The notes below the pieces were generated by a model. That model had not been told where the DNA came from. It made no database searches and saw only the letters and a program-made list of their open reading frames with translations. A DNA stretch of 39,449 nt from Candidatus Nitrosotenuis sp. (GTDB lineage Archaea; Thermoproteota; Nitrososphaeria; Nitrososphaerales; Nitrosopumilaceae): assembly GCA_016844685.1 (NCBI GenBank), contig JAENJF010000002.1, positions 1-39,449 of the forward strand, given 5' to 3'. Of this stretch, positions 1 to 39,449 are shown piece by piece. The position numbers were made by a program, and so were the translations under genes. Each line of letters begins with the position of its first letter. The stretch's first letter is position 1.

Positions 1-465
1 CCAATAATTGGAAGCTGGGGAAGGGGAATTTTGCCCTTGCGAGACTACGACACTACAGAAGCAATAATAGAAATGCGCGACATTTCAGATGGCTCACATG
101 ACAGGATTTACTATTTACAGGAAATGATAAACCGCCCGCCGCGCGATATCCGAGCAATAACAGTTGGAGACCAGGTAATTGCAGCAATGTATAGAAAGTC
201 ACAGGGCGATTTTAAGACAAACATTGCCCTTGGAGGCGATCCAGAAGTATGTGAAATCACAAAAGAAATGGAAGATATTTGCATCAAGGCATCAAAGGCA
301 GTCGGTGGTGGAATTCTAGGAATCGATCTAATGGAGGATGAAAAACGGGGACTGGTAGTACACGAAGTGAATAATACCGTGGAATTCAAGGGGCTCGCAA
401 GGGTTGCCAAAAAAAACATCCCGCAAGAAATGATTAATTTTGCCCTGAATCAGGTTATCAAATAA
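1..465 (+). CDS. argX: LysX/ArgX-type ATP-grasp ligase, 5' end outside window
   Basis: C-terminal part of a RimK-family ATP-grasp ligase that joins an amino acid (glutamate for arginine, or alpha-aminoadipate for lysine) to the C-terminus of LysW. The reading frame is open from base 1 and begins with GSWGRG, the loop that the second ligase at 5404 has as GSWGRM, so the true start lies upstream. A TTG at 31 is only an internal codon. The ATP-grasp signatures RPPRDIRA, GGILGIDLME and VHEVNNTVEF are visible. It heads the lysY-lysZ-lysJ run with a 25-bp gap. The ArgX role is assigned by elimination, because the other copy sits beside lysW; specificity cannot be read with certainty. Confidence 0.85.
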   Translation, partial: PIIGSWGRGILPLRDYDTTEAIIEMRDISDGSHDRIYYLQEMINRPPRDIRAITVGDQVIAAMYRKSQGDFKTNIALGGDPEVCEITKEMEDICIKASKAVGGGILGIDLMEDEKRGLVVHEVNNTVEFKGLARVAKKNIPQEMINFALNQVIK

Positions 466-490
466 ATTATACTATGTTACGGAGAATGAT

Positions 491-1546
491 ATGTTAAGAG
501 TAGGAGTAGTTGGTGCGTCCGGATTTGTAGGCGGAGAAATGCTACGTCTTTTGGTATCGCACCCCAAAGTCGAAATCGCGATGGTCACATCAAGGCAATA
601 CATAGGAGAGTACATCCACAGAATTCAACCATCACTCAAGGGATTTACAGAAATGACGTTTTCCGAACTAGATTATGATAAAATGTCAGACAAATGCGAT
701 CTTGTATTTACTGCAGTTCCACACGGAACCGCAACTGAAATAGTAAAAGCGCTGTACGACAGAGGCCTCAAAGTAGTAGACCTTTCTGCAGATTACAGAT
801 TACACAATCCAGAGGCATATGTAAAGTGGTACGGATGGGAACACCCACATCCAGAGTATTTGGAAAAATCAGTGTTTGGCGTTCCAGAATTACACAGAGA
901 TAAAATCAGAAATGCACAACTTGTGTCATGTCCTGGATGTATGGCAGTAACATCAATGCTGGCACTAGTTCCACTAATCAAAAACAACGTAATTGACACA
1001 GAGCATATTGTGGTTGATTCTAAAATTGGCTCATCGGGTGCAGGTGCGGGAAGCGTTGCAGGAACGCATCATGCAATGAGGTCAGGCGTCATCAGGCCAT
1101 ACAAACCTGCAAAGCACAGACACACAGGTGAGATAGAGCAGGAACTAAGCGAGATTGCAGGAAAGCACATCAGCATATCAATGAGTCCCCATGCAGTCGA
1201 TGTGGTTCGAGGAATTCTTTGCACAAACCACACATTCATGCTAAAAGACATGAACGAACTTGAAATATGGAAATTATACAGAGAACAATACAAGGATGAG
1301 CGATTCATCAGACTGATTCGCGACAAAAAAGGACTGTACAAGTTTCCAGATCCAAAGTTTGTAGTTGGCTCCAACTTCTGTGACATTGGATTTGACATTG
1401 ATGAGGACAACCACAGACTAGTTGCATTATCAGCTTCTGATAACCTAATGAAGGGCGCAGCGGGCTCTGCCATCCAAAACATGAACGTCATGTCGGGCTT
1501 TGATGAGATGGATGGCCTGAGATATTCACCTCTAACTCCAGTTTAA
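491..1546 (+). CDS. lysY: LysW-linked acyl-phosphate reductase LysY/ArgC
   Basis: Reduces the LysW-bound aminoadipyl-phosphate (and probably glutamyl-phosphate) to the semialdehyde with NADPH. The 351-aa protein shows the N-terminal nucleotide-binding GASGFVGGEM, the active-site SCPGC with Cys150, and the HRHTGEIEQEL segment near residue 210, all typical of ArgC/LysY. The ATG is preceded by GGAG six nt upstream. It lies four bases before lysZ and is clearly co-transcribed with the ligase upstream and the kinase downstream. Only one reductase is present in the cluster, so it probably serves both lysine and arginine synthesis (inference). Confidence 0.93.
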   Translation: MLRVGVVGASGFVGGEMLRLLVSHPKVEIAMVTSRQYIGEYIHRIQPSLKGFTEMTFSELDYDKMSDKCDLVFTAVPHGTATEIVKALYDRGLKVVDLSADYRLHNPEAYVKWYGWEHPHPEYLEKSVFGVPELHRDKIRNAQLVSCPGCMAVTSMLALVPLIKNNVIDTEHIVVDSKIGSSGAGAGSVAGTHHAMRSGVIRPYKPAKHRHTGEIEQELSEIAGKHISISMSPHAVDVVRGILCTNHTFMLKDMNELEIWKLYREQYKDERFIRLIRDKKGLYKFPDPKFVVGSNFCDIGFDIDEDNHRLVALSASDNLMKGAAGSAIQNMNVMSGFDEMDGLRYSPLTPV

Positions 1547-1550
1547 AAAA

Positions 1551-2351
1551 ATGATTACAATCAAAATTGGCGGAAGTGTAGTAGAAAATCTCCATCCATC
1601 AACAATTCCCGACATCAAAAAAGTAGCAGAGAATGAAGGAGTAATACTGGTGCACGGCGGGGGAAAGGAAGTAACAAAGACATGTGAGGCTTTGGGAAAA
1701 GAGCCAAAATTCGTAGTATCCCCAAGCGGAATAAAGAGCAGATACACAGACAGGGAGACTGTAGAAATTTTCACAATGGTAATGTCTGGTAAAATCAACA
1801 AGGCAATAGTCCAGATGCTGCAAAAAAGTGGAATAAACGCAGTAGGACTAAGCGGTGTTGATGGAAAAATATTTCAAGCAGAAAGAAAGGACAAACTAGT
1901 AATCATAAACGAAAAGGGCAGAAAGCAGGTAATTGATGGAGGATATACTGGAAAGGTAACAAGTGTCAATTCGGACCTGCTCAAACTATTACTGGACCAA
2001 GGATACGTGCCTGTAATATCGCCAATTGCCTTATCCAAAGAGTTTGACTTTTTGAACATAGATGGTGACAGGGCTGCAGCAAATGTTGCAGGAAGTATAC
2101 ACAGTGACAAGGTTTTGTTTTTGACTAATGTTGATGGGTTGCTCATGAATGACAAACTAGTCGAGAAGCTCTCAAATGCAGAAGCAAAAGAAATAAGGCC
2201 AAAAGTTGGATTTGGAATGGAAAAGAAAATACTTGCTGCAACTGAGGCACTAGACATGGGGGTAAGGGAGGCATTAATTGCAAACGGCCAGCGGGAAAAT
2301 CCTATATCATCGGCAATTTCACATCAAAGGTGCACGGTAATTAGCAAATGA
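1551..2351 (+). CDS. lysZ: LysW-linked aminoadipate/glutamate kinase LysZ
   Basis: Amino-acid kinase of the ArgB/LysZ family, phosphorylating the side-chain carboxylate of LysW-bound aminoadipate or glutamate. Visible signatures are KIGGSVVENL at the N-terminus, VHGGGKEV near residue 35, GLSGVDGK in the middle and FLNIDGDRAA followed by LTNVDGLL toward the C-terminus. Its 266 aa is normal for the family. The ATG follows the lysY stop by four bases, and its TGA overlaps the lysJ ATG (ATGA), so translational coupling is likely. Confidence 0.93.
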   Translation: MITIKIGGSVVENLHPSTIPDIKKVAENEGVILVHGGGKEVTKTCEALGKEPKFVVSPSGIKSRYTDRETVEIFTMVMSGKINKAIVQMLQKSGINAVGLSGVDGKIFQAERKDKLVIINEKGRKQVIDGGYTGKVTSVNSDLLKLLLDQGYVPVISPIALSKEFDFLNIDGDRAAANVAGSIHSDKVLFLTNVDGLLMNDKLVEKLSNAEAKEIRPKVGFGMEKKILAATEALDMGVREALIANGQRENPISSAISHQRCTVISK

Positions 2352-3538
2352 CTGAAGATGACTTTTTGGGCAGTCTGTATCAAAGATTCCCAGTAACAGT
2401 GGAAAGGGGATTGGGGACACGAGTCTGGGACATCAACGATAAAGAATACATCGACTGCATGGGCGGATATGGAGTAGCGCTAGTTGGACACAGAAACCCT
2501 CGAGTTGTAAATGCAATCAAGTCACAGCTAGACAAAATCATTACAGTTCACAGTTCGCTGTACAACAAGACACGTGAAGAGTTTTTGGAAAATCTAATCA
2601 GACTTGCTCCAAAAAAACTATCTCAGGTTCACCTAGGGAACAGTGGTACAGAGGCAGTAGAGGCTGCAATAAAGTTTGCAAGAAAGTTCACCGGAAAACC
2701 TGGTATGATCGCGATGAATGGCTCATACCATGGAAAATCCATGGGTGCACTGTCAATTACATTTAATCCGAAATATAGAAAGGCATTCATGCCACTTGTA
2801 GAAAAGGTAACATTTTCTCCATTTGGTGATATTGAAACGCTCCGGACAAAAATAGACAAGGACACTTCATTCATAATTATTGAGCCAATCCAAGGAGAAG
2901 GCGGAATCCATCCCGCACCAAACGGCTTTTTGCAAGAGGTTAGAAAGCTTTGCGATGAGAACGGAATTCTGCTAATTTTTGACGAAATTCAGTCAGGTCT
3001 TGGAAGAACAGGTAAAATGTGGGCGTGTGACCACTGGAATACGGCACCAGACATAATGTGCTTGGCAAAAGGAATTGCAGGCGGTGTTCCAATGAGTGCC
3101 ACTTTGGTTCGGCCAGACATTTTGGCTGCAATGAGCAAGGGCGAGCACTCATCCACGTTTGGTGGAAACCCATTGTCCTGTGCTGCAGGAACTGCCACAT
3201 TAAAGGCACTAACAGAAGATGGACTAGTCGACAATGCGGCAAGAGTTGGAAAGATACTCCGGGAGGGATTAGAAAAGCTCAAAAACAAACACAGCGTAAT
3301 TCGCGAAATTAGGGGAATTGGATTGATGATAGGAATAGAAATGAAGTTTGAGGTAAAGGACATACTAATGGACGGAATTTCAGAAGGAGTCTTGCTGTTA
3401 TACTCTGGCAGAAATATAATCAGACTGCTTCCACCACTGGTATTATCAGAGCAAGACATTACAAAAGTATTAGAAGTACTAGACAGACTAATGATAAGAG
3501 AGGCAGAGAGGAGAAAAAATGTACAAGGACAAGACTGA
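2348..3538 (+). CDS. lysJ: LysW-aminoadipate semialdehyde/glutamate semialdehyde aminotransferase LysJ
   Basis: Class III PLP-dependent aminotransferase of the ArgD/LysJ group, which converts the LysW-bound semialdehyde to LysW-lysine or LysW-ornithine with glutamate as donor. The PLP lysine is Lys241 in CLAKGIAGG, preceded by FDEIQSGLGRTG; the phosphate-binding GNSGTEA lies near residue 97. Full length at 396 aa. Starts within lysZ (4-bp overlap), and its 3' end overlaps the Lrp gene by 20 bp, so all are read as one transcript. Confidence 0.93.
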   Translation: MTEDDFLGSLYQRFPVTVERGLGTRVWDINDKEYIDCMGGYGVALVGHRNPRVVNAIKSQLDKIITVHSSLYNKTREEFLENLIRLAPKKLSQVHLGNSGTEAVEAAIKFARKFTGKPGMIAMNGSYHGKSMGALSITFNPKYRKAFMPLVEKVTFSPFGDIETLRTKIDKDTSFIIIEPIQGEGGIHPAPNGFLQEVRKLCDENGILLIFDEIQSGLGRTGKMWACDHWNTAPDIMCLAKGIAGGVPMSATLVRPDILAAMSKGEHSSTFGGNPLSCAAGTATLKALTEDGLVDNAARVGKILREGLEKLKNKHSVIREIRGIGLMIGIEMKFEVKDILMDGISEGVLLLYSGRNIIRLLPPLVLSEQDITKVLEVLDRLMIREAERRKNVQGQD

Positions 3539-3938
3539 TGACGAAATCTTAAAGATCTTAAAAGAAGACTCTAGAGAATCCTTTGTAGACATTGGAAAAA
3601 AGCTAAAGCTATCAGAATCAGCAGTAAGACGCAGAGTAAAGAATCTCGTTGACAAAAAAGTAATTAAAAAATTTACAGTGGAAATGGGTGAGCAAAATTC
3701 AACAAAGGCAATCGTACTGATATCGGTGGAATCATCAATGGACACAGCAAAGGTCTCTGCAAAGCTGACAAGCCTTGAAGGAGTAAAGACAGTCTATGAA
3801 ATCACAGGACAGTACGATATAGCAGTGATAATTTCTGCGCCAAACATAACAGAAATCAACGGTTCAATTGACGCACTAAGAAAGATTCCGGGAGTATCAG
3901 ACACCAACACAGTAATTATTCTGCGCGAAGTCACATAG
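3519..3938 (+). CDS. Lrp/AsnC-family regulator (LysM-like)
   Basis: Small feast/famine regulator of 139 aa: an N-terminal winged helix (DEILKILKEDSRESFVDI, then a recognition helix around SESAVRRRVKNL) followed by a RAM ligand-binding domain with the G-x-YD type segment EITGQYDIAVII. It overlaps the end of lysJ by 20 bp. In Sulfolobus the Lrp protein LysM is encoded in the lys cluster and responds to lysine, so a similar local role is likely (inference from position). The next promoter, before the homocitrate synthase gene, is a plausible target. Confidence 0.85.
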   Translation: MYKDKTDDEILKILKEDSRESFVDIGKKLKLSESAVRRRVKNLVDKKVIKKFTVEMGEQNSTKAIVLISVESSMDTAKVSAKLTSLEGVKTVYEITGQYDIAVIISAPNITEINGSIDALRKIPGVSDTNTVIILREVT

Positions 3939-4021
3939 ACGAATTTCGTGACAAAAAAATTGCTTTTTGCCTAAAATCACACCAGTTTTCTCCGATTTAA
4001 GCCGTTTTTAGTACGATTATG

Positions 4022-4039
4022 TTTATAATGGGTATAATG
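4022..4039 (+). promoter_or_regulatory. putative TATA region before homocitrate synthase
   Basis: A TTTATAATG box at 4022-4030, repeated as TATAATG at 4033-4039, lies 17-34 nt before the ATG at 4056. The spacing fits an archaeal TATA box with a leaderless or nearly leaderless transcript, and no Shine-Dalgarno precedes this ATG. It sits in the 117-bp gap after the Lrp gene and is the only sizeable gap in the lys cluster, so a second transcription unit probably starts here. Confidence 0.45.
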
Positions 4040-4055
4040 TTAAACTGATTCTGCA

Positions 4056-5237
4056 ATGAATGATCCGAATTACTATGCACATCTGCATAATGAGTACGAT
4101 AAAAAGCCAAGAAAAATTCACGTACTGGACAGTACCCTAAGGGAGGGAGAGCAGCACCCCGGGGTTACATTTACCAACAAACAAAGAATACAGATTGCAT
4201 GGATGCTTGATTATTTTGGAGTGGACCAAATTGAGATTTCACCAATTGTGTCAGAGGATCACTTTGTGGCAACAAAGACAATCATCAAGCAGGGATTAAA
4301 GGCAGACATTGTTGCACATGTAAGGGCTCTCAAGGCAGACGTTGATGTTGCGCTAAAATGCGACCCAAAGTGGACCGCAACTTATCTTGGAATTTCAGAT
4401 ATTCACATGAAGGACAAGCTTCGAATCACGCGAGAAGAAGCAATGAGACGGGCAGTAGAAACTGTGGAATATGCAAAAGCGCACGGATTGAAAATGAGAT
4501 TCACAGTAGAGGACGGCAGCAGGGCAGACCCAGAATTCTTACTAAAAATTTGTAAAGCAATTGAAGAGGCTGGAGTGGACAGAATCAGTCTGCCAGATAC
4601 GGTTGGAGTGATGAGGCCAAAAGGCATGTTCAATTTTGTAAAAATGGTAAAAGAAAAGATCAAGGTACCACTTGATGTTCACTGCCATAACGACATGGGT
4701 TTTGCAGTGGCAAACGCATTTGCGGGAGTGGATGCAGGGGCAGACCAGATTCACACAACAATTGACGGAATTGGCGAACGAACTGGAATTCCATCACTTG
4801 CAGAAGTCGGAGTTGCTATGACGTATCTGTACAGATCGCCAAATGATTTTAGACTAGACATGCTAAGCGACCTTTCAAAACTGATTGCAGATTATACTGG
4901 AATTCACCCGTATGATTCAAAGCCACTTGTAGGTGCTTCGGCATACAAGCACAAGGCAGGAACCCATCTGGCAGCAATTCTTAGAAATCCGGCAGCATAT
5001 GAGCCGATTCCGCCAAGAGTGGTTGGAAACAGAAGAAGAATAGTATTTGGCGAGCTGGCAGGAAAGACTGGCTCTGCTTATCTGATGTCACTATTGGGTT
5101 TGGAAGTGAATGATGATCAGGCAAAGGCAGTTGCGTCTGGCCTTAAAAACCTCAGGATGGGCGACCTCTTGGAAATACCCCTGGATAGCAAACTTGAAAG
5201 AAAGATAATTAATGACTCTAAAAGCATTAAGGAGTAG
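4056..5237 (+). CDS. lysS: homocitrate synthase (DRE-TIM metallolyase)
   Basis: Catalyses acetyl-CoA plus 2-oxoglutarate to homocitrate, the first committed step of aminoadipate-type lysine synthesis. The 393-aa protein has DSTLREGEQ near residue 24, RFTVEDGSRADPEF around 150, the metal-binding HCHNDMG near 210, a glycine-rich GIGERTGIPSL near 240 and KHKAGTHLAAI near 305. These match homocitrate synthase better than isopropylmalate synthase; there is no long C-terminal LeuA regulatory domain. The placement directly before lysW supports the lysine role. Isopropylmalate or citramalate synthase is the alternative. Confidence 0.85.
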   Translation: MNDPNYYAHLHNEYDKKPRKIHVLDSTLREGEQHPGVTFTNKQRIQIAWMLDYFGVDQIEISPIVSEDHFVATKTIIKQGLKADIVAHVRALKADVDVALKCDPKWTATYLGISDIHMKDKLRITREEAMRRAVETVEYAKAHGLKMRFTVEDGSRADPEFLLKICKAIEEAGVDRISLPDTVGVMRPKGMFNFVKMVKEKIKVPLDVHCHNDMGFAVANAFAGVDAGADQIHTTIDGIGERTGIPSLAEVGVAMTYLYRSPNDFRLDMLSDLSKLIADYTGIHPYDSKPLVGASAYKHKAGTHLAAILRNPAAYEPIPPRVVGNRRRIVFGELAGKTGSAYLMSLLGLEVNDDQAKAVASGLKNLRMGDLLEIPLDSKLERKIINDSKSIKE

Positions 5238-5239
5238 AC

Positions 5240-5407
5240 ATGGTAAAATGCACTGAATGTGATTCCGATATTTCAGTTCCAAGTGATGCCCTAGAAGGCG
5301 AGATCGTTACTTGCCCCGATTGCGGTGCAAGTTTTGAGATAACCAAATCTTCAAGTGGATTTGGGCTAAAGCCGGCCCAAAGCGTTGGAGAGGATTGGGG
5401 GCAGTGA
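5240..5407 (+). CDS. lysW: amino-group carrier protein LysW (ends in Gln)
   Basis: A 55-aa acidic carrier to whose C-terminus the ligases attach aminoadipate or glutamate. It begins MVKCTEC, with a second pair CPDC at residues 25-28 giving a zinc site. It ends in the family tail EDWG, but the last codon is CAG (Gln) at 5402-5404 followed by TGA, whereas characterised LysW proteins end in EDWGE with the Glu side chain as attachment point. GGAG lies five nt before the ATG. The stop overlaps the lysX GTG (GTGA). The identification is firm from motif, size and neighbours; the functional meaning of the terminal Gln is open. Confidence 0.9.
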   Translation: MVKCTECDSDISVPSDALEGEIVTCPDCGASFEITKSSSGFGLKPAQSVGEDWGQ

Positions 5408-6249
5408 GCCCCGGAATAACGGTCCTTTACGATACTATCCGTCTTGAAGAAAAAGCCCTCTCAGAAGCTGCAAAGAAAAAGGGCATCGAGTTAGACATGG
5501 TAGATTGTAAAAACCTTGTTTTAGAGCTAGAGCAAAAAACCCAATTCAAGACAGTTCTGCAGCGATGTGTTAGTTACTATAGGAATTTGCACGCAACTGC
5601 GGCACTGGAGGGAATGGGTGCAAACGTGATAAACTCACTACACACAGGAATCTATGCTGGAAACAAGCTATTCACCCACATGATTTTGCAAAAACAGGGA
5701 ATTCCAACACCATTTGCCGCTGTTGCGTTTTCAAAAGACGCCGCACTTGGCGCACTAGACAAACTAGGATACCCCAAAGTAATCAAGCCAACAGTTGGAA
5801 GCTGGGGCAGAATGGTCTCAAAACTAAACAACAAAGAATCGGCGGAGGGTATCATAGAGGAGCGAGAGAAAATGTATCCCATATACCAGATTCATTATTT
5901 AGAGGAATTTGTATCAAGGCCACCACGTGACATACGAGCAATAGTAATTGGGGATAAGGTGGCAGGCGCAATTTACAGAAATTCATCAGGGGGAAACTGG
6001 AAGACAAATACTCATCTTGGTGGAACCGCAGAAATTTGCGAAATTACAGGTGAGCTAGAAGACATCTGCATCAAGGCAACCAGGGCAGTAAAGGGGCAAA
6101 TAGTTGGAGTCGACCTAATGGAAAGCAACGAAAGGGGATTGGTAGTTCATGAAATCAACAATACCACGGAATACAGAAACGTTGCACGAGTCACAAATAC
6201 GGACATTGCAGGACTAATTCTAGAATATGCAGTAAAAGCGGGAAAATAG
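5404..6249 (+). CDS. lysX: LysW-aminoadipate ligase LysX
   Basis: RimK-type ATP-grasp ligase that attaches alpha-aminoadipate to LysW. The GTG at 5404 overlaps the lysW stop by four bases and is preferred to a TTG at 5395, because coupled GTGA starts fit the operon. The 281-aa protein carries PKVIKPTVGSWGRMV (ATP lysine and flexible loop) near residue 122, SRPPRDIRAIV near 172, GVDLMES and HEINNTTEY toward the C-terminus. It is paralogous to the truncated ligase at the left edge. Position next to lysW, homocitrate synthase and lysK favours the lysine-specific role, but glutamate use is not excluded. Confidence 0.88.
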   Translation: MSPGITVLYDTIRLEEKALSEAAKKKGIELDMVDCKNLVLELEQKTQFKTVLQRCVSYYRNLHATAALEGMGANVINSLHTGIYAGNKLFTHMILQKQGIPTPFAAVAFSKDAALGALDKLGYPKVIKPTVGSWGRMVSKLNNKESAEGIIEEREKMYPIYQIHYLEEFVSRPPRDIRAIVIGDKVAGAIYRNSSGGNWKTNTHLGGTAEICEITGELEDICIKATRAVKGQIVGVDLMESNERGLVVHEINNTTEYRNVARVTNTDIAGLILEYAVKAGK

Positions 6250-6252
6250 AAA

Positions 6253-7383
6253 ATGGATTCTTCTTTTACTATTACGCCAAGGTTCTCAATCAAACTATTA
6301 GAAAAGGCACTTAGACTTTACACGCCGTCGCTTTCAGAAAGGCCAATGGCGGAGTTTCTTGCAGACAAGTGCGACGATCTTGGGTTTGAAAACGTTCGCA
6401 TAGACGAGGTTGGAAATCTGATTGCGACAATCGGTTCTGGCTCCCCAAGAGTACTTTTGTGTGGCCACATGGATACAGTACCTGGCAAGGTCAAGGTAAG
6501 AAAGGAGGGGGATTATCTGTATGGAAGGGGTGCATCTGACGCAAAGGCGCCGCTCATGGCAATGTTACTTGCAGCATCAACTATGCATCGGAATAATGGA
6601 ACAATAATTTTTGTTGGAACAGTAGATGAGGAGGGAAATGCAACGGGAATCAAGAATTTGGCAAAACAAAAACTCGATATCGATTATGCAGTGTTTGGAG
6701 AGCCAAGTGGAATAACACAGGTCACAATAGCATACAAGGGAAGAATTGCAATAAACCTCAAGGTAAATGTCGGCGATAGTGCACACGCAAGTGCGCCATG
6801 GCTTGCAAAAAATGCAATTGAAGAATCCATGAAATTCACATACGAGCTAAAGCAAGCACTGGAGGAAAACCAGGAGGGCAAGTCAAAGGGAATGATTCTT
6901 ACTGCAACAATGACTAAAATCAAGGGAGGAGATTCGCACAATGTTACCCCAAAGGAGTGTGATACCATAATGGATATTCGAATTCCAGTTACAATGAACT
7001 GTAAAATGGTTGGAGAAAAAATTTCGACAAAGGTAAGCGAGATTTCAAAAAGACTTGGAGTGGATGCGTTTTATTCTGTTTTGGATGAAACCGAACCGTT
7101 TGAGGCTCCAATGGACTCGCCGCTTGTCAGGGCATTTACACTAGGAGTAATAGATGTAGAGCGCAAAAGACCTGCGCTGATTAGAAAAACAGGAACAGGC
7201 GACATGAACATAATTGGCACACTGTGGAATATTCCAGTTGTGACTTATGGTCCGGGGGACCCCCATGCATCTCACACTATGGATGAGCGAGTATCAATGA
7301 ACGAGTATTTGCGTGGAATTGAGGTCTTGAGAAATACACTTCAACACCTAAAAAGACTTCATGATAACAAAAAAGTACTATAA
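6253..7383 (+). CDS. lysK: LysW-lysine/ornithine hydrolase LysK
   Basis: M20-family metallopeptidase that releases lysine or ornithine from LysW. Metal ligands and general base are visible: CGHMDTVPG, GRGASDAKAPL, FVGTVDEEGNATG, FGEPSG and, near the C-terminus, DPHASHTMDE with its His. Length 376 aa is normal. It starts three bases after the lysX stop, and its stop TAA shares one base with the next gene's ATG (TAATG). This completes the carrier-based pathway within the window. Confidence 0.92.
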   Translation: MDSSFTITPRFSIKLLEKALRLYTPSLSERPMAEFLADKCDDLGFENVRIDEVGNLIATIGSGSPRVLLCGHMDTVPGKVKVRKEGDYLYGRGASDAKAPLMAMLLAASTMHRNNGTIIFVGTVDEEGNATGIKNLAKQKLDIDYAVFGEPSGITQVTIAYKGRIAINLKVNVGDSAHASAPWLAKNAIEESMKFTYELKQALEENQEGKSKGMILTATMTKIKGGDSHNVTPKECDTIMDIRIPVTMNCKMVGEKISTKVSEISKRLGVDAFYSVLDETEPFEAPMDSPLVRAFTLGVIDVERKRPALIRKTGTGDMNIIGTLWNIPVVTYGPGDPHASHTMDERVSMNEYLRGIEVLRNTLQHLKRLHDNKKVL

Positions 7384-8423
7384 TGCTTTGGTTCATAGGT
7401 CTTGGCATAAGCGGACCAGACTCTCTGTCCGATAAGACAAAAAAGATAATCTCAGATGCAGACGTAGTATATTTTGAGCAGTTCACAAGCCCAATGAAAA
7501 ATGATGAATCCCAAAAAATTAAGGAAATCGTAAAAGGCCAGTTCAAGTTTGCTCCCCGCTGGCTTGTTGAAGATGGAAAAGAAATACTGGATAATTCCAA
7601 GACAAAAAATGTGATCATGGTGTCATACGGGGACCCATATATCGCAACAACTCACATCGAACTTAGAACAAGGGCAATTCAGGAAAAAATCCAGACCAAT
7701 ACGGTTCATGCATCGTCTGCCATAACGTCACTGATTGGCGAGTGCGGCCTTCACTACTACAAGGTTGGAAGAACAGTCACAATTATGAGCGGCATTCCAT
7801 CAAGTACTGCATATTATACGATTTATGAGAACCTCCGAGTTGGGAATCACACAGTCATTTTACTAGAATACAATCAAAATGAAAATTTCTTTTTGAATCC
7901 AAAGGATGCAATACAAAGCCTCTTGGAATCAGAAAAAGAACAAGTGCGAAAGGTGATTTCGGACTCTACATATGGAGTGGTTGCCTCAAGAATTGGCCAG
8001 CAGGACCAAATGATCATATCTGGAAGTTTTGCCTCCCTGAAAGGATTAGATTTTGGAAATCCTCCCCACACAATAATAATTCCAGGAACACTACATTTTA
8101 CGGAATCAGATGCACTAAAAGCCCTAGCAAAGTGCCTTGATGAGCCATACGATAATTCATCAAAGATTGAAAGAATTGCGTCCCAGATGATGAAAAAATA
8201 CATTCCAATGGTGCGACGCGCACTGGAACAGATAACACCATACTACAAAGATGCAAAAGAATTTCACAGCGTAATAGAAAATGCAGAACTATACATCAGA
8301 GATGCTGAGCGGTTTTTTGAGCAAGGAAAAGATGAATTAGCAATATTGAGCATAGGATATGCAGACGGACTTGTTGATGCGCTAAGAATAGCAAAGGGAA
8401 TAGAGCCTGAGATTAATCCATAG
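7383..8423 (+). CDS. dphB: diphthine synthase DphB with C-terminal DUF357-like domain
   Basis: SAM-dependent methyltransferase that makes the diphthine precursor on elongation factor 2. Residues 1 to about 250 match DphB: MLWFIGLGISGPDSL, VSYGDPYIATTH, the SAM-site region HASSAITSLIGECGLHYYK, and IIIPGTLHFTESDALKAL. The protein is 346 aa, about 85 longer than ordinary DphB. The extra tail, from about residue 258, is all-helical and ends YADGLVDALRIAKG, the signature of DUF357, which in many archaea is a separate small gene near dphB and ribL. It overlaps lysK by one base, so it may be co-transcribed with the lys cluster. ribL follows 34 bp downstream. Confidence 0.9.
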   Translation: MLWFIGLGISGPDSLSDKTKKIISDADVVYFEQFTSPMKNDESQKIKEIVKGQFKFAPRWLVEDGKEILDNSKTKNVIMVSYGDPYIATTHIELRTRAIQEKIQTNTVHASSAITSLIGECGLHYYKVGRTVTIMSGIPSSTAYYTIYENLRVGNHTVILLEYNQNENFFLNPKDAIQSLLESEKEQVRKVISDSTYGVVASRIGQQDQMIISGSFASLKGLDFGNPPHTIIIPGTLHFTESDALKALAKCLDEPYDNSSKIERIASQMMKKYIPMVRRALEQITPYYKDAKEFHSVIENAELYIRDAERFFEQGKDELAILSIGYADGLVDALRIAKGIEPEINP

Positions 8424-8457
8424 ATTAAATTAAAACGATGAGATTGTAGGAGTATAA

Positions 8458-9075
8458 TTGGATATAATAGATAAAAAAATACTAGGTGCGTTTTACGTTT
8501 CATCGATTACCAAGGAATCACCAGTACAGTTGTGTGTAAAAAAAACCGCATTATCAGAAGAATACGTCAATGAGAGAATTTCAAAGATGGTAAAAAACGG
8601 AACCATAACAGACGACAAGACATCGCTTACGGAGTTTGGGAGAACTGCCATACGCGTTGTTCTTGCAGGCGGAGTCTTTGATATTATTCACCCAGGCCAC
8701 ATCCACACACTAAATGCCGGAAAGGCACTAGGTGACGTCCTTGTGGTGGTAGTGGCAACTGATAACACCGCAGTTAAAATGAAAAAAAGAAGACCGCTTC
8801 ACCCTGAGAGTCAGCGACATGAGTTGATCAGTTCGCTTGTAATGGTAGATTTGTGCCTTGTTGGAAGTGAGGGAGATATTTTCAAGACAGTCGATACCGT
8901 CAGGCCAGACATCATTGCCTTGGGGTATGATCAGGTTCACCAGGAAAAATTCATAGTTGATGGATGCAAAAGCCTAAAGCTGAATGTCAGAGTGGCAAGA
9001 CTTCAATCCCCAATTCCAGAGATCTCAAGCTCCAAAATTGAAAAAGAGTACGGCGAAGCAATTCACGGCCTATAG
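8458..9075 (+). CDS. ribL: FAD synthetase RibL with N-terminal winged helix
   Basis: Nucleotidyltransferase that adenylates FMN to FAD in archaea. The catalytic domain (residues about 64-205) shows LAGGVFDIIHPGH with the HxGH motif, ATDNTAVKMKKRRPLHP, and the distal ISSSKI. Residues 1-60 look like a small winged helix (DKKILGAFYV, then TEFGRTA before the catalytic domain), an addition to the roughly 150-aa archaeal enzyme. The TTG start is chosen because AGGAG lies five nt upstream (8448-8452). It follows dphB, as in other archaea. Other HxGH cytidylyltransferases are possible, but the context supports RibL. Confidence 0.82.
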   Translation: MDIIDKKILGAFYVSSITKESPVQLCVKKTALSEEYVNERISKMVKNGTITDDKTSLTEFGRTAIRVVLAGGVFDIIHPGHIHTLNAGKALGDVLVVVVATDNTAVKMKKRRPLHPESQRHELISSLVMVDLCLVGSEGDIFKTVDTVRPDIIALGYDQVHQEKFIVDGCKSLKLNVRVARLQSPIPEISSSKIEKEYGEAIHGL

Positions 9076-9102
9076 CCAATTAGTTGTGTTATAGGTGGAT
9101 TA

Positions 9103-9246
9103 ATGCAGTATTTTCACAATTCAGATGACAATACATACACGAATCAATTCATGATGGTAGTAAAAAATACTTCAATTGATTCAATTTTATATTCTATGAT
9201 TCCACGTGCTAAAAATTATAATTACTTGCAGTTAGGCCATACATAA
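9103..9246 (+). CDS. possible 47-aa small protein
   Basis: An ATG-started frame of 47 codons beginning MQYFHNSDDN and ending QLGHT. An AGGTGG element sits about seven nt before the ATG, a reasonable ribosome binding site. No domain is recognised, and the sequence is rich in Asn, Tyr and Ser, as expected from AT-rich DNA. It occupies most of the gap between ribL and the next gene. The only support is the start signal and the open frame. Confidence 0.25.
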   Translation: MQYFHNSDDNTYTNQFMMVVKNTSIDSILYSMIPRAKNYNYLQLGHT

Positions 9247-9355
9247 GCAAATTCAGAACATCAGCCGATTATACATCGAGTCTGATGATATTCAGTTGAG
9301 GTTTGTTCACATAATACAAACTGGTCATTATGTATCTTTTAGAACATACCACGGT

Positions 9356-9847
9356 ATGCAGATAAGCGATGCTAAAGCTAATGATTTGAAAAAATCAGAG
9401 TGGGAAAGTTTAGCTGATATTGACTTGGATAAAAACAAAATTCAAACAGTAAAGAAATATTCTTCTGTTTGTGACATATGGAAAGATAACACTCACAAAC
9501 TAATTACAAAAATTGAATACCAAACTCCAACTTATCTTCAAGCGTATAGTCAAGTGCACGCCGAATTTCTTCATTCTATTGATAATTCATTTGGTACGTA
9601 CTATATTTGGCAAAAGCAGCATTTTGACAAGATGGGGATTAATCAAAAAGTTATCAATGCATATGAAAAATTATGTGATAGTGGTACAAACAACATTTTA
9701 GAGTTAATGAATGCATATGCAAATTACAAAAAATTCCAAGCCGATTTAATTATCGATTACATGAAAATTGGAAATAACTATCTTAGTTGGTGGACAGACA
9801 TGTGTGGTAAGACAATGTCCTTTTGGAATTCACAACTCAATCGTTAA
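9356..9847 (+). CDS. helical, phasin-like hypothetical protein
   Basis: Unrecognised 163-aa protein, mostly amphipathic helices rich in Trp, Tyr and Asn (for example YIWQKQHFDKMG and NYLSWWTDMCG near the C-terminus), without signal peptide or membrane span. The helical pattern and size resemble phasin/PhaE-type granule proteins such as the gene at 14725, but there is no clear sequence identity between them. The ATG at 9356 is preferred to a TTG sixty bases upstream (9296), because the extra residues look unlike the rest and no ribosome site precedes either. Base composition is more AT-rich than in the lys cluster. Confidence 0.55.
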   Translation: MQISDAKANDLKKSEWESLADIDLDKNKIQTVKKYSSVCDIWKDNTHKLITKIEYQTPTYLQAYSQVHAEFLHSIDNSFGTYYIWQKQHFDKMGINQKVINAYEKLCDSGTNNILELMNAYANYKKFQADLIIDYMKIGNNYLSWWTDMCGKTMSFWNSQLNR

Positions 9848-10086
9848 GAATGATTTTAGTACTTGGCAGATGGGCCAGAGGGACTTTTGATTCGTGTGAG
9901 ATCAGGAGATTACGGGATAACGTCAGAAGGCCACTGTGGGATGCACCATCTAATTTTTTATTTTGACCTTTAAGATTCTGTCATCTTTGATTATATTGTA
10001 CCTGACTGACAGCGTACAGATAGACAATACATTACGTTTTAAACAAACAGACACAACTCTATGTATTCTGAGATTCTGGATAATTT

Positions 10087-10737
10087 GTGGCCCGCAGGTA
10101 TATTGGGCGTCATAGTGCCCCAGAAAAAAGTACGGATGAGTCAAAACGTGCTGGGATTGGGGCAAAAATCGACATCAAGGATGCAATCGACGTTCAAGAT
10201 CGTAGTATAACATTCACAAAGGATCAAAGGCCACTTACTCCAACTGAGGCAACACAGGTCATGGCAAAAGAACTGGTAACCACCATACAAGACACGTCTC
10301 AGTATATTCAGGATATCAAGACTCACATGGACACGCAAATGTCAACAATCAATAAAATCAAAACACAGAAGGAGGAATTTGACAGAGAGTTAGAGTTATT
10401 GCGGTTTGGAAGTCAACAACCAAAGACAAAGAATTCATCCGTTGATGAGATGAGGAAAATTCGTGATGATCTAGTTGCAAGGAAAAAACTTGAAGAGACA
10501 AACCTTGCAAGATTAAGCAATAATGTCATGGGCATAAAAAGACAAGTTGATCAATATCAGAACTTAATTGATGAAGTAGACGGCAAATTAAAAGAAAATG
10601 CGTCTCAAACACCAAAACTTGTAGATGCGGACAAACAACTCATTGCAAAAGTTTTGTCATCAACTCTGGGCAAAAAATATGATGATGTCGAGCTGGCGCG
10701 AACAATAAATCAACTTGTAGCAAGTCTTGAAGAGTAG
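10087..10737 (+). CDS. coiled-coil protein of unknown function
   Basis: A 216-aa cytosolic protein with a basic N-terminus (ARRYIGRHSAPEKS), a middle stretch of heptad-like helix from about residue 60 to 165 (QYIQDIKTHMDTQMSTINK, KLEETNLARLSNNV) and a short C-terminal domain. GTG start; no membrane segment. The coiled coil suggests a scaffold or a DNA/chromosome-associated role, but no family is recognised. It converges on ribK with only nine bases between the stops. The 239 bp upstream hold no supported gene apart from a 38-codon frame at 9849 that was rejected. Confidence 0.6.
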   Translation: MARRYIGRHSAPEKSTDESKRAGIGAKIDIKDAIDVQDRSITFTKDQRPLTPTEATQVMAKELVTTIQDTSQYIQDIKTHMDTQMSTINKIKTQKEEFDRELELLRFGSQQPKTKNSSVDEMRKIRDDLVARKKLEETNLARLSNNVMGIKRQVDQYQNLIDEVDGKLKENASQTPKLVDADKQLIAKVLSSTLGKKYDDVELARTINQLVASLEE

Positions 10738-10747
10738 GATTAATCCT
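10736..10747. repeat. 12-bp palindrome between convergent genes
   Basis: AGGATTAATCCT is a perfect palindrome that includes the last bases of the TAG stop of the coiled-coil gene and reaches the end of ribK on the other strand. It could mark a shared termination or overlap point for the two converging transcripts. Too short for a strong hairpin without a loop, so function is uncertain. Confidence 0.3.
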
Positions 10748-11424
10748 TAGACTAGAATTTTTATAGAAATCTCAGAGCCATTTTTCAGGTTTGCCTTTTT
10801 GCGTATTTCTGTTTCAGAAATCAATTCAATTATGGAATAGTCATGATGAGTTCGTTCAAGCAGTATTAGTTCACATGGGATTTTGTCGTTTAGCTTGCAC
10901 CTAAAGCACTTGACCCAGCCATAGGTTCTTTTACCATCTGAGAATCCATCTATTTTTACCCCGTCAAAAGTAGTAAGCTGTTTTAATGCCTCAACGTATT
11001 CCTTTTTTTCCAATTTGACATTCAGAGTTCCTGGAAATGGAATGTAGCCAATCTTTGATTTGAACTGCTTTGTGTATCCCTTGAGGGACATATAGTACGC
11101 CCCTTCACCCATTCCAGAAACAAGCGTTCCACTCAATTCAATAAATGACGGAATTGATTCAAGGCTTGCCTTTAGTAGATTAAACAGGTTCACTATCTGG
11201 TCATAGCCTTTTGGTGTGAGCTTGACTGAAACTTTTCTTCCACTCATTATTCGTTCAATGAATCCGCTCTGCTCTAGTTCCAAAAGATGCATTGATGCTG
11301 CTTGTTGTGAACGTTTGATGTTTTTCCCAAGTGATGATGTAGTGATTGAAATAAAATTATTTTGTGCTCCTTTTGATAGAAGCTCTGTCAGGGTTATGAG
11401 GTGTTGAATTTTTAGCTCAGACAT
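10747..11424 (-). CDS. ribK: CTP-dependent riboflavin kinase with HTH domain (RbkR type)
   Basis: Makes FMN from riboflavin using CTP. Residues 1-90 form a MarR-like winged helix (NIKRSQQAASMHLLELEQSG as recognition region). Residues about 98-225 are the archaeal kinase barrel with GTLVSGMGEGAYYMSLKGY and GYIPFPGTLNVKL. HTH-RibK fusions of this layout are known in archaea as RbkR, which both regulates riboflavin genes and phosphorylates riboflavin; that dual role is inferred here. Together with ribL at 8458 the window encodes both steps from riboflavin to FAD. dnaG lies eight bases upstream on the same strand. Confidence 0.9.
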   Translation of the reverse strand: MSELKIQHLITLTELLSKGAQNNFISITTSSLGKNIKRSQQAASMHLLELEQSGFIERIMSGRKVSVKLTPKGYDQIVNLFNLLKASLESIPSFIELSGTLVSGMGEGAYYMSLKGYTKQFKSKIGYIPFPGTLNVKLEKKEYVEALKQLTTFDGVKIDGFSDGKRTYGWVKCFRCKLNDKIPCELILLERTHHDYSIIELISETEIRKKANLKNGSEISIKILV

Positions 11425-11432
11425 TGAGCAGT

Positions 11433-12581
11433 TTATGCTACACCAAGGTCAGTAAATGTCTTTAGTGCGATACCGTCACGTTTTGTCAGATTGGCAATTC
11501 TGTGTCCTATCACACATTCAATTCCTGCCTGTTTTGCTCCATCTACTAGTCTTTGCGTTACTATCCCGTCAAGTATCAGGTATTTTATTCCGGACTGGGT
11601 TGAGAGTTTTGATACAAGTTCGCTTATTGGTACCTTAAAGATCTCGCTTTTGTTTGCATCAAGACCTATTGCTTCAAGTGTTTCGTTTATGCCTGCAAAT
11701 GTTTTTTCTGCAATTTCCGCCATTGGCTTGTCATTTTGGTCTGAAAGGGTAGGCTTTGGCTTGGGATTGTTCATTTCTTCGATGGTATCTTTGAGTATGT
11801 CTGCAATTTGTTGTGGTGTGCATTCTTCTACTTCTACTCCTTCTGGTGCTCGGTGTATGACGTCGATATCAACTAGGCTTTTGAGTTCTTTGAGTATGAA
11901 TCCGCCTGCCCTATCGCCGTCCAAGAATGCAACTACTTTATCTTTTGTTTCGCACAAGTCTTTGATTGATTCATCAATTCTTGCACCATCGATTGCCAGT
12001 GCGTTATCAATTCCTGCCCGCAAGAGATTGATTACGTCTGCACGGCCTTCAACGAGAATTATCCAAGGAGATTCAAATATTCCAATACCGCACGGAAGTT
12101 TTCCTTTTCCATAGGTGGTAAGCTTGCTTGAGGTGGATGTTCCCTCATGAATATCCTTTAGCATCGTTTCACCTTCGCTGATTGTCTTTGTAGCCCATTT
12201 TTGCTTGATTTCTTTGGCTCTCTTTATGATGTCGTCCCTTTTTGTTGCGCGGACATCATCGATTGCATTTAGCTTGAATTTGCAGTCAAATGGACCGACC
12301 TTGTCAATACTTTCAATAGCTGCAGATATGAGTGAGGCAGTATCTATATCAGTGCTCATTGGTATGAGTGCCTCTCCGGTAGTGGTATTTGTTGTAGCAT
12401 TTGTAGTCACTTCTATTCTTCCTACTTTGGATACTCGTTGCAGTTCATTCAGATTCATTTCCGGGCCTAGCAGTCCTTCTGTCTGCCCGAAAATTGCGCC
12501 GATTATGTCTGCGCGTTCAACGAGTCCATCAACATCAAAGGATAGCTTAACGTGATACTTGACAATTCCTGATGGTGGCAA
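11433..12581 (-). CDS. dnaG: archaeal DnaG-type primase/exosome subunit
   Basis: Toprim-containing DnaG homologue of 382 aa; in archaea it is a stable part of the exosome cap and has some primase activity. The Toprim core shows IILVEGRADVINLL with its Glu and VVAFLDGDRAGG with the DxD, near residues 170-230. The N-terminal domain begins IVKYHVKLSFDVDG and contains AIFGQTEGLLG. The TTG start is supported by AGGAGGT ten nt upstream (12592-12598 on this strand). It overlaps nothing and is followed closely by ribK. Confidence 0.93.
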   Translation of the reverse strand: MPPSGIVKYHVKLSFDVDGLVERADIIGAIFGQTEGLLGPEMNLNELQRVSKVGRIEVTTNATTNTTTGEALIPMSTDIDTASLISAAIESIDKVGPFDCKFKLNAIDDVRATKRDDIIKRAKEIKQKWATKTISEGETMLKDIHEGTSTSSKLTTYGKGKLPCGIGIFESPWIILVEGRADVINLLRAGIDNALAIDGARIDESIKDLCETKDKVVAFLDGDRAGGFILKELKSLVDIDVIHRAPEGVEVEECTPQQIADILKDTIEEMNNPKPKPTLSDQNDKPMAEIAEKTFAGINETLEAIGLDANKSEIFKVPISELVSKLSTQSGIKYLILDGIVTQRLVDGAKQAGIECVIGHRIANLTKRDGIALKTFTDLGVA

Positions 12582-12717
12582 ACGAAAATAGACCTCCTAA
12601 TAATCAATGATTTATTTTTTCATATCATAGATATAAGTGCTATTAATTTATGACGTATCTTTTGACTAATCTATAGCGTGTGCTAGGAAAAATTGAAAAA
12701 TGATAAAAATTGAAGGT

Positions 12718-13068
12718 TTATTCTGTGTTAAAAGAGTGACCGCATGAGCATGATTTTGTGACGTTTGGATTGTTTATCTTAAATCCAGATCCCATCAGGC
12801 TTTCAATATAGTCAATGTTTGCTCCTTGTAGGTGTTCTTGGCTGTAGCTGTCTACTAGAAGTTTTACTCCAGATTCCTCAATCATAGTGTCATCCTCTTC
12901 TGGCTTGGCTTCAAATCCCATGCCATATGAGAGTCCCGAACATCCTCCGCCTTGAACATAAACCCTTAGAAATTCTGGCTTTTCTGCCTCTTCTTTCATG
13001 AATTCCAAGATTTTTTCTGCTGCTTTTGGCGTCACTGTTACGAGCTTTTGTGTTTGTTCAGTTGCCAT
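12718..13068 (-). CDS. A-type iron-sulfur carrier (HesB/IscA/ErpA family)
   Basis: A 116-aa Fe-S assembly or delivery protein. The three family cysteines are present: Cys43 in GGGCSGLSYG, and Cys107 and Cys109 in SCSCGHSF at the C-terminus. The N-terminus VTVTPKAAEKILEFM is typical. It stands alone between dnaG and the enoyl-CoA hydratase, all on the same strand. Likely clients in this organism include ferredoxin-dependent and radical-type enzymes, but none is encoded nearby apart from the FixC-FixX protein. Confidence 0.9.
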   Translation of the reverse strand: MATEQTQKLVTVTPKAAEKILEFMKEEAEKPEFLRVYVQGGGCSGLSYGMGFEAKPEEDDTMIEESGVKLLVDSYSQEHLQGANIDYIESLMGSGFKINNPNVTKSCSCGHSFNTE

Positions 13069-13143
13069 GAGGTTATTGCTGCTCCAAATTATAATAACGT
13101 TTTCACACTAGACCAACTAGGATAAAAAGAAATTAGGTATAGC

Positions 13144-13905
13144 TTATTTTTTTGACTTGTTTACAAACGCAGTCATTCGCTCTTGTCTGTCAGGATCTGT
13201 AAAGCAGTTTCTCCATGCCAACAGTTCAATTCCAAGGCCAGTATCCAAGTCTGCGTTTCGTCCCTTGTTGATTGCTATTTTTGACATTCTAACGCCGGAA
13301 ACGGAATTTGCTGCGATTTGTTGTGCCATCTTTGTTGTCTCCTCCATCAGAGATGCAAGTGGAACAACATGATTTACAAGGCCAATTTCTTTTGCCTCGT
13401 CTGCTTTGATTATCTTGCCAGTATACACAAGCTCCTTTGCCTTTGCAATTCCGACAATTCTCATCAGGCGTTGTGTTCCTCCCCATCCAGGTGGAATGCC
13501 AATTGTCACTTCTGGCTGTCCAAGCTTTGCAGTATCTGACGCAATTCTAATATCGCATGACATTGCAAGCTCACATCCGCCTCCAAGTGCAAATCCGTTT
13601 ACTGCTGCAATTGTCGGTTTGCTTACGTTTTCAACTGTTGCAGTTACTAGTTGCCCAAGCTTTGCATATTCGACTGATTCGTCTGCTGTGATTTTTGACA
13701 TGTACTCAATGTCTGCCCCTGCTGAGAATGCCTTTTCGCCCTCACCTGTCAGTATTATCACTTTGACTTCGGCATCAGTGTCTAGCTGTGTAAAGACTTG
13801 GATTATTTCTTTTGCAACATCCATGTTCATTGCGTTTAGCTTGTCTGGTCTGTTGATTTTTACAGTACAGATTCCGTTAGATTTTGATGTCGTAACTAAA
13901 GCCAT
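13144..13905 (-). CDS. enoyl-CoA hydratase, probable 3-hydroxypropionyl-CoA dehydratase/crotonyl-CoA hydratase
   Basis: Crotonase-fold protein of 253 aa. The oxyanion-hole segments [12 protein letters not shown] and [17 protein letters not shown], and both catalytic acids, Glu112 and Glu132 (in [18 protein letters not shown]), are present. Thaumarchaea use one such enzyme both to dehydrate 3-hydroxypropionyl-CoA and to hydrate crotonyl-CoA in the 3-hydroxypropionate/4-hydroxybutyrate carbon-fixation cycle. That specific role is inferred from lineage and from the ADP-forming acyl-CoA synthetase encoded in the same window. A general beta-oxidation hydratase is the alternative. Confidence 0.85.
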
Positions 13906-14247
13906 GTCTGGATCCGACTTTATGGTTGAAATAAATGTTGTCCAGACGTGTTATCGAGTCTTTGATTGATTATATTAACGGTGCCTGACCAACCACAGAC
14001 TTTCAGATAGGTCATGTTGCCAAAGTATTGCAGCCAGTCATGAAAGTAGTGATTAAATGTAAAATGACTAATCATCAGGGCTGGTAGCACATTGTAACAC
14101 TTACAAACCAAAGACTTGTCGTCAGAAAAACATGGCTCGGACAAACAGTTTAGACTGGTCTGAAGGGACATAGTACGTATTTTGATCTATTTTTGGACAA
14201 AACGCATACTCTGAAAACTTTATTGATTACCAAACAATGTACATTGT
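13906..14247. other. 342-bp divergent intergenic region
   Basis: Lies between the divergent enoyl-CoA hydratase and DUF6659-like genes and should hold both promoters. The only sharp structure is the 14-bp palindrome at its right edge. An 83-codon frame on the - strand (13920-14171) has unlikely composition and is not called. No tRNA-like or other RNA fold was recognised by eye. Confidence 0.4.
14234..14247. promoter_or_regulatory. 14-bp perfect palindrome abutting a start codon
   Basis: ACAATGTACATTGT, perfectly self-complementary, ends on the base before the ATG at 14248. With a leaderless transcript this would cover the transcription start, so a bound dimer could repress the gene. A role as operator is inference. 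Confidence 0.4.
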
Positions 14248-14601
14248 ATGGACTATCAAGGATTCCATGACAAAGTTATGATGGTAAGCCCTGCAATTCG
14301 CTTTGCTACCATTTGTGACTTGAACGGAAGGATAAAACATAGTGGTCATAGAAAAGGAGTAAAGAATCTCTTGACTGCCCAAGAGAGTCTGAAATCACTA
14401 AAAACATCCTCAAATGCATGGAAGGTACGAAACCAGATTGCAAGAAAGATTGGAAAGGGCAAATACGTTCTAGCGGAATATGGAAGGATAAAACGCATAG
14501 TTGTGCCACTTGGGAATAAACATCTGCTTTACTTGACTACCGGCACAAGAGCTGATCACGCAAAAATCATCAGCAAAGCCATCAGACTAAAGTTAAGATA
14601 G
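14248..14601 (+). CDS. DUF6659-like roadblock-type protein, copy 1
   Basis: A 117-aa protein with the pattern IRFATICDLNGRIKHSGHRKGVKNLLT, then a basic KVRNQIARKIGKGKYVLAEYGRIKRIVVPLGNKHLLYLTT core. It is clearly paralogous to the gene at 23300 (shared order: FA-x-ICD-x-NG/KG-x-I, NLLT/HLLT, KIGK-x-KY-LA, Y-x-x-I-R-VPL). Such profilin/roadblock-like small proteins are numerous in thaumarchaea and are suspected signalling or adaptor modules; the function is unknown. A 14-bp palindrome lies directly before the ATG. Basic charge is higher than in copy 2. Confidence 0.7.
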   Translation: MDYQGFHDKVMMVSPAIRFATICDLNGRIKHSGHRKGVKNLLTAQESLKSLKTSSNAWKVRNQIARKIGKGKYVLAEYGRIKRIVVPLGNKHLLYLTTGTRADHAKIISKAIRLKLR

Positions 14602-14724
14602 ACTTGGTGATGTCAAAAGACATTTTTTCATCGGAAAAATCAAATTATTTCACAAGTGAAACAGCTGAATTACATGTATTTTATCGCCAATTAATTCAAT
14701 TTTCTTTGAAAAATTTAGTCATAA

Positions 14725-15210
14725 ATGCAACAACAAGTTTTTCAATTACGAGTTGCATATAATTTTGTGAAGAAAAATTCTTCCTCAGAACCTAATTCTG
14801 AAAATACTAGTTCTTTAATCGAGTCAAAAACTATTTCGCAAAATTATATGAATACGTTAGAAATTTGGCAAAAGGCTTATGAAGAATGGCAAAAGGCTGG
14901 AGAGTCGGCCCTAAAACAATATGCAAAAGCAATGGAAGAAGCATCCAAGGGATCTAATGTTGAACTGGTGAAAAAATACAATGAATTATGGGAAAATACT
15001 TGGAAAAATATTGGTGGGGACAATCCTTATTCATGGTATCAAAAAATATGGGAGGATTTATGGAAAGAATCAGGTTTTGCATCTTTCAATTCGTTTAACG
15101 AGTATTGGCAAAACATATGGAAGAATACATCAACTGATACTTTTAAGAAATCAATAGAAGCTTTTGAAAAATTAAATAAAAAACTGAGTAAACCTGGAAA
15201 AACAAATTAA
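14725..15210 (+). CDS. phasin/PhaE-like Trp-rich helical protein
   Basis: A 161-aa protein made of repeated Trp-containing amphipathic helices: LEIWQKAYEEWQKAG, ELWENTWKNIGG, WYQKIWEDLWKESG, EYWQNIWKNTS. This resembles PhaE, the non-catalytic subunit of class III polyhydroxyalkanoate synthase, and phasins that coat granules. No PhaC is present in this window, so involvement in PHA storage is inference. No signal peptide or membrane span. The start could be at ATG 14725 or at an internal Met (MNTLEIW). It sits in an AT-rich zone and converges with the gene at 15221, ten bases away. Confidence 0.65.
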   Translation: MQQQVFQLRVAYNFVKKNSSSEPNSENTSSLIESKTISQNYMNTLEIWQKAYEEWQKAGESALKQYAKAMEEASKGSNVELVKKYNELWENTWKNIGGDNPYSWYQKIWEDLWKESGFASFNSFNEYWQNIWKNTSTDTFKKSIEAFEKLNKKLSKPGKTN

Positions 15211-15220
15211 CATATCCAAA

Positions 15221-15595
15221 TTACTCTATTCTTTGATAGATAGTTTTGAACTCTTGTGAAAGTGTATAAGCTATATTTTGTAAGTGTGTGATTTGAATCA
15301 TACTTTGTTTATCTTTTGCTATTTGCCGCATTAACGTTAGACATTGATGCATCTTGTTATGATCATCAGGATGTTGATCATTAGGGCCTTTTTTGTCCAT
15401 CAATACATCTTTGAAAATCTCACTAAAATCTATGCAGTATTTTAGAATTGTTTCCTGCCAATCAGGCGACGTTAACGGTATGTCCATTGCGTTAGCTAAT
15501 TCTCTAAATTCATTTCCTCTATCCAATATCAGCATGTTCAAAGATGTCTTTGCCCTTTTTTGTTCAAAATCTTTTAGATACTTTAACATGCCCAT
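15221..15595 (-). CDS. small all-helical hypothetical protein
   Basis: Unrecognised 124-aa soluble protein, predicted helical throughout, beginning MGMLKYLKDFEQKR and with a His-rich loop (DQHPDDHNKMHQ) near residue 80. No known motif. It converges with the phasin-like gene and may be functionally linked to it. Its promoter is probably the A/T palindrome AATAAAATTTTATT (15622-15635), 27 nt before the start codon. Confidence 0.5.
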   Translation of the reverse strand: MGMLKYLKDFEQKRAKTSLNMLILDRGNEFRELANAMDIPLTSPDWQETILKYCIDFSEIFKDVLMDKKGPNDQHPDDHNKMHQCLTLMRQIAKDKQSMIQITHLQNIAYTLSQEFKTIYQRIE

Positions 15596-16125
15596 ATGTT
15601 ATTTGAAGAATCCACGTATCTAATAAAATTTTATTGAGTACAGCGTTGAAGAAATAAAACGATACTTACATGCAATATATGAATTCTACCATATTTTTAC
15701 AAATTGTATCATTTAGATGTAGAAATAGCTTAACATCATTACCTTGATAATTTTTTTAAACAAAAAACATTCTTCCAAAATTAAGACAAGTGGCAAGTTA
15801 TCTTTTATTTATTTTCTCCCATACCATTTGATCTTTTTTCCAATAATATCTGTAAGAATTTTTCTTTTGATTTTGTGCTGTATAGAGAACATCTCAATCT
15901 ACAATTACAGCATGGACACAATAAACCATTCCGCTTTATGAAGATATTTTGTATGTCAGTACAGAACCTAATGCCGACTAGGGAAAACTTCCAGATGAAA
16001 TATTTAAGATTGTTGCAAACTACAATTTATCATTTGTTATTCATCATTTAAAACATGAACTTTAGGAGGCAAATCATAGTTGAAAAAAGATCAGAGATTT
16101 AAATGACAAAACCGTTTATACAAAT
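15596..16125. other. 530-bp AT-rich intergenic region with orphan start signals
   Basis: Very AT-rich. It contains the 14-bp palindrome AATAAAATTTTATT (15622-15635), a likely TATA element for the - strand gene, and near its right end two sets of + strand signals: a CATTTAAAAC box, then AGGAGG (16064-16069) and a TTG at 16080 that opens only eight codons before a TGA, followed by a TTTAAAT box (16098-16104) suited to the ATG at 16126. A hydrophobic 65-codon TTG frame at 15744 looks like chance. No RNA gene was recognised. Confidence 0.4.
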
Positions 16126-16827
16126 ATGAAAAATGACTCTGCAACCAAGAATGAACTTGTGTCTGCCATAGAAAACGAGGCTAAATTTAGAATAGATGGT
16201 TTTATTCAAGGAGCAATTGATTTAGCTGAAGAAGTTCACGCTGATGTAAAAAGAGAAGATGGAATTGCATCTTTTCTTGAAACTCACGTTTGGCCAGTCA
16301 CAATAGATGTAATAAGGCATTATAAATTGGCAAACAAACCGTTAACTACTCTTCAGATAGTTTCCTCAATGCTACACGATGTCATGGAAGATAATGAAAA
16401 GATTCTTGATTTGTATACCGCAAAAGCATACGGTTTTGATGCATATTTTAGACACAGATTTGGGGATTACGTATACAACATAGCTATGATTTTGAAAGTA
16501 AAACCACTAGAAAGTTATCAAGGTTCTAATGACAATGAACGTCAGACTGAAAGGTTTCGCGAATATTGTAGTGTTCTTGCAAGTTCTGAATATGATGTTA
16601 AAACTATCAAGCTAGCAGACAGATTAAACAACATGAGGTTTATTGCCAGAGTTCATGGACATGAAAAAATAGGACGTTACATAAGGGAAGCAGAAGACTT
16701 TTACCTTGCATACTCGATTATACCGCCTTGTATGGGTGATTTTTACACAGAAATTCGAAAGGCGTATGAGGATTTAAGAAACGTAAAGGTAAATACCGAG
16801 TTTGTGATTAAAAATAAATCAAAATAA
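16126..16827 (+). CDS. SpoT/MESH1-type HD hydrolase, predicted (p)ppGpp hydrolase
   Basis: A 233-aa stand-alone HD-superfamily protein. The complete metal and catalytic set of the RelA/SpoT hydrolase domain can be aligned: His54 in ETHVWPV, His84-Asp85 and Glu88-Asp89 in LHDVMED, and Asp165 with Asn169 in KLADRLNNMR. No synthetase domain or regulatory TGS/ACT domain is present, so it resembles the small alarmone hydrolases (MESH1). The predicted reaction is Mn-dependent removal of the 3' diphosphate from (p)ppGpp or a related nucleotide; another phosphorylated substrate such as NADPH (as for metazoan MESH1) is possible. A TTTAAAT box 22-28 nt upstream suggests a leaderless mRNA. AT-rich surroundings hint at acquisition. 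Confidence 0.8.
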   Translation: MKNDSATKNELVSAIENEAKFRIDGFIQGAIDLAEEVHADVKREDGIASFLETHVWPVTIDVIRHYKLANKPLTTLQIVSSMLHDVMEDNEKILDLYTAKAYGFDAYFRHRFGDYVYNIAMILKVKPLESYQGSNDNERQTERFREYCSVLASSEYDVKTIKLADRLNNMRFIARVHGHEKIGRYIREAEDFYLAYSIIPPCMGDFYTEIRKAYEDLRNVKVNTEFVIKNKSK

Positions 16828-16860
16828 TTATTGCCACATACAGATAGTTTCCACTTTTAG

Positions 16861-16989
16861 CTACTTTAACGGTCTTAGCTCACAGTCACATTCGTCTTTT
16901 TTACCACAAAAAGGACATAAACACTCACAATTTAGTAGAGGAGTCTGACAAGTAGGACATTTGGTATATTCAGCAAAATCTTCTCTCAT
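16861..16989 (-). CDS. 42-aa Cys-rich zinc-ribbon microprotein
   Basis: ATG-started frame of 42 codons beginning MREDFAEYTKCPTC and containing eight cysteines in four close pairs (CPTC, CEC, CPFC, CDC). This is enough for two zinc sites or a small treble-clef/ribbon fold. Cysteine density this high is not expected by chance in AT-rich DNA. It lies between the HD hydrolase and fixC and converges on the former. Function unknown; nucleic-acid or protein-binding adaptor is the usual role of such ribbons. Confidence 0.6.
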   Translation of the reverse strand: MREDFAEYTKCPTCQTPLLNCECLCPFCGKKDECDCELRPLK

Positions 16990-17106
16990 TAGATCTCGCC
17001 ATTACGGGAATATACCATTAAGAAATTTAAAGTGATTCGTGCAAAATCTAAAAAATTGACCACAAATTCATTTGATTTATGAATATTTTTAAATAAAATA
17101 TTATTT

Positions 17107-18984
17107 TTAGCCGTACTGATAGTTTATTCCTTTTTCTCCACGCGGATGTTTCCAATCGGTTTCTTGAGAACAGGTGCCGCACTCGATACATCCTTCATGG
17201 GCCAGCATCACTTGATCATTTTCTAATGTATAGCACTTGGTAGGACATAAAATGGTCAATTTTTTCATAAATTCTGTCTTGTTATCAATTACTTTGATAT
17301 GAGATTGTTTGTCGTCATCATAATTTAATTTTGCAATTCTTTGTGCTAGTGAAGGAATTGATGGCAAATAGGTTGAATTTACTGCTTTTCCTAGTCTCTC
17401 TGCAATCAGGATTGGAACTTTGACATAGGTGTCTTCAGATTCCACCATTGGCAGCAATCTATCATAACCAAGAATGTTTGCAAATTTTACAGCAACAGAT
17501 CTGAATGTCCCACTTGACATTAGTTTGATTATTGGCCCATAACGTGAACCTATAATGTCTTTTGGAACGTCCTTTGCCGCATCAAGGAAAATTTTCAAAT
17601 AGTCTTTATCAATTTCAGTCATATCTTTGGTGTAAGGACTCTGTTCTACAGCGAACGAGTATGATTCACCAAGATTTTTTAGTTCAAAGTTGTTTTTGTC
17701 TAAAGAGGCAGCTACTGCATTTGCTGCCCTTACTGCGTCATCTATTCCGACATTTAGGCCTTCAATACGTGGACCGATGAATATGCCCCTGCCTGCGGCG
17801 TCCCCGACAAATAATATGTTCTTAAAGTAAGGTTTTTTCATCCTACATCGTTTTCCATCTGGAATTAGTTTTGCGCCATATTCAGATTCGTTGTAATCAG
17901 TTACAAAGCTAACACCGTATTTTTGGGTTAGCTGATCCTGTATGAAAGTCAGTTTTTCTTTGATTTCCTCAGCTGAAGAATACTTGCCAGATTTTATCAA
18001 ATTCTCTCGTCCTGTTGGGGAAAGAGCTGCATCTCTAAGTTCATACCAAGTTTTTATTAGCTTTGCCACTGCGAATCGTACACGCATTTGCTCTTCCTGT
18101 GGAAGGCTCTTGTCTATTTCCTTTCGAAGTGGAATCTGGTCTTTGAGAAATTCGCTTACATAGGGATTTGCTATCAAGGCATTAATCAATGAAGACGGAT
18201 CCGTTGGATTTGAAAGTAATGAATCAAAATGATAAACTGCGCCTAGGGACAAGGTATTAGAATTTGTGTACAGGAATCCTCCCCCAATGTGATTTAGGGT
18301 GACATCTCCTGAAAAAAGATGGGCTGCCCCTTCTCCTGATTCTACTCCGAATCTCTCATTAATTATCTCTTCAGGTACTTTGACAACAACTTTGACTCCC
18401 TGATATAATTGAGACGGGGTGAACTTTGGACGCACTCCGCAAATCTCAGCCACTTCTGAATTAACACCGTCGGCTGCAATGATTGCCTTTACTTCAAATT
18501 CTTCTAGCTCATCAGTTGTAATAGTCGTCTTGCCTGTCTGAGCATCCCAAGAAATAGAGTTAACGTGTACTCCAGGTATTATGCCACCCCCCAATTTTTG
18601 TGCACTTTCTAAGGCCTGCTTTGCAAACCAAGCATTCAGCTTATTCAATAAAACTGAATAACCAAAATTGGCCTCATAATCATGGGCTGCAGTCAAATCC
18701 ATCGAGTAGATTTTGTTTTTTGATGCAGCGTGCAAGATGTAACTCGTAATTTTTCTCTCAAATGGTTTATCTGTGAAAAAAGCATCTCCATAAACATCCT
18801 CAACATTGAAAACTTTGCCGCGTTTTGGTTTTTTAGAATATAAAATACCACCCGACAAGTTCTTCGTTCCCACCTTATGACCGCCCTCAATGAGGACTGC
18901 CTGTTTACCCAGATTGGATAGTTGTTTTAGAGCGGCAAGGCCAGCTGAGCCACCACCAATAATTGCTACATCATATTTTTCCAT
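17107..18984 (-). CDS. fixC: FixC-FixX fusion: ETF-quinone oxidoreductase family protein
   Basis: A 625-aa flavoprotein that would pass electrons from reduced electron-transfer flavoprotein to the (mena)quinone pool at the membrane. The N-terminus VAIIGGGSAGLAAL is the FAD Rossmann motif; LFVGDAAGRG near residue 390 is the second FAD contact. The C-terminal 60 residues are a FixX-like [4Fe-4S] domain with CPTKC and CIECGTC, so FixC and FixX are one polypeptide, as in mitochondrial ETF-QO. It starts eight bases after etfA and ends the etfB-etfA-fixC operon. Confidence 0.88.
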   Translation of the reverse strand: MEKYDVAIIGGGSAGLAALKQLSNLGKQAVLIEGGHKVGTKNLSGGILYSKKPKRGKVFNVEDVYGDAFFTDKPFERKITSYILHAASKNKIYSMDLTAAHDYEANFGYSVLLNKLNAWFAKQALESAQKLGGGIIPGVHVNSISWDAQTGKTTITTDELEEFEVKAIIAADGVNSEVAEICGVRPKFTPSQLYQGVKVVVKVPEEIINERFGVESGEGAAHLFSGDVTLNHIGGGFLYTNSNTLSLGAVYHFDSLLSNPTDPSSLINALIANPYVSEFLKDQIPLRKEIDKSLPQEEQMRVRFAVAKLIKTWYELRDAALSPTGRENLIKSGKYSSAEEIKEKLTFIQDQLTQKYGVSFVTDYNESEYGAKLIPDGKRCRMKKPYFKNILFVGDAAGRGIFIGPRIEGLNVGIDDAVRAANAVAASLDKNNFELKNLGESYSFAVEQSPYTKDMTEIDKDYLKIFLDAAKDVPKDIIGSRYGPIIKLMSSGTFRSVAVKFANILGYDRLLPMVESEDTYVKVPILIAERLGKAVNSTYLPSIPSLAQRIAKLNYDDDKQSHIKVIDNKTEFMKKLTILCPTKCYTLENDQVMLAHEGCIECGTCSQETDWKHPRGEKGINYQYG

Positions 18985-18992
18985 GATACCAC

Positions 18993-20177
18993 CTACGCCT
19001 CAACAGTTTTCTCCTGTTTTTTTAGCTCTTCAATCAACAATGGAATAATATCTTCCATTCTTCCTTTTATGAATAGATCTGATTCATCTTTCATTTGAGA
19101 ATTTTCATCTGGATTTATTGCAACAACAAGTTCTGCTTCTTTCATTCCCGCAATGTGTTGAATTGCTCCACTGATTCCAACTGCAACATATACCATAGGG
19201 TTTACTTTTCTTCCACTGGTTCCAATTACTCGATCAGGTATCATATAATTATTTGAGAGGGATTGATTTACTGGAAATGGCTTTTTTGATATTGGTAATG
19301 AGACGCCTATTTCAGCTTTCAAGACTTTTGCAAAATGTTCTATGAGTTTGATATTTTCATCAGGAGAATCTTTTATTCCGCGTCCAAAACTAACTATGGC
19401 TTTACAGCTATCAAAATCAACTTCACTTTTGATTACCTTTCTGCTAAGGATTTTTACTGCAAGGTCTTTTTGGTCAATAGTTGGTATGAAATCTAAAACT
19501 ATGCCAGTTCTGGATTCATCAGGCGTGATTGCTTCAAAGACGCCAGGTATGATACTGCAGGATTGCGGGTGATAATCTCTTTCTATTGCGGGATTTTTAT
19601 TATCAAGGCATAGAATTGTAGTCCACAGAAAACCAGAAAAATCAGGTCGATACATTTCAATTGTTTTTTCATAAGTTACAGGCTTTCCAGCTGTTTTACT
19701 TTGATGTGTAATTGTTACGTCGTTTATCTCGAGTTTGTTAATATCGGAGGCAAGACCTGATTCAAGTTCGGTTAAAACAGTTGATGATAAATGCCTGCCA
19801 ATACTATCTGCAGCAAAGAACATGTAGCGGGGTCTTTTGAATTCTGCTCCATAGGTTGGCTCAATCTTTGTTGCAAGATCTTTGTCTGACGCAATTTGAC
19901 AAATTACTTTTGTGTAAATTGTATTTCTCATTTCTTTTAGTTCTGGATGATCAGCACAAATTACTGCATCTGCCCCATACTCGATTAATTGATTAGCCAG
20001 ATCTTTTACTTGATGTCCCAATAATACTGCGATGACTTTTTCATTCGATTGATATTTTTTATTGAAATCATCAAAGAGCCTTCTTGCCTCACCAAGCATC
20101 TCAAGACTTACCGGAACTAGTTTTCCATCCTCTAATTCCATTACAACATGAACATGCCTGTATTTTCCTTCAGTCAT
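18993..20177 (-). CDS. etfA: electron transfer flavoprotein alpha subunit (EtfA/FixB), enlarged
   Basis: Pairs with EtfB to form the FAD-containing electron carrier. The C-terminal FAD domain is clear: SFGRGI, VIGTSGRKVNPMVYVAVGISGAIQHIAGM and VVAINPDENSQM. At 394 aa it is longer than typical EtfA (about 310-340); the extra residues lie mainly between about 110 and 240, with no CxxC ferredoxin motif. It overlaps etfB by four bases (ATGA) and precedes fixC by eight, so the three are translated from one message. Confidence 0.9.
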   Translation of the reverse strand: MTEGKYRHVHVVMELEDGKLVPVSLEMLGEARRLFDDFNKKYQSNEKVIAVLLGHQVKDLANQLIEYGADAVICADHPELKEMRNTIYTKVICQIASDKDLATKIEPTYGAEFKRPRYMFFAADSIGRHLSSTVLTELESGLASDINKLEINDVTITHQSKTAGKPVTYEKTIEMYRPDFSGFLWTTILCLDNKNPAIERDYHPQSCSIIPGVFEAITPDESRTGIVLDFIPTIDQKDLAVKILSRKVIKSEVDFDSCKAIVSFGRGIKDSPDENIKLIEHFAKVLKAEIGVSLPISKKPFPVNQSLSNNYMIPDRVIGTSGRKVNPMVYVAVGISGAIQHIAGMKEAELVVAINPDENSQMKDESDLFIKGRMEDIIPLLIEELKKQEKTVEA

Positions 20178-21052
20178 TTTATCACCATTGCAGATAAGGC
20201 TTCCTTGATTTTTGAAACCGCTTTTCTAATATGTTCTGGATTTGAACCGTCCAGGACCTCGGCCTTTCTGTTTGCTTTTCCCTTGGGAATCCTTTCAACC
20301 TTGTAAACAATTGTTGGTGAACCTGGAAGGCCAACTAGTGTCTGATCAACTCCTAGTTGTTGTACATTGAAAACTTTGAGATATTGTTTGTAATTGTCAG
20401 CTCTGATTTTTGCTTCTTTTTGATATTTTTCATACGCGAGCCTTTCAGAGACAGTGTTAAAGGTTGCTTTGTAGGAAGGATCAATTGCTATAAACACGGG
20501 AAGCGGTGCCTGCACTTCTTCAACAACGTCGTAAAATCCCTGAAGGCTAACAATTCTTTTGATTGTAATAGTCCGAGTTTGTACGTCTACATGATAATCA
20601 ATTACATTTCCAAAGAATGTATATCCAAGCTTCCAAGCAGTCTGAGGCCCAGTTTGCCCCGTTTCACCGTCAGATGCACGATGCCCTGAAAAAACAATGT
20701 CAGCTTTATCTTCTAGTTTTTGAATACCTGCTCTTAGAACCTCGGCAGTAGCAAGAGTGTCAGCCCCAGCAAAAATTCTATCGGAATACAAATGAAGTTC
20801 TTCAGCATCACAGGTTTGCTGGGCTTGTTGAAGAGCCATCTCCCCCATTGGTGGACCCATAGTTGTTACTGCGATTCTTGCACCATACCTTACTTTGGCA
20901 TAAAATGCAGCTTTTGCTGCAACCGCACTGTGTGGACCTAGAGTGCTTTTTGTTTCGGCACGGTTAAGTGTTCCATCTGGATTGTAGCTAACACTGCCTT
21001 CTGAAAAGTCTGGTTCTAGTTTTATAATCACAGCCAAGTTAAGTTGTGTCAT
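20174..21052 (-). CDS. etfB: electron transfer flavoprotein beta subunit (EtfB/FixA)
   Basis: Beta subunit of the ETF heterodimer, 292 aa. The nucleotide-binding region around ADTLATAEVLRAGIQ and FSGHRASDGETGQTGPQTAWKLG is characteristic of EtfB/FixA. FixA-type subunits that bifurcate carry a second FAD in this region; sequence alone does not settle whether this one does. GGAGAG lies just before the start. It is the first intact gene of the etfB-etfA-fixC operon and lies 24 bp after the aldehyde dehydrogenase remnant. Confidence 0.9.
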   Translation of the reverse strand: MTQLNLAVIIKLEPDFSEGSVSYNPDGTLNRAETKSTLGPHSAVAAKAAFYAKVRYGARIAVTTMGPPMGEMALQQAQQTCDAEELHLYSDRIFAGADTLATAEVLRAGIQKLEDKADIVFSGHRASDGETGQTGPQTAWKLGYTFFGNVIDYHVDVQTRTITIKRIVSLQGFYDVVEEVQAPLPVFIAIDPSYKATFNTVSERLAYEKYQKEAKIRADNYKQYLKVFNVQQLGVDQTLVGLPGSPTIVYKVERIPKGKANRKAEVLDGSNPEHIRKAVSKIKEALSAMVIK

Positions 21053-21076
21053 TCATCTCTCCATTTACCAATCAAA

Positions 21077-21274
21077 TCAATTCACAATAACTGACTTTAC
21101 ATTTACAAACTCTTTTAATCCATAATTTGATAGCTCTTGTCCTATACCAGAATTTTTGATATTGCCAAAAATAATTCTCGAATCTTTTACTTCATGATTG
21201 ACTTGTTCGGAGGAGATTGCATCATATTCAGCAAAAATTTCTTCAGTGGCTGGATTAATGGTAGTAATCTTCAT
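21077..21274 (-). pseudogene. aldehyde dehydrogenase remnant: N- and C-termini joined, centre lost
   Basis: A 65-codon frame whose first 30 residues (MKITTINPATEEIFAEYDA) are the N-terminus of an NAD(P)-aldehyde dehydrogenase of the succinate-semialdehyde type. Its last 32 residues (IIFGNIKNSGIGQELSNYG, then LKEFVNVKSVIVN) are the extreme C-terminus of the same family. About 390 residues, including the NAD domain and catalytic Cys and Glu, are missing, and the junction near residue 30-33 is in frame. The reading frame is intact with its own ATG and a GAGGG upstream, so a short peptide might still be made, but it cannot be a dehydrogenase. Located immediately before etfB. Confidence 0.8.
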
Positions 21275-21559
21275 GATAGCCCTCTAGGAGGGAGATTAAT
21301 AAATATTGGTAGTACAAACCATTTATTACCAATCATTACCACTAGATATATCCTATAGTCCACAACGGAAATCATAAGCAAGTAAAACGACAGAGAGCAA
21401 AGACATCTTTGCAGTTTATGCATAATGTTTCCTCAAATACAAAGAAAAGAAGCAATTAGGAACTTGAACCAAGTATTTCTCTTATAAATCACCAAAAAAG
21501 AATGCAAAATACGAAAAAATTACTAAAAATGGGTTTTACATAGAATAAAAAATGTCGAG

Positions 21560-23029
21560 CTAAAATTGTATCAAATTCCTAACTATTTGGCTTTCCTCAG
21601 TGATAATTTTGCCTGGATTTAATACGTTGTCTGGATCAAACAGTTTTTTGAGTTCTCTAAAAATTTTGTAATTCTTATTTCCATATTGTAGCTTTACAAA
21701 CTCAGATCTAGGTAAACCGTCTCCATGTTCTGCAGTAATTGTTCCACCCATTTTAATTACCTTAATGAAAAAAATTTTTGCTATCTTCTTTAGCAGTTTC
21801 TTATCTTTTCTTTTTGAGATTAAACGAATGTGCAAATTGCCGTTACCAGCATGTCCATAAATAATAGATTTGGTATCAAATCGCCGGTTAATTCCGTTGA
21901 TTATTGAGATTAATTTATCAAGATCTTCAACAGGTACTGCAGCATCTTCAATCATATGAGGAATTCTCATATTTTTTGGAATAAACTTAAGATTATAAGA
22001 CAAGGCCAAATCTCTGAATCTCCACCATCTCTCAATATCGAGTTCGGCATAAAGTTCACAGACTATTCTTCCGAGAATTATTTTCTTCAGTTTAGAAATA
22101 TTCTTTTTTAAATTTGTGTCATATTCTACAAATAGCAAACACTTAGTTGAAGGATGAAATCTGTGGCTGATGTTCTTCAAAGTGTGTTCATCGACAAATT
22201 CTAGTGATACAGGTTTTGTTCTTAGAATATTTACACATTCTTTTGTGCTCTTTACAATATCATCATATTCGATAATTAGCAAACATTTCTGTTGAGGAAT
22301 TTTTTTTGTTTTTAATTTAGCTGATACAATGATTCCAAGAGTACCTTCAGACCCTGCTATTATTTTGTGGGAGTCATTTAGATTCTTAATTGCATCCAAT
22401 CTATAACCGCAGGAATTTTTTGTAACATTTGGATATTTCTTTCTATCTATGGCATGTGCAAAATTCGTAATAGCTTTTCCGAATTTTTTGTTAGATGGTA
22501 GCGTAATAACTTCGCCATTTCCTGTAATTATGGTAACTTCGAGTAAATTATCAATTACACTACCGTATTTTAATGATTTACTTCCGCTTGAATTATTTGC
22601 AATCATTCCTCCAACAGAACAGTATGGTCCTATCGAGGGGTTAGGGGCAAAAAAAGATTCTTCCTTCTTTAAAATTAAATCGAGTTTTCCTTTTGTTATT
22701 CCTGGACCTACCGACACAAAATTCTTTCCAACTTTGATATGATTCAAATTTTTTAGATCAAGAATTATACCAGAACCTAATGCCCCACCAACAAGCCCTG
22801 TTGATGCCCCTCTTGGAACAATTGGGATTTTATTTTCTCTAGAAAACTTTATTATTTTTAAAATATCGTTTTGATTTTTTGGAAATACGACAACTTTTGG
22901 TTTAATCTGATATGAGCTTGAATCAACTGAGTAATAATCCAATATTTCTTTGTCCCAAAGAACTTCGCCAGAAATTAGTTCAGCAAGATTTTTTCTAACA
23001 TTGTTTAATAATTCTATGCTAGTAACCAT
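21560..23029 (-). CDS. GlcD-type FAD-linked 2-hydroxyacid dehydrogenase
   Basis: A 489-aa flavoprotein of the FAD-binding type 4/vanillyl-alcohol oxidase fold, similar to GlcD, D-lactate and D-2-hydroxyglutarate dehydrogenases. The FAD-binding half shows PRGASTGLVGGAL and PSIGPYCSVGGMIANNSSGS near residues 95-150; the C-terminal half has IIYGHAGNGNLHIR with metal-binding His residues and TAEHGDGLPRS near residue 430. Substrate unknown: glycolate, D-lactate or D-2-hydroxyglutarate are candidates. It is on the same strand as etfB, etfA and fixC, 285 bp and a remnant gene upstream of them, so ETF is a plausible electron acceptor. Strongly AT-rich codon use compared with the lys cluster. Confidence 0.85.
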   Translation of the reverse strand: MVTSIELLNNVRKNLAELISGEVLWDKEILDYYSVDSSSYQIKPKVVVFPKNQNDILKIIKFSRENKIPIVPRGASTGLVGGALGSGIILDLKNLNHIKVGKNFVSVGPGITKGKLDLILKKEESFFAPNPSIGPYCSVGGMIANNSSGSKSLKYGSVIDNLLEVTIITGNGEVITLPSNKKFGKAITNFAHAIDRKKYPNVTKNSCGYRLDAIKNLNDSHKIIAGSEGTLGIIVSAKLKTKKIPQQKCLLIIEYDDIVKSTKECVNILRTKPVSLEFVDEHTLKNISHRFHPSTKCLLFVEYDTNLKKNISKLKKIILGRIVCELYAELDIERWWRFRDLALSYNLKFIPKNMRIPHMIEDAAVPVEDLDKLISIINGINRRFDTKSIIYGHAGNGNLHIRLISKRKDKKLLKKIAKIFFIKVIKMGGTITAEHGDGLPRSEFVKLQYGNKNYKIFRELKKLFDPDNVLNPGKIITEESQIVRNLIQF

Positions 23030-23085
23030 TTTGCCTCAAGTTGATAAGCGAGTTAAAAACATAATTGAATTAAAATGTCACCCCT

Positions 23086-23154
23086 TTTCATGTATTCAGT
23101 TTAATGATAAATGGAGAAACAGATTAGAAAAATTAGGGTCGGAATACATGAAAA
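23086..23154. repeat. 13-bp perfect inverted repeat with 43-nt spacer
   Basis: TTTTCATGTATTC at 23086-23098 is the exact reverse complement of GAATACATGAAAA at 23142-23154. It lies in the AT-rich gap between glcD (- strand) and the DUF6659-like gene (+ strand). It could be a hairpin in an RNA, paired operator sites for a divergent promoter, or the trace of a small mobile element. Confidence 0.45.
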
Positions 23155-23163
23155 CCTAAAAAA

Positions 23164-23178
23164 TGAAAACGGTTTTCA
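23164..23178. repeat. 15-bp hairpin/operator-like inverted repeat
   Basis: TGAAAAC, one G, then GTTTTCA: seven-base arms around a single central base. This dyad without a usable loop looks more like a protein-binding site than a terminator. It lies between the divergent glcD and the gene at 23300. Confidence 0.3.
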
Positions 23179-23299
23179 ATTTTAAAATAACTAATATAAA
23201 AAGATTCTTGAAAATGTTAAAGTTTTTTATAAAAAATTAAACAGGTGTTAATAAAAAAATATAGAAACCTTATCATCATACCTTCAATTAGATATCATA

Positions 23300-23698
23300 A
23301 TGTCTTCAAATGTAGAAATGATGGATGATGACGGTAAACTAGTAAGTATGGTAATGGAAGGAATTCCAAAGGCAAGGTTTGCACTAGTATGTGACGAAAA
23401 GGGAAAGATTCTTTGGAATAGTCGTCGAAACAATGTGACACATCTTCTTACTGTTGAAGACACAAAAAAATCGATAAAAAGAGCTTTAGAAAACTGGCGT
23501 TTTCGTGATGAATTGTCATCAAAGATTGGAAAAGTCAAATATGCCTTAGCAGTTTATGAAAAACTCATACGGGTAACTGTTCCACTTGCAAATGGCCATA
23601 TGCTATTAGTAAGTATACAAGAAGAAAATCCAGGCCACATAAAAAGCGTCATGAATATTGTAGAGTGGGTCCAAAAACATTCTACCAAATTTCAATAA
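23300..23698 (+). CDS. DUF6659-like roadblock-type protein, copy 2
   Basis: A 132-aa paralogue of the gene at 14248: IPKARFALVCDEKGKILWNSRRNNVTHLLT, then KIGKVKYALAVYEKLIRVTVPLANGHMLLVS. The alternating sheet-helix pattern and the CD-x-x-GKI turn suggest a profilin/roadblock fold. A Met/Asp-rich N-terminal extension (MSSNVEMMDDDGK) is absent from copy 1. No membrane segment. No function is known; small regulatory or GTPase-adaptor roles are typical of the fold. A hairpin follows 120 bp downstream, before the convergent acyl-CoA synthetase. Confidence 0.72.
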   Translation: MSSNVEMMDDDGKLVSMVMEGIPKARFALVCDEKGKILWNSRRNNVTHLLTVEDTKKSIKRALENWRFRDELSSKIGKVKYALAVYEKLIRVTVPLANGHMLLVSIQEENPGHIKSVMNIVEWVQKHSTKFQ

Positions 23699-23820
23699 AT
23701 ACCAATAAACAACACTTTCAGGATCTTGGATTAATCAGTATTCGTATTTCTATAACAAATTGTACGTTACAGAAGTTTGAATCAATTGCTCAATCATATC
23801 CAGATATCAAATAGATACCA

Positions 23821-23842
23821 ACTAGTACATTATCATACTAGT
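23821..23842. terminator. hairpin between convergent genes
   Basis: ACTAGTA, an eight-base loop, then TACTAGT, thirteen bases before the end of the acyl-CoA synthetase gene on the other strand. Its position between converging transcripts suggests a termination or RNA-end element. Archaeal termination depends mainly on T tracts, so this is tentative. Confidence 0.3.
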
Positions 23843-23854
23843 GGATTTTAATCC

Positions 23855-25975
23855 CTAGATGTGCTTGCCCCACTGTACAAGTGCGGCTGCTGCTGCAACC
23901 CAGTCTCGAAGGTCATCATACACTGGGACTCCCTCGTTTTCTATTAGCTTTGAAATCTTTTTAGTGTACGGTCCGCCGTTTCCTCCAACCAAAAGCGGTT
24001 TCTTTTTCTGCTTTGAGAATTCCGCCAGATGCTGGATGATTATCTCTTCTAGCGGGTCGTCTTGGAACACGAACCATGGCATTACGATATCCACGTTTGG
24101 ATCGTCCATGAACTTTTGAATTGTGTATCTATAGTCATCTGCGTTTGCGCCACCCGTTACGTCAGCTGGGTTTCCTTTGCCAATTACATATGTTGGTGGA
24201 AAGTGTTCCTTCATTTCCTTTAGTGTCTTTGGCGTTACCTTTGCAAGCTCTAGTCCCAATCTTTCAAAGTGGTCAATTCCTCCAATCATTGGTCCTGCGC
24301 CGTTGCTACACATTGCAGCAGCATTTCCTTTTGCTGCCGGCTGCCAGGCAAGTGCCTTTGCAACTGCTGCCAATTCCTGATAGCTGTCAACTGAGATGAT
24401 TCCTGCTTGCTTGAATGCCCCCATGATTATTGCGTTAGAGCCTCCAAGCGATCCGGTGTGGGATGCTGCCTGCTTTGCGCCAGCCTCTGTTCTGCCACTC
24501 TTCCATATCAGGACCGGTTTTTTCTTTTCCTTCATTACGCGCTTTGCAGTCTCAATGAACTTGCGTCCATCCCCAAAGCCTTCTACGTATAATGCAATTA
24601 CTTTGGTTTGTGGATCGCTTGCCAGATACCATATCATGTCTGCCTCATCAACATCGGAGCGGTTTCCATAGCTGACCATCTTTGATAATCCAAAGGAATC
24701 TGCAGTCTCCAAAAAGCTAATTCCCATGGTACCGCTCTGTGACAGTAATGCAACTGGCCCCAGTTTTGCTCGGACCATTCTTTCCTGCCCTTGGAATGCA
24801 CAATCTAAGCGGTTTGCCGCATTGAACATTCCAATACAGTTTGGACCAATTATTCTGATTTTGTGCTTTTCTGATAATTGTTTAATTTGCGCCTCATAAT
24901 CTGCTCGTTCTCCTCCGAGTTCTTTTCCACCGCCAGACACTATCACAACATTGTGAACTCCCTTCTTTGCACATGATTCAAGAACCGGCGGTGTTACAGA
25001 AAGGTCTACACACACTACTACAAGATCAACTGGTTCAGGAATTGCGTCAACTGAAGGATAGCATTTGATTCCTAAAATTTCATCTGCCTTTGGATTTATT
25101 GGATAGACCTTTCCCTTGTAATCGTGTTTTGCAAGGCTGTCTAAAATAGAGTTTCCAACCTTTCCTGGAGTAGCAGATGCCCCAACCAGTGCCACGGACT
25201 GGGGTGTGAAGAATTTTTCCATGAAAGAGTCATTTGGTTTTTCCTTTGAGATTGCATTTTTGTTTATTTCCTTTGAGAGAATTATTTTCGCATCAACTAC
25301 AAAGTACGATTTTGCATACACCACAACTGGGTTAAAGTCAATGCTGTTCACATATTTAGCGTTGTCAACTCCAATTTTTCCTATTTGGACTAGTGCCTTT
25401 GCAAGCATGTTCAAATCAACAGGCTCGCTTCCTCGGAATCCTTTGAAGAGTTTTGATGACTTTAATTCATTTAGCATGGATTTTGCATCTACAGTAGTGA
25501 TTGGAAGCATTCTGAATGCAACATCCTTGAATACTTCGGTCATTACACCGCCAAGCCCTACCATCATGACTGGGCCAAATTGAGGATCGTTTTGGAGACC
25601 TACTATTAGCTCAATTCCTTTTGGAACCATTTTTTCCAAAAGAACTCCTTTGATTTGGACTCCCTTTTTCTTTGAGAGTCTTTTGTACATGTCATTAAAT
25701 GTTTTTTTAACATCAGAATCATTATTGATTCCCACCTTTACTCCACCAACATCTGTTTTGTGGAGTATTTGTGGAGAAACTATTTTCATTACTAGAGGAT
25801 AGCCAATTTTCTTTGCGGCCTTTACTGCTTCGTCTGCAGAGTTTACCATGGCATATGGTGGAACTTTTACGCCGTATGTCTTGAGTATGGATTTTGAGGC
25901 TTCTTCGGTAATTACTTTATGTGTTGTCTTTATTGTCTCTTCAAAAATTTTTTGAGTTGAACTCAATGTGATCAA
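23855..25975 (-). CDS. ADP-forming acyl-CoA synthetase, possible 3-hydroxypropionate (or 4-hydroxybutyrate)-CoA ligase
   Basis: A 706-aa single-chain enzyme of the ADP-forming acetyl-CoA synthetase family with the ATP-grasp domain first (about residues 15-235: [33 protein letters not shown]) followed by the CoA-binding and ligase domains ([34 protein letters not shown]). The SHTGSLGG segment near residue 510 carries the histidine expected to be phosphorylated. Thaumarchaea activate 3-hydroxypropionate and 4-hydroxybutyrate with ADP-forming synthetases, saving energy relative to AMP-forming ones. The hydratase at 13144 makes a carbon-fixation role likely, but the exact acid is inference. Confidence 0.85.
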
Positions 25976-26010
25976 ATCCCTCCATGCTCAATATATTAAA
26001 CTTGCTTTGA

Positions 26011-26697
26011 TCAGAGTTCAAATGCCGACTTGAAATTCTTGTAAAAGGTTTTCATGTTATTTTGTACTAGAGGTATGTTTTGGTCTATTTGGTTCTTAAT
26101 CATGCTTGGATCGATGTATGGAGTTTTTGCTAGGTCTTCTGTGGTGTTTTCAAGCCAAGATAGGATTATTTCTTTATTGACCTCAAAATGGAATTGCACC
26201 CCAACTGCGCTTCCCACCTGAAATGCCTGATTGTACATGCCAGAATATGCAAGCCTTGCTGCATTTTTTGGAATGTCAAATGTGTCACCGTGCCAATGAA
26301 ATACAGTAAATGGGCTTTTGATTCCCTCAAAGAGTTTGGACTTTGAGGCTAAATCCACCTGAACGTCATAATAAAAGCCAATTTCCTTTTTTGCTCCAGG
26401 ATAAACATTTGCGCCAAACGCCTTTGCTATTAGCTGAGAGCCAAGACAAATCCCAAGGACTGGAATTTTTTTGTCAGCTGCCTGGCGAATAAGACTCATT
26501 TCATTTTTTAGATATTCCAGATCATCGTTTGCGCTCTCCGGTGCTCCAAGTACTAGAACTATACTGTGATCAAGGCTTGGAAGTTTTTCCTTTTTTGCAA
26601 AAACAGTCTTTAGCTTGAATCCATCTGATTCAAATAATTCACCTATGGTTCCAGGCCCCTCAAGTCTTGCGTTTTTTATCACAAGTATGTCGGACAT
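26011..26697 (-). CDS. class I glutamine amidotransferase-like protein
   Basis: A 228-aa stand-alone amidotransferase of the GMP-synthase-like/GATase1 group. The catalytic triad is visible: the nucleophile in LGICLGSQL near residue 84, and the His and Glu in GVQFHFEVNKE near residue 170. FHWHGDTFD precedes them, as in the subgroup that includes YP_-type GMP synthase-like and gamma-glutamyl hydrolase-like proteins. There is no synthetase partner nearby, so the substrate is unknown. It lies 36 bp downstream of the acyl-CoA synthetase start and three bases after the membrane-anchored protein gene, suggesting co-transcription with both. Confidence 0.82.
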   Translation of the reverse strand: MSDILVIKNARLEGPGTIGELFESDGFKLKTVFAKKEKLPSLDHSIVLVLGAPESANDDLEYLKNEMSLIRQAADKKIPVLGICLGSQLIAKAFGANVYPGAKKEIGFYYDVQVDLASKSKLFEGIKSPFTVFHWHGDTFDIPKNAARLAYSGMYNQAFQVGSAVGVQFHFEVNKEIILSWLENTTEDLAKTPYIDPSMIKNQIDQNIPLVQNNMKTFYKNFKSAFEL

Positions 26698-26700
26698 TTT

Positions 26701-27213
26701 TTAACAGCTTGTATTTTCGTTCATCATTTTAAGAAATTCCTGGCCGGAATATTCATGTGGAGTGGAAAATGGAATTACGCCGATTATGGTATAATCCAGC
26801 GTTGTCAATATTTGCATCTTGTTTGCGTCAACACGGGTAACATCAGTTCCCTGAATTTCAGTGTCAAGAAATGAGAAAAATATTTGCGCAACCTGCTTGT
26901 CGTCTGCTGTAAATTTACCATTTACATTTGCCTTAGAGTGTGGAGCGATGCCTGTCCCAGATGTTGTGAATGTTCCAAGCTGTTTTGAGTCATAGAGTAT
27001 GGTAAATTTGTATTTTGTAAAGCTTGTTGGATAATCAGATGGATTACAGACTTCCAGATTTCCGCCATACATGACGGAAAGAAAGTCAAAGTTCTTTGTT
27101 GTCCACTTGAACTGGATGTCATTTGCAGATAGTAAATTCAGCGATGAATAGCCAAGCGATGATACGATTACAATTATTGATACTAGTACTATTATGGTGT
27201 GCTTGTTTGTCAC
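26701..27213 (-). CDS. membrane-anchored LEA14-like protein
   Basis: A 170-aa protein with an N-terminal hydrophobic segment (HTIIVLVSIIVIVSSLGYSS) acting as signal anchor, and an extracytoplasmic beta-rich domain. The pattern NLEVCNPSDYPTSFTKYKF, then SKANVNGKFTADDKQV, resembles the LEA14/WHy fold found in archaeal surface proteins. Two cysteines (NLEVCNP and the C-terminal Cys) could pair. It sits three bases before the amidotransferase on the same strand. Specific function unknown. Confidence 0.65.
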   Translation of the reverse strand: MTNKHTIIVLVSIIVIVSSLGYSSLNLLSANDIQFKWTTKNFDFLSVMYGGNLEVCNPSDYPTSFTKYKFTILYDSKQLGTFTTSGTGIAPHSKANVNGKFTADDKQVAQIFFSFLDTEIQGTDVTRVDANKMQILTTLDYTIIGVIPFSTPHEYSGQEFLKMMNENTSC

Positions 27214-27240
27214 GAATCAGAGAGTGATTTGGGCTCAATT

Positions 27241-27492
27241 TTAGGTATTGTGAACTACTACCGAAAGTCCGGCAGCCTCTTCCTGCTTCGTTGACCGAGC
27301 TTTTGATCTCCGCAAGCGTGAATTCCCGTAGTTCCTGCAGTAATCTGTCTGAACACATCCAGTTTCGGCTTTACGTGGTGACTGGTAGAGGTTCATATTT
27401 TTAGTGTGACCTTTTTCAATTTTGCCTGGCTCTGACATTAGTGTATCTTTTGGATTTGCCGTTTTTAACAATTCTGTTTTGCCGCCCGTCAT
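27241..27492 (-). CDS. possible 83-aa basic protein or structured RNA
   Basis: An ATG-started frame of 83 codons beginning MTGGKTELLKTANPKD, with a TTAAAA-containing box about 25 bases upstream (near 27515) suitable for a leaderless message. The first half uses codons like the neighbouring genes. The second half is markedly richer in G+C and Arg (GNSRLRRSKARSTKQEEAAG) and can form several hairpins, including a 7-bp closing stem GAACTAC/GTAGTTC (27252-27334). It could therefore be a small protein, an RNA gene, or both. No known family was recognised. Confidence 0.35.
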   Translation of the reverse strand: MTGGKTELLKTANPKDTLMSEPGKIEKGHTKNMNLYQSPRKAETGCVQTDYCRNYGNSRLRRSKARSTKQEEAAGLSVVVHNT

Positions 27493-27572
27493 GTCATGGT
27501 TTACGGCGAACAGGTTTTAACCGGTGGATGGTGGTCTTCTCGCTACGTTTCTATAAAATGAAAAAGAGGGTT

Positions 27573-28844
27573 TTATGGCCAAAGGCCTTTTGCTTTGAAT
27601 GCCTCAACAACTCGACCTACTGCCAAAACCATTGCCGCGCGTCTCATGTCCACTTTGTGTTTTCTTGATAATGCAAGGGTATCCTTGAATCCCCGAGTGA
27701 TGTGGTCTTCCATCTTCTTTGCAACCTCATCAAACGTCCAATAGTATCCCATGTTGTTTTGCACCCATTCAAGGTACGAGATACAGACACCGCCAGAGTT
27801 TGCAAGAATGTCTGGAATCATGATTATTTTTTTGCTATACAGAATTGGATCTGCGTCAGGCATCGTAGGACCGTTTGCCGCTTCTGCAATTATTTTGCAG
27901 CTTATTTTCTTTGCAATGCTTGCGGTGATCTGGTTTTCAAGTGCTGCTGGAACCAAGATATCACATTTTGTCGTGAGTAATTCCTCGGTGCTGATTTTTT
28001 TGCTTCCTGGGAATCCGACAACTGAACCGGTCTTGTTTTTGTATTCCAGAACTTTTTTAGAGTCCATTCCTTTTGGATTTACGATTGCGCCTTTAGAGTC
28101 TGATACTGCAATTACTTTTGCGCCCATCTTTTCAAGATATTCTGCAGTATAGGTTGCTGCGTTTCCATATCCCTGCAGCACAACTTTGGCACCTCTTAGC
28201 TTGAGCCCAATTGTTTTTGCTGCCTCTCTGATACAATATGCACATCCAAGTCCAGTTGCAACATTTCTTGCAAGTGAACCTCCAATAGAGAGTGGCTTAC
28301 CTGTAATGACGCCTGGGTCAGATTCGCTTCCATGTAATTTGCTGTAAACGTCCATTATTTGTGCCATTTCTCTTCCAGTTGTGTACACATCTGGTGCTGG
28401 AATGTCTTTCTTTGGTCCAATTATTTCAGAAATAGCATATGCGAATCTTCTTGTAAGGGCTGCAAGTTCGTTAGCACTAAGTTTTTCTTTTTTCGGATTA
28501 ACATAGATGCCTCCTTTTCCTCCACCTAAAGGAACATCAACTACAGCACACTTCCAAGTCATCCAAGAAGAAAGTGCTTTAACTTCCTTTTCCATATACT
28601 CTACTCCCCCTTCTGGATCAAAGTATCTGATACCACCTTTGTAGGGACCTCTATCATTATTGTGTTGGCTTCTAAATCCAGTGAAAGTCCGGATTTTTCC
28701 ATTATCCATCATGACTGGGAGTTTTACTCTTAGAACCTTGTTTGGTTCTGCAAGGTAGTCCCTTAAGCTTTTGTCAATTTTTAGAATTGTACAGGCATCG
28801 TCAAGTTGTTTTAATGCATTCTTCCAAGGATCTGCTAAAATCAA
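27573..28844 (-). CDS. gdhA: glutamate dehydrogenase
   Basis: A 423-aa Glu/Leu/Phe/Val dehydrogenase interconverting 2-oxoglutarate plus ammonium and glutamate, a main ammonium-assimilation step and the source of glutamate for the lys/arg cluster. The substrate site RGPYKGGIRYFDP, the catalytic-lysine region MTWKCAVVDVPLGGGKGG near residue 105, and the cofactor motif LQGYGNAATYTAEYL near residue 215 are all intact. The start is a TTG. A zinc-finger gene lies 32 bp upstream on the same strand. Confidence 0.95.
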   Translation of the reverse strand: MILADPWKNALKQLDDACTILKIDKSLRDYLAEPNKVLRVKLPVMMDNGKIRTFTGFRSQHNNDRGPYKGGIRYFDPEGGVEYMEKEVKALSSWMTWKCAVVDVPLGGGKGGIYVNPKKEKLSANELAALTRRFAYAISEIIGPKKDIPAPDVYTTGREMAQIMDVYSKLHGSESDPGVITGKPLSIGGSLARNVATGLGCAYCIREAAKTIGLKLRGAKVVLQGYGNAATYTAEYLEKMGAKVIAVSDSKGAIVNPKGMDSKKVLEYKNKTGSVVGFPGSKKISTEELLTTKCDILVPAALENQITASIAKKISCKIIAEAANGPTMPDADPILYSKKIIMIPDILANSGGVCISYLEWVQNNMGYYWTFDEVAKKMEDHITRGFKDTLALSRKHKVDMRRAAMVLAVGRVVEAFKAKGLWP

Positions 28845-28876
28845 ATTTACCGAAATTTATTGGAGTCAGATTCTAT

Positions 28877-29098
28877 TTAAGTTTGTTGAACAAAAGGTGC
28901 TGTCAAGTCTCCATCGGTTTTATTCTTGTCAAAAATCGTCGGGCGGGGTTTTAGTTTCAACGGATACCATCTATTGCCATCATAAACCATCAAAATATTT
29001 CCATCAATTCTATAATCTATCACTTTCTTACATTTATGACTAGGAAGTTCTTCTGCTATTATCTCTAATCTACATTTTGGACATTGACTAAAATTCAT
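28877..29098 (-). CDS. small zinc-finger protein upstream of gdhA
   Basis: A 73-aa protein starting MNFSQCPKCRLEI with a CxxC and, seventeen residues later, SHKCKK: a C2HC-type zinc knuckle. It is followed by VIDYRIDGNILMVYDGNRW. The C-terminus, FDKNKTDGD, is encoded by the 32-nt segment that is repeated in inverted form at 29221-29252. It precedes gdhA by 32 bp on the same strand and may be co-transcribed; a regulatory link to gdhA is speculation. Confidence 0.6.
   Translation of the reverse strand: MNFSQCPKCRLEIIAEELPSHKCKKVIDYRIDGNILMVYDGNRWYPLKLKPRPTIFDKNKTDGDLTAPFVQQT
28907..28938. repeat. arm 1 of an imperfect 32-bp inverted duplication
   Basis: Reverse complement of 29221-29252 with 30 of 32 bases identical. 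This arm encodes FDKNKTDGD at the end of the zinc-finger protein. The spacer is 282 bp and covers most of that gene. Confidence 0.7.
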
Positions 29099-29220
29099 GG
29101 GTTTCTTCTATATGCTTCCTTCGTTCAAGCATGTTGCCTAGATAAAAAGTGGTATAACCATAAAGACCAAGACAAAATACAAGCCAAAGATCAAAAAAAT
29201 CAACCAATTAAAACACCCAA

Positions 29221-29252
29221 CGACTTTTGACAAGAATAAAACTGATGGAGAC
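29221..29252. repeat. arm 2 of an imperfect 32-bp inverted duplication
   Basis: Matches 28907-28938 on the opposite strand at 30 of 32 positions. On the + strand it reads FDKNKTDGD in an open frame running from 29142 to a TGA just after the repeat, but that frame has no start codon and its other residues do not resemble the zinc-finger protein. It therefore looks like a fragment duplicated by inversion. Confidence 0.7.
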
Positions 29253-29347
29253 GACAGAACCTGAACAAAAATCGATCTAAGGATCACCGATCAGAAATTT
29301 GATTCACAAAATCGATATACCGTAACAAAATATGAATTGTTGATATA

Positions 29348-29716
29348 ATGAGTGACAAGATTTCACAACTTTTAGATCAGAAATACATCAACTTGGAGAC
29401 ATATAGGAAAAGTGGAAAGGCGGTTTGCACCCCGGTGTGGTTTGTCATAGAAAACGACACAATCTATGTCATTACTACAAAAGACACGGGCAAAGTAAAA
29501 CGCCTGCAAAACAACCAAAATGTAAGAATCGCGCCATGTAGATTCAAAGGGGAACTAAAAGGAGATTGGATGCATGGAAAGGCGAGATTTGCAGAAAAGG
29601 ACGAAACAGAGCAGGCAATTAAGCTTCGAAAGAAAAAATACGGGTTTCAGGCACGACTCGTTGGAGTCCTTGTTGCAAGAAAGGGCACCCCGGTAGTAAT
29701 TGCAATTCAGATTTGA
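29348..29716 (+). CDS. PPOX-class (pyridoxamine-oxidase fold) F420/flavin-dependent protein
   Basis: A 122-aa split-barrel protein. The pattern INLETYRKSGKAVCTPVWFVIENDTIYVITT, then KVKRLQNNQNVRIAPCRFKGELKGDWMHGKARF, is characteristic of the PPOX-class F420-dependent enzymes, which reduce or bind F420, flavins or heme-related ligands. The natural substrate is not predictable. The ATG follows a short AT-rich stretch without a ribosome site. It converges with the HTH gene, with six bases between the stops. Confidence 0.85.
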   Translation: MSDKISQLLDQKYINLETYRKSGKAVCTPVWFVIENDTIYVITTKDTGKVKRLQNNQNVRIAPCRFKGELKGDWMHGKARFAEKDETEQAIKLRKKKYGFQARLVGVLVARKGTPVVIAIQI

Positions 29717-29722
29717 GTGGAA

Positions 29723-30103
29723 TTACAGGTAGACCTTTTTTGAGTTCAGTTTTCGCTCAAGCTTTGTTGCTACGTCGTCTAGTGCCAGAATGTTTGCCTC
29801 AAGATAGTTTGAGAGGTGAAATATTGAGCCGTATTTTTCTCCTACTTTTGTGACAAGGTTGTTTTTCTCAAGTACCCCAAGATGGTGCTGAACTGCCTTG
29901 TAGTCAAGATTCATTTCAGACGCAAGCTGGTTTGTGTTAAACGGTCTTTCTGATAGCAGCCAGATTATTTTGAGTCGAGTATAGCCTCCCCTAGTTCCGG
30001 TGAATACATAAAGCAAAAGTCGCCTTGCATCTCGATCAGGCTTGTGTGTGAGTGTGGCTGATCTTGTCCTTACTAGTTCTCGTATCTCAACTAATTTTTC
30101 CAT
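29723..30103 (-). CDS. winged-helix transcriptional regulator
   Basis: A 126-aa ArsR/helix-turn-helix type protein. The DNA-binding core runs from YTRLKIIWLLSERPFN through LASEMNLDYKAVQHHLGVLEKNNLVTK, with recognition helix DYKAVQHHLGVL, followed by a C-terminal dimerisation helix (DDVATKLERKL). No metal-binding cysteines. It is transcribed divergently from the proteasome alpha gene, 135 bp away, and could act there or on itself. Confidence 0.85.
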   Translation of the reverse strand: MEKLVEIRELVRTRSATLTHKPDRDARRLLLYVFTGTRGGYTRLKIIWLLSERPFNTNQLASEMNLDYKAVQHHLGVLEKNNLVTKVGEKYGSIFHLSNYLEANILALDDVATKLERKLNSKKVYL

Positions 30104-30205
30104 ATCATACGCTCAATACATGGAATCGCGCAATTACTTAAAACACTATTTCCAAATCTACTCCAAATCCCACCCAAAATCATTGAGGCTAAAAAAGCAA
30201 CTAAC

Positions 30206-30213
30206 GCTTAAAT
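30206..30213 (+). promoter_or_regulatory. putative TATA box of psmA
   Basis: GCTTAAAT centred about 29 nt before the proteasome alpha ATG, matching the position expected for a leaderless archaeal transcript. An A-run just upstream could contain the BRE. Confidence 0.4.
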
Positions 30214-30238
30214 TGACAACGGGGATAGCTGAGTCATT

Positions 30239-30970
30239 ATGATGCCAGCGCGCGGCTACGACATGACGCCGACAATGTATTCGCCGGACGGAAGAATATA
30301 CCAAGTAGAATATGCAATTGAAACAGTAAAGCGAGGAACGCTTGCAATTGGCATCAAGGCAAAAGACGGAGTCATCATGGCAGTTGAAGAGATCCCACGA
30401 AAGCTGCAAGCAGCCGGAATCACACAAAAGATCTTCCAAGTAGATGATCACATAGGAGTTGCAGCAGCAGGCTACATTCCAGATGCAAGAACACAGGTGG
30501 ATGACGCACGCACGTTTTCACAAAGCTATAAACTCATTTACGATGAGCAAGTAGACGTTGAAACAGTAGCAAAACATCTAGCAGACAAATGTCACCAATA
30601 TACCCAGTATTCAGGCGTACGACCATTTGGAGTTGCACTCATAGTTGCAGGAGTCGACCAACGCGGAAACATAATCTATGTTACTGATCCCAGCGGAACA
30701 TTTGTTGCATATGCAGCAGTTGCAATTGGCGCAGGCTCTGAAGAGGTAAATTCGTTTTTGGAGAAAAACTACAAGGATGAAATGTCAATTGATGAGGCAT
30801 CAGCGTTGGCAATTGCAGCAATTGACATGAAGGGCGAACAAAAGGAAGAAACAAAACACATCAAGATGGCCCGAATTACAGACAGCAAAAAAGTTCTTGA
30901 AAAGGTATCAGATGTAGACTTGGAAAAATATGCCAAGATTGCAAAAGAAAAATATCCGAAATCGGCATAA
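30239..30970 (+). CDS. psmA: 20S proteasome alpha subunit
   Basis: Forms the outer rings and gate of the archaeal 20S proteasome. The 243-aa protein has the conserved alpha N-terminus YDMTPTMYSPDGRIYQVEYA, which forms the gate and H0 helix, KRGTLAIGIKAKDGVIMA, and the RPFGVALIVAGVD strand. As an alpha subunit it lacks the N-terminal catalytic Thr. The gate and pocket lysine for HbYX-type activators lies within the GIKAKDG/VEE region. ATG at 30239 is immediately followed by a second ATG at 30242; either may start translation. Confidence 0.96.
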   Translation: MMPARGYDMTPTMYSPDGRIYQVEYAIETVKRGTLAIGIKAKDGVIMAVEEIPRKLQAAGITQKIFQVDDHIGVAAAGYIPDARTQVDDARTFSQSYKLIYDEQVDVETVAKHLADKCHQYTQYSGVRPFGVALIVAGVDQRGNIIYVTDPSGTFVAYAAVAIGAGSEEVNSFLEKNYKDEMSIDEASALAIAAIDMKGEQKEETKHIKMARITDSKKVLEKVSDVDLEKYAKIAKEKYPKSA

Positions 30971-31037
30971 TTTTAGAATCTATACCAATTCAATCGTTTC
31001 AATAGCTTTTCACAACACTGAAATGATTTATGGAAAT

Positions 31038-31586
31038 TTATTTTACTAGAACTACTGGACATTTAGCTCGTTGTACAAGTTCAATTGTCACACTGCCAAA
31101 CATGAATTGTTTTGGACCGTCTCTTGCTCTTGTCCCCATTACAATTAGATCCACATTTTGTTGGGTTGAAAATGCCATTAATGAATCTGAAATATGATCA
31201 GAAAGAATCATGTCGGATTTGATTTTTACCCCAAACTTTTCTGCGGCTTTATGTATGATTTGAAATAACGAATGCACTTGCTTGATTTTATTTCTCTCTA
31301 TTATTGTTTGATGACTTGTCATATCAAGAAATGAACTCGATATTATACTGCTATAGATTACGGTGATAATTGAAATTTTTGAATTGTATTTTTTGGCAAG
31401 ATCTAGCGCAAATTCAAAAGCACGGTATGACATCTGCGATTCGTCAAATGGCACTAGAATGTGCTTGATTAGCGATGGTGAAACTTCCTTGCATTCATCT
31501 ATCACAGGACAGATGATTTGACTATCTTGCATCAATAGAATAGTTTTGACTTGTTTTCTTATATCTTGGAGTTTGTTCTTTTTCAA
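31038..31586 (-). CDS. universal stress protein (UspA fold)
   Basis: A 182-aa single-domain UspA protein. HILVPFDESQMSYRAFEFAL near residue 37 gives the first strand and the ATP-contacting Asp; the C-terminal VMGTRARDGPKQFMFGSVTIELVQ carries the nucleotide-binding G-x2-G-x9-GS type motif in slightly altered form (GT-RARDG-...-GS). A 35-residue N-terminal extension (MKKNKLQDIRKQVKTILL) is unusual. ATP/AMP binding and a stress role follow from the family. It lies nine bases downstream of the secreted protein gene on the same strand. Confidence 0.85.
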   Translation of the reverse strand: MKKNKLQDIRKQVKTILLMQDSQIICPVIDECKEVSPSLIKHILVPFDESQMSYRAFEFALDLAKKYNSKISIITVIYSSIISSSFLDMTSHQTIIERNKIKQVHSLFQIIHKAAEKFGVKIKSDMILSDHISDSLMAFSTQQNVDLIVMGTRARDGPKQFMFGSVTIELVQRAKCPVVLVK

Positions 31587-31595
31587 ACAACAAAA

Positions 31596-32228
31596 TTACT
31601 GTTTTGTATTTTGTTTTAGTTTAGTCTTTTTGGTAGATTTGGAGTCAGTTTTCTTTGTTTTGGTATCGGTTTTTTTGGTAGTTTTGGCATCTGTTTTTAC
31701 TTTATCTACAGTCTTCGAGTTGGTATTTTTGTCACTGTCTGATGTCTTTGGCTCAGAGGATTTAGTTGATGACTTGATTGGAGATTGGGATGAACCTGCA
31801 GGTAGGCCAGATTCTCCAACCATTATACTAAACGTAGTCTTTTCGGATGGAATTGGCTGAAACAAGATTCCTTGTACATCAACTATGATTTTGTATTCAC
31901 CCTTTTCTTTGAATACAACTGGAATTGTTATTGTGCCAATTGATGTGTGAGATAACGGTATTGGGCCAAATACTGCACTTCCGTCCTTTGTTACAGCGAC
32001 AGTATAATCAATATGTTCTTGGATTGCGCTTGTCTGTCCATTTAGAAAATCGATTTTTAGTTTTGCAGAATTGCCAGGAGATAATTTTTCTGGAAGTGTG
32101 GAAATTCCCACCTTGATGGTTCCCTTGTCAGTAGGCAATACCTGCTGATAGTTTTCTGCAGATGCGTTAAATGGGTATGCTACAAGTATTCCAAAAACAA
32201 GTACTGTGATACAAAAAACTGCCTTCAT
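31596..32228 (-). CDS. secreted protein with Lys/Thr-rich tail
   Basis: Starting at the ATG at 32228 (rather than 63 bases upstream) gives a clean signal peptide, MKAVFCITVLVFGILVAYPF, ending near ASAENYQQ. A beta-rich domain (VGISTLPEKLSPGNSAKLKI, GTITIPVVFKEKGEYKIIVD) resembles Ig/CARDB-like surface modules. The C-terminal 60 residues are low-complexity Lys/Thr/Ser/Asp (repeats such as KKTDTKTKKTDSKSTKK) and end the protein, giving a highly basic flexible tail that could bind anionic cell-surface or matrix polymers. Function unknown. Confidence 0.72.
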   Translation of the reverse strand: MKAVFCITVLVFGILVAYPFNASAENYQQVLPTDKGTIKVGISTLPEKLSPGNSAKLKIDFLNGQTSAIQEHIDYTVAVTKDGSAVFGPIPLSHTSIGTITIPVVFKEKGEYKIIVDVQGILFQPIPSEKTTFSIMVGESGLPAGSSQSPIKSSTKSSEPKTSDSDKNTNSKTVDKVKTDAKTTKKTDTKTKKTDSKSTKKTKLKQNTKQ

Positions 32229-32425
32229 TTGATGTAATATGGGAAAAGAATCGATATAAGACTTTGTCCTAATCAAAACCGTGCTTTGCAAATAATCTAA
32301 AAAAGTGTTGTTAATACAAATGATGTGTAATCTTCACTTGCTTAATTATACAATTACTATTGTTAACAAAAAATTGTAGACACACTGGATTAGTACAAAT
32401 TATAGTTGATCAGTACCTAGTACTA

Positions 32426-33115
32426 ATGGGTCTTGGGAGTTATTGGGGAGAGGTAATCGAGGTCTTACGGCAGATTATCCCAATTTATGACAAGGTAAAC
32501 AAGTACATTTCACTTGGAAAAGACACAGAACATCGAAATAGAGGCATAAGAGGCAGAGTAAATCCAGGCGACTCCATTTTGGATGCAGGCTCGGGCTTTG
32601 GCAACATGTCAAAGACTGCAGAAAAAATCTGCAATGGCAATTTGACAATTATGTTGTATGATCCGCTTGTTCCAATGCTAAAGAACACAAGTATCTATTT
32701 TCAAAAAATTCCTGATTTGTCGTGTGGAGTCTTTGAGCACATACCATTCAAGGACAAACAGTTTGATGCAGTTTTGTGCGGATATTCCCTGAGAGACGCA
32801 ATAAATCTCAGAATTGCAATTTCAGAAATTCACCGTGTTCTCAAAAATGGAGGACGTTTTGTCATAGTTGATTTAGGAAAGCCCGACAATCCCCTGATTC
32901 GCCTAGGCGTTTCATTTTATCTTAGGATGATTTTGCCAGTTATTGCATTTTTGGTTGGCGGAAGGCTTGGGTTGAAATTTGGAACATTATATGGAACGTT
33001 TAAGCGATGGCCCCAAAACAAAAAACTAGAATCATTACTTCTTGAAAAATTTTCACGCGTTGAATTTGAGAAAGACCTCATGGGCGGAGCAATAATGGTT
33101 GCAGCTTACAAATGA
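32426..33115 (+). CDS. class I SAM-dependent methyltransferase (UbiE/MenG-like)
   Basis: A 229-aa methyltransferase from the ATG at 32426; the longer TTG frame from 32360 adds a poorly conserved leader. SAM-binding motif I is ILDAGSGFGNMS near residue 50; FDAVLCGYSLRDAINLRIAISEIHRVLKNGG is the UbiE-type motif region; the C-terminal part has a hydrophobic helix (RMILPVIAFLVGG). It may methylate demethylmenaquinone or another lipid quinone, but substrate choice is inference. An AGTAC/GTACT dyad (32412-32424) sits just before the ATG. It overlaps the MFS gene by four bases. Confidence 0.75.
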   Translation: MGLGSYWGEVIEVLRQIIPIYDKVNKYISLGKDTEHRNRGIRGRVNPGDSILDAGSGFGNMSKTAEKICNGNLTIMLYDPLVPMLKNTSIYFQKIPDLSCGVFEHIPFKDKQFDAVLCGYSLRDAINLRIAISEIHRVLKNGGRFVIVDLGKPDNPLIRLGVSFYLRMILPVIAFLVGGRLGLKFGTLYGTFKRWPQNKKLESLLLEKFSRVEFEKDLMGGAIMVAAYK

Positions 33116-34263
33116 AAAAAACGCTCATTCTTGTAAATATCACTGGTCTTTTGATTGGCATATCATATGGAATGCACAATCCAATTGTTCCAATATTTGC
33201 AAAAAACGATCTTGGCGCATCATACGCGGATCTTGGACTAATTGGTCTTGCAAATTTCATTCCATACATATTCATTCCAGTTTTTGTCGGGGTTTTGCTT
33301 GGTAGATTCAACAATGGGCGCCTCCTATCCCTTGGAATCATCATAAATTCGGCATCCGTGTATTTGCTTTCGCTTGCAAGGTCTGTTCCCGAGGTAATGG
33401 CATTTAGGGCAATGACTGGAATAGCACATGCGTTCTTTTGGCCACCTGCAGAATCCATCATATCAAATGCTAGCACCGAAGAATCGCGCATAAAAAACAT
33501 TGCAAGATTCACGGGATTTTTTGTGAGCGGCTTTATGATAGGTCCGCTCATTGGAACATTTCTTTTGGAGGGAATGGATGCATCGTATAGGCTTTTGTTT
33601 CAGATTGCCACCTTTGTTCTGGCATCATCCATAATATTTTCAATTCAGGTTGCAAAGAAACACGTTCCTGTATCGCACTCTAAATTTTCATTTTCCGGTA
33701 TAAAGGAAATAACCAAGTTTCCCCAAGTGATTGCAATTTTGATTTATTGTGCCTCGTCATTTGGAATGATTTTGGCAATTCATCCCGCTTTTTTGAATGA
33801 CCGCAGCATGTCGGCGACCGCAATTGAGATTTTGTATTTTGTGTTTGGTGCTTCACGTGTTGTGACACTTGCATTGGCAGAAAGACTTGCAAGGCACACG
33901 GCAAAAACTTTGATTGCCTCAACACTTTGCATTTCATCTGGGCTTTTGCTTTCATTCTTTTCTGGATCAATAGTAGATTTTGCAATTGCTATGACCCTCA
34001 TGGGATTTGGATTTAGTGTGATTTTCCCGTTAACACTTGAGATAATTCTAAGAAAGGTGAAAAAAGAAAATTCAGGTGTGATAATAGGCGCATATGAAAC
34101 CGTATTTGGTATTGGGTGGGCAATTGGCCCAATTGCATCTGGCCTGATATCAGAGTTTTCTGGAAACGCAACTCCATATTTGGTGTTTTTTGTACTTGGA
34201 ATAGGAATTTCTGTAATGAGTGCAATAAAAAAGAAAACACTAGAGTCTGCTGCAAACTCCTGA
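33112..34263 (+). CDS. MFS transporter
   Basis: A 383-aa integral membrane protein with about twelve hydrophobic spans in two halves. The first half carries the intracellular loop GRFNNGRLLSLGI after helix 2, the classical MFS region, and helix 5 reads FFVSGFMIGPLIGTFLL. Substrate unknown; drug or metabolite efflux is typical. Its ATG overlaps the methyltransferase stop (ATGA), so the two are coupled, which raises the possibility that it exports a methylated product. It converges with the CFI-box gene, nine bases away. Confidence 0.88.
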   Translation: MKKTLILVNITGLLIGISYGMHNPIVPIFAKNDLGASYADLGLIGLANFIPYIFIPVFVGVLLGRFNNGRLLSLGIIINSASVYLLSLARSVPEVMAFRAMTGIAHAFFWPPAESIISNASTEESRIKNIARFTGFFVSGFMIGPLIGTFLLEGMDASYRLLFQIATFVLASSIIFSIQVAKKHVPVSHSKFSFSGIKEITKFPQVIAILIYCASSFGMILAIHPAFLNDRSMSATAIEILYFVFGASRVVTLALAERLARHTAKTLIASTLCISSGLLLSFFSGSIVDFAIAMTLMGFGFSVIFPLTLEIILRKVKKENSGVIIGAYETVFGIGWAIGPIASGLISEFSGNATPYLVFFVLGIGISVMSAIKKKTLESAANS

Positions 34264-34272
34264 GACTTTTAA

Positions 34273-35430
34273 TCACCGGATATGTTTTCTAATCTTTCCA
34301 ATTACAAACACCGGAAGTGCAAAATACATGCCAATGTTTAGCAAAATTATTCCAGTTCCGTATACAATCAGTTCTTGTTCTGAATCAATGTGCACGTAAT
34401 TCAACAATGATAATGAAGAAAGCATTGGAGAAAGCGCAGTCTTTATTGTTTCTTTGAATAGTGGGCTTTGTCTTTCCCAGTCTGCTATTGTTGGACTAAA
34501 TGAATAATAGAATATGTTGAATCCATCCATAAATGCAGAACCCGAATCTGTCTTGAGCAATGTGCCATCACGTAATTCCCTTAGGTGTTGCACTTGGGGT
34601 GCAAGCTCTGTTCCATAGGCAGCAGTGGTAACTAGGCATCCCCCACCGCTCTTTTTCTCAATTACACAGACTCCATTTTCAAGAACTGTTCCTTCTCCAC
34701 AAACTCCAATTGGTGGCTTTGGTTCCGGTACTCCGACTACCTCATAGATTGTTTTTCCTGGGAAATACTTGGTAAACCACTCCTTGAATGCAGGTTCGTT
34801 GTTGTATCTATCCACATATGTCTGTGGGTCCTTGGTAGGATCTGGGAATCCAGGAATTGTGGTTTTTGGTTTTTCTGCTGGTTTTTCTTCTGGCGGTGGT
34901 GTGGTTGGTTCTGTTGTTTTAGGTTCTTCTGTCTTTGGGGTTTCAGTTTTTGGCGGTTGCATTGGCGGTTGTGTTGTTATGGTTGTGGTTGTAGGGGTAG
35001 GAATTATTTTTTCTTTCATCAGATCTATAGCGGATGGTACAACAGGCGAGCCATCTGCAGAATAATCAAATAATGTAAATTTTCCAATATAGTTTAGCTC
35101 GTTGCTATAAAATGCAGTTGCGTTGTAGATACCTTTTGCTGTAAACTTGGCAGCATTTTTGTCAATTGAAGTATCAAAAGGACTGGTCTTGAAGGTTCCA
35201 TCTGAATCGGCGTATGTCTCTCGTAACATAACATAGCTTTTGTCAGGACCATATACTTTGATTGAGACTATTTTATTTGCATGTGCGGCATCTGTGGTAC
35301 CAGTAAATACTATTTTATCACCTTTTTTGTAGATTGCCTTTTCTGTCCCAAATGTTTGAATCACGGCAAAAGCAGGCGTAACAGCCATGCTTACAACCAA
35401 GAAAATCAAAATTACTGCTAGTTTCATCAA
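34273..35430 (-). CDS. secreted CFI-box (CFI-box-CTERM) surface protein
   Basis: A 385-aa exported protein. A signal peptide (KLAVILIFLVVSMAVTPAFA) is followed by an Ig-like domain to about residue 135, a Pro/Thr/Glu-rich linker (150-200, repeats such as TETPKTEEPKTTEP), an EF-like acidic segment and then GGGCLVTTAAYGTELAPQVQ and LRELRDGTLL, the CFI-box domain near residue 275. The C-terminus has a membrane span (IILLNIGMYFALPVFVIG) with a basic cytoplasmic end. Such proteins are probably anchored at the cell surface; the role of the CFI box is not established. Confidence 0.8.
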   Translation of the reverse strand: MMKLAVILIFLVVSMAVTPAFAVIQTFGTEKAIYKKGDKIVFTGTTDAAHANKIVSIKVYGPDKSYVMLRETYADSDGTFKTSPFDTSIDKNAAKFTAKGIYNATAFYSNELNYIGKFTLFDYSADGSPVVPSAIDLMKEKIIPTPTTTTITTQPPMQPPKTETPKTEEPKTTEPTTPPPEEKPAEKPKTTIPGFPDPTKDPQTYVDRYNNEPAFKEWFTKYFPGKTIYEVVGVPEPKPPIGVCGEGTVLENGVCVIEKKSGGGCLVTTAAYGTELAPQVQHLRELRDGTLLKTDSGSAFMDGFNIFYYSFSPTIADWERQSPLFKETIKTALSPMLSSLSLLNYVHIDSEQELIVYGTGIILLNIGMYFALPVFVIGKIRKHIR

Positions 35431-35559
35431 ACTTATCTAGAATTATGATTAGATTTTAGGATCTTTAACTAGATTGTACACAATTGTATAGCTACTGCTA
35501 GACAGATATAGACTAGGCATTTTGCCAAACTTTATTTTTCGAGAGATGAAAAATCAGTC

Positions 35560-35907
35560 ATGCTTGATTATTCTCTTAATATCTTGGGAAGTGAATGGAT
35601 AATCATCATATTGGTAGCCCTAATTGTTCTTTTTGGCACAAACAAGCTTCCAGATGTAGCAAAAAAGCTTGGACGGGCAGTTGGGGAATATAACAAGACA
35701 AAAGCAGAGATTCAAAATCAGATGACTGGCATCACAAACGCAGATCTCAACATAACCAATCCAGTCCAAAATGAAAGGCAAAAACTAGAATTTATGGCAA
35801 AATCACTTGGTATTGATTTTGCTGGAAAAACAGATGACGAGATAAAAAAAGCTATTTCAGACAAGATGTCTGATAGCCCCAATTCAAATCAAAAGGATAG
35901 AGGCTAG
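35560..35907 (+). CDS. tatA: twin-arginine translocase subunit TatA/B
   Basis: A 115-aa Tat protein-export subunit. One N-terminal transmembrane helix (IIIILVALIVLF) is followed by the hinge and amphipathic helix of the family, FGTNKLPDVAKKLGRAVGEY, with the FG and LP residues conserved. The C-terminal tail is Asn/Gln/Lys-rich and probably disordered. It is transcribed divergently from the CFI-box gene, 129 bp away. No TatC is encoded in the window. Confidence 0.9.
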   Translation: MLDYSLNILGSEWIIIILVALIVLFGTNKLPDVAKKLGRAVGEYNKTKAEIQNQMTGITNADLNITNPVQNERQKLEFMAKSLGIDFAGKTDDEIKKAISDKMSDSPNSNQKDRG

Positions 35908-35909
35908 TC

Positions 35910-36645
35910 TTGACCAAGATTTCGTTTAACAAGATTTACAACATGAATTGTATTTCTCATAGTAACCGATCCTCCGTTTGCGATTGATTTTAGAGCGACA
36001 AGACAAAACTACAACAGAACTGCATCCAGAGTAATGCAGGGGTATAATGAAATTAAACAAAAGGACTATTATGATTTTTCACTCCGGTGGATGTCAGATG
36101 CATTTAGGATTCTAAAAAAATCTGGAAGCATGTATGTTTTTTCCGGATGGAACAATCTCAAGGACATTTTAAATGCTCTGGATAATGTGGGATTCGTTAC
36201 CATCAATCACGTAATTTGGAAATACCAATTTGGAGTAGTCACATCAAGAAAATATGTAACGTCGCATTATCATTGCCTGTATGTTTGCAAAGACGAGAAA
36301 AAAAGAAAATTCTATCCGTTTGTAAGATTCAAAAAGACAGATAGAACGCAAGACGGACACAGTCTTCACTACAAAGACAAAGAAGACGTCTGGGAAATAA
36401 AACGAGAATACTGGACGGGTGATAAAAAGACGCCAACCAAATTACCCGCAGAAATTGTAAAAAAAATTCTCCAGCATTCTAGTAGGACTGGTGATGTAGT
36501 GTTTGATCCATTTTTGGGCTCAGGCCAAGTTGCAGTGATTAGCAAGATGCTAAAGCGCAAGTATCTTGGCTTTGAAACCGTCCCAGAGTACTATGATTTT
36601 GCCAAAAATAGGCTTGAAAAGAACATGTACAGATTAAAGGCATAG
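35910..36645 (+). pseudogene. frameshifted DNA methyltransferase (N4/N6 type)
   Basis: A beta-class DNA methyltransferase whose N-terminus lies in another frame. From the TTG at 35910 one reads TKISFNKIYNMNCIS, the usual start, which then runs into a stop. The continuation ILIVTDPPFAIDF-type motif IV (DPPF codons at 35968-35979) and all that follows are in the +1 frame, joined without the usual dozen residues between NMxCI and VTDPPF. The rest is complete: motif I VFDPFLGSGQVAVI, and KYLGFE. No start codon exists in the second frame before DPPF; the first ATG there (36034) lies downstream of it. The gene is therefore probably inactive unless rescued by frameshifting. Confidence 0.75.
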
Positions 36646-36665
36646 GCTCTGTCAAATCTACGGTT

Positions 36666-36691
36666 ACTTGGTAATTATACAATAACCAAGT
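36666..36691. repeat. left-end subterminal hairpin of the TnpB element
   Basis: ACTTGGT and ACCAAGT, seven-base arms around a 12-nt loop, start 21 bases inside the left border. Imperfect hairpins of this kind are the TnpA recognition sites of IS200/IS605 elements. Confidence 0.5.
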
Positions 36692-36778
36692 CATTATGTA
36701 GTCATACACTGATACCTATACACGGAATCAACATTATCTGTCACCCAACATCATAGCAGTCCTGAATTAGTATCGTTA

Positions 36779-37845
36779 ATGGAAGAATTCAGGTGGATGC
36801 TAAACGAATCCATCAGAATTGGAATGGAGAGAAACCTTACCTCACAGCAAGCCTTCAATTCTAATGTATATCAAGAGCAATACAGGTGGCAAAGTCAAAG
36901 ATCAACGATTTTAGAAAAACAAGAAAAAAGAATCCAAATGCCAAAATCCCATACTACAAAAAACCATATGTTACAGTCGATAAACAGTCATACCAAATCA
37001 TGGGAAACACACTCATAATCGGAGTCAGGCCTGGGCGACCATACGTTGGAATTCCACTAAATGATTATACTGTATCCCAATTCGCTGATCCTCACATCAA
37101 AATTGGAGCAATTACAATTACCCGTAATACAATATCTATTTCAATATCAAAAGAAACTCAAAGTATCACACCAACCGAATTTGTAGGAATCGACACAAAT
37201 CTGAACAATATATCTACGGTTCACTCAGATGGACATGTCGACGTTTTCTCAGATGTAGCCAAGATAACAAAAATCAAGCAAAAATACAGAAAGGTAAAAT
37301 CACATTTCAGGCGAAATGATGTCAGAATTGGAAAGAAAATATTTCAGAAATATGGCACAAAACAACAACACAAAACCAAGCAAACCCTTCACAATATTTC
37401 AAAAAAACTCGTAACACAGAAAAAGCAACTAATCCTTGAGGATCTAAAAGGCATTAGAAAACTATACCAAAAAGGAAATGGCCAAGGAACAAAATACCGC
37501 TCAAGGCTCAACGGCTGGCCATTTTATGAATTTAAAAGGCAACTAGAGTACAAATCAAAGTGGTATAACGGGATTCCAGTCATCAAAATAAAACCCAACA
37601 AGACGTCATCAAAGTGTTCGATATGTGGGGCAAAAGTAATCCCCGAAGAGAACCGACAGATAAGATGTCATTGCGGTCACAGAGAAGACCGCGATATCAA
37701 TGCTGCACGCAATATTTTGTATAAAGGAGTACCAGTTGTGCAGCTACGAGGCCTGCGACTCAGGCCAGACGCGCCACAAGGTGAAGCAATGAAGCAGTCA
37801 AAAGATGCCAAGCAGATTGTGACGAGTCAAATCAACCTACAGTAG
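36779..37845 (+). pseudogene. TnpB (IS605 OrfB), frameshifted near the N-terminus
   Basis: RNA-guided RuvC-like nuclease of IS200/IS605 elements. The start lies in one frame (MEEFRWMLNESIRIGMER, to about 36865). The remainder lies in the +2-shifted frame, which opens after a TAA at 36862 and reads ISRAIQVAKSKINDF, then RKTRKKNPNAKIPYYKKP. About a dozen residues that normally separate the two are missing. Downstream all catalytic parts are intact: VGIDTNLNNIS, LILEDLKGI, zinc ribbon CSIC...CHCG and DRDINAARNI. The GTG-started open frame from 36886 alone could encode 319 aa, lacking the N-terminal wedge helix. Confidence 0.8.
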
Positions 37846-37852
37846 ATTTGAC
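37826..37852. repeat. right-end hairpin of the TnpB element
   Basis: GTCAAATC and GATTTGAC, eight-base arms with an 11-nt loop, spanning the tnpB stop codon. It may be the right-end recognition hairpin, the 3' fold of an omega-type guide RNA, a terminator for the convergent genes, or more than one of these. Confidence 0.5.
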
Positions 37853-38512
37853 AGAGCCCTCTTTTGAAAGAATCTGCACTTCAGACGACGTTACGAGTTT
37901 CTTGAAGGTTCTTGCGTCGTTTTCGCTTCCCACAATACTGCCATAGTGCATTGGAATTGCAAGCTTTGGTTTTATTTCTTTAACCGCTTTTGCTGCTTCA
38001 TCTGCAGTCATTACATATGTTCCACTAACGGGTACAAATAAAACATCTGGTTTTATGTCAATCATTTCAGGTATCAAATCAGAGTCTCCAGTATGATAGA
38101 ATCGAGTATTGTTTACTGTTATGATGAACCCTACCTTGTTGTCCTCTTTTGGATGAAACGGCTTTTTTGTATCTGAATTTATCTTGTCAATGTTATAGGC
38201 GCGGACTGCACTTATTTTGAATCCGTCAATATCTTTTTTTTCATTTGGGGCAATGCCGATTAATTTCTTGCATGGTAGTTTAATTTGTCCAAGACATTCT
38301 TTTGCTGCTACTATGACGGTTTTTTCATCAACGATTTTTTCCAAGTCAACAACACTTAGATGATCAAAATGATTATGAGAAATCAATACGATATCTGCAT
38401 GAAATTTTTTCTCTATCTTGTATGGATCAAAACAAATTGTGATATTATCTTTTGTTAATGTGAATGTATCATGCCCATACCACTTTATCTTAATACCGTT
38501 ATATTCCAGCAT
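37832..38512 (-). CDS. MBL-fold metal-dependent hydrolase (UPF0173-like)
   Basis: A 226-aa metallo-beta-lactamase fold hydrolase. The metal motif HNHFDHLS lies near residue 46, YHTGDSDLIPEM near 140 and MHYGSIVG near 190; the start IKIKWYGHDTFTL is typical of the UPF0173/UlaG-like group. Substrate unknown; phosphodiester or lactone hydrolysis are the family activities. The last eight residues, GSVKSTVG, are encoded within the inverted repeat of the adjacent TnpB element, so the original C-terminus was probably replaced by the insertion. It overlaps the tnpB 3' end by 14 bases. Confidence 0.88.
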   Translation of the reverse strand: MLEYNGIKIKWYGHDTFTLTKDNITICFDPYKIEKKFHADIVLISHNHFDHLSVVDLEKIVDEKTVIVAAKECLGQIKLPCKKLIGIAPNEKKDIDGFKISAVRAYNIDKINSDTKKPFHPKEDNKVGFIITVNNTRFYHTGDSDLIPEMIDIKPDVLFVPVSGTYVMTADEAAKAVKEIKPKLAIPMHYGSIVGSENDARTFKKLVTSSEVQILSKEGSVKSTVG

Positions 38513-38536
38513 AATTTAAAACCATTATTTACCAAG

Positions 38537-38914
38537 TTAAACTTTGCTTGATTCCAATACTATTTTGTTATTCGAAATAGAAATTATAGAGCCGCCAAAT
38601 TTTTTTATGATTGATTTTAGCTCTCTGTCCATTGTTGCCACAATGCCCCCCTGTTTTTTTATGTATGATTGTAATGCCGCATCAGCAAAATTACCATTCA
38701 AGGAAATGGTCGGAAATGATTTGATGTAATCAAGCGTTAGAATTACAGCGCCTTTTTTTTCCTTGTCATCTAAAAGCTTCTTTAGTTCCATAATCACAAT
38801 ACTTGGAATGATAAATCGAATGCTGCCTATTTCAGTATCAATTGTTGAGAGATTCTTTATTCTATTGGTAGCCAAATGAATGAGAAAACTTGTGTCGCAT
38901 ATTACATCAACCAA
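38537..38914 (-). CDS. PIN-domain RNase-like protein (Fcf1/VapC9 type)
   Basis: A 125-aa PIN domain protein. The acidic residues of the nuclease site are present: VICDTSFLIH at the N-terminus, MELKKLL near 42, FADAALQ near 77 and TMDRELK near 94. The archaeal Fcf1/Utp24-like PIN proteins that accompany aIF2 gamma are thought to act in rRNA processing, which fits this neighbourhood. The TTG start overlaps the aIF2 gamma stop by eight bases. No VapB-type antitoxin is adjacent, which argues against a toxin-antitoxin pair. Confidence 0.85.
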   Translation of the reverse strand: MVDVICDTSFLIHLATNRIKNLSTIDTEIGSIRFIIPSIVIMELKKLLDDKEKKGAVILTLDYIKSFPTISLNGNFADAALQSYIKKQGGIVATMDRELKSIIKKFGGSIISISNNKIVLESSKV

Positions 38915-39449
38915 CTATGCCTGCTCCGATTAGTCGCCATCTTTCCTCAATCTTTCTGCTTATTGCAACATTACTTTGTTCAAAAAGGCAAACTGGCCTT
39001 TTGAATTGAACCTCGATATTCTCTGCCTTTGCCTTGATTACCTTGGCAAGAACTGGCGCAGTTCCTATATTGAGTCGTAATGATTCTCCTGCCTGTATTG
39101 GTGTTACCTTGACATCGTTTACTGTTCCAACCGCAGAATCAAACAGATTGACTTGTAGATGTGCTTCATTCGAGTTTTCTGGCAGTGTACCCGGTTTTCC
39201 TATAACTGATCCAATCAGAGAATCACTTCGAGTGAGTGAAGGATCTAACTTGGTTCCTATTGCCACAAGACCTCCTGGCTTTACACCGTTTACTATTCCT
39301 GCTGCCGTACCTAGCGAAACAACTTGTGTATGGATTGGCTCGTAATTATTTTTCTTGCTGCTAAGGATACCTGGTTTTATCTCAATTTCATCTCCAATTG
39401 AAAATGTCCCTTGAGTCAGGCTTCCTCCGATTACTCCGCCTTTGATATT
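38907..39449 (-). CDS. eif2g: translation initiation factor aIF2 gamma, N-terminal part outside window
   Basis: C-terminal two beta-barrel domains of the GTPase that carries initiator tRNA to the ribosome. The frame is open to the right edge, and its first residues IKGGVIGGSLTQGTFSIGD match the start of domain II. The downstream PGGLVAIGTKLDPSLTRSD and the C-terminal FKRPVCLFEQSNVAISRKIE, WRLIGAGIVG are diagnostic. A GTG at 39266 inside the frame is not the start. The GTPase domain is missing only because the window ends. The PIN gene follows with an overlapping start. Confidence 0.93.
   Translation of the reverse strand, partial: NIKGGVIGGSLTQGTFSIGDEIEIKPGILSSKKNNYEPIHTQVVSLGTAAGIVNGVKPGGLVAIGTKLDPSLTRSDSLIGSVIGKPGTLPENSNEAHLQVNLFDSAVGTVNDVKVTPIQAGESLRLNIGTAPVLAKVIKAKAENIEVQFKRPVCLFEQSNVAISRKIEERWRLIGAGIVG

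Follow-up and report, generated by a model that had tools for sequence, protein, structure and literature searches.

A LysW amino-group carrier encoded with glutamine in place of the attachment-site glutamate in ammonia-oxidising archaea

Introduction

The amino-group carrier LysW, or ArgW, is known from Thermus, Sulfolobus, Thermococcus and Natrinema. The last residue of the protein, Glu in textbook carriers, is the attachment site: a gamma-linkage has been reported for LysW of Thermus, Sulfolobus and Thermococcus, the terminal Glu is required in Natrinema, and the GSWGR motif is reported to recognise the EDWGE tail (PMC10433800). A second system bears on this residue. Pup is Gln-encoded in some Actinobacteria, where the depupylase Dop is also the enzyme that deamidates it (PMC8599861).

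Work in Thermus and Sulfolobus is the ground on which ammonia-oxidising archaea (AOA), an abundant group, are credited with making lysine and arginine by the LysW route; a paper on Nitrosopumilus metabolism makes this assignment (PMC6038301). The locus described here, from Candidatus Nitrosotenuis sp., encodes a LysW whose last codon specifies Gln, and in most of these AOA the residue that performs the chemistry differs, as encoded, in the same way.

The lysW2 gene and its cluster

The window, that is the whole stretch of 39,449 nucleotides that was analysed (GCA_016844685.1, contig JAENJF010000002.1), carries the following features:

31..465, + strand: C-terminal part of argX, the ligase paired with the Glu-ended lysW1; cut at the contig start and continued on contig C139 (L002), the order being intact in L188 and others
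491..1546, + strand: lysY/argC, semialdehyde dehydrogenase of the carrier pathway (profile match)
1551..2351, + strand: lysZ/argB, [LysW]-aminoadipate/glutamate kinase (NF010662, 307 bits, cut-off 194)
2348..3538, + strand: lysJ/argD, class-III aminotransferase (profile match)
3519..3938, + strand: lysM, Lrp-type regulator (NF040947, 185.6 bits, cut-off 180)
4056..5237, + strand: homocitrate synthase-like gene (HMGL/HCS_D2; homocitrate/isopropylmalate-synthase-like), with all NCBIfam subfamily models under their curated cut-offs
5240..5407, + strand: lysW2, amino-group carrier LysW of 55 aa ending in EDWGQ (NF041070, PF21344, 3vpb_E)
5402..5404, + strand: CAG codon, the C-terminal Gln at the place of the attachment-site Glu, kept in relatives
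5404..6249, + strand: lysX, LysW ligase (ATP-grasp, RimK family) with GSWGR and RDIR intact (TIGR02144, 318 bits, cut-off 276)
6253..7383, + strand: lysK, [LysW]-lysine/ornithine hydrolase of the M20 family and candidate enzyme for deamidating the C-terminal Gln (profile matches)

The open reading frame at 5240-5407 (+ strand) translates as MVKCTECDSDISVPSDALEGEIVTCPDCGASFEITKSSSGFGLKPAQSVGEDWGQ and closes with a TGA stop at 5405-5407. Both zinc-ribbon Cys pairs, CTEC and CPDC, and the tail GEDWG are present in the translation. The protein scores 90 bits against the archaeal LysW model NF041070 (carrier_LysW_Arch; curated cut-off 75) and 49.7 bits against Pfam PF21344 (cut-off 27), matches 3vpb_E with E=7e-12, and stays under the cut-off of the other LysW model, TIGR01206 (28.2 bits against 53.2). 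Its gene is linked to LysX/ArgX and to the LysZ-LysY-LysJ-LysK gene set. The initial annotation of this DNA, which described an EDWG-Gln-stop ending (CAG TGA, 5402-5407) on an ordinary LysW body with ligase and hydrolase neighbours, is confirmed on both counts, by the open reading frame itself and by profile matches that place LysX and a LysK-type M20 hydrolase downstream. A standard LysW ends in a Glu whose gamma-carboxyl is loaded; the residue encoded here is Gln, and by its encoded C-terminus LysW2 is filed as a variant rather than as a standard member of the family.

The GTG start of lysX overlaps the lysW2 stop (cagTGA / GTGA). LysX belongs to TIGR02144 by model match, by GSWGR and by the near-invariant ligase residues, and a LysX fragment of Ca. 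Nitrosotenuis chungbukensis (L092) shares 96% identity with it. The cluster reads argG, lysW1, argX, lysY, lysZ, lysJ, lysM, homocitrate synthase-like gene, lysW2, lysX and lysK in relatives, with lysW1 and lysW2 approximately 6 kb apart. As argX is split over two contigs (positions 1-465 of the window; C139/L002), its parts can be compared: the overlap differs by one residue, RDISDG versus RNISDG, which suggests a mixture of strains at the contig break.

The same genome encodes a second carrier, lysW1 (507-689, minus strand, contig C139/L002), which lies between argG and ArgX and ends in EDWGE. The Gln end had been put forward as a property of the LysW of this lineage; this holds for lysW2, but the genome also has the Glu-ended paralogue. 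Glu is the last residue of lysW1 in 43 of the 44 genomes of the window's family. Across the order the tails of the two AOA paralogues usually differ, being PAE (or xAE) in the ArgX-linked and PAQ in the LysX-linked carrier. In one genome a third, partial LysW match (G006:C23:35607-35672; residues 34-55, 100% identical) stands apart from the main locus.

Distribution and recurrence of the Gln end

The initial annotation had raised a single-base error, CAG for GAG, as the dull alternative, and had proposed a comparison of the last residue over many thaumarchaeal genomes. That comparison reveals Gln to be common. All 17 searched genomes of the genus (16 besides the window's) have a Gln-ended lysW2, and the same is true of the lysW2 next to LysX in 43 of the 44 sampled genomes of the family, where the exceptions to the usual pattern are one genome with Glu/Glu (G392) and one with Gln/Gln (G103) for lysW1/lysW2. 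Among 300 genomes spread over the phylum, an EDWG tail ending in Gln was matched in 64, including one match (G194, C35:44093) that is probably no LysW, as no LysW-like open reading frame was recognised there; the Glu-ended tail was matched in 197. Named records with a Gln-ended LysW comprise Nitrosopumilus, Nitrosarchaeum, Nitrosopelagicus, Nitrosotalea, Nitrosotenuis, Cenarchaeum, Nitrososphaera, Nitrosocosmicus and Nitrosocaldus, and the form extends beyond the window's order into four families (f25, f30, f48 and f51). Of 145 distinct Gln-ended genes, 126 use CAG and 19 use CAA, and all four third bases are in use in the preceding Gly codon.

An error would need only one base in one metagenome-type assembly. 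It is nevertheless refuted by this conservation, and can be taken as excluded, because the 16 further members of the genus that were searched have Gln too, as do other genera and families, with both CAG and CAA codons.

The two ends also alternate over short distances. Under one genus code (g89), three genomes have Glu (G222, G256, G301) and two have Gln (G276, G296); under another (g105), G249 has Glu and G284 has Gln. On a tree of 90 ligases directly following a LysW, parsimony places 13 changes of the Glu/Gln label, a rough figure, since the tree was built quickly and contains some long branches; at least 8 of the changes are forced by well-supported branches, and shuffled labels change 29 times. 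Switches occur for LysX-linked and ArgX-linked carriers alike. In family f8, the ArgX-linked carrier ends in Gln and the LysX-linked one in Glu in two genera (g45, g49), one (g36) has the reverse, and four (g43, g33, g168, g169) have Gln on both; single-LysW clusters of the Nitrosocosmicus and Nitrososphaera types resemble members of this family.

A rule assigning Gln to lysine carriers and Glu to arginine carriers was considered and rejected, since all four lysW1/lysW2 combinations exist: Glu/Gln in f1 and g36, Gln/Glu in g45 and g49, Gln/Gln in the four genera just listed, and Glu/Glu in G392, G068 and G026. LysW genes on six bacterial plasmids are all Glu-ended, and no LysW with an EDWGQ-type tail was found in viral contigs. 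Gln matches in a Chloroflexi contig (L060), a Streptacidiphilus contig (L073) and two viral contigs (L265, L266) proved to be chance matches to TGG.

Judged by the genes compared, Gln-ended LysW is real and widespread, shared by most of the ammonia-oxidising archaea sampled, and has arisen repeatedly.

Lineages in which the Gln-ended carrier appears to stand alone

In several lineages the sole LysW found is Gln-ended. Nitrosocosmicus-like genomes (L167, L114, L093) combine it with both ArgX and LysX, family f25 (L161-L165) has it with two ligases, family f30 (L156-L158) with one ligase, and genus g52 (L251, L252) has one ligase and one Gln-ended LysW per cluster. Where the contig is long enough, these clusters contain lysY, lysZ, lysJ and lysK. 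The lysine and arginine pathways are presumably active in such lineages, to judge from their gene content, and a Gln-ended LysW would have to be usable if these pathways work, because it is the only carrier found in lineages that have kept them.

These clusters bear on the proposal that the Gln-ended LysW2 is never loaded and has a regulatory or other role, with the Glu-ended paralogue serving both pathways. The window's genome is compatible with such an arrangement, as its LysW1 could in principle serve both ligases; yet several lineages pair a lone Gln-ended LysW with the pathway gene set, and g45 and g49 carry Gln on the ArgX-linked paralogue instead, which makes the proposal very unlikely.

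Two arrangements deserve separate mention. In g52 argC follows argG, and the cluster lacks lysW1 and argX and has one Gln-ended LysW and one LysX; this LysX may be bifunctional, by analogy with Thermococcus. In family f48 the LysW-LysX pair has no other pathway genes recognised within approximately 10 kb (L166, G284) and a thiolase-like open reading frame just upstream, and the carrier ends in Gln in one and in Glu in the other of L166 (G284) and L236 (G249). The pair may serve another product.

Constraint on the terminal residue and on the ligase

The last position admits very little variation. A codon beginning with A or T follows EDWG in none of the 201 genomes of the order. Codons ending in a pyrimidine gave 4 matches after EDWG in the order and 17 in the phylum, and the 16 that were read in their upstream context lack a LysW body; the purine-ending codons of Leu, Pro, Arg, Val, Ala and Gly are covered, as residues, by their pyrimidine-ending counterparts. 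Asp and other terminal residues were rejected as candidates in this way, each match read in context being without a LysW body. Among 200-300 genomes, the EDWG-tailed LysW was found to end in Glu or Gln only.

The ligase is conserved across the switch. A set of 32 near-invariant positions (Thermus LysX numbering) is identical in Gln and Glu lineages, including K129, G133-S134-W135-G136-R137, R177-D178-R180, Y193-R194, N202, E249 and N251, and no ligase column moves consistently with Glu/Gln across 11 near pairs. The R/L difference in the motif TN-x-x-(R/L)-GG, a candidate tracker, was discarded, as it runs in opposite directions in LysX and ArgX. As the ligase motifs are unchanged by the switch, the easiest reading is that the ligase would see Glu in both cases.

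Rates of change were compared on a tree of 134 AOA-type LysX-linked carriers. The base that distinguishes Glu from Gln underwent 3 changes and the silent base of the Gly codon before it 23; counting only C/G exchanges, however, the silent base also has just 4, in 73 rows. The case for Gln being positively maintained by selection is weak. Glu and Gln may instead be nearly equivalent with all other residues excluded, a pattern that fits deamidation well. Gln may or may not confer an advantage, for instance by holding newly made carrier inert.

Deamidation before loading and its alternatives

The reading preferred here is that LysW2 would be made as an inactive, Gln-ended precursor of a functional amino-group carrier. 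Its terminal Gln would be hydrolysed once to Glu, after which LysX would attach alpha-aminoadipate to the gamma-carboxyl in the usual way; the carrier would cycle as Glu from then on, at the cost of one cut per carrier molecule. Deamidation is favoured because Glu and Gln interchange repeatedly, no other residue was found and the ligase active site is unchanged. A terminal residue freed from side-chain chemistry would be expected to drift, and the restriction to Glu and Gln argues for deamidation on this ground too. The Dop-like deamidation before use suggested in the initial annotation is thereby the best-supported explanation, in view of the recurrent exchange and the constant ligase motifs, although it is one that we infer.

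The likeliest deamidase would be LysK, which recognises LysW and hydrolyses its gamma-amide bond to lysine or ornithine. In that bond the amino group of lysine or ornithine is joined to the side-chain carbonyl of the C-terminal Glu; the side chain of a C-terminal Gln contains the same amide bond, from which ammonia would leave instead. A LysK homologue is present in 11 of 11 genomes tested, and the LysK-like match is unique in the window's genome and in two one-contig genomes (G012, G031). A search for a deamidase co-occurring with Gln-ended forms had also been proposed; no dedicated gene of this kind was found, and no other gene recurs beside Gln-ended LysW in the clusters compared. Gaps in the non-AOA clusters hold unrelated-looking open reading frames, as judged from translations read by eye. 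The lack of a dedicated gene suggests an enzyme that Glu lineages have as well, for which LysK is the natural candidate. The presence of LysK is not itself discriminating, as Glu lineages have it too. Binding by M20 hydrolases usually extends to the carboxylate of the amino acid that is set free; a plain amide has no such group, and LysK may for this reason be a poor deamidase. The part of LysK is accordingly more weakly inferred than deamidation as such.

The hydrolysis might be performed by a separate housekeeping amidase that acts on LysW before loading. Toggling between Glu and Gln within genera agrees with this proposal, in which no dedicated, co-inherited enzyme is needed; against it, no candidate gene is linked to the Gln-ended forms, and LysK already has the matching substrate and bond. 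A separate amidase is thus a possible but rather unlikely agent. From the sequence comparisons and the analogy with Pup, deamidation with LysK as the enzyme is given a probability of about one half; deamidation by LysK or another amidase, taken jointly, is likely.

A different solution would be for the ligases to load the alpha-carboxyl of the C-terminal residue with the substrate, leaving the side chain free to be Glu or Gln. LysX is a member of the RimK family, whose other members (RimK, MptN, CofF) form alpha-linkages, and invariant ligase motifs would be neutral to the nature of the side chain. The restriction to Glu or Gln would be equally expected from a snug side-chain pocket of an alpha-carboxyl ligase. 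However, the systems in which a gamma-linkage is reported have the same motifs that are kept here, and Natrinema requires the terminal Glu (PMC10433800); a free side chain, moreover, should in time give way to Asp, Lys, Gly, Ala or Val, each one base from Glu, and none of these was found. Use of the alpha-carboxyl by LysX/ArgX, a possibility raised in the initial annotation, is weakened by the gamma-linkage reported elsewhere and by the absence of residue drift, and must be considered unlikely. It is similarly doubtful that AOA and some of their relatives load the carrier in a manner undescribed so far, whether through the alpha-carboxyl or by direct use of Gln by the ligase.

Archaea make Gln-tRNA indirectly through GatDE: tRNA-Gln is first charged with Glu, which is then amidated. 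Some Glu could be inserted at the Gln codon on this basis, the leak providing the active carrier. Only a small fraction would be produced in this way of a carrier that is needed in quantity, and this source of Glu is highly improbable.

Significance

What this carrier is, which proteins it works with and what it probably does are known; apparently undescribed are the residue encoded at the attachment site and the activation step that it implies. No description of EDWGQ or of a Gln-ended LysW was found in the literature searched, most subscription journals lying outside the search, and an earlier mention is possible. The Gln end would imply either an unrecognised activation step, which would be a second, independent case of encoding Gln and making Glu beside Pup/Dop, or a different linkage chemistry.

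Comparison with known systems

LysW2 resembles the LysW/ArgW proteins of Thermus, Sulfolobus, Thermococcus and Natrinema in its two CxxC pairs, its acidic tail with EDWG and the position of its gene beside LysX/ArgX and the LysZ-Y-J-K set. It departs from them in that the encoded end is Gln rather than a gamma-conjugated Glu, and in that most AOA have two paralogues per genome. RimK, MptN and CofF share with LysX the ATP-grasp family and the joining of a substrate amine to a terminal carboxyl; they use the alpha-carboxyl, whereas LysX is reported to use the gamma-carboxyl. The closest parallel in logic is Pup, also a small protein. Conjugation proceeds via the gamma-carboxyl of a C-terminal Glu for Pup and for textbook LysW, and related lineages encode either Gln or Glu, as found here for LysW. 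The isopeptide hydrolase of the Pup system, Dop, is also the deamidase, a double role proposed here for LysK. The proteins themselves are unrelated: LysK is an M20 metallohydrolase and Dop is glutamine-synthetase-like.
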